NCBI GenBank assembly: GCA_014799405.1
Contig: JAAVIA010000055.1
Location: 1-44,614 of the forward strand
Length of the DNA: 44,614 bases
Origin: Lachnospiraceae bacterium
GTDB lineage: Bacteria; Bacillota; Clostridia; Lachnospirales; Lachnospiraceae
Direction of reading: 5' to 3'
Positions within the stretch are counted from its first letter, which is position 1. Each line of letters begins with the position of its first letter. The notes beneath the pieces were generated by a model that had not been told where the DNA came from, searched no databases, and worked only from the letters and a program-made list of their open reading frames with translations. Positions 1 through 44,614 of the stretch are shown here, piece after piece. Both the position numbers and the translations under genes were made by a program.

Positions 1-156
1 AATGAGTGCTATGTTCTTTGTGGACATGAAAACATCTACAGCCTCCTCACCATTTGAAGCTTCCAAAACAACAAAGCCCTCCTTTACGAGAAAGTCCTTT
101 ACAAGCTTCCTCATACGGCTTTCATCATCTACAACAAGAATTTTTAACCCCTCCAT
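1..156 (-). CDS. Response regulator receiver domain protein, truncated by window edge
   Basis: Reverse strand from the ATG at 156 reads MEGLKILVVDDESRMRKLVKDFLVKEGFVVLEASNGEEAVDVFMSTKNIALI..., a typical receiver N-terminus with the acidic DDE pocket; continues beyond position 1. Confidence 0.85.
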   Translation of the reverse strand, partial: MEGLKILVVDDESRMRKLVKDFLVKEGFVVLEASNGEEAVDVFMSTKNIALI

Positions 157-232
157 AAAGGCGCCTCCTTTGATAGGTGAAATAATTAAATATTATTATA
201 TTTCAACTTTATGTTAAAAATGTGAAATCCTA

Positions 233-793
233 TCACTTATAATATTCTTTTTCAAGCTCAAGCAGCTTATCCTCCCTGATGGTAAGCTCCTCCTCCCATT
301 TTTGCAGTCTCTCCTCCCATGCAGAATATTTATCCAGAACCTTTTCCTCAGCATTAAAATATCCTACATTTTTGTTGGTTGCCATAATAAATATCATTCC
401 CACTATGACGATTATCATGGAAACCATTGCAAGGATAAGTCTGTTTTTTGTCATGCTCTGTTTATCATACTTCTTCTGCAACTCCATATACTGCCTGTTC
501 TGTTCACTGCGGCTTTTCACCTCACCTGACGAAACAACCGGTACATATGCCACGCTTACATTATCGTTACCCTCCTTGAGAAATGTCCTTAGCTCATAGA
601 GGAAAGTAAGACCAACCGGAGTTTGAAAATATCTTTTTGAGACAAGCCTGGTATAAAGGCTGGTAACATTTTCCTGATTATTCATATCGATTTTCTGTTT
701 AAGCTCTTTTATTGTTTCATACTCTTTTTTTGCTTTATCAAATTCTCTTTTACTTCTGAAAATAAATCCGTCTACGACAAGCTTATCATCCAT
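233..793 (-). CDS. Hypothetical single-TM protein with C-terminal coiled coil
   Basis: 186-aa ORF with TM segment (LILAMVSMIIVIVGMIFIMA) and Glu/Lys-rich C-terminal coil; SD-like AGGAGG upstream. Confidence 0.7.
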   Translation of the reverse strand: MDDKLVVDGFIFRSKREFDKAKKEYETIKELKQKIDMNNQENVTSLYTRLVSKRYFQTPVGLTFLYELRTFLKEGNDNVSVAYVPVVSSGEVKSRSEQNRQYMELQKKYDKQSMTKNRLILAMVSMIIVIVGMIFIMATNKNVGYFNAEEKVLDKYSAWEERLQKWEEELTIREDKLLELEKEYYK

Positions 794-837
794 TATTTTT
801 CCTCCTTACATTTTCCAGAAATATAGGAAACAAAAAA

Positions 838-931
838 GAGTTGTCGCAGTAAGAATTTAAGACACATAGTTGTTTACCCAGGACAATCCCTCTTTTATTT
901 TATATGTGTCTTAAATTCTTACTGCAACAGC
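838..931. repeat. Long hairpin / interspersed repeat copy A; probable terminator of the 946-1485 gene
   Basis: Arms 840-868 and 903-931 are complementary at 27 of 29 positions; positions 838-901 match 44419-44482 at 56/64; T-run on the minus strand just beyond the hairpin. Confidence 0.85.
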
Positions 932-945
932 CCCCTTTTTGTAAT

Positions 946-1485
946 CTACTGTGCATCTGTCGAAGTACTTAAACTTAAATTACCATAAACCGTTATATTA
1001 TTTTCGGCAGCAAGTGCTTTAAGCTCCTGTTCATACTGTGCAAGGTATATTTCAGACTGGTTAATCATTTCCGAAGCATCTGTCAAATAGTCTGAATTTT
1101 CTTCTTTTATTGCAAGAACAACCTTATTCATCGCATCATACTGAAGCTGGCACGAAAGGGAATATAGCTCCTTTAAATCCTTAACCTCGTCCGTAACCGT
1201 TTTAATGGCATCCAACTCATCCATATATGTTTTCATACTTGGAATTGCTGTTGTTTCCATATCATTTAAGAAAATTCTTATATCAACATTTTCATTTTCA
1301 AAATATGAATTATAAATATTTATTGCCGTATTTTTTTTGTCCTCTATTGCAGGTAATTCCTTATTTACAAAATTAAGAACATCCGATTTCACGTCAGATT
1401 TTTTTTCTTTTTCCTTTTTACCGCACCCTACTGCAAGTAGAACAATCATTACCATCATGAACAGTGCATATATTTTCTTCTTCAT
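946..1485 (-). CDS. Putative lipoprotein
   Basis: Signal/lipobox MKKKIYALFMMVMIVLLAVGC; SD AGGAGAAAAC precedes the ATG at 1485, so the upstream ATG at 1518 is less likely. Confidence 0.75.
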   Translation of the reverse strand: MKKKIYALFMMVMIVLLAVGCGKKEKEKKSDVKSDVLNFVNKELPAIEDKKNTAINIYNSYFENENVDIRIFLNDMETTAIPSMKTYMDELDAIKTVTDEVKDLKELYSLSCQLQYDAMNKVVLAIKEENSDYLTDASEMINQSEIYLAQYEQELKALAAENNITVYGNLSLSTSTDAQ

Positions 1486-1597
1486 ATGTTTTCTCCTCAT
1501 AAACTTATCATACCACATTCGGTAACTGACTATTTTAATACCACATGATTATACATCAAAAAATTTACAAACACAAGTATTTAGTAAACTTACCATG

Positions 1598-2308
1598 TCA
1601 CTCTTTCCCATTTTTCGACATATATTTTTCATACAAATCAGGTCTTCTTTCCTTCGTTCTTATTAGCGACTGCTCATGTCTCCACTTTTCTATATTTTTG
1701 TGATGTCCCGAAAGAAGAACGGGAGGAACCTTCATTCCCATAAATTCCTCCGGCCTTGTATACTGGGGATATTCCAAAAGTCCGTCATAAAAGGATTCAA
1801 ATACCGCACTCTCATCACTTCCCAAAACACCCGGAACAAGTCTTGACACGGCGTCAACAATCACCATTGCAGGAAGTTCACCGCCTGTAAGCACAAAATC
1901 ACCTATAGACACGTTATCTGTAACTATAAGTTCAAGCACTCTCTCATCTATACCCTCATAATGTCCGCAGAGAATTATTAGATCTTCTTCTTCAGAAAAT
2001 TCCCTTGCCATATCCTGATTAAAAACCTTACCCTGCGGCGTCGTATAAATTACACGGGGTCTGTCTCTCTTACAATATTTTTCAATAACGTGAATATAAG
2101 ACTGATAAACGGGTTCTGCCTGCATAAGCATCCCTGCTCCGCCACCATAGGTATAATCGTCCACATGTCTTGATTTATTATTTGCAAAATCCCTTATGTT
2201 TACCACATTTGTATTTATTATGCCTTTCTCAATAGCCCTTCCTGTAATACTTTCTCCAAGACAGCCTTTTATCATGTCCGGAAAAAGCGTCAGTATATGA
2301 AAATTCAT
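1598..2308 (-). CDS. trmD: tRNA (guanine-N1)-methyltransferase
   Basis: [29 protein letters not shown]..., [41 protein letters not shown] motifs; next to rimM. Confidence 0.97.
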
Positions 2309-2309
2309 T

Positions 2310-2819
2310 TTAATCAAGCATTCCTTTCATCAGCTTAACAATAACCTTCTTGTTTTCCGTATCAATCTCAATAACACAGTCGTTTATAACAGGCACAAGA
2401 AGCTCCTTACCATTTTCCATAGCTACTATAAATACATCGTTTGCACCAGTCTGAAGTACATCATTAACCGTCCCCAAATGACTGCCGTTATCCTCATACA
2501 CATCAGAACCTATGACATCCGAAATATAATACTCTCCTTCCTCAAGAGGAACTGCATCCTTCCTTGAAACATATATATCACAATTCCTGAATGCTTCAAC
2601 CTCATTTATATCATCATATCCCACAAATGATAAAATAACTAAATTTTTAAAAAATTTACAGGATTTTTTTTCTGCTTCTATATCCCCTTTTTTTGTCCTT
2701 ATAATACATTTTTTTAACTTTTTGAATCGCCTTGCGTCATCAGTGGTAGGAAAAACCTTTACCTCCCCCTTTAAACCGTGAGGTTTTGTTATAACTCCTA
2801 TCCTAAAAAATTCTTCCAT
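2310..2819 (-). CDS. rimM: Ribosome maturation factor RimM
   Basis: [25 protein letters not shown]-terminus and ANDVFIV...[17 protein letters not shown]-barrel region; synteny. Confidence 0.95.
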
Positions 2820-2841
2820 ATTTTCTCCCGTTAAAATATTT

Positions 2842-2863
2842 AAGGGCTGTCGCAGCAGCCCTT
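2842..2863. terminator. Short GC-rich stem-loop between khpA and rimM
   Basis: AAGGGCTG-TCGCAG-CAGCCCTT, 8-bp perfect stem; shares the GGGCTGTCGCA core of the other hairpins in the window. Confidence 0.5.
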
Positions 2864-2871
2864 ACACCTTC

Positions 2872-3099
2872 TTATTTGATGTCTACAATTACCTTCTTGT
2901 CACCCTTTGACGCTGCTGCTTTCACAACAGTACGAATGGACTTGGCTATCCTTCCCTGTTTTCCAATAACCTTACCCATATCATCTGGTGCAACCTTAAG
3001 CTCAATTGTAATGGTATCTTCACTGATTGTCTCATTTACAACAACTTCTTCTGGGCAATCAACAAGAGATTTTGCTATAAATTCTACTAATTCCTTCAA
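2872..3099 (-). CDS. khpA: KH-domain RNA-binding protein KhpA
   Basis: (L/M)KELVEFIAKSLVDCPEEVVV...DDMGKVIGKQGRIAKSIRTVVKAAA with GKQGR KH motif; TTG start at 3099 chosen because SD GGGAGG lies 9 nt upstream; ORF track runs to 3138. Confidence 0.88.
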   Translation of the reverse strand: MKELVEFIAKSLVDCPEEVVVNETISEDTITIELKVAPDDMGKVIGKQGRIAKSIRTVVKAAASKGDKKVIVDIK

Positions 3100-3118
3100 A
3101 AAACGCACCTCCCTTGTA

Positions 3119-3364
3119 TTACTTTTCGATACCTGCATGTTTTAAAAGCTTAGCAACTGTCTCTGTAGGCTGTGCGCCATTTGCAAGCCATTTCTTAGCT
3201 GCGTCCGCATCAATCTTTATAGCTGCAGGCTCCTGATTTGGGTCGTAAGTACCTATCTCATCGATAAATCTACCGTCTCTAGGTGACCTAGAATCTGCTA
3301 CGATTACTCTATAAAAAGGATGCTTCTTGTATCCCATTCTTCTAAGTCTGATTTTTACTGCCAT
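3119..3364 (-). CDS. rpsP: 30S ribosomal protein S16
   Basis: [42 protein letters not shown]. Confidence 0.98.
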
Positions 3365-3411
3365 ATTTTCACCTCCTTAAAAAATATTATCTATAATAGT
3401 AAAATCTATTA

Positions 3412-4758
3412 TCAGAGTCCAAAGGGCAGTTTAAAACCGCCTTTCTTCTTTCCACCCATAAGACCTGACATCTGCTTCATCATCTTTCTTGACTGCTCAA
3501 GCTGCTTTATAAGCTTGTTTACCTCACTTATGGGAACCCCTGCGCCATCGGCAATTCTTTTTTTCCTGCTTGGATTTATTATATCGGGATTGCTTCTCTC
3601 CTTCGGCGTCATGGAAAGAATTATCGCTCTCGGCATGCTGATGGCATTGTCGTCTATTTCAATGTTTTTAAGCTGTTTGTTTGAATTAAAGCCAGGGAGC
3701 ATACTAAGAAGGCTGTTCATTCCACCCATTTTTTCCATCTGCTCCATATTGTCAAGAAGGTCGTTAAAATCAAAGCTTGCCTTCTTGATTTTCTGCTCCA
3801 TCTCCCTTGCCTTTTCCTCATCAATGGCATTTTGCGCCTTCTCTATAAGGCTTTCCACATCACCCATACCGAGAATACGGCTGGCCATACGCTCAGGATA
3901 AAACTGCTCCAAATCCTCAAGCTTCTCACCCATGCCGGCAAATAAAATCGGCTTTCCCGTTACAGCCTTTATGGAAAGTGCGGCACCGCCTCTCGTATCG
4001 CCGTCCAGCTTTGTGAGAATAACGCCGTCTATGCCAATTTTATCATTAAACGAGGTTGCTACATTTACAGCATCCTGACCTGTCATGGCATCTACGGTAA
4101 GTATTGTGTATGTTACAGAAATATTTTCCTTTATGTCTATAAGCTCATTCATCATGTCCTCATCAACATGAAGACGTCCTGCTGTATCTAAAAAAACGAG
4201 ATTGAGATTGTTCTTCTCCGCATGTTCTATAGCTGCCTTTGCAATATTTACAGGCTTATGTCCGTCTCCCATGGAAAATACCGGAACTCCAACCTTTTCA
4301 CCATTTATTTCAAGCTGTTTAATAGCCGCAGGCCGGTAAACATCACATGCCACAAGAAGGGGTTTTTTTCCTTTTTTTACATACTGTCCCGCAAGCTTGG
4401 CAACTGTCGTTGTCTTACCTGCACCCTGAAGTCCACACATCATAATTACAGTCACTTCATTTGAAGGAAGAAGCTTAAGCTCCGTTGTTTCTGAGCCCAT
4501 AAGCTTATCCATTTCCTCTTTGACTATCTTTATAACCATCTGCCCCGGATTCAGTCCCTTAAGAACCTCCTCACCGACAGCTCTCTCACTCACCGAATTA
4601 ATAAACTGCTTTACAACCTTAAAGTTTACGTCAGCCTCAAGGAGCGCCCTTTTTACCTCCTTCATGGCTTCCTTAACGTCAGCCTCAGTAAGCATACCCT
4701 TGCTTCTAAGCTTTTTAAATACGTTTTGCAGTTTGTCCGTCAGACTGTCAAAAGCCAT
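3412..4758 (-). CDS. ffh: Signal recognition particle protein Ffh
   Basis: NG-domain GLQGAGKTTTVAKLA, DTAGRLH, TKLDGDTRGGAAL; Met-rich M domain. Confidence 0.98.
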   Translation of the reverse strand: MAFDSLTDKLQNVFKKLRSKGMLTEADVKEAMKEVKRALLEADVNFKVVKQFINSVSERAVGEEVLKGLNPGQMVIKIVKEEMDKLMGSETTELKLLPSNEVTVIMMCGLQGAGKTTTVAKLAGQYVKKGKKPLLVACDVYRPAAIKQLEINGEKVGVPVFSMGDGHKPVNIAKAAIEHAEKNNLNLVFLDTAGRLHVDEDMMNELIDIKENISVTYTILTVDAMTGQDAVNVATSFNDKIGIDGVILTKLDGDTRGGAALSIKAVTGKPILFAGMGEKLEDLEQFYPERMASRILGMGDVESLIEKAQNAIDEEKAREMEQKIKKASFDFNDLLDNMEQMEKMGGMNSLLSMLPGFNSNKQLKNIEIDDNAISMPRAIILSMTPKERSNPDIINPSRKKRIADGAGVPISEVNKLIKQLEQSRKMMKQMSGLMGGKKKGGFKLPFGL

Positions 4759-4792
4759 GCGATACCTCCTGATAAATATTTTTTAATATATT

Positions 4793-5149
4793 CTAAAATT
4801 CATCCAAAAGCTCGTCAGTAAGCATACTAAGCTCGTCAAGAGTGTCATTCAGTTCAGGATTTGTGTTTTTCCCTTTAATATCCATAACCCTGCATTTTAT
4901 GTTTTCTGTTTTTTCTCTTGCTTTTACAAACCTCTCCACAAGCTTAAGCTTAGCTTCGTAATCCTCAAGTATTTTGTCACAGCGCTTTATCATATCATAG
5001 ACACCCTGTCTTGATATGCCATTTAAGCCTGCTATCTCGGAATATGACAAATCGTTCATAGTAACATCTTCGTATATGCTCTTTTGATGCTCCGTCAAAA
5101 GCTCACCGTAAAAATCGTAGAGCAATGACTGTCTGACTATTTTTTCCAT
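4793..5149 (-). CDS. ylxM: YlxM/p13-like DNA-binding protein
   Basis: MEKIVRQSLLYDFYGELLTEHQKSIYEDVTMNDLSYSEIAGLNGISRQGVYDMIKR; directly upstream of ffh. Confidence 0.9.
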   Translation of the reverse strand: MEKIVRQSLLYDFYGELLTEHQKSIYEDVTMNDLSYSEIAGLNGISRQGVYDMIKRCDKILEDYEAKLKLVERFVKAREKTENIKCRVMDIKGKNTNPELNDTLDELSMLTDELLDEF

Positions 5150-5194
5150 ATCCCACACCACCTGTAAAGTTATTTTGCTTTACAAACCTTATGT

Positions 5195-5223
5195 ATCATA
5201 AAACATGCATGCCTACTTGTCAA
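5195..5223 (-). promoter_or_regulatory. SigA-type promoter for the ylxM-ffh operon
   Basis: Reverse strand TTGACA (5218-5223) - 17 bp - TATGAT (5195-5200). Confidence 0.7.
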
Positions 5224-5277
5224 GTGTTTTTTCTTGACAGATATGAAGAATTATTTTCATAAAATAACATTGTACCT

Positions 5278-5307
5278 GTCATTTATCACACTACGACACA
5301 TATAATA
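5278..5307 (+). promoter_or_regulatory. Candidate sporulation mother-cell promoter
   Basis: GTCATTT - 14 bp - CATATAATA; the -10 fits the SigK pattern CATANNNTA and resembles the SigE pattern; 28 bp before the ATG at 5335. Confidence 0.4.
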
Positions 5308-5334
5308 TAACAACGTCATTTTAGGATTTTATTT

Positions 5335-6573
5335 ATGGATTCAAATAACATCGACACAGGAAAATTAAGAATAAATGTCACAGGACCTGAGGGTATTGTT
5401 CCCATTAGTGATGCAAGTATTCAAATTGCAAATACAGGAACCCCAAATACAGTTTTGGAAACGATTAATACAGATACAAATGGTAACACCGAAACCATAG
5501 ACCTTGCGGCACCTCCCATAGAATACAGCATGGAGCCTACGGACAATCAGCCTTACTCTGAATACAACATAAGGATAAATGCTCCCGGCTATTCGGAGCA
5601 ATTAATAACTGGTGTTCAGATTTTTTCCACACAGGTAGGTATACAGAATATAAGGCTCGTCCCAAATCCAAATGAACAGGACACATATGACCCTACCGTA
5701 ATCGGAGGCCATACCTTATGGGAATTTTACCCACCAAAAATTGCTGAAGCGGAAATCAAGCCTTTAAACGAGTCGGGGGAAATTGTTTTAAGACAGGTTG
5801 TTGTTCCCGAAACAATAGTCGTACATAACGGGACACCAAGCGATTCAACTGCAAAGGATTTTTATGTTCCATATTTGGATTATATAAAAAATGTGGCAAG
5901 CTGTGAGATATACTCCACATGGCCTGAGGCAACCATACAGGCAAATGTGCTCGCCATAATGTCATTTACACTAAATAGGGTTTACACCGAGTGGTACAGG
6001 AACAAGGGCTATAATTTTACAATAACCTCATCAACAGCCTATGACCACAAATGGATGGAAGGAAAAACAATATACGAAAGCATTGACCGAGTTGTTGACA
6101 GCCTTTACAACAATTTTCTTTCACGCCCCAACATTAAACAGCCTATTCTCACCCAATATTGTGATGGCAAACGGGTGTCCTGTCCAAACTGGATGACACA
6201 GTGGGGTTCAAAGGCGCTTGGAGATGACGGATATAAGGCAATAGATATTTTAAGATATTATTACGGCAGCGATATGTATATAAACTCCGCAGAAATTATA
6301 TCAGGCATACCTGCATCCTATCCGGGATACAATCTCACAAACGGTTCCTCCGGCGAGGCAGTCATTCAGATACAGGAGCAGTTAAACCGTATTGCACAGG
6401 TTTACAGTGCAATTCCCACCATAAATGTAGATGGAATATACGGCCCTGCCACTGCTAATGCAGTAAAAACGTTCCAAAAAGTATTTAACCTGCCACAGTC
6501 AGGAATCGTTGATTATTCTACATGGTATAAAATATCACAGATATACGTCGGTGTGACAAAAATTGGAAGCTAA
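5335..6573 (+). CDS. Spore cortex-lytic/SpoIID-like protein with C-terminal peptidoglycan-binding domain
   Basis: N-terminal carboxypeptidase-regulatory-like beta domain (GKLRINVTGPEGIVPISDASIQI...), SpoIID-like centre (YIKNVASCEIYSTWPEATIQANVLAIMSFTLNRV), C-terminal PG-binding repeat (GSSGEAVIQIQEQLNRIA...DGIYGPATANAVKTFQ). Confidence 0.75.
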   Translation: MDSNNIDTGKLRINVTGPEGIVPISDASIQIANTGTPNTVLETINTDTNGNTETIDLAAPPIEYSMEPTDNQPYSEYNIRINAPGYSEQLITGVQIFSTQVGIQNIRLVPNPNEQDTYDPTVIGGHTLWEFYPPKIAEAEIKPLNESGEIVLRQVVVPETIVVHNGTPSDSTAKDFYVPYLDYIKNVASCEIYSTWPEATIQANVLAIMSFTLNRVYTEWYRNKGYNFTITSSTAYDHKWMEGKTIYESIDRVVDSLYNNFLSRPNIKQPILTQYCDGKRVSCPNWMTQWGSKALGDDGYKAIDILRYYYGSDMYINSAEIISGIPASYPGYNLTNGSSGEAVIQIQEQLNRIAQVYSAIPTINVDGIYGPATANAVKTFQKVFNLPQSGIVDYSTWYKISQIYVGVTKIGS

Positions 6574-6606
6574 GCGACATAAATAACAAGAAAAAATAAT
6601 TTTTAT

Positions 6607-6655
6607 GGGGCTGCCGCACTATGGATTTACCCGTATACGGCACGCCCCGTTTTTA
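6607..6655. terminator. Bidirectional terminator between convergent genes; repeat-family member
   Basis: GGGGCTGCCGCACTATGGATTTACCCGTATACGGCACGCCCCGTTTTT; left arm resembles the interspersed repeat consensus. Confidence 0.7.
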
Positions 6656-6670
6656 TAATATATGGGGTAT

Positions 6671-8305
6671 CTATTTTGCAAGGTCAGTATTTCTTACCTG
6701 ATTTCTAACCTTAAGCACAAAGCCCGGGGATACGGAAAGCTCGTCAATTCCCATCCTTAAGAACCGCTCCGTCAGCGATGTATCGGCTGCAAGCTCTCCA
6801 CAAATTCCTATCCATGCACCATTTTTATGGGCATTATCTGCTGCCATCTGAATCAATCTAAGTATCGCCTCGTGGTGCGTGTCACAGAAGCTTTCAATAT
6901 TCGGATTTTGCCTGTCACATGCAAGTGTATACTGTGTCAGGTCATTTGTTCCCACACTGAAGAAATCAACCATAGGCGCAAGCAAATCACTTATAACTGC
7001 TGCGGCAGGTGTCTCTATCATAATGCCAAGTTCAACATTTTCCGAATATTCAAGACCTTCCTCCTTAAGCTCCATCTTTACCTCATCACATACGGCCTTT
7101 ATTTTTTCAACCTCCGAAACGCTTGTAATCATAGGAAACATTATACCAAGATTGCCGTAAACAGAGGCACGATAAAGTGCCCTTAGCTGCGTTTTAAATA
7201 TATCGGGTCTTGTGAGACATATTCTTATTGCCCGATACCCAAGTGCAGGATTTTCCTCCTTGTCAAGGTTGAAATAATCAACCTGCTTATCTGCACCGAT
7301 ATCAAGTGTTCTTATAATAACCTTCTTGCCGGCCATGCTCTCAAGAACCTTTCTGTATGCAATAAGCTGCTGTTCCTCCGTAGGATAATCACTATTTTCA
7401 AGATAAAGAAACTCACTTCTGAAAAGCCCTATACCGCCTGCATCATTTAAAAGCACAGCCCCGATGTTGTCCACACCGCCTATATTAGCAAATATTTTTA
7501 TTTTCGTACCGTCTATGGTGACATTTTCTTTGCCCTTAAGCTCAAGAAGGAGCTTTTTCTTCTCATTATCCTCAGCCTGCTTTCTCTCCATAGCATCAAG
7601 CGTTTCATCATCAGGATTAACATATATCTCTCCCGTAAATCCATCAACTATGGCAAGCTCTCCGTCCTTTATATCATTAAGAAAATCCTCACCCACACCT
7701 ATAATTGCAGGAATATTCATGTTTCTTGCCAGTATTGCCGTGTGGGAATTGGAAGAACCATAAGCCGTTACAAACGCAAGAACATTATCCTTGTCAAGAG
7801 CTACAGTTTCACTTGGTGCAAGGTCATCGGCGCACACAATCATTTTACCGGTGACACCGTTCATGTTCGTGCTGTCAGAAGACAAATTCTTAATTATCCT
7901 GTTTGATATATCCTTCACGTCCGCAGACCTTGCCTGCATATAAGCATCGTCCATGGCAGCAAACATCTGGGCAAAATTATCCGAGGTTAGTGCCACAGCA
8001 TACTCTGCATTTACAAGCTGTGTTTCAATTATGCTTGAAATAGATTCGTTGTAATCCTCATCCTCAAGCATCATCATGTGGATTTCAAATATCTGGGCAT
8101 TTGTCTCTCCAACCTCTCTAAGCGCCTTCTCATATATATCTGAAAGCTCCTGATTGGAAATTTCCTTTGCCCTTTCCACTCTCTTTTTTTCTGCCTCCAC
8201 ATCCTCTATACGGGTACGTTTTACCGAAAGCTCCTGCCTCTTATATACCGATATTTTTCCTATGGCAACTGCTCCGTATACTCCTTTACCTTTATATTTG
8301 TTCAT
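6671..8305 (-). CDS. ptsI: Phosphoenolpyruvate-protein phosphotransferase (PTS enzyme I)
   Basis: AYGSSNSHTAILARNMNIPAIIG, GGIGLFRSEFLYL, FSVGTNDLTQYTLACDRQN, GICGELA signatures. Confidence 0.97.
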   Translation of the reverse strand: MNKYKGKGVYGAVAIGKISVYKRQELSVKRTRIEDVEAEKKRVERAKEISNQELSDIYEKALREVGETNAQIFEIHMMMLEDEDYNESISSIIETQLVNAEYAVALTSDNFAQMFAAMDDAYMQARSADVKDISNRIIKNLSSDSTNMNGVTGKMIVCADDLAPSETVALDKDNVLAFVTAYGSSNSHTAILARNMNIPAIIGVGEDFLNDIKDGELAIVDGFTGEIYVNPDDETLDAMERKQAEDNEKKKLLLELKGKENVTIDGTKIKIFANIGGVDNIGAVLLNDAGGIGLFRSEFLYLENSDYPTEEQQLIAYRKVLESMAGKKVIIRTLDIGADKQVDYFNLDKEENPALGYRAIRICLTRPDIFKTQLRALYRASVYGNLGIMFPMITSVSEVEKIKAVCDEVKMELKEEGLEYSENVELGIMIETPAAAVISDLLAPMVDFFSVGTNDLTQYTLACDRQNPNIESFCDTHHEAILRLIQMAADNAHKNGAWIGICGELAADTSLTERFLRMGIDELSVSPGFVLKVRNQVRNTDLAK

Positions 8306-8331
8306 AAGCAAAACCCCTTTTCACTTTACAG

Positions 8332-8598
8332 CTATTCCCCGAAACCTGTCTCAAAAAGCTCTACCGCCTTATCAAGGGCAGCCTGCTCATTTTCACCCTC
8401 CGCCGTTATTTCCACTTTTGAGCCGCATTTTATGCCCGAAGCCATAATCTGCATAACGGCCGTAGCCTTTGCCGTCTTTTCCCCGCATTTTAAAGTCACG
8501 TTACAATTGGGAAATTTCTTCATTTCCGCTACAAGCATTCCTGCCGGTCTCATGTGAATACCCTGTGCATTTACAACCTCAATCGTTTTTGTTACCAT
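8332..8598 (-). CDS. ptsH: Phosphocarrier protein HPr (His15 present, Ser46 position is Ala)
   Basis: MVTKTIEVVNAQGIHMRPAGMLV has the active-site GIHxRPA; Ser46 region reads AKATAVMQIMASGI. Confidence 0.93.
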   Translation of the reverse strand: MVTKTIEVVNAQGIHMRPAGMLVAEMKKFPNCNVTLKCGEKTAKATAVMQIMASGIKCGSKVEITAEGENEQAALDKAVELFETGFGE

Positions 8599-8656
8599 AA
8601 TTTTATCTCCTTTACTATTTAATTATTTTGCTGCAGCTTTTATGTTCACTGCTAAT

Positions 8657-10579
8657 TTATTGCGTCACTTTCTTTTTAAGAAGTGCCAGCAGCAGCATTC
8701 CAACAAGTGAGCCTATTACAAGTGATAATATATACATAGGCCAGTTGCTTACCACCGCAAACACAAACACACCGCCATGAGGAGCCATAAGTGTACAGTC
8801 AAATGCCATTGAAAGACCACCTGCCACAGCTGCGCCCACAAGACATGAAGGAATAACTCTGAGCGGGTCTGCTGCTGCATAAGGAATTGCGCCCTCCGTA
8901 ATGAAGCTTAAGCCCATAACGTAATTTACAGGTCCATTCTTTCTCTCCTCATCCGTCCATCTGTTCTTAAAAAATGTTGTTGAAAGAGCAATCGCTATAG
9001 GAGGTACCATACCGCCTATCATAACTGCCGCCATAATGTCATAGCTTCCTGCCGCTATTGCTGTTATACCAAATGTATATGCTGCCTTATTGAATGGTCC
9101 ACCCATATCTATTGACATCATTCCGCCCAGTATGCAACCAAGAACTATCTTACTGCTATCGCCCATATTATTCAGGAAGTTTGAAAGTCCCGTATTTATC
9201 ATTCCCATAAAAGGATTAACCGCACACATAATTACCGCTATAAGTCCAAGCCCTACAAGGGGATAGATGAGCACAGGCTTAATACCGTTCAGCGCCTTAG
9301 GCATGTGATCGCATAGCTTTTCAATTCCAAGCATAAGGTAACCGCCTACAAAGCCTGCAAAAAGCGCTCCCAAAAATCCCGAAGGAATGTCACCACCCAC
9401 GCTTGCAAAGGTTGAGCCTGTAGTTGCAAGATAGCCGCCTACAAGACCTACAAGAAATCCAGGTCTGTCAGCTATACTCATGCCTATATATGCCGCAAGT
9501 ATAGGCACCATAAAGTTAAATGCATATCCGCCGATAGTCTTCAAAAATGCAGCCGCCGCTGTATGTGTTCCAAAGTTTGCATCCTGCGGTGCCCCCGCTA
9601 TGGTGTCAATAAGAAATGCAAGAGCTATAAATATACCGCCCGCAACTACAAAAGGCAGCATATTTGATACACCGTTCATAAGCTGCTTGTATATTTTTCT
9701 TCCAAATGTTTCATCGTCACCGTCACTGCCTGATACAGCTTCTCCACTATGATGATAAACAGGTGCGTCTCCTGACTCAATTTTATTTATAAGCTCCTCC
9801 GGTATTTTTATTCCGTCGGAAACCTTTGTCTTATAAACCTTTTTGCCATCAAAACGTGACATTTCCACCGCCTTGTCAGCGGCAACTATTATTCCGTCAC
9901 ACGCCGCAATTTCTTCCTTGGTAAGCACATTCTTAGCTCCACCGGAGCCGTTTGTCTCTACCTTAATCGAAATACCCAGCTTCTTTCCTGCTTTTTCGAG
10001 AGCCTCAGCCGCCATGTAGGTATGTGCTATACCTGTAGGGCAAGCCGTAACAGCAAGCACTTTGTAAGCGCCATCTGACGCATTTTTTTCCTCATTTGCG
10101 GTATTCTTAGGCTCGTCAGGATACTTTTCCTTTTCCATATCGTCAATAATTTTAATAAATTCGTCCTTATCCTTTGCACCTAGAAGCTTTGCCCTGAAAT
10201 CCTCATCCATAAGTATTGTCATAAGCCTTGACAGCACCTCCAAGTGAACGTCACCGTCGTTAGGTGCGGCAATCATAAACAAAAGATTTGAAGGCTCGTC
10301 ATCTAAGGCTTCATAGTCAACACCCTCCGGTACTGTCATTGCCGCAAGTGAAGGTCCCTTTACCGCCTCACTTTTTGCATGGGGAATGGCTATACCTTCA
10401 CCAACGGCAGTAGAGCCCTGCTCCTCCCTTGCAAGAATGCCTTTTCTGTAGGCTTCTTTATCAGCTATTTTTCCGCCCTTGACCTGAAGCTCCACAAGGG
10501 CATCAATGGCTTCCGCCTTGTTTTTTGGTGTCCCGCCAAGAAGAATACTATCCTTACTAAGTAAGTCTACAATTCTCAT
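8657..10579 (-). CDS. fruA: PTS fructose transporter, fused EIIA-EIIB-EIIC
   Basis: EIIA (GEGIAIPHAKSEAVKGPS), EIIB (VTACPTGIAHTYMAAEAL), EIIC multi-TM (GGPFNKAAYTFG, GAIPYAAADPLRVIP). Confidence 0.96.
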   Translation of the reverse strand: MRIVDLLSKDSILLGGTPKNKAEAIDALVELQVKGGKIADKEAYRKGILAREEQGSTAVGEGIAIPHAKSEAVKGPSLAAMTVPEGVDYEALDDEPSNLLFMIAAPNDGDVHLEVLSRLMTILMDEDFRAKLLGAKDKDEFIKIIDDMEKEKYPDEPKNTANEEKNASDGAYKVLAVTACPTGIAHTYMAAEALEKAGKKLGISIKVETNGSGGAKNVLTKEEIAACDGIIVAADKAVEMSRFDGKKVYKTKVSDGIKIPEELINKIESGDAPVYHHSGEAVSGSDGDDETFGRKIYKQLMNGVSNMLPFVVAGGIFIALAFLIDTIAGAPQDANFGTHTAAAAFLKTIGGYAFNFMVPILAAYIGMSIADRPGFLVGLVGGYLATTGSTFASVGGDIPSGFLGALFAGFVGGYLMLGIEKLCDHMPKALNGIKPVLIYPLVGLGLIAVIMCAVNPFMGMINTGLSNFLNNMGDSSKIVLGCILGGMMSIDMGGPFNKAAYTFGITAIAAGSYDIMAAVMIGGMVPPIAIALSTTFFKNRWTDEERKNGPVNYVMGLSFITEGAIPYAAADPLRVIPSCLVGAAVAGGLSMAFDCTLMAPHGGVFVFAVVSNWPMYILSLVIGSLVGMLLLALLKKKVTQ

Positions 10580-10597
10580 AAAAAACTCCTCCTTACT

Positions 10598-11497
10598 TTA
10601 TAATTGTTTCAGCAGCTCATACACAAGCTCCTTATTTGCAAGTCCGTCTGAAAATGCCGTTGCGCCTCCCGCAGCAGTTCCAAGCTTAAGAGCATATTCG
10701 TAATCACCCTTTTCGCATCCTGCCAAAAAGCCTGCCACCATGGAATCACCTGCACCAACAGAATTTTTTACAGTGCCCTTACATACCCCACACTTATGAA
10801 CTCTTCCGTTTTCGTCAAGAAGTATGGCTCCGTCTCCTGCCATGGAAACAAGCACGTTCACCGCTCCCATATCCTTAAGCTTTCCCGCATAAGCAGCTAT
10901 CTCATCATCCGTTTTAAGCTCTGTTCCAAACATTTCCCCAAGTTCAAAATTATTAGGCTTAATAAGAAACGGCTTATATTTAAGAACATTCATAAGCAAC
11001 TCCTTTGTTGCATCCACAACTGCCCTTACTTTTTTTGTTTCAAGTCTTTCTAAAATCCTCTCGTATATATCGGAGGGAAGCGACCCCGGAATGCTTCCTG
11101 CAAGGACAATTGTATCTCCGTCACCTATTTCATCAAGTTTTTCAAAAAGCTTATCAATGTCCCTCTTCAAAATGTCAGGTCCCTGACCGTTAAGCTCAGT
11201 TTCATCTTTCGCTTTAATCTTAACATTAATTCGGGAAAAACCCTTATCAAGCTTTACAAAGTCTGAACAAATACCTTTTTCAGTTATTCCCTTTTCAATG
11301 GCTTCCCCTGTAAATCCTGCCACAAAGCCAAGAGCCTTCGATTTAATACCAAGTTCTCCGAGAACCATTGATACGTTAATTCCCTTACCACCAAAGTAAA
11401 TCTCCTCTTTCCTTGAACGGTTGACGGAGCCTACCATCAGCTCGTCAGAATGAACGACATAATCAACTGCCGGATTAAAAGTTACAGTATAAATCAT
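10598..11497 (-). CDS. fruK: 1-phosphofructokinase
   Basis: MIYTVTFNPAVDYVVHSDEL..., GGKGINVSMVLGELG, VGAGDSMVAGFLAG; between fruR and fruA. Confidence 0.95.
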   Translation of the reverse strand: MIYTVTFNPAVDYVVHSDELMVGSVNRSRKEEIYFGGKGINVSMVLGELGIKSKALGFVAGFTGEAIEKGITEKGICSDFVKLDKGFSRINVKIKAKDETELNGQGPDILKRDIDKLFEKLDEIGDGDTIVLAGSIPGSLPSDIYERILERLETKKVRAVVDATKELLMNVLKYKPFLIKPNNFELGEMFGTELKTDDEIAAYAGKLKDMGAVNVLVSMAGDGAILLDENGRVHKCGVCKGTVKNSVGAGDSMVAGFLAGCEKGDYEYALKLGTAAGGATAFSDGLANKELVYELLKQL

Positions 11498-11513
11498 ATT
11501 TTCATCACCTCCT

Positions 11514-12257
11514 TTAAACAACATTAACATTCGTTGCCTCGTTGTACTTTTTATCAGCTTCCTTATCCGTTACAATTTCCGCATCCTTAATGTCCGCAAA
11601 TGTTACGGAATACTTTTGGGAAAATTTTGAATGGTCAGCCAAAATGTAGCTCTTAACACTATTTTCTATAACGGTACGTTTTACTATAGCTTCACTTTCA
11701 TCAGGTGTGGAATAACCGCCCGATATGGATATTCCATTTACACCCATAAAAGCCTTTGTAAAATTATAACTTTTTAAATCAAGTACACACTTAGCCCCTA
11801 CAATTGCCTCTGTAGATATTTTAATCTCTCCGCCCGGAATATATACCTTATATCCTTTAGCTGCCAGTTTTTTTGCATTTATAAATGCATTTGTGACAAA
11901 AACTACGTCCTTTGCAGTAATGTAGTCCGCAAGTTTCTCCGTAGTAGTTCCTGCATCAACAAATACAAAGTCACCATCATTTATAAGAGATGCGGCATAT
12001 TTTGATATGGCATTTTTTTCCTCCGTATATAATACCTGCTTCTCCTCTACATTATGTTCAATAAATAAAAAATTATCATTATTTGCAACAGCTCCACCAT
12101 GAACCTTGACTAATTTTCCTATATGATGGAGCGAGCTAAGATCACGTCTCACAGTAGAAACAGACGCATCAAGTATACTGCAAAGTTCTGTAATCTTTAC
12201 GCTTTTTTTATCATTAACAATCTCTAATATCTTTGAATATCTCTCTTCAGTAAGCAT
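11514..12257 (-). CDS. fruR: DeoR/GlpR-family transcriptional regulator of the fru operon
   Basis: MLTEERYSKILEIVNDKKSVKITELCSILDASVSTVRRDLSSL HTH; DAGTTTEKLADYI effector domain. Confidence 0.92.
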   Translation of the reverse strand: MLTEERYSKILEIVNDKKSVKITELCSILDASVSTVRRDLSSLHHIGKLVKVHGGAVANNDNFLFIEHNVEEKQVLYTEEKNAISKYAASLINDGDFVFVDAGTTTEKLADYITAKDVVFVTNAFINAKKLAAKGYKVYIPGGEIKISTEAIVGAKCVLDLKSYNFTKAFMGVNGISISGGYSTPDESEAIVKRTVIENSVKSYILADHSKFSQKYSVTFADIKDAEIVTDKEADKKYNEATNVNVV

Positions 12258-12280
12258 TTATTTACTCCTTCAAATATATT

Positions 12281-12310
12281 TTGACGTTTTTTGAGTGTTT
12301 TTGAATTTTA
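12281..12310. promoter_or_regulatory. Phased operator array A, upstream of fruR
   Basis: TTGACGTTTT|TTGAGTGTTT|TTGAATTTTA: TTGA at 12281, 12291, 12301, exactly 10 bp apart. Confidence 0.55.
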
Positions 12311-12364
12311 TAAAAAAATATTACCATATTATTCCATTCTACGCAATAGTTTCATGCAAAAAAG

Positions 12365-12398
12365 TTCAAAATATTTCAAAATAATTCATTTCTGTTCA
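12365..12398. promoter_or_regulatory. Phased operator array B, upstream of fruR
   Basis: TTCAAAATAT|TTCAAAATAA|TTCATTTCTG|TTCA: TTCA at 12365, 12375, 12385, 12395; inverted relative to array A. Confidence 0.55.
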
Positions 12399-12410
12399 AT
12401 CCACCTATAC

Positions 12411-12444
12411 AATAAAAAAACAGGCTACCACAACTGATAGCCTG
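12411..12444 (-). terminator. Intrinsic terminator of the 12462-13286 gene
   Basis: CAGGCTA-CCACAACTGA-TAGCCTG stem-loop, with A-run (T-run on minus strand) at 12411-12420. Confidence 0.75.
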
Positions 12445-12461
12445 CCATTATTTTTATTCAA

Positions 12462-13286
12462 TTATCTGTAATTAAAATCGGGATTATCATATGTATCCAT
12501 GTGAATAAAGTAATATTCACCAATTCCCTTTTTAAGCTTTACAAGCTGTATATCAAACTCAGTATTAACAGTTACGTCCTTTCCGGCCCTGTCCGCCGTT
12601 CCTGACATTTTGACGGTAATAAGTGTTGCACCTTTGATATTAGCAGTTTTACCGGTCTGATATTTTATGGAATCCTGAAGCTCATACGTCTCCTGCTGTG
12701 AAAGCTCTATTGCTCTGACAACCTCGCAAGTATTTATATGAGCCCCCTTCATATCATCAATAAGCTTTTGAGCCTCTGCCTGTTCATCTAAATATGCCGG
12801 CATAATACTTGCCATCTTATCAACATCGCTATCATTTACAGCCTCAACATAAATATCCATAAGCATATCAGGAGTATCAGCACCCCTTCTCTGATTTAGA
12901 TATCCTGAAATAATAATAAACGCAAAAATACATATTGCTATAATGACTATAGCTCTCGCAATAAGCTTTTTTTGTTTTTGTTTCAGTTTCTTTTCCTTAT
13001 ATGCTGCATCATCATCTATTACATTTTGCGCATATGTAAGAGGAATGGAGCCTCCTCTAAGATCATCCTCAACCTCAACATCCTCGTCCTCAGCCCGAAG
13101 TAAATCCGTAAGTCCTGAACCTGTGCTAACGGTCATTCCCATTGGATTAGAGGACTTTTTTTTCTTCTGAGGTTCCTGTGGCTTTAAAGCAAATCCTCCC
13201 GTATTTCCCACAACGGTAGCACCGCAATCAGGACAAATAAGCTCCTTGTCATCAACCTGTGCCCCACACACATGACATGTTTTCAT
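12462..13286 (-). CDS. Zinc-ribbon domain membrane protein
   Basis: MKTCHVCGAQVDDKELICPDCGATVV zinc ribbon; central TM (ARAIVIIAICIFAFIIISGYL); extracytoplasmic C-terminal domain. Confidence 0.85.
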   Translation of the reverse strand: MKTCHVCGAQVDDKELICPDCGATVVGNTGGFALKPQEPQKKKKSSNPMGMTVSTGSGLTDLLRAEDEDVEVEDDLRGGSIPLTYAQNVIDDDAAYKEKKLKQKQKKLIARAIVIIAICIFAFIIISGYLNQRRGADTPDMLMDIYVEAVNDSDVDKMASIMPAYLDEQAEAQKLIDDMKGAHINTCEVVRAIELSQQETYELQDSIKYQTGKTANIKGATLITVKMSGTADRAGKDVTVNTEFDIQLVKLKKGIGEYYFIHMDTYDNPDFNYR

Positions 13287-13307
13287 AAGCTAAATTCCCT
13301 CCCATTT

Positions 13308-13691
13308 TTATAATTCATCAATGCCATCATCATCTGTATCATCATTCATAATAAATTCTTTACTTGTTACCTTCTTACGTGAACGTTCCTCCTCCACATA
13401 AGAGGAAATAAGTTCCTTTACTTCACTTGGTTTTTTTATATTGTGGATTTTAAACACACCCATGGTTTTATCTGAAGAATGACACGTAATCGTTCCAAGT
13501 CCAAACATACGCTGCCACAGCTTACGCTCCAACGAAACATCCATAATACGATACAGTCTGACCTCATTTTCAGTCAGATTCAAAAACCCCGTCTCAATGA
13601 AAATCCTATCCTCCGATAAACCATACTTGGTAAAAGTCCAAGGAAGCCCGAAAATTATCCTTTTTCTGTCCTTCCATACTACATCTACCAT
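13308..13691 (-). CDS. PH-domain (bacterial PH/DUF304-like) protein
   Basis: VVWKDRKRIIFGLPWTFTKYGLSEDRIFIETGFLNLTENEVRLYRIMDVSLERKLWQRMFGLGTITC. Confidence 0.8.
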   Translation of the reverse strand: MVDVVWKDRKRIIFGLPWTFTKYGLSEDRIFIETGFLNLTENEVRLYRIMDVSLERKLWQRMFGLGTITCHSSDKTMGVFKIHNIKKPSEVKELISSYVEEERSRKKVTSKEFIMNDDTDDDGIDEL

Positions 13692-13896
13692 ATTACCCTC
13701 CAAAACTTCTCCTTAGCAGTATTTATGCGTTAAAAGTATACATAGAACAAATATATTATATAATATTGTATATTGTATTTCAATAAAAAAATACCATTTT
13801 TAGTGTTTTTTTCGATAGCATAACACAAAATATAGTGTTTAATCCGTATTTTATAAATTTCTCTGCAATAAATATTATACTTTTTTAAAAAAAGTC

Positions 13897-13925
13897 TTGC
13901 ATTTATCATAAACCTTTGTTATACT
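13897..13925 (+). promoter_or_regulatory. tRNA-Glu promoter
   Basis: TTGCAT - 17 bp - TATACT, 17 nt before the tRNA. Confidence 0.7.
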
Positions 13926-13942
13926 TACAAAGGTTTAAAAAT

Positions 13943-14014
13943 GGTCTGTTGGTCAAGCGGCTAAGACGTCGCCCTCTCACGGCGAAAACAGGGGTTCGAT
14001 TCCCCTACAGACTG
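13943..14014 (+). tRNA. tRNA-Glu, anticodon CTC
   Basis: Cloverleaf GGTCTGT..TCGCC-CTCTCAC-GGCGA..AGGGG-TTCGATT-CCCCT..ACAGACT-G; CCA not encoded. Confidence 0.93.
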
Positions 14015-14044
14015 CTAAATATAATGCATTATAATTTATGGAAG

Positions 14045-14080
14045 TCTGCAAGCCTTGATAAAGGTATTGCAGATTTTTTA
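14045..14080 (+). terminator. Intrinsic terminator of tRNA-Glu
   Basis: TCTGCAAGCCTTGATAAAGGTATTGCAGATTTTTT. Confidence 0.8.
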
Positions 14081-14111
14081 CATTTAAAGCTCAGTATTAT
14101 ATTACGGACAC

Positions 14112-14309
14112 TTACTTTTTAAATTCTATTATATCATTCGGGGTACACTCTAAAATATCACACAATGTCTCTATCGTGGCAGTAGATATATTTTTTTCAT
14201 GTTTTAGATTATATATTGTTTTAGATTGGATATTATGCTTTTTGATAAGGGCATATGTTGTTATGCCTTTTTGTTCCATCGTATTCCAAAGTGGAGCATA
14301 GGAAACCAT
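14112..14309 (-). CDS. Small XRE/Cro-type HTH regulator
   Basis: 65 aa: MVSYAPLWNTMEQKGITTYALIKKHNIQSKTIYNLKHEKNISTATIETLCDILECTPNDIIEFKK. Confidence 0.85.
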   Translation of the reverse strand: MVSYAPLWNTMEQKGITTYALIKKHNIQSKTIYNLKHEKNISTATIETLCDILECTPNDIIEFKK

Positions 14310-14356
14310 ATATACACCGCCTTTCCTTATATTTAAGTTACCTACATAAAAGCGGT

Positions 14357-14385
14357 TTGACTATACCGATTATTTTCGGTATAAT
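14357..14385 (+). promoter_or_regulatory. Promoter with embedded operator-like palindrome
   Basis: TTGACT (14357-14362) - 17 bp - TATAAT (14380-14385); perfect palindrome TATACCGA-N6-TCGGTATA at 14362-14383. Confidence 0.75.
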
Positions 14386-14454
14386 AAAGATGACTATGTA
14401 TATATTTTATATTTAGTTTAATATTATGCTTTTACAAAAGGGAGTTGATATACA

Positions 14455-14643
14455 ATGAGGATAAATATTTATATATATTTTTTAATATTATTAACAGGAT
14501 TTACGGCAGCAATACTAATACTGGGTATTACAGCAGGACTTATTTATTTTACAGGCAAAGCAGTAAAAAAACACATCCGATATAGAGACGAGGAGCTTCA
14601 ATTAAAAAAGGACATACTTATGGAATTAAAAAATAATAAATGA
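14455..14643 (+). CDS. Small membrane protein
   Basis: 62 aa, N-terminal TM hairpin then charged tail; SD GGGAG; downstream of the strong promoter above. Confidence 0.65.
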   Translation: MRINIYIYFLILLTGFTAAILILGITAGLIYFTGKAVKKHIRYRDEELQLKKDILMELKNNK

Positions 14644-14657
14644 GAAAATACAGTATA

Positions 14658-15947
14658 TCAATACACTGTCTCCACAAACTCATTTACATATTTTGTGCAA
14701 TCTGTCCCGTCAGGCTTAATTTTAATAAGGATATACCTCTCTGTATGTCCCTTTATATATTGTGTTCCATTTTCCAAAACACATTCCTCCACAAGAAAAA
14801 GCTGCCTTGTCCCCTTAAATAACGCCTCATATTCTTCTTTCTGCTTCTTTGTAAGCGCAAGAAGAATATTGCTCCTTCGCTCCTTTTCCTCATCGCTCAC
14901 CTGATTTGGCATTGAATCCGCAACAGTCCCTATTCGCCTTGAATATTTAAAGACATGCATCTCATATAATTTAAGCTCACATAAATTTTTTACCGTAATA
15001 TCAAATTCTTCCTCCGTCTCACCTGGAAAACCAACTATAACATCCGTTGTAATTGCAGGCTTATCGTAGTATTTTCTTATAAGTTCGCATTTTTCCTTAT
15101 ACTCTTCAATTGTATATTTCCTATTCATGCGCCTTAAAGTATCATTGCATGCACTTTGCAGAGACAGGTGAAAATGAGGACATATCTTATTCTCCTTACT
15201 TATGACACTCAGGAAGTCCTCCGTAATAACCCGAGGCTCTAAGGAGCCCATTCTTATTCGCTCTATGCCCTCCACATCATTTACTGCCAAAAGTAAATCA
15301 AGGAGTCCTTTTCCGCAATCGTCATAGGAGGAAAGATTAATTCCAGTCAAAACTACTTCCTTTATGCCGGACGCTGCAAGTCTTTTTATTTCCTCAATTA
15401 CCTCCTCAAGGTTTCTGCTTCTTATACGCCCTCTTGTATACGGAATTATACAATAGGAGCAGAAATTATTACACCCATCCTGAACCTTCACATAAGCCCT
15501 TGTATGCTCATTCGGCTTAACAAGTGTCATTGATTCGTATTCACAGGTTTTATTTATATCTATGAAATTATCTGAAACCTTATGCTCACTTATATATTCA
15601 TCAATAATCCTTACTATGTCTTTTTTTCTGTTATTACCTACAACTATATCTATAAGCTCATCATTAATAAGGCTGTCTTTGTCAGCCTGAACATAGCAAC
15701 CTGCTGCAATTATAACTGCATCCTTGTTTTTTTTCTTTGCCCTATGTATCATCTGCCTGGATTTTCTATCAGCAATATTTGTCACAGAGCATGTGTTTAT
15801 AATACACACATCCGCAGGCTCTGAAAAAGGCACAATAACAGCGCCCTCCGATGCAAGCATGTCAGCCATGCTGTCTGATTCATACTGATTAACTTTACAC
15901 CCCAATGTATAAATTGATACTTTTATGTTATTAATATTTACAAACAT
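14658..15947 (-). CDS. mtaB: tRNA threonylcarbamoyladenosine methylthiotransferase MtaB-like radical SAM enzyme
   Basis: VSIYTLGCKVNQYESDSM, NTCSVTNIADRKSRQ, VQDGCNNFCSYCIIPYTRGRIRSR radical-SAM motif. Confidence 0.93.
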   Translation of the reverse strand: MFVNINNIKVSIYTLGCKVNQYESDSMADMLASEGAVIVPFSEPADVCIINTCSVTNIADRKSRQMIHRAKKKNKDAVIIAAGCYVQADKDSLINDELIDIVVGNNRKKDIVRIIDEYISEHKVSDNFIDINKTCEYESMTLVKPNEHTRAYVKVQDGCNNFCSYCIIPYTRGRIRSRNLEEVIEEIKRLAASGIKEVVLTGINLSSYDDCGKGLLDLLLAVNDVEGIERIRMGSLEPRVITEDFLSVISKENKICPHFHLSLQSACNDTLRRMNRKYTIEEYKEKCELIRKYYDKPAITTDVIVGFPGETEEEFDITVKNLCELKLYEMHVFKYSRRIGTVADSMPNQVSDEEKERRSNILLALTKKQKEEYEALFKGTRQLFLVEECVLENGTQYIKGHTERYILIKIKPDGTDCTKYVNEFVETVY

Positions 15948-16047
15948 TTTACTAAAAAACTCCCACATGATTATTGACTTTTATATTCTTAGCTTATATT
16001 ATAGTAACATACATATTTAATTAATGTAAACAAGGAGGTTATCTACA

Positions 16048-16281
16048 ATGATAGCAGTTCATGTATCGCTTAATTCTATTGAAAAGGTTAAAAGCTTTGT
16101 AAACGATATCAGCACTTTTAATGCTGAGTTTGACTTAGTTTCAGGAAGATATGTTATAGATGCAAAGTCTATCATGGGCATTTTCAGCTTGGATATATCA
16201 AAGCCAATCGAGCTTAACATTCACACGGAAGAAAATGACGAGGATATAATGGCAGCAATCAAACCATATCTTGCAGAGTAA
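16048..16281 (+). CDS. HPr-family protein lacking His15 but retaining the Ser46 motif
   Basis: MIAVHVSLNSIEKVKSFVNDISTFNAEFDLVSGRYVIDAKSIMGIFSLDISKPIELNIHTEENDEDIMAAIKPYLAE; KSIMGIFSL corresponds to HPr KSIMGVMSL; strong SD AAGGAGG. Confidence 0.82.
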   Translation: MIAVHVSLNSIEKVKSFVNDISTFNAEFDLVSGRYVIDAKSIMGIFSLDISKPIELNIHTEENDEDIMAAIKPYLAE

Positions 16282-16290
16282 AAGCTTAAC

Positions 16291-16345
16291 AATGGGCTGA
16301 CGCAGTTAAAATTTTTCATAAACTGTGGCAGCCCATTTTTTTATT
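16291..16345. terminator. Bidirectional terminator between convergent genes
   Basis: Arms AATGGGCTGACGCAGTT (16291-16307) and AACTGTGGCAGCCCATT (16321-16337), 15/17 complementary, followed by T-run. Confidence 0.8.
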
Positions 16346-16347
16346 AA

Positions 16348-16770
16348 TTATGCAATGTATTGTATCATTCCCGGTCCTAAGCTTTCTGTTGGTCTTGCAG
16401 CAAAGCCATGTTTTATGTAAAACGGTTCCCGCCCCTTTGCGCACATAAGACACAGCATCATCTCACTCCCATCCTCACATAGGGACTTTACATATGCAAT
16501 CAGTCTTTCAATAATAAGGGAGCCAATGCCTTTCCCCTGAGCCTCAGGAATAACTATAAGGTCCTGTACATAGGATATAACTGCTCCGTCCCCCACAATT
16601 CTTCCCATACCTAGAATGTTTCCGTTTTCATCCACTGCCTTGACATTAAAAAGACAGTTTGAAAGAGCAAGCCGCGCCTGTTTGTCAGTAAGACGTTTCC
16701 AGTTAACCTTATCCCTTAAATAAAAATAATCTTCCACACTGATGTCATTTTCAACTAAATCTATCATCAA
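16348..16770 (-). CDS. GNAT-family N-acetyltransferase
   Basis: VQDLIVIPEAQGKGIGSLIIERLIAYV acetyl-CoA-binding motif. Confidence 0.9.
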   Translation of the reverse strand: MMIDLVENDISVEDYFYLRDKVNWKRLTDKQARLALSNCLFNVKAVDENGNILGMGRIVGDGAVISYVQDLIVIPEAQGKGIGSLIIERLIAYVKSLCEDGSEMMLCLMCAKGREPFYIKHGFAARPTESLGPGMIQYIA

Positions 16771-16784
16771 AAAACTCCAATCCG

Positions 16785-17546
16785 CTAAAATCTTACGGAA
16801 AGCCCTCTATCTGCCAAATACGCTTTTAAATCCATTATCTCAAGCTCCTTGTAGTGAAATAATGATGCGGCAAGCGCAGCGTCCGCTTTTCCTTCCGTAA
16901 GCGCCTCATAAAAATGCTCCTTTGTCCCTGCTCCTCCTGAGGCTATAACTGGAACAGAAACATTTTCAGATATCATTCTTGTAAGCTCTATATCATATCC
17001 GGCCTTTGTGCCGTCACAGTCCATACTCGTAAGCAATATTTCACCTGCGCCAAGCCTGTCAGCCTTAATCGCCCATTCTATGGCATCAATCCCCGTATCG
17101 ACACGTCCTCCATGTTTATATATATTCCAGCCCGTGCCATCCTCACGTCGCCTTGCATCTATGGCAACAACAACGCACTGACTTCCAAATTTGTCGGCGG
17201 CATCACTTATAAGGGTCGGATTATCTATGGCGGCCGAATTAACCGAAATCTTGTCGGCGCCCTCTCTGAGTATCGCCCTGAAATCCTCCACAGTCCTTAT
17301 TCCTCCTCCCACCGTAAATGGAATAAAAACCGTCTCAGCAACCCTTCTTACCATGTCAACAACTATATTTCTTGCATCGGAGGATGCCGTTATATCCAAA
17401 AAAACAAGTTCATCTGCACCTGCTTTGTCATATGCAGCTCCAACGCTTACCGGATCACCCGCATCCTTAAGATTAACAAAATTTATACCTTTAACAACCC
17501 TTCCGTTTTTTACATCAAGACATGGTATAATTCTTTTTGTATGCAT
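16785..17546 (-). CDS. hisF: Imidazole glycerol phosphate synthase subunit HisF
   Basis: [33 protein letters not shown]. Confidence 0.97.
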
Positions 17547-17593
17547 GTATTAATCTCCTCAAACCAAAAAATTGAAAAATTACTATACATCTG

Positions 17594-18208
17594 TTACAAG
17601 CTCAAAAAATTTTTCAAAATGGATAGTCCAACCTCACCGCTTTTTTCCGGATGAAACTGGCATGCAAAAATATTTTCTTTTTCAACCGATGCATGTATTT
17701 CCACAGCATAATTTGTTCTTGCGGCAACCTCAGAAGCCTTTTGGGCCTTCAGGTAATATGAATGGACAAAATATACATAGGGATTATTTGGAAGTCCCTT
17801 AAAAAGTTTTGCTCCCTCAGTTATATCAAGGCAGTTCCAGCCAATCTGCGGAACTTTAAGTCCCCGATCAGGTAGCCGGAGAATTTCTCCATCCAGTATT
17901 CCAAGTCCCGAGACACCGCTGCTTTCCTCACTGCTTTTATATAAAAGCTGAAGTCCTAGGCATATTCCCAAAAAAGGCTTTCCCGAGTCACACACGTCAT
18001 AAATAACATTTACAAGGTCATAGCCACCCAGCTTATTCATGGCATCTCCAAAGCTTCCCACACCGGGAAGTATGACCTTATCACTGCCTAATATAACATC
18101 CCTGTCTCTTGTAACTACCGCTTCTTCTCCCAAAAAGCCAACTGCCTTTTCCACGCTTTTTATATTGCCAGCGTCATAATCTATAATAGCTACCATACTT
18201 TTCTCCAT
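17594..18208 (-). CDS. hisH: Imidazole glycerol phosphate synthase subunit HisH
   Basis: IIDYDAGNIKSVEKA, GKPFLGICLGLQLLY, FACQFHPEKSGEVGL class-I amidotransferase motifs. Confidence 0.96.
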   Translation of the reverse strand: MEKSMVAIIDYDAGNIKSVEKAVGFLGEEAVVTRDRDVILGSDKVILPGVGSFGDAMNKLGGYDLVNVIYDVCDSGKPFLGICLGLQLLYKSSEESSGVSGLGILDGEILRLPDRGLKVPQIGWNCLDITEGAKLFKGLPNNPYVYFVHSYYLKAQKASEVAARTNYAVEIHASVEKENIFACQFHPEKSGEVGLSILKNFLSL

Positions 18209-18223
18209 TCAATCGCAGTTTGA

Positions 18224-19756
18224 TTATTCAATAACTATACCGGAAGAAATCTCCATAAGCCTTGTTGAGTATTCCTGTCCCTTCAAGGCAATAATGTCAT
18301 ACGCCTCCTCCTCTGAAATACCATAGGTATCCCAAAGTGCCGTTACAATTTTAGCCTTACAGCCGTCTATATCCCCAGCTATTCCAAGCTCTACCGCTTC
18401 AGCATAGTGGACATCATGCTTTTCCAAGCCCCTAAGCAACGCATCAAGGGCCTTATCAGGACGGTTAAGCGATAAATTATTTTCATATGATTCGTACAGC
18501 CTCTCAACATACATCACAGTATATATCCTGTCCTTAAGTACCTGGTCATCTTCTTTTACGTCAACTCCCGATACCTCATCATATGCCAGTCTGTACCTCT
18601 GTCTATCAAAATAATCAGTAGCCTTCTTTATAACCTGAGAATAGTTAAATTTATTTGAGCCAATCACAACCAAAACACCAAGTGCAATAAAAATTACAAA
18701 AACTATGGCAACAGCAGGAGTTGAAAGCTTCTTTTCATCCTTTTCCGCTTCAAGCTCCGCATTTAACTCTGCAAGCCTCTCTTTTTTCTTTTTTTCCTTT
18801 TCTTTTTTCTTGTCCTGACCCTGTTTTTTCTTTAAGGCTTTTTTCTCGCTACTCTTAGCCTTCTTCTCAGCCTTAATAACATCTTTTTCAGATTTCTTTT
18901 CTTCTTTTTCAGCCTTCTTTGCCTGAAGACGGCGTTCCTCCTCCTCATCATCTTCGTCAGGCTCTCCAAATAAAATTACAGAAAGTGATTTCTTTCCTCC
19001 GTTTTCTCTTTTCCCCTTTGATTTCTTTGCACCCTTTTCTCCAATTTCATTTATATCATCAATATCACCGTGCTCAAAATCCAATTCCGTAGCACCATCA
19101 ATCATGCTGTCAAGTTGATCCTGATTGGTAGTATAATCATCTTCATCTGATGAATTATCGTCATCAATGCCAAGAGCAGAAAACAAATCATCAAGATTCA
19201 TATTTTCCACATCAGCAGGCACATCCATATCTGCACCCATCTCATCCATGGACATCCCAAACATTTCTTCGTCCATACGCTGTTCCGTTTCTGCCTCACT
19301 AAACACCTCCTCGTCAAAGGAAAGGGCTTGTTCCGGCATTGGCTCAGGTTCAGGCTCCGGCTCAGACATATTTTCAAATTGAAGCTCCCGTGCCTCTGCT
19401 TCGCTCTCCATGAAGATATCCGCCTCATTGGAAGAATCAGGAGCTTCCTGTGTCTCCGCCGTCTCGGCAATGAGTGCTTCCATATCAAAATCACCGTCAT
19501 TTGAGTTATTACCGACAGCAGGTTTTTCACTGCTGAGCTTAGTAACATCAATGTCGTCAAAATCTATGTCATCTAATTCCAATGACGATAAATCTATATC
19601 ATCAAGTGCATCCAATTCATCCAATGAGATATCCTCCACATCAGAAAAATCTATATCAATGCCGGCGTCTTCTGACATACTTTTATCAAAGCTGTTTTGT
19701 TGTCCGTTATTCCCTGATAACTCACCTAATAAATTGTCAAGATAATTTTCGTCCAT
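18224..19756 (-). CDS. Acidic low-complexity protein with one TM
   Basis: 510 aa: Asp/Glu-rich N-terminus including SEPEPEPEPMPEQ, long Lys/Glu charged linker, TM (TPAVAIVFVIFIALGVLVVIGS), helical C-terminal domain. Confidence 0.8.
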   Translation of the reverse strand: MDENYLDNLLGELSGNNGQQNSFDKSMSEDAGIDIDFSDVEDISLDELDALDDIDLSSLELDDIDFDDIDVTKLSSEKPAVGNNSNDGDFDMEALIAETAETQEAPDSSNEADIFMESEAEARELQFENMSEPEPEPEPMPEQALSFDEEVFSEAETEQRMDEEMFGMSMDEMGADMDVPADVENMNLDDLFSALGIDDDNSSDEDDYTTNQDQLDSMIDGATELDFEHGDIDDINEIGEKGAKKSKGKRENGGKKSLSVILFGEPDEDDEEEERRLQAKKAEKEEKKSEKDVIKAEKKAKSSEKKALKKKQGQDKKKEKEKKKKERLAELNAELEAEKDEKKLSTPAVAIVFVIFIALGVLVVIGSNKFNYSQVIKKATDYFDRQRYRLAYDEVSGVDVKEDDQVLKDRIYTVMYVERLYESYENNLSLNRPDKALDALLRGLEKHDVHYAEAVELGIAGDIDGCKAKIVTALWDTYGISEEEAYDIIALKGQEYSTRLMEISSGIVIE

Positions 19757-19969
19757 TCCGCACTCCTCATATTTACAGTAATTTTATATTTTAAATTTGT
19801 TACACAATTACTGTAATAATACCACATACAAATTTAATTAACAAGATTTTTGCATTCATTTCGACAAAAGCTTATTATTGATTTTTTTATTGTAATGTTA
19901 TATCATAGGGAATGTATTAAAATACAAGTTTGCTTTTTATTTGGAAAATATACATAAGGGGGTGTTTTT

Positions 19970-20170
19970 ATGAAATCAGCATTTTTCGTAGAATATTACG
20001 GAAAACAGGTAGAAGAAGCAGCACTTATCAAGACAGCCAAAGCAATATGGACAAAAAGCGGCAAGAAAGTGTCTGATTTAAAATCTTTAGATTTATATGT
20101 AAAACCTGAAGAAAATGCAGTTTACTATGTTTTCAATAATGACGAATCCGGAAGCTTTGCAATTGATTAA
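19970..20170 (+). CDS. Small protein, DUF6465-like
   Basis: 66 aa: MKSAFFVEYYGKQVEEAALIKTAKAIWTKSGKKVSDLKSLDLYVKPEENAVYYVFNNDESGSFAID; SD AGGGGGG. Family name from memory, not searched. Confidence 0.75.
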   Translation: MKSAFFVEYYGKQVEEAALIKTAKAIWTKSGKKVSDLKSLDLYVKPEENAVYYVFNNDESGSFAID

Positions 20171-20208
20171 AAACAAAAAAGACCGAAAACAATCGGTCTT
20201 TTTTGTTT
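20171..20208. terminator. Bidirectional intrinsic terminator
   Basis: Perfect 16-bp arms AAACAAAAAAGACCGA / TCGGTCTTTTTTGTTT with 6-nt loop. Confidence 0.9.
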
Positions 20209-20222
20209 TGCAAGAAAATTGC

Positions 20223-20636
20223 CTACACATCAAAATAATCATCATAATCGCCATTGGCATATGAGCGTGTATAATTAACATTATTTGCCCTCTTTACCTT
20301 AGGCTGCGGTCTGCTGCTTTCTCGCTTTTTGTTCTGCTTCTTTTTAATGGATTTTTGTTCCTTCTCTAGGCGAAGCATTGTTTTATTTTTATCAGGTATT
20401 GACACTGACGATTTATTATCCTTTGGACGGGATGGTCTGCTTCTTCTTCCGTTTTCCTCCTCATCATCATCCTTATCCTTTGGTGAATATCTTGGGGTAT
20501 AGCTTTTATTGCCATATCCGCCACCCTTTTCACCTTTTTTTTGATATTTCGGTCCATTTGCAGCACCTGGTTTTGTATAATCCCTTTTTGGTTTGTTTTT
20601 TCCGGAACCAATATCATTTGTCCCTTGCGTTGCCAC
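20223..20636 (-). CDS. Basic, low-complexity hypothetical protein
   Basis: VATQGTNDIGSGKNKPKRDYTKPGAANGPKYQKKG...; GTG start at 20636 preceded by SD GGAAGGAGA. Confidence 0.6.
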   Translation of the reverse strand: MATQGTNDIGSGKNKPKRDYTKPGAANGPKYQKKGEKGGGYGNKSYTPRYSPKDKDDDEEENGRRSRPSRPKDNKSSVSIPDKNKTMLRLEKEQKSIKKKQNKKRESSRPQPKVKRANNVNYTRSYANGDYDDYFDV

Positions 20637-20753
20637 TTTTGTATCTCCTTCCAAAATAATAGAATAAATCATATACTATATTACTTTAGATATTTCTTAC
20701 TCGTCAACATATATTTTTAAAAAAATATACATAAATTGTATTCAATCGTCACC

Positions 20754-21545
20754 TTATGCGTGCATTTTATATTCAATTCTAAGCTTATCTGCAATCAACG
20801 CTATAAATTCAGAATTCGTCGGTTTGCCTTTTCCGGCACTTACTGTATATCCAAACATTTCCTCAATCACTTCTATTTTTCCCCTGCTCCATGCCACCTC
20901 AATTGCATGTCGTATAGCCCGCTCAACACTGCTTGATGTTGTCTTGTATTTTTTCGCTATACTCGGATATAAAAGCTTTGTAATAAAATTCAGCATATTC
21001 ATATCATTTATTGCCATGATAATTCCTTCCCGAATATACTGATAGCCCTTTATATGTGCAGGTATTCCAATCTCACGTATAATCTCCGTAACATCATTTT
21101 CAATGGAAGATGCCTGCCGACTCACATTTGCCCTCGCATCAATCTCCACAAGCTCCTCATCCTTTGATAAGCCTGCAATCTGTATAATTCTCTTTGTCAA
21201 TATTTCAGGGTTACACGGCTTCATAATGTAATAATCCGCTCCAAGATTAAATGCCATGCTTATTATACGTGGTGAACCCACGTTAGTAATAAAAATAATG
21301 CTTGTCCCTGAAAATTCTTCATTTGCACGTAGCTGCTCAACAACCTCAAGCCCGTCAACATTTGCAATAAATACATCAATCAGAAGAACATCCGGTCTGC
21401 ATTCCGAAACAATGTCATAAACAGCTGCCCCATCATCTGTTGTACTTACAATATCAATAGTATCTTCGCTTTGAACCTGTAATTGCTTTGATAGGATTTC
21501 ATAGCCTGCGTCTGCAATTACAACCCGAACTTTTTGTTCAGTCAT
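20754..21545 (-). CDS. spo0A: Spo0A-family response regulator (paralogue 1, near-canonical receiver)
   Basis: Receiver keeps PDVLLIDV (Asp), FITNVG (Thr), YYIMKP (Lys); C-terminal Spo0A DNA-binding domain [20 protein letters not shown]...[19 protein letters not shown]...[16 protein letters not shown]. Confidence 0.92.
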
Positions 21546-21596
21546 AACAATCTCCCCTTTAGCTATTCTCCATATCAATCATATAACCATATGGAG

Positions 21597-21662
21597 ATAA
21601 TATAATTTCATTTTTTCATTGTCAAGGTCGAATTTGCTTATTTTGCCAATAATAATTCGACA
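21597..21662 (-). promoter_or_regulatory. spo0A-1 promoter with 0A boxes
   Basis: Reverse strand TTGACA (21620-21625) - 17 bp - TATTAT (21597-21602); 0A-box-like GGTCGAAT at 21626-21633 (+) and TGTCGAAT at 21655-21662 (-). Confidence 0.7.
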
Positions 21663-21671
21663 TATTGTGAC

Positions 21672-22460
21672 CTAGGCGCTTTTCATTTTACTGTCAAGTC
21701 TTATCTTATCGGCAATAAGCGCTATAAACTCCGAATTTGTAGGTTTTAATTTACCCTGATTCATTGTATAACCAAACAATTCATAAATTGTATCTGTTTT
21801 TCCCCGCCCCCATGCAACCTCAATTGCATGTCTTATTGCCCTTTCAACTCTTGATGAGGTTGTCCCATACTCCTTAGCAATCGAGGGATACAACTGCTTT
21901 GTTATGGAATTCAAAACATCCATGTCACGTACCGCCATGATAATTGAGCTTCTTAAATACTGATAGCCCTTTATATGTGCAGGAACACCTATCTCATGTA
22001 TTATCTCGGTAACCTTCCGCTCCAAATTACTCTCGTAAATTTCATCTGAGCTCTCACATATGTGAATGCCTTTTTGTTTTGATTTGGACGTATTTATTAT
22101 TTCCTGAAACAAATCAATACCATCTGCCGCTTCGTCAATTATGTTTATGTATATATTATTTAATTTTCCCTTGTATATTTTTTCCAAAAATTTTATTTGG
22201 CTCATATTTGCTTTTACAAGAAACTTAAACGGACAATCCTCCCTTTTATCTATCTCATCCATTATGGCAATACCATCTAAATTAGGCAGCAATAAATCGA
22301 TAATTACAATATCAGGATTATATTTTAAAATTCCGTCCATTCCTTCCTGTCCATCCGTGAAACAGCCGCAAACATAAAAGTCTTTCTTTGTCTCAAGCAT
22401 GACCCTTAATTCATTAGCACTTCTTAAATCATGCTTGATAACAAGCACCTTTATTCTCAT
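21672..22460 (-). CDS. Spo0A-family regulator (paralogue 2, degenerate receiver)
   Basis: DNA-binding domain [20 protein letters not shown]...[19 protein letters not shown]...[16 protein letters not shown]; receiver lacks the acidic pair, conserved Thr and conserved Lys. Confidence 0.9.
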
Positions 22461-22495
22461 AACATTTTCCCTCTTTTCATTTTGTTTTCACTGCC

Positions 22496-22524
22496 ATTAT
22501 AGCTTTGGAAAATATTAGTAACAA
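22496..22524 (-). promoter_or_regulatory. Candidate promoter for spo0A paralogue 2
   Basis: Reverse strand TTGTTA (22519-22524) - 17 bp - TATAAT (22496-22501). Confidence 0.5.
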
Positions 22525-22540
22525 GACCAAAGAGGACGCA

Positions 22541-22626
22541 AGTTGCGACACTAGGATTTGACAACATTTTCAGTCAAAAAAATAAGGGACCGTCACACGC
22601 AGGTAAATCCTTAGTGCAACAGACCC
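22541..22626. repeat. Interspersed repeat-family hairpin copy C
   Basis: AGTTGCGACACTAGGATTTG...TAAATCCTTAGTGCAACAGACCC: outer arms match each other with a small indel and match the family consensus. Confidence 0.6.
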
Positions 22627-22632
22627 GCTATT

Positions 22633-23529
22633 TTATGTATTAATATTCATCCTCGCCCTAGGATGTGCCTTATCGTATTCCTCTTTTATTTTACTTCTTC
22701 TGCTTCTTAAATATATCTGTGTTGTTGAAATGTCCGAGTGTCCTAACATTTCCTGCACGGCCTTTAAATCAGCTCCGTTATTTACAAGATGTGAAGCAAA
22801 TGAATGCCTTATCATATGCGGTGTAATCTCCTTGTCAATTCCCGCTTTCTTTGCATAGGATTTTATAAGCTTCCAAAATCCCTGTCTCGTCATCTGTGCG
22901 CCCTTCAAATTAGTAAACAGATACTCGCTTCCCTCGCACATACTTTCCCTTGCATTATTTATATAATTTTCGAGAGCAGATCTCGCTGCATTTTCTATAG
23001 GTATAACACGTTCCTTACTTGAATCCTTACATAGAATATAACTCATGGATAAATTTACATCCTCAAGCTTGATTGAAATAAGCTCTGATACTCTCATGCC
23101 TGTGGCATATAAAAGCTCAAGCATAGCCTTATCCCTTATCTCCTTCGGCGTCTGCTTTGACGGTTGCTCAAGCAGTAAATTTATCTCCTCAATATTAAGA
23201 ACCTCCGGTATCTTCTTTTCTATCTTGGGCGGCTTAATCTGCTCTGTAGGATCTGAAGCTATAACATTTTTTTTCAGCAGATACATAAAAAATGATTTTA
23301 CACTTGCAATGTTTCTTGATATGGTAGCCGATGACATCCCCTGCTTTTCAAGCGATAGTATATATGAAGAAAGCTCTGTAGGTCCTATTGCCGTTATAGA
23401 GACAGTATCCTTATCCTCAAGGTAAACACAAAGTTTGAGCAAATCTCTTTTGTAGGAAGCCATTGTGTTATTACTGGAATGTTTTACTTTATTTAAATAA
23501 TCAATGTAATCATCTACATATTCTCTCAT
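22633..23529 (-). CDS. xerD: Tyrosine recombinase XerD
   Basis: ELLYATGMRVSELISI, ITPHMIRHSFASHLVNNGADLKAVQEMLGHSDISTTQIY catalytic motifs; chromosomal nudF-spoIIM-xerD synteny. Confidence 0.93.
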   Translation of the reverse strand: MREYVDDYIDYLNKVKHSSNNTMASYKRDLLKLCVYLEDKDTVSITAIGPTELSSYILSLEKQGMSSATISRNIASVKSFFMYLLKKNVIASDPTEQIKPPKIEKKIPEVLNIEEINLLLEQPSKQTPKEIRDKAMLELLYATGMRVSELISIKLEDVNLSMSYILCKDSSKERVIPIENAARSALENYINNARESMCEGSEYLFTNLKGAQMTRQGFWKLIKSYAKKAGIDKEITPHMIRHSFASHLVNNGADLKAVQEMLGHSDISTTQIYLRSRRSKIKEEYDKAHPRARMNINT

Positions 23530-23628
23530 AAGTAACCCCTCTTAGTGCTAACGCATAAGAACATTATAATGATTAATTTACATAAAATCAAACACATTTT
23601 TCGGCGAAAAATGACGATTTTAAGCCAT

Positions 23629-23636
23629 TTTCGACA
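23629..23636 (-). promoter_or_regulatory. Candidate 0A box upstream of xerD
   Basis: Reverse strand TGTCGAAA. Confidence 0.35.
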
Positions 23637-23662
23637 CATAATACAATATAGACGATTTTAAA

Positions 23663-24208
23663 TTATCCAAGTACCATATATTGATAGTATTTAAATAAAA
23701 AAAATCTCGAAAAAAATCCTTCACACATGACTCCAATTGAAAATAATATAGCAAAAAGTATCAAAATTTTTGTTTTTTCATATCCGACTCCTCCATAATA
23801 GTCATACAGCAATTTTATAATTAAAACATAAACTATGTAATGCGGCAGTAAAAAAATGAGAAGAATCAGCATGCCGTTCATACCCAGATAATAGCTTTGG
23901 ACAGTTGCCATAATTCCAAACATCCCACTCATTAATGCAAGCAAGGTATTATAAACGTATTCCGTCTTAAGCACCTTCATCAGCATCCATATAATGGCAA
24001 GCTGTTTTCCCCGCTTAAATATAATATAGATGATAGACGGCGCCATCCTTGAGGAAAGCACATCTCGCATATCATAAGCTGACAGTGTAAGATATTCAAA
24101 GTCCAATCCCCTCCTTATAAAAAGATTTATCAAAAAGCTTGATAAAAATATTGTGACAAGAAGTATTACTCTTCTTCCACCCCTATACATATAACTACTC
24201 GTTTCCAC
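23663..24208 (-). CDS. spoIIM: SpoIIM-like membrane protein
   Basis: Multi-TM protein with FLLPHYIVYVLIIKLLY resembling the SpoIIM LPHG region; lies between NUDIX and xerD as in Bacillus. Primary similarity is weak by eye. Confidence 0.6.
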   Translation of the reverse strand: METSSYMYRGGRRVILLVTIFLSSFLINLFIRRGLDFEYLTLSAYDMRDVLSSRMAPSIIYIIFKRGKQLAIIWMLMKVLKTEYVYNTLLALMSGMFGIMATVQSYYLGMNGMLILLIFLLPHYIVYVLIIKLLYDYYGGVGYEKTKILILFAILFSIGVMCEGFFSRFFLFKYYQYMVLG

Positions 24209-24220
24209 CGCCTCCCAAAC

Positions 24221-24252
24221 AAAAATAGAGAGTAAAAATACTCTCTATTTTT
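24221..24252. terminator. Intrinsic terminator downstream of the NUDIX gene
   Basis: AAAAATAGAGAGTA-AAAA-TACTCTCTATTTTT, perfect 14-bp stem. Confidence 0.85.
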
Positions 24253-24257
24253 TATGA

Positions 24258-24830
24258 TTATATTTTGTTAATTATTCCACTATTTCGCATCTGTTTATAG
24301 GCAAATAACGCAGCAATCGTCTTGCTGTCCACTATTTCTCCTTTATATATGAGTTCAATTGCAGAGTCCACGGAAAGCTTCACGACTTCGATATATTCAT
24401 CCGGGTCAAGCTTTACATTTCCTTTGCTTAGCTCTGTACCAATATATACATCCGTCCTTTCATCAAAAGTTCCGATAGACGAAACCATATTGGCCACATG
24501 ATGCATTTTTTGCGGTATAAAACCGGTTTCTTCCTCTGCTTCACGCATGGCACACGTTATCCCTTTTTCTCCGATGTATGAATAACCTCCGGCAGGTATC
24601 TCCATATCAACAGCGTCTATGGAATTTCTGTATTGCTTAACCAAATACGTATTTTCCTCTTCATCCACAAGGAGAACGCCTGCTCCACCGCCTCTCTTAT
24701 GCTTTATATAATCATAGCAGACAGTATCACCACCGGGAGTTGTAAGATAATCCTTATAGAGCTCTACAACCTTGGCCTCGCAGACCAATTCCATTTTTTC
24801 TCTTTTAAATTCTACCATTATTTCCTCCAT
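24258..24830 (-). CDS. nudF: NUDIX hydrolase (ADP-ribose pyrophosphatase-like)
   Basis: GGYSYIGEKGITCAMREAEEETGFIP NUDIX box. Confidence 0.9.
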   Translation of the reverse strand: MEEIMVEFKREKMELVCEAKVVELYKDYLTTPGGDTVCYDYIKHKRGGGAGVLLVDEEENTYLVKQYRNSIDAVDMEIPAGGYSYIGEKGITCAMREAEEETGFIPQKMHHVANMVSSIGTFDERTDVYIGTELSKGNVKLDPDEYIEVVKLSVDSAIELIYKGEIVDSKTIAALFAYKQMRNSGIINKI

Positions 24831-24923
24831 AATTATAGTACATTATATCCTAAGTCTTATATACTATAAAATATATATTCGATTATTTCAATAAAAACCG
24901 AAAATATCCAAGGTGTTACTCCT

Positions 24924-25904
24924 CTAAGAAGATGACGAATTCATAATAAGAGCCTCTATCTCGTCCCTTGACGGCATTACCCTGAGTGCGCCCTTCCTCG
25001 TGGTTATCACTGAAGCCCCCGCATTGGCAAAGGTGAGCATACGGGCAAGCTCCTCCTCACTGTAGTCCTGAAGTCCATGTTCCAACACATAATGCAGTAC
25101 AAGTGCACAAAAGGTATCGCCTGCACCTGTAGTCTCAATAGTATTAGGTTGAATAAACGGAAGAACCTTTATACTATGGCTCTTACTAAAGGCAAGGCTG
25201 CCTTCCTTGCCAAGGGATACTAAAATAAGCGGTATGTCAAAGCGTTCCCTGATGCATGCAACACCTTTGACATAGTCCTCCTCACCCGTCAGCCACTGTA
25301 TCTCATTATCAGATATTTTCAGTACATCGCAATGTGCAAGTCCAAACTCAATCTGCTTCTTTGCCTCCTCCAAACTACTCCACAGAGGTTCACGCAAATT
25401 AGGATCAAAGGAACGGATTGCCCCTGCTTCCTCAGCGAGTGCTATGGCACGCTGTGTTGCCTGTCTGCATCCGTCATGCGTCATGGACAGAGAGCCGAAA
25501 TGAAAAATCCTGCTTCCCTCTATCATTTCCCTGCACTTCTCCACCTCTGTCACATCAAGCATCATATCCGCGCCCGGATGTCTGTAAAACGAAAAGTTCC
25601 TGTCACCATCAGGCATAGTATGAACAAACGCCAGTGTTGTATGAATATCAGCATCTGTCAAAAGTCCTTTGGTATCAATTCCGACCTCCTCCAATGCACC
25701 TTTCAGCTGATTGCCGAACATATCACGGCCTACCTTTCCTACGAATGCAACAGAATGGGAAAGTCTGGCAAGCATGGCAAGCACATTACATGGCGCTCCA
25801 CCCGGATTTGCCTCCAAAAGCGGATTTCCCTGCCCGCTAACACCATTTTCGGTAAAATCAATCAGCAGTTCTCCAAGTGCAACCACATCATATCGTTTCT
25901 CCAT
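24924..25904 (-). CDS. scrK: PfkB-family fructokinase
   Basis: MEKRYDVVALGELLIDFTENGVSGQGNPLLEANPGGAPCNVLAMLARL..., TTGAGDTFCALVL; within sugar cluster. Confidence 0.9.
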   Translation of the reverse strand: MEKRYDVVALGELLIDFTENGVSGQGNPLLEANPGGAPCNVLAMLARLSHSVAFVGKVGRDMFGNQLKGALEEVGIDTKGLLTDADIHTTLAFVHTMPDGDRNFSFYRHPGADMMLDVTEVEKCREMIEGSRIFHFGSLSMTHDGCRQATQRAIALAEEAGAIRSFDPNLREPLWSSLEEAKKQIEFGLAHCDVLKISDNEIQWLTGEEDYVKGVACIRERFDIPLILVSLGKEGSLAFSKSHSIKVLPFIQPNTIETTGAGDTFCALVLHYVLEHGLQDYSEEELARMLTFANAGASVITTRKGALRVMPSRDEIEALIMNSSSS

Positions 25905-25905
25905 A

Positions 25906-28107
25906 TTATCCCTCCATACTAACATAAAATGCTGTCGAATCATAACTTGTCTCCGGTATCGGAAGTAAAAGCCCCGCATTCATCAAAGCCGCTCCCGTAC
26001 GTGATTCGAGAACATGTCCGTCTCTGCAGATTTTATACACAGCATCCGCTACTAACCCTTTCAAGCGTACCGTCTTCGGCAGAGGATTCCCATGTACATC
26101 AGTAAACACGACTGCAACATATGCCTCCCGTCCATCTTTAGCCACATATTCCCATGCGGTAAAATCAGAATTCTCAAACGGAGAGGCAATTCTATAATAA
26201 TCCCCAAACTGGAACAATCGATAGTGCTGCTTAAAGGTTTTGACCTGCTCTTTGGCAAGCATCTTATCCTCATCACACATCCGGCTCAAATCCAGTTCAT
26301 ATCCAAAGGTACCCTGCATAGCACAGATTCCTCTGGTCTTAAACGGTGTCACCCGTCCATTCTGATGATTTGGACATACAGAAACATGGGCTGATACAGA
26401 TGACATCGGATATGCAAAGGACGTACCATACTGTATCCGCAAACGCTCTATGGCGTCTGTATTATCACTACACCATATCTGTGGTGTATAATACAGCATT
26501 CCCATATCAAAGCGGCCTCCGCCTCCACTGCAGCCCTCAATCAAAAGCTCCGGATATTTTGTATGCAAATCCTCCAGTATACGGTACAGACCAAGCACAA
26601 AACGGTGACGCACTTCCCCCTGATGTTCCTTCCCCAGTCCTGCACTGTAAACGGCAGCCAGAGAACGGTTCATATCCCATTTAATATATTGGATATTTGC
26701 GGAGTCTAAAAGTGCAAACAGCCGTTCCTCAATATATGAAACTACATCCTCCCTTGTCATATCCAATACAAGCTGAGCCCTTCCTCTGATGGGTTCTCTG
26801 TTTGGCACGACAAATGCCCAATCAGGATGAGCCCTGTACAAATCACTATCCTCAGATATCATTTCCGGTTCCACCCATATACCAAAGGAAAGCCCCATAT
26901 TATTTATCTTATCTACAAGCTCCTTTAGTGTGCATCCAAGCTTTTTCTCATTTACATACCAATCGCCCAAACCGGAGTAATCACTATCACGTTTTCCGAA
27001 CCAGCCATCATCAAGCACCAGCATATCAAGTCCAAGCTCCGCACCCTGCTTCGCTATTGCAAGCAGTTTTTCTGCATTAAAATCAAAATAGGTTGCCTCC
27101 CAGTTATTGACAAGCACCGGACGCTGTCTGTCTTTCCATACACTGCGTATCAGATGATGAAACACAGCGTCATGATAGTTGTGTGACAGGCAACTCAACC
27201 CATTTGGACTGTATCCCAGCATTACCTCAGGTGCCGTAAATATATCTCCGTCAGCTATTCTCCAATCTAATTCTGAATCATCAATTCCCATGACAAGCCT
27301 TGCATGCTCAAGCTGGTCCACTTCTGTCTGCATATGAAAGCCTCCACTGTAAACAAGCGCTGCACCATAGCATTCTCCCATTTCTTCATTCGTGTTTTTA
27401 TCTGCAAGTATGACAAACGGATTATGTTGATGACTGGAGGTACCTCTCGTACTTCTCAGCTCAAAAATACCATGAAACAACGGAACTCTCTCCAAATTTC
27501 TCTCATTTGCATGTCTGCCATGAAAATGAATCAGGTCATAATCGCCACGTGCAAAATCCACGCAAAATGACATCACCCTTGATACACGGATTTCCTTTCC
27601 ACTCTTATTTTCAATAAAAACAGCCCGTGTTATGATATCCTCCTCAAAAAACACACCATAGAGAAGATGGACATAGACATTCTCCCTATCCTCTTTCATG
27701 ACGATTTCCAGTGTTTCCACGTTATCATTTTCCCTAGCAAACAATGCAGGCAGCCCCGGCAGGGAATATTTCCCTGAATATGTTTTGTGAGAATCATAAA
27801 ACAGCATGCAGTCCTTAACACCCTGTCCAAGCTCCATCTCCAGACAGTTGACACGGTAATCACCACTTCCAAGAACAGGGTATTCCTGAGGAAAGTAGTC
27901 CAGAGAATATGTGCGGTCATTATCAGCAGCGGCAATGTTTCCGGAAAATCCCACGTCAGCCGCCATTATCATATACGAATAATCCGTCTCGTCTGTTCGC
28001 CTTCCGTAATAAGTATGCAAAAGAACTCCCTTATCGTCCACCTTGAGCTGATAGGTACTGTTTTTCGTATGAATTGTAAAAACCTTATCTTTAATGATAA
28101 TTCCCAT
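25906..28107 (-). CDS. Alpha-galactosidase, GH36
   Basis: LVLDDGWFGKRDSDYSGLGDWYVNEKKL, YIKWDMNRSL, LLIEGCSGGGGRFDMGMLYYTPQIWCSDNTDAIERLRIQYGTS. Confidence 0.95.
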   Translation of the reverse strand: MGIIIKDKVFTIHTKNSTYQLKVDDKGVLLHTYYGRRTDETDYSYMIMAADVGFSGNIAAADNDRTYSLDYFPQEYPVLGSGDYRVNCLEMELGQGVKDCMLFYDSHKTYSGKYSLPGLPALFARENDNVETLEIVMKEDRENVYVHLLYGVFFEEDIITRAVFIENKSGKEIRVSRVMSFCVDFARGDYDLIHFHGRHANERNLERVPLFHGIFELRSTRGTSSHQHNPFVILADKNTNEEMGECYGAALVYSGGFHMQTEVDQLEHARLVMGIDDSELDWRIADGDIFTAPEVMLGYSPNGLSCLSHNYHDAVFHHLIRSVWKDRQRPVLVNNWEATYFDFNAEKLLAIAKQGAELGLDMLVLDDGWFGKRDSDYSGLGDWYVNEKKLGCTLKELVDKINNMGLSFGIWVEPEMISEDSDLYRAHPDWAFVVPNREPIRGRAQLVLDMTREDVVSYIEERLFALLDSANIQYIKWDMNRSLAAVYSAGLGKEHQGEVRHRFVLGLYRILEDLHTKYPELLIEGCSGGGGRFDMGMLYYTPQIWCSDNTDAIERLRIQYGTSFAYPMSSVSAHVSVCPNHQNGRVTPFKTRGICAMQGTFGYELDLSRMCDEDKMLAKEQVKTFKQHYRLFQFGDYYRIASPFENSDFTAWEYVAKDGREAYVAVVFTDVHGNPLPKTVRLKGLVADAVYKICRDGHVLESRTGAALMNAGLLLPIPETSYDSTAFYVSMEG

Positions 28108-28127
28108 TGTTTTTCTCCTTTCAAGCT

Positions 28128-29927
28128 CTATACCAGCCATAGAAATTCATATGGTCCAAGCAAAATCGTATTCTGGTAAGACCTGATTTGTCTTCCTGTT
28201 ATAAGGTCATGCATCTCGCCCGGTAATCCAAACCAATCAAAGCTTGCTGTGTCAACCCACTGCTCATGCTCCGAAAAATTAGCAAGCACCAGCATTTTAT
28301 CTGCCTTATGGAAGCAGAATACAGCAGAGTTGCATGTTTCTACAGGAATTGCACGATAGTCTGAACTAAAATATATACATGACTTTCTGATTTCAATCAT
28401 CTGCTTCAGTTTTAGGAAAATCTGCCCCTCCACCAGACTAAGGTCATGTCTGTTCTCAGCAAGCTCCCAGTTCATTTTTCCTCTGTGAAGCCATCTGGAA
28501 TCGTTTGCATGCTCCGGTACCTCCTTGTAGCTCCAATCATTCAGTTGACCGATTTCATCACCACTATAAAGCAGCGGAATTCCCGTATAAGAAATAATCA
28601 TTGCATGTACTAGCAATATACGTTTGACCGCAAGTTCAAGCTTATATCCGTGTTTTTCATTTTGTGCCTGCTCCAATCCGCACATAGATGCCAGCGTACC
28701 ACTATTTCTCGCATCTCCTGTGACCGGATTATATTCATATAGCTCTCCCACAGAAAAGCTGCCCGGAAACTGCCCTTCCATGTAGTGAATCATAAACTGT
28801 TTATGCTGCTCCGGGTCAAAGCCCAGACTGTTCAGAATATCCGTCTCAAAGCCCCATCCTATATCATCATGGCAACGGACATAGTTAATCCATATACCGT
28901 CAGCAGGGATTCCATAGTCTTTTGACAGAGAGCGTTCCATCAGACGCACATCACGGGTTGCAAGGGAATTCCACAATAGTACCATAAAGGACGCATTGTA
29001 CATAACATTACATTCCTTATCCATCCCGTTTCCAAAATATTTGACAATCTCAAAGGGCTGTACAATCGCCTCACCGAGAAATACGACACTCGGACATACA
29101 CGTCTTGTAATCTCATACATCATTGCAACCAGCTTGTGTACATTTGGATGATTCATACAGACTGTCCCCAGTTCTTTCCACATGTACGGAATCGCATCAA
29201 GCCTGAATATATCAACACCTTTGTTGGCAAGCGTGAGCAATACCTCAACTATTTTATTAAATACCTGCGGATTCCTGTAATTCAAGTCCCATTGAAACTC
29301 ATAAAACCGTGTCATAACATATTTCCCATACTCAGGATAATATGTGAAGTTTCCGGGTGCTACCCCTGGAAATATCTGCGTCAGATTTTTTTCATATTCC
29401 TTCGGTATGGTATCGTCGTCAAACATAATATACATATCACGGTAATCTTCATCGCCCTCAAGACATTTTTTTGCCCAGATATGCTCCTTCGCCGTATGAT
29501 TTAAGACAAAATCAATGCAGGTGCGGATTCCCTTTTTTCTCATCAGGTCAATAATTCTCGTAAGTATTTCCATAGTTCCGAACCTGTCATCCACCGTAAG
29601 ATAATCTGACACTGCATAGCCTCCGTCGTTGTTTCCCTCTCTGGATTTCAAGAGCGGCATAAAATGGACATAGGTCACACCAAGCTCCGCCAGATAATCG
29701 ATTTTCTTCTCAAAGCCTTCAAGATTATCGCTGAACCTGTCCACATACAACATCATTCCCACCATTTTCTCTGAATGATACCATACATTTCCCATCGTAT
29801 CATATTCCTTAAGCACAGATGGTCTCTGGCTTTTGGCACGGTCCATAATATCCATGAGCTGTCCGTAACGGAACCTTGTTATATCATTGTCACCATAAAG
29901 CTCAAAATAACTCTGTTCTAAATTCAT
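28128..29927 (-). CDS. GH13 alpha-glucanotransferase/hydrolase, amylosucrase-like
   Basis: GVTYVHFMPLL, CIDFVLNHTAKEHIWAKK, FYEFQWDLNYRNPQVFN, GVDIFRLDAIPYMWKELGT, FLGEAIV, NYVRCHDDIGWGF motifs; resembles GH13 subfamily 4. Confidence 0.85.
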   Translation of the reverse strand: MNLEQSYFELYGDNDITRFRYGQLMDIMDRAKSQRPSVLKEYDTMGNVWYHSEKMVGMMLYVDRFSDNLEGFEKKIDYLAELGVTYVHFMPLLKSREGNNDGGYAVSDYLTVDDRFGTMEILTRIIDLMRKKGIRTCIDFVLNHTAKEHIWAKKCLEGDEDYRDMYIMFDDDTIPKEYEKNLTQIFPGVAPGNFTYYPEYGKYVMTRFYEFQWDLNYRNPQVFNKIVEVLLTLANKGVDIFRLDAIPYMWKELGTVCMNHPNVHKLVAMMYEITRRVCPSVVFLGEAIVQPFEIVKYFGNGMDKECNVMYNASFMVLLWNSLATRDVRLMERSLSKDYGIPADGIWINYVRCHDDIGWGFETDILNSLGFDPEQHKQFMIHYMEGQFPGSFSVGELYEYNPVTGDARNSGTLASMCGLEQAQNEKHGYKLELAVKRILLVHAMIISYTGIPLLYSGDEIGQLNDWSYKEVPEHANDSRWLHRGKMNWELAENRHDLSLVEGQIFLKLKQMIEIRKSCIYFSSDYRAIPVETCNSAVFCFHKADKMLVLANFSEHEQWVDTASFDWFGLPGEMHDLITGRQIRSYQNTILLGPYEFLWLV

Positions 29928-29987
29928 ACTGTTTTATTCCTCTATATATCTTGATTCCTTTATTTCATTCTACTCATAAAATCCGAT

Positions 29988-30034
29988 AAACGGCAGCCTT
30001 AAGCATCAAAGAACATCTGTTAAAGCTGCCGTTT
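29988..30034. terminator. Intercistronic stem-loop within the sugar operon
   Basis: AAACGGCAGC (29988-29997) / GCTGCCGTTT (30025-30034), perfect 10-bp stem; weak T-run on the minus strand. Confidence 0.5.
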
Positions 30035-30077
30035 TCGAATTTTAAAAATACAATTACATTTCTATACTGCTATTATA

Positions 30078-31037
30078 CTATTTAACTGCTCCATTTACTA
30101 CACCACTGATAATCTGCTTCTGGCATATAATGTAGAATATCAATATTGGCAATAAAGCAAGCAAATAGGATGCAAATGCAAGATTGTAATTTGTTCCAAA
30201 CTGTGTCTGGAAATTAAGCTGTGCCAATGGAAGTGTGTTTTGGTCAGTTCCGGACATAATGACAAGCGGTGTCATAACATCATTCCATGTACTCATAGCC
30301 GTAAGGACCGCAACCGTTGCATGCATAGGCTTCATATTTGGGAAAATAATTTTCCAATATGTCTGCCATGCGGTGGCTCCATCCACACAGGCAGCCTCCT
30401 CTAAAGCTATCGGAATATTTTTCAGATACCCCGTATACAACATCATGTTCATCGGCATAAAGAATACAACATATAAAATAATAACACCAATCCGGTTTGC
30501 AATTCCCATCTGAGCTGTCTGCTTTACAAGAGGCATCATAAGCACTGCAAACGGAACAAACATACCACTTACGATATAAAAATATGCCGCTTTAAATGTC
30601 TTAAGCCTCGCCATTTTTCTTCCGATAACATAGCCTGCCAGGGAATGAAGCAAAATACAGATAACAACTGTCACACCTGTTAAAAGTAAACTGTTACCTA
30701 AGGAATGCCAGAAATCAGTCACCCTCATTGCCTCTGCAAAGTTATCCAAATTCCATTTTTCAGGAAAAGCAAGTGCACCTGCCACATCATTTGTCATTTC
30801 AGCCGGCTTCTTAAATGCAATAATCACAGTCATATACAGTGGAAAAAATACTGTAAGACAGCCGATAACCAATAAAATGTTTATAATCACATTTACTGCT
30901 TTTCCACCCACAGCCCCCTCAGTCTTTTTCATCTTAGGCGGTTTTTTCTCAGCTGCTTTCTCAGTCTCCTTTGGTACAACGCTCTCGGTTGCTACAGTTT
31001 CCTGTATTTCGTTATTTTCACGTTCCTTATTATCCAT
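30078..31037 (-). CDS. Carbohydrate ABC transporter permease (MalG type)
   Basis: Six-TM permease with EAACVDGATAWQTYWKIIFPNMKP EAA loop. Confidence 0.93.
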   Translation of the reverse strand: MDNKERENNEIQETVATESVVPKETEKAAEKKPPKMKKTEGAVGGKAVNVIINILLVIGCLTVFFPLYMTVIIAFKKPAEMTNDVAGALAFPEKWNLDNFAEAMRVTDFWHSLGNSLLLTGVTVVICILLHSLAGYVIGRKMARLKTFKAAYFYIVSGMFVPFAVLMMPLVKQTAQMGIANRIGVIILYVVFFMPMNMMLYTGYLKNIPIALEEAACVDGATAWQTYWKIIFPNMKPMHATVAVLTAMSTWNDVMTPLVIMSGTDQNTLPLAQLNFQTQFGTNYNLAFASYLLALLPILIFYIICQKQIISGVVNGAVK

Positions 31038-31951
31038 TATAACTGCTCCTCCTTTCCACCTAAGAATTTCATCTGTAAGAATGAAATAACAACGATTACA
31101 ACAAAGAATACAAATGCATTTGCGCTTTGGAAGCCAAACTGTCCGCCACTCATACCATTATTGTAAATCAAATACGATATAGACTCCGTACTCTGTGAAG
31201 GTCCACCTTTCGTCAAGGACATAATCTGGTCAAACACCATCAATGCATTTTTCATACAGAGTACAAGGTTGATTGTTACAAAAGGCATGATAAGTGGAAG
31301 CGTAATCTTGGAAAACTTTTTCCACCCACTGGCTCCGTCCAGCATACAAGCCTCATATACCTCCTCAGGCACAGTCTGAAGACCGGATATATAAATAATC
31401 GTATTCATCGCAATGCCCTGCCATGCACCTACAATGACAATAGCAATCCACGCTGTTTTGGTGCTTGCAAGAAAACTGTTCTGAAGAAATCCGATGCCGG
31501 TTGCCTCTCCTACAGCAGGTAAAATATAAGTAAATATAAAACTGAATATATAGCCGACTACCAATCCGCCAAGTATATTCGGTACGAAGTAAATACCTCT
31601 AAGTGCATTTTTTCCTTTTATTTCCCTATTCAATCCCATAGCAAGAACAAGACTTAGGAAATTGACTAAAAACGTCATAATCAATGCATATTTAAAAGTA
31701 AATAAATAGGACTTTCCTACTCTCGCATCAGAGAACAAATCCTTAAAGTTACGCAAACCTACAAAGTCATAATTTCCGTAGCCCCTGAAATTGGTAAGAC
31801 CATAATAGAAGCCTTTAATCAGGGGAAGCGTATTGAAACAGAAGAACAAAATTAATACAGGTATCAATATTCCAAGAAAGATTTTATCATTTTTACTCCA
31901 GGTTTTCACCTTTTTTTCCGTCTTCTCTTTCTTTGCTTCATCATTTCCCAT
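31037..31951 (-). CDS. Carbohydrate ABC transporter permease (MalF type)
   Basis: EEVYEACMLDGASGWKKFSKITLPLIMP EAA loop; multi-TM. Confidence 0.93.
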   Translation of the reverse strand: MGNDEAKKEKTEKKVKTWSKNDKIFLGILIPVLILFFCFNTLPLIKGFYYGLTNFRGYGNYDFVGLRNFKDLFSDARVGKSYLFTFKYALIMTFLVNFLSLVLAMGLNREIKGKNALRGIYFVPNILGGLVVGYIFSFIFTYILPAVGEATGIGFLQNSFLASTKTAWIAIVIVGAWQGIAMNTIIYISGLQTVPEEVYEACMLDGASGWKKFSKITLPLIMPFVTINLVLCMKNALMVFDQIMSLTKGGPSQSTESISYLIYNNGMSGGQFGFQSANAFVFFVVIVVISFLQMKFLGGKEEQL

Positions 31952-31954
31952 CTT

Positions 31955-33238
31955 CTACTCCCCCTTCTCCTTATATTTCTCTACCTTTGCTATAATATCC
32001 TTATTGTAACGCACCCACTCTGTGTCAAATCTTGCCATGAATGTATCCAATGCATTATCTTTGTTATCCAAAAGGTAAGTCTGAATCATAGCATCAACTG
32101 CCATCTCACTCGGATAATGGTGGTCCTGAAAATCTGCCACAATGCCTTTGTCAATATACTCCCGCATACCGTTAAGTTCCGGTGCAAGCTCAAAATCACC
32201 CTTCTTACAAGGCACTGCACTCTGTGCCTGCAGATATAGCTCAACATTTTCATCCTCAAGCAGGAAACGCAAAACCTCATATGCCTCCTCCTTATGTTCG
32301 CAGTCATCCATGATACAGAACATCAAATCATTACCGGAATTTAATACATTCTTTGACGCATCATCGTTAGCAGGGAATACAAAAGCGTCAATATTAATAT
32401 CCGGGTTTACAGACTTAATCTGCGGAATCGCATAGCTTCCTATGACATACATTGCTGATTCCCCTCTCGCAAAAGCGGTACAGGCATCATTGTAGCTATA
32501 AGCGACCGGATTCGGCTGTGCCCAATTAAGAAGCTCACGCTGCTTTGATGCTACCTCTGCATAATGCTCCGAAAACTTTGTATTTCCGCTGTTTACTTGA
32601 TATGCTAAATCAGATGGACACAAATTTACTGCAATTGCATTCCAAGGTGCAAGACAGGTCCATGTATCCTTATAACCAAAGTAAAGTGGCTGAATGCCTG
32701 CCTGTTCAATGGTATCACACAGTGCGGTAAATTCCTCCCACGTCTCCGGAATCTCCCATCCGTGTTCTTCAAACATATCCCGATTATAGAGTACTCCTGC
32801 CGCATTTGCCATGTATGGCACCCCATATACACCCTCATGCGGAATATACTCTAAATCCTTGTTGATACTCAGATAATTCTCCTTGATGTCAGAAAGTCCA
32901 TCAAAGTCCGATATATCCATTAACATATCGGCATCCAGGAAATTAGCGTAATCAATATCGCCACCGATTCCGATAATGTCAGGATTATCTTCTCTGATAA
33001 ACCTTGTCTTTAAAATTGTCGCTGCCTCATTAGGAGAGTCAATCACTAACTCAATATCATCATGTGTGGCATTGAATTTGTCCTCAAGCTCCTCAAATAC
33101 ATCTACTGCCTCCTGCTTATACTGTACCAGTTCAATTCTGACTTTCCCATCATTGACTTTACTCGTGCTGCATCCACCGGCAAGAAGAGAAATGACCATT
33201 ACAGTTGTAGCAAAAAGTGCACACTTTTTGTTTTTCAT
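31955..33238 (-). CDS. Sugar ABC transporter solute-binding lipoprotein
   Basis: MKNKKCALFATTVMVISLLAGGCS lipobox; GVPYMANAAGVLYNRDMFEEHGWEIPETWEEF family-1 SBP motif. Confidence 0.93.
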   Translation of the reverse strand: MKNKKCALFATTVMVISLLAGGCSTSKVNDGKVRIELVQYKQEAVDVFEELEDKFNATHDDIELVIDSPNEAATILKTRFIREDNPDIIGIGGDIDYANFLDADMLMDISDFDGLSDIKENYLSINKDLEYIPHEGVYGVPYMANAAGVLYNRDMFEEHGWEIPETWEEFTALCDTIEQAGIQPLYFGYKDTWTCLAPWNAIAVNLCPSDLAYQVNSGNTKFSEHYAEVASKQRELLNWAQPNPVAYSYNDACTAFARGESAMYVIGSYAIPQIKSVNPDINIDAFVFPANDDASKNVLNSGNDLMFCIMDDCEHKEEAYEVLRFLLEDENVELYLQAQSAVPCKKGDFELAPELNGMREYIDKGIVADFQDHHYPSEMAVDAMIQTYLLDNKDNALDTFMARFDTEWVRYNKDIIAKVEKYKEKGE

Positions 33239-33454
33239 CTTTTACCTCCCTCTTTCTTTAATATTATATATTCAAAGTGTTTCCACATATAAATATGTTA
33301 TTTTGTTATTTTTTGTTTTTCAACATGTTATGCACAACACCAACAAAATGCATAAAAACTTATAGTTTCCCCACAAATTCCCAATATATTTTTGTTATTT
33401 TTTCACAATTTTATTAAAAAATTCTTCTCTTTGTTTTATATATACTTAAAAAAC

Positions 33455-33510
33455 AATAACAAAACCGCCTCAGATAAAATAATTTTACTTTCCGAGACGG
33501 TTTTGTTTTG
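33455..33510 (-). terminator. Terminator downstream of lacI-type gene
   Basis: ACAAAACCG...CGGTTTTGT stem with an inner TAAAAT/ATTTTA stem; A/T-rich tails both sides. Confidence 0.7.
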
Positions 33511-33542
33511 AAATTCTCTTAATTTTCAGTTATAAATTTATG

Positions 33543-34559
33543 TTATGTATGAGAAAGCGTTATGTTTTTTACGCTATCTCTGACAATCAGCTCCACAGGA
33601 AGCCGGAACGAATTGACGGTAACCTCCTCACCGTATATCCTTTGCATCAACAATGAAACCGCCTGTTCCCCCTTCTCTACAACCGGCTGCCTTATCGTCG
33701 TGAGCATTGGTCTGCTCAGCTTGGCATATAGATTATCATCAAAGCCTGCTACAGATATATCATCAGGCACCCGAAGTCCCACTGACTCAAATATACGAAC
33801 TGCTTCATTGGCAAGATAATCCGAAACGACAAAAACCGCTGTGTAGCCCTGTTGCTTTGCCCTGACCGCAAAATCCCTTAATGTCTCCCGCATCAGGTTT
33901 TTATCATCCGGGAGATACAGATAATCTTCATTGCTATATGAAATTCCATATTTTGTCAGTACATCACAATAACCCTGAAAACGTTCCAAGGTACTTGACA
34001 CGGGAATTTTCCTGTCACAGAAAAAAGCAATCCGCCTGTGTCCCTGCTTAATCATGAACTCTGTTATCTTTTTTCCTCCCTCGTAATCGTCAATACCTAC
34101 ATTGTCGTAATGACCAACACCGCAATCAACAAAAACCACAGGCTTGCCCACCTTCTGCGAGAATGCTTCACATTCCCATGGCTTAAAGCCTACAACAATT
34201 CCTCCTTCGATATTTCTTGCCTGAAGCTTCTTGTATGTCTCCTCAGTGTCTTTCAGGCTTCCGCATACGGGATATCTTCCGTGTTCCTGAAGCTTCACAC
34301 AAATTGCATCAAGCAGCTCCGCACAGAATGGGTCCATAAAAATCCGCTTTCGAAACCTTAAATTAAAATCCACTGATATCAGCTTCAGTTCCCCCAATTC
34401 ATTGGAACGGTAGCTTCTTCTGAAATTATACTGAATCATTGCATTTTCAATCTTCCGTCTTGTCTCCTCCGACATTTTTTCGGTATGCCCATTTACCACA
34501 TTTGATATGGTGGTAGGACTGACATTCAGTATACCTGCAAGCTCCTTGATGGTTATCAT
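33543..34559 (-). CDS. LacI-family transcriptional regulator
   Basis: MITIKELAGILNVSPTTISNVVNGHTEKMSEETRRKI HTH; VPDDISVAGFDDNLYAKLSRPMLTTIRQP effector domain. Confidence 0.95.
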   Translation of the reverse strand: MITIKELAGILNVSPTTISNVVNGHTEKMSEETRRKIENAMIQYNFRRSYRSNELGELKLISVDFNLRFRKRIFMDPFCAELLDAICVKLQEHGRYPVCGSLKDTEETYKKLQARNIEGGIVVGFKPWECEAFSQKVGKPVVFVDCGVGHYDNVGIDDYEGGKKITEFMIKQGHRRIAFFCDRKIPVSSTLERFQGYCDVLTKYGISYSNEDYLYLPDDKNLMRETLRDFAVRAKQQGYTAVFVVSDYLANEAVRIFESVGLRVPDDISVAGFDDNLYAKLSRPMLTTIRQPVVEKGEQAVSLLMQRIYGEEVTVNSFRLPVELIVRDSVKNITLSHT

Positions 34560-34578
34560 ATTATCCCCCTATTTTCTC

Positions 34579-35601
34579 CTAGTCGTCATAGCCATTCGGA
34601 TTCATACTCTGCCATCTCCACGAATCCGAACACATCTCGTCAATTCCGTATTCTGCTGTCCAGCCCAGTTCTTTCTTCGCAAGCGTCGCATCCGAGTAAC
34701 AGGTTGCAATGTCGCCTGCTCTTCTCGGTTTAATCTCATAAGCTATTTCATGTCCACATGCCTTCTCGAACGCTTTTACAACATCCAGCACACTGTATCC
34801 CTTTCCGGTTCCCAAATTATAAATCTTTACTCCCGGATTTTCCTTAAGCTTGTCAATAGCCTTCACATGCCCACGTGCAAGGTCTACCACATGGATATAA
34901 TCACGGACACCCGTTCCATCATGTGTATCATAGTCATTACCAAATACGCCTAAGCAGGAAAGCTTTCCTATGGCAACCTGTGACACATACGGAAGCAAAT
35001 TGTTTGGAATTCCTTTCGGATCCTCTCCAATCAATCCGCTCTTATGTGCACCTATCGGGTTAAAATAACGGAGCAAAATCACATTCCACTCTGAATCTGC
35101 TGTATGAAAATCTGTCAAAATCTGTTCTATCATATGTTTTGTCCAACCATATGGATTGGTTGGTGTTCCTTTCGGACATTCCTCTGTAATCGGAATAAAG
35201 GCAGGATCACCATATACAGTCGCCGATGAAGAAAAAATAATATTTTTGACACCATGCTTCCGCATTTCATCACAGAGCACAAGAGTTCCTGCGATATTGT
35301 TCTGATAATATTCCAATGGTTTTGCCACAGATTCCCCAACTGCCTTAAGCCCCGCAAAATGGATTACACAGTCAACCGCTTCCTTATCAAAAATACCATG
35401 CATTGCTGACGCATCCTGAATATCTGCCTGATAAAAAGTAAGCTCCTTCCCTGTTATCTGGCGTATTCTGTCTAGTGATTTTTCACTTGCATTATAAAGA
35501 TTATCAACTACAACTACCTCATATCCGTTCTCAAGAAGCTCCACACAGGTATGGCTTCCGATATATCCAGCACCTCCGGTTACTAATATTCTCATATTCA
35601 T
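34579..35601 (-). CDS. galE: UDP-glucose 4-epimerase
   Basis: [45 protein letters not shown]. Confidence 0.96.
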
Positions 35602-35640
35602 CCTCCTGATTTTACAATTTTTAATCATTATAACATTGTA

Positions 35641-37155
35641 TTACATAACTTTATTTACATGTTCAATAAAGCGCAAAAATGCCGCCTGACCTGCCTCATC
35701 CTGTTTATAAACACCGGCACACTCCAAAATACTCTTAAACACTTTGCCAATCTCATCCTGCAATATCTGTTCAACATTTTCTGCATCTATTGTATCATAC
35801 TTATCTATAAAACTGGTAACCCAATTTGCGTGTTTCTCAATATTAGGCATATTATGCAAATCCTTTTTTTCAAGCAGGGCATTTTTTATCTCCTCAATGT
35901 CCCCTTTCAGTCTGGCAGGAAGCACCGCCAAACCCATCACCTCAATAAGACCTATGTTTTCCTTTTTAATGTGATGATATTCCTCCCATGGATGATACAA
36001 TCCCATCGGATGTTCTTTCGTCGTAATATTATTGCGGAGCACTAAATCAATCTCATAACGATTATCCCGCATTCTCGCAATTGGCGTAATTGTATTATGT
36101 TTTTCTCCATCCGTTTCAGCATATATATAGGCAGCTTCATCCGTATAAGCTCTCCATGCGTGAAGAATGCTGTCAGAAAGCTCAATGAGCCTGTCACTAT
36201 CCTCTCCGTTCAGTCGAATAACTGACATTGGCCATTTTACAATACCTGCATGAACATCCTCATAACCATGGAAACAAACTTCCTTTTCTATCGGAGCCTT
36301 TGCCATTGCAAATTCATAATTTCCTCCCTGAAAATGGTCATGGCTCAAAATAGAACCGCCTACAATCGGCAAATCAGCATTGGAGCCGACAAAATAATGT
36401 GGGAACAGCTTAATAAAATCAAACAGCTTTGCAAATGTATCTCTGTTAATCTGCATCGGCACATGCTCACCATTAAATACAATACAGTGCTCATTATAAT
36501 AAACATATGGGGAATACTGAAATCCCCAGCGGCTTCCATTTATCTCAATCGGAATAATTCTGTGATTTTGCCTTGCCGGATGATTGATTCTTCCTGCATA
36601 GCCCTCATTTTCCATGCACAGCAGACATTTTGGATAAGAAGATGATTTCACACTTCCTGCCAAGGCAATCATTTTAGGGTCCTTTTCCGGCTTTGAGAGA
36701 TTAATTGTGATGTCAAGTGGTCCATATTCCGTAGGCGTGACCCACTTCATATCCTTTTCTATCCTGTAGGTTCTTATATAATCCGTTGCCTTGCTGAGGG
36801 AATAGTAATAATCCGTTGCAGCTTTCGGAGATTCCCGGTACTTGTCCCAAAATGTCTGTATTACCTGACTCGGCTTTGGTACCAGCACGTTCATCAGCTT
36901 CGTATCAAACAAATCCCTAAGAACAACTGAATCCGTCTCAATCAATCCCTTTTCCACCGCATAATCAAGAAGTGTTTTCAACACCTGCTCAAGCTCCTGC
37001 GGTGTCTCAACAGCAGGAACATCCCCCGGCTCCTCATAGGTATCAAGAGCCAGCATATCAATCAAAATATTCGTTGTATAAATTCTATCCTCAGGTGTAA
37101 TCAAATTTTTTGCAACTCCATACTCAATAAGCTGTTTTATACTTTCTTCAATCAT
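35641..37155 (-). CDS. galT: UDP-glucose-hexose-1-phosphate uridylyltransferase (Firmicutes type)
   Basis: NEGYAGRINHPARQNHRIIPIEINGSRWGFQYSPYVYYNEHCIVFNGEHVPM; SILSHDHFQGGNYEF. Confidence 0.95.
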   Translation of the reverse strand: MIEESIKQLIEYGVAKNLITPEDRIYTTNILIDMLALDTYEEPGDVPAVETPQELEQVLKTLLDYAVEKGLIETDSVVLRDLFDTKLMNVLVPKPSQVIQTFWDKYRESPKAATDYYYSLSKATDYIRTYRIEKDMKWVTPTEYGPLDITINLSKPEKDPKMIALAGSVKSSSYPKCLLCMENEGYAGRINHPARQNHRIIPIEINGSRWGFQYSPYVYYNEHCIVFNGEHVPMQINRDTFAKLFDFIKLFPHYFVGSNADLPIVGGSILSHDHFQGGNYEFAMAKAPIEKEVCFHGYEDVHAGIVKWPMSVIRLNGEDSDRLIELSDSILHAWRAYTDEAAYIYAETDGEKHNTITPIARMRDNRYEIDLVLRNNITTKEHPMGLYHPWEEYHHIKKENIGLIEVMGLAVLPARLKGDIEEIKNALLEKKDLHNMPNIEKHANWVTSFIDKYDTIDAENVEQILQDEIGKVFKSILECAGVYKQDEAGQAAFLRFIEHVNKVM

Positions 37156-37176
37156 AATATTTTCCCCTCCTTCTTC

Positions 37177-38457
37177 TTATATAAGCTTAATCCCACCATA
37201 TGGGCGTACTTTCAATATGTGACATGCTCCCGCACCGAATACAGCTTCAATCGAACTTTTATATTCTTCTGCCACGTCGTTTTTCACAAATGCCTGAATA
37301 GTTCCCGCAAATCCGCCTCCATGAACCCGGCAGACACCATTGTCCTTCAATACATACTCTGTTACAGCAAGTGCAATCGTGACATTCTGGCATGCTACAT
37401 CCTTTCCACTATATATGTTTTGTAACAGCTTTGACGAGGAGTCCCCGCTTCTCTTAATCACATCCAAAAAGCATGCAAAATCATTTTGTTTCAAAGCATT
37501 TACGCCCTCTCTCACTCTTGTCTGCTCCGTATAAAAGTGAAGGGCACGAAGCACGGACCTGTCGCTAACTTTCTCTCTAAGATTTGCAAGATTTGCAAAA
37601 AAAACACTCTCATCCATCTCTCTCAGATACTGTTTGCCGAAAAAACCGGCAACCGCTTTCATTTCCACTGGAATGGCAGCATAGTCATCTGTGAGGTCTG
37701 CATGAGAGCCCTTTGTATCTACAATACACAGACTATATTCATATGCCTCAAAATCACACGGAACCTGTTCTATTACCGGCTTCTCTGTATCCTTAAAATC
37801 GATATAAATAAGTCCTCCCACACTGCATGCCATCTGGTCCATCAAACCACATGGCTTTCCAAAGTATACGTTTTCCGCATACTGTCCGATTTTGGCAATA
37901 TCTACAGCCGAAACCTCCATATTATTGTAAAGTCCTGACAAAATAGTTCCGATGAGGCTTTCAAATGCCGCAGAGCTTGACATACCTGCTCCCATTAGCA
38001 CATCACTGGTTACAAATGCCTCAAAGCCGCCTACCTTATAGCCATGTTCCACAAGACCAGCTGCAACGCCTCGTATCAGAGCATCCGTCGTCTCCGTCTC
38101 ACTCTCCTTTTTTTGAACGTCATTAAGATCAATGACAGTCATCGGTAAATCATCCGAAACCAAACGAACAACCATATCATTCGTAGGTGCAACCACAGCA
38201 ATTGCATCTAAATTAATCGATGTTGCAAGCACATGTCCATGTTGGTGGTCCGTGTGATTTCCACACACCTCGCTTCTGCCGGGCGCTGAGAATACTTCCA
38301 CCTGTTTTTCACCAAACAAACCGCAAAACTTCCTTAACGCACCCACATAACGTGCCCGTTGCGGCATAACCAATGTCTCATCCACATACACCTTTTTAAG
38401 CTTGCTGTCGTATACTCCCTGCTGAATATCACTAATAATCTCATTTAACCCCTTCAT
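37177..38457 (-). CDS. galK: Galactokinase
   Basis: FSAPGRSEVCGNHTDHQHGHVLATSINLDAIAV; VLMGAGMSSSAAFESL; CRVHGGGFAGTIQAFV. Confidence 0.96.
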   Translation of the reverse strand: MKGLNEIISDIQQGVYDSKLKKVYVDETLVMPQRARYVGALRKFCGLFGEKQVEVFSAPGRSEVCGNHTDHQHGHVLATSINLDAIAVVAPTNDMVVRLVSDDLPMTVIDLNDVQKKESETETTDALIRGVAAGLVEHGYKVGGFEAFVTSDVLMGAGMSSSAAFESLIGTILSGLYNNMEVSAVDIAKIGQYAENVYFGKPCGLMDQMACSVGGLIYIDFKDTEKPVIEQVPCDFEAYEYSLCIVDTKGSHADLTDDYAAIPVEMKAVAGFFGKQYLREMDESVFFANLANLREKVSDRSVLRALHFYTEQTRVREGVNALKQNDFACFLDVIKRSGDSSSKLLQNIYSGKDVACQNVTIALAVTEYVLKDNGVCRVHGGGFAGTIQAFVKNDVAEEYKSSIEAVFGAGACHILKVRPYGGIKLI

Positions 38458-38746
38458 ATTACCGCTCCTCTTTCTCTATCATTGTATTTCTTTGCTTCCG
38501 ATTCCCTATCAAATTCTTATTCCATTTCAATCTACTCATATTTTATATGAAACACACAACATATATAATGTTTATGAGTTATAAAAAAATGTCCATTTGT
38601 TAGATTATGGAAATTTGTTACTTCCTTTAATAAAATATCTGTCAAAGCTTGCTCAAATATTATAACTTGTGATATGTTTATACATGTATAAACTATTAGC
38701 GAAGCCATATGTACCGAGACACAGAAGAAAGCGGGGACAGTTGCCA

Positions 38747-39613
38747 ATGGAAAAAAGCATATTTATGGAATTTCAACATACTACAGACTGCGATTTATAT
38801 ATCAGTGCATTTGGTCATTCAGTGACGGAGCCAATGCACAAGGCAGGTCCTTCTGTAAGATCCTTCTATCTTATTCACTTTATTCTGGATGGTCAGGGAG
38901 ACTTCTATGTGAATAATGTCCATTATCATTTACACAGTGGACAGGGTTTTTTGATTGAACCTGACAATCAGACTACATACATATCGGATCAGAATAATCC
39001 ATGGACCTATATATGGGTTGGTTTTTCTGGCAAAAAAGCACGTGAGTATCTCCATTCCATAGGCCTGACACAGGAAACTCCTATATTTTCGTCTGCACAG
39101 GGAGATAAATTGAAAAAATATGTGTTTGATATGCTTGATCACAACTATTCTAACCGTGCGGACTCATATAGGCTTCTTGGCATGCTGTATCTTTTTCTGT
39201 CAGTAATAGCCGAGTCCCAGACAGACAAGCTTGAACCACCCTCGGGTAATACATATGTCAATCATGCTGTATCTTATATACAAAATCATTACAGCCTTCC
39301 TGTCACTATAGAGGAAATTGCTGATTATGTGGGTATTAACCGCAGCTACCTAAGCTCACTCTTTAAAAAATATACCGGCTTGTCTCCTATTAAATATTTG
39401 CAAAATTTCAGGCTCACACGTGCGGAACACATGCTTAGGGTTACTGATTTGTCCATTGAAAGTATAGCACTGTCATGTGGCTACCAGTCTTCAGAAGCCT
39501 TCCATAAAGTATTTAAAAAGACTGCGCAGATTTCTCCAAAAGAATTTCGTAGTCTGCACAGAGAACGAACCTTAAAAAATCAATCCATGCTGCGGCAAAA
39601 AAAAGAATTTTAA
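38747..39613 (+). CDS. AraC-family transcriptional regulator
   Basis: Cupin-like N-terminus and HTH (VTIEEIADYVGINRSYLSSLFKKYTGLSPIKYLQNFRLTRAEHML...SCGYQSSEAFHKVFKK); divergent from galK. Confidence 0.93.
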   Translation: MEKSIFMEFQHTTDCDLYISAFGHSVTEPMHKAGPSVRSFYLIHFILDGQGDFYVNNVHYHLHSGQGFLIEPDNQTTYISDQNNPWTYIWVGFSGKKAREYLHSIGLTQETPIFSSAQGDKLKKYVFDMLDHNYSNRADSYRLLGMLYLFLSVIAESQTDKLEPPSGNTYVNHAVSYIQNHYSLPVTIEEIADYVGINRSYLSSLFKKYTGLSPIKYLQNFRLTRAEHMLRVTDLSIESIALSCGYQSSEAFHKVFKKTAQISPKEFRSLHRERTLKNQSMLRQKKEF

Positions 39614-39642
39614 TATACAAACAATACAGCCATACAATAAAA

Positions 39643-39696
39643 AAGGAGCTGCCACACCAAGTCATTTAATAAAATAACCTAGTGGACAACTCCTTG
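39643..39696. terminator. Bidirectional terminator, repeat-family member
   Basis: AAGGAGCTGCCACACCAAGTCATTT...AACCTAGTGGACAACTCCTT; right arm on the reverse strand, GGAGTTGTCCACTAGGTT, resembles the family consensus. Confidence 0.7.
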
Positions 39697-39699
39697 TAA

Positions 39700-41253
39700 T
39701 TACTTTGCATAATCCGTAACACGCGATTCTCTGATAAGATTTACCTTTATCTGACCCGGATATTCAAGCTCATCTTCAATCTGCTTTGAAATATCTCTTG
39801 CCAAGAGTACCATATCGGCATCACTTATCTGCTCTGGAACTACCATAACACGAATCTCTCTACCTGCCTGAATAGCAAAAGTCTTATCAACACCCTTAAA
39901 TCCATTTGCAATATCTTCAAGTGATTTAAGACGTGTGGTGTAAGTCTCCAACGTCTCACGTCTCGCTCCCGGTCTTGCAGCCGAAATTGTATCTGCCGCC
40001 TGAACGATACATGCTATTAAACTTTGCGGTTCAACATCTCCATGGTGAGATTCAACTGCATTTATAACAGTTGCTGATTCCTTATACTTTCTGCATAAGT
40101 CAACACCAATGGATACATGGGAACCTTCCATTTCATGATCAATTGATTTTCCAATATCGTGCAACAAGCCTGCACGTTTAGCCAAACGAACATCAAGTCC
40201 AAGTTCGCCGGCAAGGAGCCCCGAAAGCTGGGCAACCTCAACAGAATGTTTTAAAGCATTCTGCCCATAGCTTGTCCTGAATTTCATCTTTCCTAACAAA
40301 CGAACCAATTCCGGATGAATACCGTGCACTCCTACCTCAAGAGTGGCAGCCTCACCTTCCTCTTTCATCATGGTCTCGACCTCTCTTTGAGCCTTCTCAA
40401 CCATTTCTTCAATCCTTGCCGGATGAATTCTTCCATCGATAATAAGCTTCTCAAGGGCTATCCTTGCAACCTCTCTCCTTACAGGATCAAAGCTTGATAG
40501 GATAACTGCCTCCGGAGTATCATCTATAATAAGATCAACACCTGTCATAGTTTCAAGGGTTCTGATATTTCTACCCTCTCTACCTATGATTCTTCCCTTC
40601 ATCTCATCATTCGGCAACTGAACCAAGGATATGGTTGTCTCAGAAACATGGTCTGCCGCACATTTTTGTATGGCAGTAACAACATAATCCTTAGCCTTCT
40701 TGTCTGCTTCTTCCTTTGCTCGTGTTTCTAACTCTTTGATCATGACTGCAGTTTCGTGTTTAACTTCGTCTTCAACAGTCTTTAATAAGTATTCCTTTGC
40801 TTGTTCAGAGGTAAGTCCGGAGATTCTCTCCAGTTCCTGAGTTCTTTTTGCTTCCAAATCAGCAATCTCACTTTTGATGGCATTAAGCTCATTTTCACGC
40901 TTATTAAGAGCAGCTTCCTTCTTTTCTATAGCCTCACTCTTACGATCGAGATTTTCCTCCCTTGAAAGAAGTCTCTTTTCCATGCGCTGAAGCTCATTAC
41001 GACGATCCTTAACCTCTTTATCGATTTCATTTTTCGTCTTAAGAGCCTCCTCTTTAGCCTCAAGAAGCGTCTCGCGTTTTTTTGCCTCGGCACTTTTCAG
41101 CGCCTCATCTATAATCTCTCTAGCCTTGTCCTCAGCCTTACCCACTTTTGCTTCAGCAATATTCTTGCGATATGCAACAGCAATAAACCAAGTGGCAACC
41201 ACGGCAACAACCAGAGCTATTCCAAAGATTACATATGGCATACTCAGGAGCAC
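39700..41253 (-). CDS. rny: Ribonuclease Y
   Basis: N-terminal TM, coiled coil, KH domain ([33 protein letters not shown]), HD domain ([12 protein letters not shown]). Confidence 0.97.
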
Positions 41254-41358
41254 CTCCTTATTTAATTTTTAATGTACAAGTGTACAACAGTTAAATATTA
41301 TACTTTTTTTATAGGTGTGTCAAGAAATAATATTGTTTTTTATGCAAAAATAACAAAA

Positions 41359-41823
41359 CTAAAAAAAATCATCTTCTTTTACAAGTGAATTTATGGCATT
41401 TGTTATATCCTCATAAGCATATCCACGTCTTGCCATATAACCCTGCGCTTTTCTTCTTGTAGATAAATCAGATAAATCACCGTAGCGTGTCGAAAGCACT
41501 TTTTTAATGTCAGAATATTCGTCGAAATCTGCCATATCAAGCTTACTCTCTATTATATCTCTTGATATTCCTTTTTGTGAAAGCTTAAGTGCTATAAGCC
41601 TTGAGCCCATTTTTCCTTTTTTGCTCCTGATATAGGAAAGGGCATAGCCCTCATCATCAATGTAGCCATAACCGGCAAGTTTGCCTATGGCAGCATCAAT
41701 ATCATTTAAGCCATACCCCTTTTCAGACAGCTTATCCCTTAGCTCTTTTTCTGTACGAGCCTTGTATGTAAGATAATAAACTGCTGTATCAAAAGCACTG
41801 TACTTTGCTTTTGAATTACTCAT
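41359..41823 (-). CDS. recX: Regulatory protein RecX
   Basis: YLTYKARTEKELRDKLSEKGYGLNDIDAAIGKLAGYGYIDDEGYALSYI; adjacent to recA. Confidence 0.92.
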   Translation of the reverse strand: MSNSKAKYSAFDTAVYYLTYKARTEKELRDKLSEKGYGLNDIDAAIGKLAGYGYIDDEGYALSYIRSKKGKMGSRLIALKLSQKGISRDIIESKLDMADFDEYSDIKKVLSTRYGDLSDLSTRRKAQGYMARRGYAYEDITNAINSLVKEDDFF

Positions 41824-41825
41824 AA

Positions 41826-42887
41826 TTACTGCTCACCGTCTCCTGTTTTATCGTTATTTTTTTTGCCGGCTTTTTCACTGTCATCACTGTCTCCGCCAAA
41901 TCCGCACTTTGCCCTTACAAGAGCCTCAACCTCAGCCATAAACTCAGGATGCTCCGACATATAAATCTTAGTATTCTCACGTCCCTGACCGATTTTCTCT
42001 CCATTATATGAATACCATGCTCCCGATTTAGCCACAACATCATGTAAAACTGCAAGGTCAAGAATATCACCCTCTCTTGAAATGCCCTTGCCGAACATAA
42101 TATCAAATTCTGCTTCTTTGAATGGAGGTGCAACCTTATTCTTAACAACCTTTACCCTTGTTCTGTTACCTACAACCTCACCGCCGACCTTTAATGTTTC
42201 GATTCTTCTAACGTCAAGTCTAACTGAGGAGTAAAACTTAAGTGCACGTCCTCCTGTAGTTGTCTCAGGATTACCGAACATAATTCCAACCTTCTCACGA
42301 AGCTGATTGATGAATATAACTACACAATTTGATTTGCTTATAATACCTGTAAGCTTCCTTAAAGCCTGTGACATAAGCCTTGCCTGAAGTCCCACATGGG
42401 AATCTCCCATCTCGCCGTCTATCTCAGCCTTAGGAACAAGAGCTGCAACAGAGTCAACTATAATAACGTCAACCGCACCGGAACGAACCATAGTCTCAGT
42501 TATCTCCAAAGCCTGCTCTCCGTTATCAGGCTGTGATATGTAAAGGTTATCTATATCCACACCTATATGTGATGCATACACAGGATCAAGTGCATGCTCC
42601 GCATCAATAAAGCCTGCTATGCCTCCCATCTTCTGTATCTCTGCAACGACATGTAGTGCAACAGTAGTCTTACCGCTGGATTCAGGTCCATAAATCTCAA
42701 CTACCCTTCCCCTAGGCATACCGCCCAGTCCCAATGCCAAATCAAGACTTAAAGAACCGGTAGGAACAACCTCTATATTCATATTGGCAGATTTGTCGCC
42801 CAGCTTCATAACCGAGCCCTTGCCAAATTGCTTCTCTATCTGTGCTAAGGCAGCATCAAGTGCCTTTATCTTTTCTTCGCTTGCCAT
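41826..42887 (-). CDS. recA: Recombinase RecA
   Basis: [60 protein letters not shown]. Confidence 0.98.
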
Positions 42888-42903
42888 ATAATACCTCCTG
42901 TTT

Positions 42904-42975
42904 TGAACATACGTTTGTTTTATACTATAATACACTAAACTAAATTTGTCAATACATTTATCGAATTTATGTTCG
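42904..42975 (-). promoter_or_regulatory. recA promoter flanked by two LexA-type boxes
   Basis: Reverse strand TTGACA (42947-42952) - 17 bp - TATAGT (42924-42929); TGAACATACGTTTG (42904-42917) and CGAATTTATGTTCG (42962-42975) fit CGAACRNRYGTTYG at 13/14 and 12/14. Confidence 0.75.
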
Positions 42976-43093
42976 ATTTTTTGTATTTACTTTCACAGCC
43001 GCTAAACTGCCCTCATGTCTTGGATTATTTGTATGCACGATTATTTTAACCCATATTCCGTTTATATGTAAAGTGACATTTTGTACTCTTTAG

Positions 43094-43122
43094 TTGACAA
43101 TTTGTATTATTTAGATTATGTT
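43094..43122 (+). promoter_or_regulatory. tmcAL promoter
   Basis: TTGACA - 17 bp - TATGTT. Confidence 0.6.
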
Positions 43123-43154
43123 CATATTAATATATTTTTGTAAGGAGACCCGGC

Positions 43155-44411
43155 ATGAAAACAGTTGCCATTATTGCAGAGTACAACCCGTTTCACAACG
43201 GACACAGCTATCAGTTTTCTGAAATCAGGGAAAACCTGAACCCTGATTATATAATTTCCCTCATGGGTGGAAATTTTCTCCAGCGTGGACATGCTGCCAT
43301 GTGGAGCAAGTACAAAAGGGCAAAAATTGCATGCCAAAACGGAATTGACGCTGTGCTTGAGCTTCCTTTTCCATATGCAACGGGAAGTGCACGTGATTTT
43401 GCAATGGGTGCAGTCTCAATCCTTAATAAATTGGGTAGCATTGATTATATTGCATTCGGAGCCGAGACGTTTAACATAACTTTATTTACCCATATTGCTG
43501 ATATTTTGGGAAATGAGCCTGAAGAATTTAAGGTATTACTTAAGCAGCTTCTTTCTGAAGGCATTTCATACCCGGCTGCAAGGCAAAGGGCGCTTGCGCA
43601 ATACCTCAAGGATGACACGATTACCGAGGTCATGTCGCTTCCAAATAATATTTTGGCAATCGAATATCTAAGGGCGCTTAAAGCCACAAATTCAAAAATA
43701 GCTCCTGTTTTAATAAAACGAACGGCCAATAATTATCACGATGAAACCATAACCGGTGAAATCAGCTCTGCAACCGCAATAAGAAAACTAATCAAACAGC
43801 CCGATTTTAATTATGATATGTACGATAACCTTTCAGAGAACATATCGGATGTAACTCTGGATACATTGAAAAAGCTTCACGGCGTGTCTGCCCCTGTTTT
43901 TACATATGATTTGGCTCCTTTTATTCAACAGTGTCTTCTCTTGGAAACGCCAAACGACAATATATGTGACCTTACGAAAGAAATGCAGAACAAGCTTGGA
44001 AAGCTTGAGCCTGCCTCCTCATATGACGAGATAATCAGCTTCCTTAAATCAAAGGAAATCACTTCATCAAGAATTAGCAGGGTTCTTATCCACCTTCTTT
44101 TAAATTATACGGAAAAAGACCGTGATACCTTTGCATCGGGGGAGTATGGCTATTATGCCAACCTTTTGGCTTTCAGAGAGGCTTCATCTGAGATTTTAAA
44201 ATGTATGGCTTCTGCCGGTGAAATCCCGGTAATTACAAAAAAGGCGGACTTTCACAGCAGTCTATTAAAGTATTCCCATATTGACAGTATTGCGGCAAAA
44301 CGTATGTGGGAGCTTGATACAAAGGCAACAAGGCTTTATAACTGTATGGTGTATAACAGATATGGAACAAGGCTTCCAAATGACTTTAACGTAAACCTGC
44401 CCATAGTTTAA
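43155..44411 (+). CDS. tmcAL: tRNA(Met) cytidine acetate ligase-like nucleotidyltransferase
   Basis: MKTVAIIAEYNPFHNGHSYQFSEIRENLNPDYIISLMGGNFLQRGHAAMWSKYKRAKIA. Confidence 0.93.
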   Translation: MKTVAIIAEYNPFHNGHSYQFSEIRENLNPDYIISLMGGNFLQRGHAAMWSKYKRAKIACQNGIDAVLELPFPYATGSARDFAMGAVSILNKLGSIDYIAFGAETFNITLFTHIADILGNEPEEFKVLLKQLLSEGISYPAARQRALAQYLKDDTITEVMSLPNNILAIEYLRALKATNSKIAPVLIKRTANNYHDETITGEISSATAIRKLIKQPDFNYDMYDNLSENISDVTLDTLKKLHGVSAPVFTYDLAPFIQQCLLLETPNDNICDLTKEMQNKLGKLEPASSYDEIISFLKSKEITSSRISRVLIHLLLNYTEKDRDTFASGEYGYYANLLAFREASSEILKCMASAGEIPVITKKADFHSSLLKYSHIDSIAAKRMWELDTKATRLYNCMVYNRYGTRLPNDFNVNLPIV

Positions 44412-44415
44412 TTAA

Positions 44416-44560
44416 AGGGAGTTGTCGCACTTAGGATTTAAGGCACATAGTTGTTTCCCCATGACAAGCCCTCTTTCATTTTGTATTTTTACAAACTGTG
44501 CTATCTAAGCATATTGAGATATTTTGCTTTTCTATTATGGCTTGTGGAGCACTCCCTTGA
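44416..44560. repeat. Interspersed repeat copy D, degenerate right arm; possible tmcAL terminator
   Basis: 44419-44482 matches 838-901 at 56/64; outer AAGGGAGTTGTC.../...GCACTCCCTT partly pairs. Confidence 0.7.
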
Positions 44561-44614
44561 ACTCGTACACAGCCATGTTGCCAATCAGTATGTGTATTTT
44601 GAATTTGACAACAA

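Follow-up and report, generated by a model that had tools for sequence, protein, structure and literature searches.

This analysis revealed that the genome of a gut bacterium of the Lachnospiraceae carries two consecutive full-length Spo0A genes, A and B, whose products have both lost part of the receiver machinery of a phospho-switch. The genes lie in what we call the window, the whole stretch of DNA analysed (44,614 nucleotides). They form an ancient, co-maintained paralogue pair, and we consider it slightly better than an even bet (probability roughly 0.55) that they share between them the role that one Spo0A plays in other spore-formers. An earlier note on this DNA had pointed out the pair. 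Features beyond that description are the diverged receivers, which lack catalytic residues, and a serine in B at the position of Arg211.

Results

Two full-length Spo0A genes in tandem

21672..22460, minus strand: spo0A-A, 262 aa, start at 22460, TIGR02875 237 bits
20754..21545, minus strand: spo0A-B, 263 aa from the ATG at 21545, TIGR02875 280 bits

The claim that two consecutive minus-strand genes each carry a full Spo0A DNA-binding domain was borne out. Both open reading frames are present, A upstream and B downstream with a gap of 126 bp between them, and both match the Spo0A equivalog model TIGR02875 over their full length (280.3 bits for B and 237.1 bits for A, at a cut-off of 200 bits). 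Positions 1-104 of PF08769 (Spo0A_C) are covered in both proteins, at about 150 bits each. The mechanical list of open reading frames begins gene B at a TTG at 21578 and not at the ATG at 21545, which is preceded by a AAAGGGGAG ribosome site. Within the DNA-binding domain, 82 of 112 residues are identical (73%), close to the 70% over about 115 residues that had been estimated by eye, and the sequence motifs quoted at the time are correct. Identity over the receiver and linker is about 23%.

The genome-wide search for another spo0A that had been suggested was run, and A and B proved to be the only Spo0A_C genes; as the genome is 98.6% complete, a small residual chance of a third remains. A recent duplication or an assembly artefact was ruled out by the low receiver identity and by the recurrence of the pair in many independent assemblies, including isolates. 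A phage origin was likewise rejected, phage forms having no receiver and the window copies keeping their chromosomal synteny.

Distribution and phylogeny of the pair

The distribution was assessed in 200 genomes of the same family, nearly all from different genera, 139 of which contain Spo0A_C. A tandem full-length pair was found in 10 of these 139 spo0A-bearing genera, the window counted and Anaerostipes among them, which agrees with the view that the two genes are genuine tandem paralogues and an exception to the single-copy norm. A scan of named genomes added pairs in Anaerostipes sp. MSJ-23 and 992a, Candidatus Anaerostipes avistercoris and Eubacterium sp. MSJ-21, and two Clostridium sp. 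NALB assemblies carry the pair in the same xerD context as the window. The gene order, A then B, is constant across all pairs. Two further genomes, G070 and G131 (98-99% complete), likewise have only the two Spo0A_C genes.

The phylogeny of the C-terminal domain across Lachnospiraceae, also proposed earlier, was built from an alignment of the DNA-binding domain in which residue 211 was masked. The 27 A copies form one clade (support 99/97), and the 27 B copies together with two lone B-like copies form a second (support 100/99); the full-length tree gives the same split. The separate A and B clades point to a single duplication, after which both copies were inherited; that the pair is ancient we regard as close to certain.

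Several other Spo0A variants were observed in the family. Lone B-like proteins with Ser211 and no adjacent A occur at L166 (in G106), L168 (in G192) and L232; the first two, lying away from any A, indicate that B can exist unpaired. The protein of L162 (G169) combines a complete receiver with a serine at position 211 and falls outside the B clade, apparently through an independent change at the same residue. Single or second copies outside the A and B clades with incomplete receiver residues were found at L144, L150, L170 and L174, and receiver-less short Spo0A_C proteins of about 170-220 aa occur in many family genomes (L052, L055, L056, L061, L065, L067, L083 and others). Outside the family, the Ser211 B-type pattern had no match in order or phylum samples, a weak negative given that the pattern misses the serine codons TCA and TCG; a variant with cysteine was seen in G243.

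Both receivers have lost catalytic residues

Five residues characterize a phosphorylatable receiver: two pocket acids (DD), the acceptor Asp, a Thr or Ser, and a Lys. Where any of them is missing, the domain is classed as a pseudo-receiver (PMC12632262). Counted in aligned full-length proteins, all five residues are present in 157 of 161 single copies, as against 11 of 31 A copies and none of 33 tandem B copies. The full set is absent from both window proteins. A has K-H in place of D-D, Ala for Thr and Asn for Lys, keeping an Asp at the acceptor position (1/5), and this acceptor is the sole survivor of the five residues in A throughout the window's clade. B has D-A, Asp, Thr and Lys, and thus keeps the first pocket acid (DD1) while the second (DD2) is replaced by Ala (4/5); DD2 is acidic in none of the 33 tandem B copies. 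Judged by these residues, both window proteins fit the definition of pseudo-receivers, and the window genome is predicted to be without a canonical phospho-receiver Spo0A. We regard the receiver changes in A and B, read from aligned sequences, as close to certain. The fold itself is probably kept: the model of the A receiver shows the alternating strand-helix arrangement, with a pLDDT of about 90 over most of the receiver and a TM score of 0.78 to the Spo0A receiver 1qmp, and the model of B has a receiver fold too.

Receivers this different mean that A and B are not merely two copies of a single phospho-switch. In Anaerostipes-type genomes, A keeps all five residues and is thus canonical, and therefore the pair cannot require a dead A receiver.

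The retention of DD1, Asp, Thr and Lys, and the match to the equivalog model, would also suit a B that is an ordinary phospho-switched Spo0A tolerating the loss of DD2, with A as a secondary partner or a gene drifting away. B might be phosphorylated slowly and would then be a slightly altered ordinary switch. We consider this reading unlikely, since DD2 contacts the metal directly (PMC12632262) and is acidic in 157 of 161 single copies, and since A is under strong purifying selection and is therefore not drifting. A Spo0E-like phosphatase, considered as a sign of live phosphorylation, was uninformative: none was found in 17 of 18 genomes searched, canonical ones included.

The recognition helix of B is altered at one position

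Residues are numbered after the B. subtilis Spo0A sequence, which we take as a coordinate frame only. Position 211 is Arg in 107 of 110 single-locus proteins and in every A, and Ser in all 33 tandem B copies. E213, R214, R217 and H218 are invariant in both A and B, so that the helix set is complete in window A and lacks only R211 in window B.

The earlier note had argued from near-identical recognition regions that the two proteins compete for the same 0A boxes. This inference of equal recognition is not supported, since B has Ser at a nearly invariant Arg, although competition at some shared sites may occur. The fixation of Ser211 amid an otherwise invariant helix could instead mean that A and B are two independent homodimeric regulators with diverged targets, A acting on classical 0A boxes and B on a relaxed or altered box. 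The two lone B-like copies without an adjacent A fit such independence, and an R211H change was reported in an asporogenous Paenibacillus polymyxa strain, confounded there by a second change in DegU (PMC9195935). We nevertheless find this explanation doubtful, as a fixed gene order and the keeping of both copies in many genera speak for joint action and as the unchanged remainder of the helix may leave the site nearly identical.

The same substitution, combined with DNA-binding domains that are 73% identical, permits a revised form of the competition idea, in which B (and, in the window's clade, A too) would be a brake or tuner that sets the sporulation threshold by weak binding to 0A boxes or through inactive mixed dimers. 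This appears quite unlikely, as in the window's clade A is itself without a normal receiver and there is no obvious canonical activator to oppose.

The pair was relocated in the window's lineage

22633..23529, minus strand: xerD, TIGR02225 352 bits, the new upstream neighbour after relocation
23663..24208, minus strand: spoIIM-like membrane protein, PF01944 8.3 bits (below the cut-off), named mainly from its position beside xerD
18224..19756, minus strand: 510-aa protein with no assigned function; a conserved gene that comes after the pair in the window's clade and before hisH and hisF

In 68 of 109 single-copy loci of the family, spoIVB lies just upstream on the same strand at a median gap of 175 bp; in the remaining loci the contig is short, the orientation differs or spoIVB has no match in the stretch. 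Neither window copy lies beside spoIVB, as had been stated: the pair adjoins xerD, and recN-spoIVB is on another contig of the same genome (L173:1667-3856), without spo0A after spoIVB. The gene that follows spoIVB there encodes a linear amide C-N hydrolase resembling choloylglycine hydrolases. The further statement that the pair follows spoIIM-xerD holds for xerD and for the presence of a spoIIM-like neighbour, but the SpoIIM assignment itself is weak.

In relatives, argR-recN-spoIVB precedes the pair, with the same 510-aa gene and then hisH and hisF coming next in the window's clade. The downstream side is intact in the window, and the upstream side consists of nudix-spoIIM-like-xerD. Because the pair stands after recN-spoIVB in close relatives, the lack of an adjacent spoIVB is, on gene order, a rearrangement in the window's lineage and no clue to the origin of the pair.

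Putative 0A boxes precede both genes

21656..21662, minus strand: perfect match to the 0A-box core (TGTCGAA) between A and B, upstream of B; shared with L177-L180 and L183
21626..21632, plus strand: near 0A box with one mismatch, abutting the -35 of the predicted B promoter; common to L177-L179
21597..21625, minus strand: sigma-A-like promoter of B (TTGACA, 17 nt, TATTAT), read from sequence
22544..22550, minus strand: near 0A box TGTCGCA upstream of A; same heptamer upstream of A in L177-L180, L186 and L187

The window contains seven exact 0A cores in 44.6 kb, and 0.02 would be expected in the 126-bp gap. The promoter stretch TTGACAAT...ATTATAT(T/C)ATC is kept in L179, L180 and L182. As a 0A core, a near box and a sigma-A-like promoter all precede B, the arrangement suggests that B is transcribed from a promoter of its own that Spo0A controls. 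Elsewhere, perfect cores are found at 23630-23636, about 105 bp upstream of the xerD start (conserved in L177 and L178), and at 19860-19866, about 105 bp before the 510-aa gene (window and L177-L179 only). When the regions upstream of spoIIA, spoIIE and spoIIG were examined, a perfect core was found upstream of spoIIGA in G070.

Both genes are maintained by selection in a potential spore-former

Measured against L177, a close relative, A has a dN/dS of 0.02 (0.05 in its receiver alone) and B one of 0.04 (0.09 in its receiver alone); in more distant comparisons, synonymous sites are saturated. Both genes are under purifying selection, and these low values rule out a pseudogene. The window genome has SpoIVA, SASP, SpoIIE and SpoIVB, and homologues of sigE and sigF, with SpoIIE, SpoIVB and sigF scoring below NCBI cut-offs (for SpoIIE this holds in every related genome tested). 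From its gene content, it still looks like a spore-former. In G180, a genome of the same genus that is 100% complete, spo0A, SpoIVA and SASP were not found and neither sigE nor sigF had a close match, which in terms of gene content is the pattern of a former spore-former. The genus thus seems to hold both a potential and a former spore-former, and the two genomes provide a useful natural comparison. Related Anaerostipes isolates, which may or may not carry the pair, form spores (PMC12888040).

The losses in G180 raise the prospect that sporulation is disappearing from this lineage and that the pair is a remnant, with one or both genes decaying. Given the dN/dS of 0.02-0.04, the presence of all tested sporulation genes and the retention of the pair across about 10 genera, we hold this to be highly improbable.

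Discussion

The constant tandem order and the co-retention across many genera favour joint action of A and B, which we deem likely on these comparative grounds. That they act specifically as an A-B heterodimer is plausible, at somewhat less than even odds. In B. subtilis, Spo0A dimers occupy paired boxes on the DNA, and a mixed A-B dimer would therefore join the box recognition of A to the input of B. In the scheme that we propose for the split of work, A would contribute standard, strong 0A-box recognition without a working receiver, and B would carry the remaining signal input together with a weakened or altered DNA-reading head. Sporulation would be started by A and B together, most likely bound to paired 0A boxes in heterodimeric or mixed-oligomeric form, and the 0A boxes at the B promoter would place expression of B under Spo0A control. 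Activation would depend on dose, partner binding or non-standard phosphorylation of B, instead of the classical phospho-switch. In its most complete form, the proposal is that one Lachnospiraceae lineage has replaced the phospho-switch by an obligate heterodimeric pair of pseudo-receiver Spo0As, one subunit reading DNA and the other taking a non-standard signal; this we put forward tentatively, as an idea that may well be wrong.

Phosphorylation of Spo0A is regarded as the gate through which endospore formation is generally entered. If our reading is correct, a lineage that bears sporulation genes and has only phospho-incomplete Spo0As shows that this gate can be rewired, and spore formation in the window's branch may start in a non-standard way. 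The pair would then offer a natural system for studying how an essential phospho-switch is replaced, with the intermediate stages laid out from a canonical A with an altered B (Anaerostipes) to two altered copies (the window's clade). It also serves as a warning that the presence or count of spo0A in gut genomes does not equate to one orthologous switch.

In the open-access literature, no description of a duplicated, tandem, paralogous or atypical Spo0A was found. The section of the Anaerostipes genome paper on its Spo0A tree does not mention a second copy (PMC12888040), and a review of atypical response regulators contains no occurrence of the term Spo0A (PMC12632262).

By homology, the pair clearly belongs to Spo0A, although its defining catalytic residues are incomplete. 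The two-domain layout, the Spo0A_C fold, most recognition-helix residues and the 0A boxes at its own promoter are shared with the TIGR02875 group of Bacillus subtilis, Clostridioides difficile and single-copy Lachnospiraceae. The window pair departs from that norm in having two co-located copies, neither with the full receiver catalytic set, in the Ser of B at the Arg211 position, and in its location away from spoIVB. Both proteins resemble the pseudo-receiver atypical response regulators, which are without one or more of DD, D, T and K (PMC12632262). A functional precedent for mixed dimers in sporulation is provided by BldM and WhiI, two likewise atypical response regulators that act as a heterodimer in Streptomyces (PMC4125116). 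These belong to another phylum and are not a tandem Spo0A duplication, and their heterodimer is proven, whereas that of the window pair is inferred. Finally, the Spo0A of gut phages has no receiver at all (PMC10294663), like the extra receiver-less Spo0A_C genes of some family genomes, whereas those of the window are full-length chromosomal genes conserved through inheritance.

Follow-up and report, generated by a model that had tools for sequence, protein, structure and literature searches.

The window, a 44,614-nucleotide stretch of DNA from a member of the Lachnospiraceae, carries two adjacent spo0A genes, here called paralogue 1 and paralogue 2 (Table 1). They encode the only two Spo0A_C proteins of the window genome (2.8 Mb, 98.6% complete). 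The open reading frame of paralogue 2 is intact, with an ATG start and no internal stops. Its product matches the Spo0A equivalog TIGR02875 over residues 2-259 with 237.1 bits (cut-off 200), and paralogue 1 matches the same model with 280 bits. The DNA-binding domain of paralogue 2 scores 149 bits against Spo0A_C (PF08769), and its recognition helix is the B. subtilis version, the first residues excepted. Its receiver is recognised by Response_reg (PF00072) with 40.9 bits, the cut-off being 30.2. The two paralogues are 72% identical in their DNA-binding domains (82/114) and 22% identical in their receivers (25/115).

Table 1. Features of the tandem spo0A locus, with positions in the window
Feature	Position	Strand	Description
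spo0A paralogue 1 (type B)	20754..21545	-	263 aa; receiver D, T and K kept, second acid Ala; recognition helix R211S
Predicted sigma-A-type promoter, paralogue 1	21597..21625	-	TTGACA-17-TATTAT; from sequence, conserved in relatives
Second 0A-like box, GGTCGAA	21626..21632	+	Directly adjoins the -35 element of paralogue 1; present in relatives as TTCGAC
Predicted 0A box, TGTCGAA	21656..21662	-	Intergenic, upstream of paralogue 1
spo0A paralogue 2 (type A)	21672..22460	-	262 aa; pseudo-receiver and canonical Spo0A DNA-binding domain
Spo0A_C DNA-binding domain, paralogue 2	21675..22019	-	Residues 148-262
Pseudo-receiver domain, paralogue 2	22086..22460	-	Residues 1-125; K9 H10 (acidic pair), D55 (phosphoacceptor), A84 (switch Thr), N85 (T+1), N106 (catalytic Lys)
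Predicted sigma-A-type promoter, paralogue 2	22496..22524	-	TTGTTA-17-TATAAT; from sequence and relatives
ACTTGCG element upstream of paralogue 2	22537..22543	-	26/26 genus members; 5/11 type-A genes of other tandem genera
xerD	22633..23529		Directly upstream of the pair

In the active site of the paralogue 2 receiver, Lys-His stands in place of the acidic pair, the switch threonine is Ala and the catalytic lysine is Asn, and Asp55 alone remains. The motifs quoted for it in the earlier note are correct. All 26 homologues from the genus have lost the acidic pair, Thr and Lys and kept the Asp. The loss of the switch threonine thus stands, but a gap-free alignment of strand beta-4 places Ala84 at this position and not Lys83, as the earlier alignment implied. 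A set of 103 Lachnospiraceae receivers, single-copy or otherwise canonical, served for comparison. Their five catalytic positions hold D/E (102/102), D (99/102), D (103/103), T/S (103/103) and K (103/103). The paralogue 2 homologues have K/R/N, H, D, A/G/C and varied residues other than Lys at the same positions, each in 26/26, and the first acidic position is basic in 25/26. Departures from the catalytic set are therefore found in 26/26 homologues as against 0-3/103 canonical receivers, and the loss of the active site is not due to chance.

Three neighbouring positions have been described as pseudo-receiver markers, with T+1 indicating loss of phosphorylation, K-3 loss of Y-T coupling and K+2 a bias to the active state, the latter reported in CheY (Bourret 2025, PMC12632262). 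Asn occupies T+1 in 26/26 paralogue 2 homologues, where 99/103 canonical receivers have Ala or Gly. The aromatic residue at K-3, which is needed for Y-T coupling, is lost in 26/26 and replaced by Ile or Val. At K+2, 25/26 homologues have I/V/L, compared with Phe in 99/103 canonical receivers. The missing residues are not present in a shifted position, a possibility raised in the earlier note. Only D11 (25/26), one residue past the acidic pair, could be considered, and since a lone aspartate cannot replace two acids, while Thr and Lys are gone in any register, this explanation fails. It seems quite unlikely that the domain is a slow receiver, with Asp55 phosphorylated and D11 acting as shifted metal ligand. 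Both residues are conserved as such a receiver would require, and so are Pro at D+4 and Gly at D+8, each in 26/26, but Thr, Lys and both acidic positions are lost, T+1 is a bulky Asn and the first acidic position is nearly always basic.

Paralogue 2 combines the equivalog score and the canonical DNA-binding domain of Spo0A with a receiver that lacks the phosphorylatable set (D/E, D, D, T/S, K). It is recognised by the receiver profile and has lost key phosphotransfer residues, as pseudo-receivers do in current usage (Bourret 2025, PMC12632262). It does not belong to the aspartate-less receivers (ALR, PMC4395418), as Asp55 is present in 26/26. Judged from its sequence, paralogue 2 is a Spo0A by descent and DNA-binding domain, and not a phosphorylation-controlled Spo0A.

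The residues H10, D55, L57, L58, P59, N60, F80, N85, Q88 and F91 are invariant in 26/26 homologues. Together with D11, they include a new pocket set, His10-Asp11-Asp55-Asn85, which is nearly invariant across the genus. This genus-wide invariance indicates that the pocket has been rebuilt and maintained, beyond simple loss. The pocket might form a sensor, in which a metal or small molecule acts as switch in place of phosphate, and ligand-binding pseudo-receivers exist (Bourret 2025, PMC12632262). The conservation of the pocket, of Q88, F80 and F91 and of the L-L-P-N stretch exceeds what upkeep of the fold alone would need. A static hydrogen-bond or salt-bridge lock would, however, give an equal pattern; Asn85 is not conserved in sister genera with pseudo-receivers, and the top Foldseek list contains no close match to a ligand-binding pseudo-receiver. 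A sensor function is thus considered rather improbable.

Structure prediction, which had been proposed as a check, agrees with a folded receiver. The AlphaFold2 model of paralogue 2, built on a 47-sequence alignment, has a complete (beta-alpha)5 receiver with block-mean pLDDT values of 82-98 over residues 1-120, as well as the Spo0A DNA-binding fold (overall 86.8; pTM 0.56, the arrangement of the domains being unsure). The Foldseek matches of the model, 1LQ1, 1FC3, 5WQ0 and 1QMP, are all Spo0A, with TMt values of up to 0.95 for the DNA-binding domain and up to 0.79 for the receiver against solved Spo0A receivers. In phmmer, the DNA-binding domain matches solved Spo0A domains with 162 bits. Paralogue 1 is also predicted to have the receiver and DNA-binding domain folds (81.8).

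The tandem pair is present in 26/37 genomes of the genus and in eleven other sampled genera. A tree of the DNA-binding domains was calculated with IQ-TREE from 82 rows and 124 columns, and a 205-row FastTree tree agrees with it. The bootstrap had not settled and the support values are rough: all downstream copies, like paralogue 1, fall into a single clade (100/98) distinguished by R211S and H162R, and the type-A clade (92/99) consists of the upstream copies, paralogue 2 among them, which have canonical residues at 211 and 162. The diagnostic positions H162, V166, L176 and R211 are canonical in 26/26 paralogue 2 homologues. Paralogue 2 is not an odd extra copy, since it is its DNA-binding domain that groups with canonical Spo0A, and paralogue 1 that belongs to a derived clade. 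The classical gene order is spoIVB-spo0A. The gene upstream of type A encodes the SpoIVB serine-protease motif in 12/25 genus loci with enough flank. The tree and the adjoining spoIVB in many relatives place paralogue 2 in the ancestral canonical Spo0A lineage. In the window, xerD takes the place of spoIVB, and the neighbourhood was therefore rearranged in this species group.

The type-A copies of some genera have an intact active site (L150, L151, L156, L158 and L141, the last from Anaerostipes sp. MSJ-23). Those with a broken receiver form a nested subclade (90/94, on the same rough scale), which comprises the window genus and five further genera (L148, L149, L152, L153, L155). In the sister genera L153 and L155 the Asp has changed to Asn. 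The simplest reading of these sequences is that the receiver active site was lost once after the duplication and that the Asp was then lost too in L153 and L155.

Paralogue 1 keeps Asp, Thr and Lys, as described previously, and the acidic residue replaced by Ala is the second of the pair. The contrast that the earlier note drew between it and paralogue 2 is overdrawn. The second acidic position normally supplies a direct Mg2+ ligand. It holds A/S/G/I/L/K in 24/24 scored type-B sequences of the genus, and in those of other genera Asp is absent in 14/14. Type-B copies of the genus still have Asp, Thr/Ser and Lys, but T+1 is occupied by T/N/S and the Pro at D+4 has gone. By the same current criteria, paralogue 1 is also a predicted pseudo-receiver, though a milder one. 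As both paralogues lack a full active site, the window genome has no fully canonical Spo0A receiver. A third Spo0A (L159, G022:C148), whose receiver has a complete active site and whose DNA-binding domain is divergent, is encoded by one member of the genus, G022, and the absence of a canonical receiver therefore holds for the window genome and for most, not all, of the genus.

Several sporulation genes accompany the pair. The window genome has SpoIVA, and SpoIIAB above the cut-off. A SpoIIE-like protein of 679 aa lies under the equivalog cut-off, and the search for SpoIIGA gave partial matches below the cut-off at a contig edge. SpoIVA is present in 31/37 genomes of the genus, whose members are presumptive endospore formers. 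The Spo0A pair and SpoIVA are both missing from G014 and G027, two complete genomes of the genus, and this joint absence indicates that the pair travels with sporulation genes. A Spo0E-like phosphatase, considered as a marker of Spo0A phosphorylation, was found in 0/16 sporulating genomes with the pseudo-receiver, 0/6 genomes with a tandem whose type-A copy is intact and 0/24 genomes with a receiver-deleted Spo0A. With a match in just 7/30 canonical genomes, it is too infrequent, and its distribution follows descent too closely, for its absence to be informative.

The receiver of paralogue 2 has dN/dS values of 0.007 and 0.05 against its two nearest relatives and of 0.11-0.125 against three relatives at about 70% receiver identity, and is thus under purifying selection and not decaying. 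It is very unlikely that ordinary drift explains the receiver, as a redundant, dispensable duplicate that lost its function. The receiver has diverged faster than the DNA-binding domain (50% versus 84% identity to L018), as drift would have it, but dN/dS is well below 1, the pocket is invariant, the tandem is kept in 26/37 genomes and two complete genomes lack the pair and SpoIVA alike. A decaying pseudogene was also considered for paralogue 2 and ruled out by dN/dS, conservation and the joint loss with SpoIVA.

The DNA between the two genes contains putative Spo0A targets. Over all tandem loci, 16 intergenic TGNCGAA sites were counted versus 1.0 expected from mononucleotide shuffling; as the loci are related, significance is overstated and no probability is given. 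The TGTCGAA box is intergenic in species like that of the window, and about half of the genus has no 0A box between the genes. In relatives, the boxes that precede the paralogue 2 gene were discounted, since most TTCGACA sites there lie inside the coding sequence of spoIVB (N-D-S-T), and the argument was restricted to intergenic boxes. In the genus and in several other genera, the ACTTGCG element upstream of paralogue 2 lies -80 to -140 from the start, beside the promoter, and is likely the binding site of some regulator. In the window it forms part of TGTCGCAACTTGCG at 22537-22550.

The proposal that paralogue 2 is a pseudo-receiver and hence phosphorylation-independent is well supported by the sequence, although the contrast with paralogue 1 was drawn too strongly and paralogue 2 is not the extra copy. 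With moderate confidence, paralogue 2 is read as a canonical Spo0A orthologue turned into a pseudo-receiver, which would bind 0A boxes independently of phosphorylation, give an output set by its synthesis and act with paralogue 1 in a cascade or hetero-oligomer. No phosphotransfer to Asp55 would take place. Instead, Asp55 might be held by a basic or polar pocket of K9, H10 and N85 and support folding or dimerisation, a role reported for the conserved aspartate in GlnR and RamR, and the I/V/L residue at K+2 could favour the active conformation. Paralogue 2 would then bind 0A boxes whenever it is made, and its output would track how much of it is synthesised and available. The 0A boxes at the promoter of paralogue 1 are the probable route by which it drives or tunes this gene, and the two proteins might work on sporulation genes as a cascade or as a hetero-oligomer. 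Control of paralogue 2 would lie in its own synthesis and in paralogue 1. Spore formation in these bacteria is probably controlled otherwise than in the textbook Bacillus pathway.

Paralogue 2 could also be an antagonist, which sits on 0A boxes without activating or poisons paralogue 1 dimers, so that sporulation would be held until its dilution or removal. Its recognition helix should be able to bind the boxes of canonical Spo0A, and paralogue 1, which keeps the Y-T coupling residues (Thr, Lys and the Tyr at K-3), could be the conditional activator. Paralogue 1 is not, however, an obviously better activator, as its second metal-ligand acid is missing and its DNA-binding domain is changed (R211S). 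In the region of about 231-240, which we take to be the sigma-A contact of B. subtilis Spo0A, paralogue 2 is closer to the canonical protein at 231 (T) and keeps F236, which speaks against an antagonist. Type A is moreover the ancestral Spo0A lineage and bears an intact receiver in sister genera. Antagonism is accordingly possible but not favoured, and its probability is low. Under the preferred reading, in which paralogue 2 would act independently of phosphorylation, a precedent is found in Sad67, a constitutive laboratory allele of B. subtilis Spo0A that needs no phosphorylation to switch on early sporulation genes (PMC4689505). The logic would be the same, but the change in paralogue 2 is natural, old and due to substitution instead of deletion, and its activity is predicted from sequence.

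The receiver of Spo0A has also been altered elsewhere in the family. In about 24 sampled genera, the best Spo0A has an internally deleted receiver in an open frame of 180-227 aa, with a remnant of the first strand and helix followed by an intact DNA-binding domain. Examples are L168, L170, L172, L174, L177, L179, L181, L049, L050, L052, L053, L056, L057, L062 and L067. These receiver-deleted proteins form one clade (100/96, six rows) separate from the window lineage, and SpoIVA is present in 23/24 of the genomes. Like paralogue 2, they have kept the DNA-binding domain alongside SpoIVA and lost the receiver chemistry; unlike paralogue 2, they arose by internal deletion, and the partner is a protein consisting of the DNA-binding domain instead of a full-length tandem copy. 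As the pseudo-receiver and receiver-deleted clades are separate, the phosphorylation site of Spo0A was lost at least two times in the family while sporulation genes were kept.

Receiver-deleted genomes have a second Spo0A_C protein with little beyond the DNA-binding domain, which carries VERAIRNAIEVSW. In those searched, the SpoIIE matches cover the C-terminal part alone, in frames of about 390-495 aa (G256, G299, G232, G326, G209, G260, G059, G265, G126, G052 and others). This suggests that the N-terminal membrane region of SpoIIE was lost along with the Spo0A receiver. Three genomes, G106, G287 and G296, have 8 to 11 Spo0A_C domains each, possibly carried on mobile elements.

Paralogue 2 has the two-domain layout in common with the Spo0A of Bacillus and Clostridia (TIGR02875; 1LQ1, 1FC3, 1QMP, 5WQ0). 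It differs from them in lacking four of the five catalytic receiver residues, and phosphorylation should not be its switch. Among atypical response regulators, GlnR and RamR keep the Asp without a full phosphorylation site, and this Asp is reported to serve dimer formation (PMC12632262). The likeness to paralogue 2 lies in the retained Asp, whereas output domains and functions differ, and a dimer role of Asp55 is suggested by analogy. BldM and WhiI of Streptomyces are atypical sporulation regulators, one of which acts solely as a heterodimer with the other (PMC12632262). They differ from the Spo0A pair in having an unrelated output domain, a non-tandem arrangement and another kind of spore, and a heterodimer of the two Spo0A proteins is so far a hypothesis. 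Pseudo-receivers and atypical Streptomyces regulators of sporulation are therefore already known. The literature searched, an incomplete set without most subscription journals, gave no description of Spo0A paralogues or of loss of the receiver in Lachnospiraceae, nor of a pseudo-receiver in Spo0A.

Phosphorylation of Spo0A is regarded as the gateway to endospore formation and as its universal trigger. If a lineage keeps its sporulation genes without a phosphorylatable Spo0A, the trigger must lie elsewhere. It may tentatively be proposed that the window genus and about two dozen receiver-deleted genera have dispensed with Spo0A phosphorylation, and that in the window genus the conserved H-D-D-N site reads another signal or locks the protein in the on state, with a cascade of two Spo0A proteins setting sporulation; this proposal is judged less likely than not. 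The Spo0A pair offers a natural experiment, in which one DNA-binding domain has been kept, one receiver lost and the other half-lost. A spo0A gene serves as a criterion for classing gut bacteria as spore formers (PMC8340488). If the present reading is true, the annotation of a spo0A gene would say nothing on how, or whether, sporulation is triggered.
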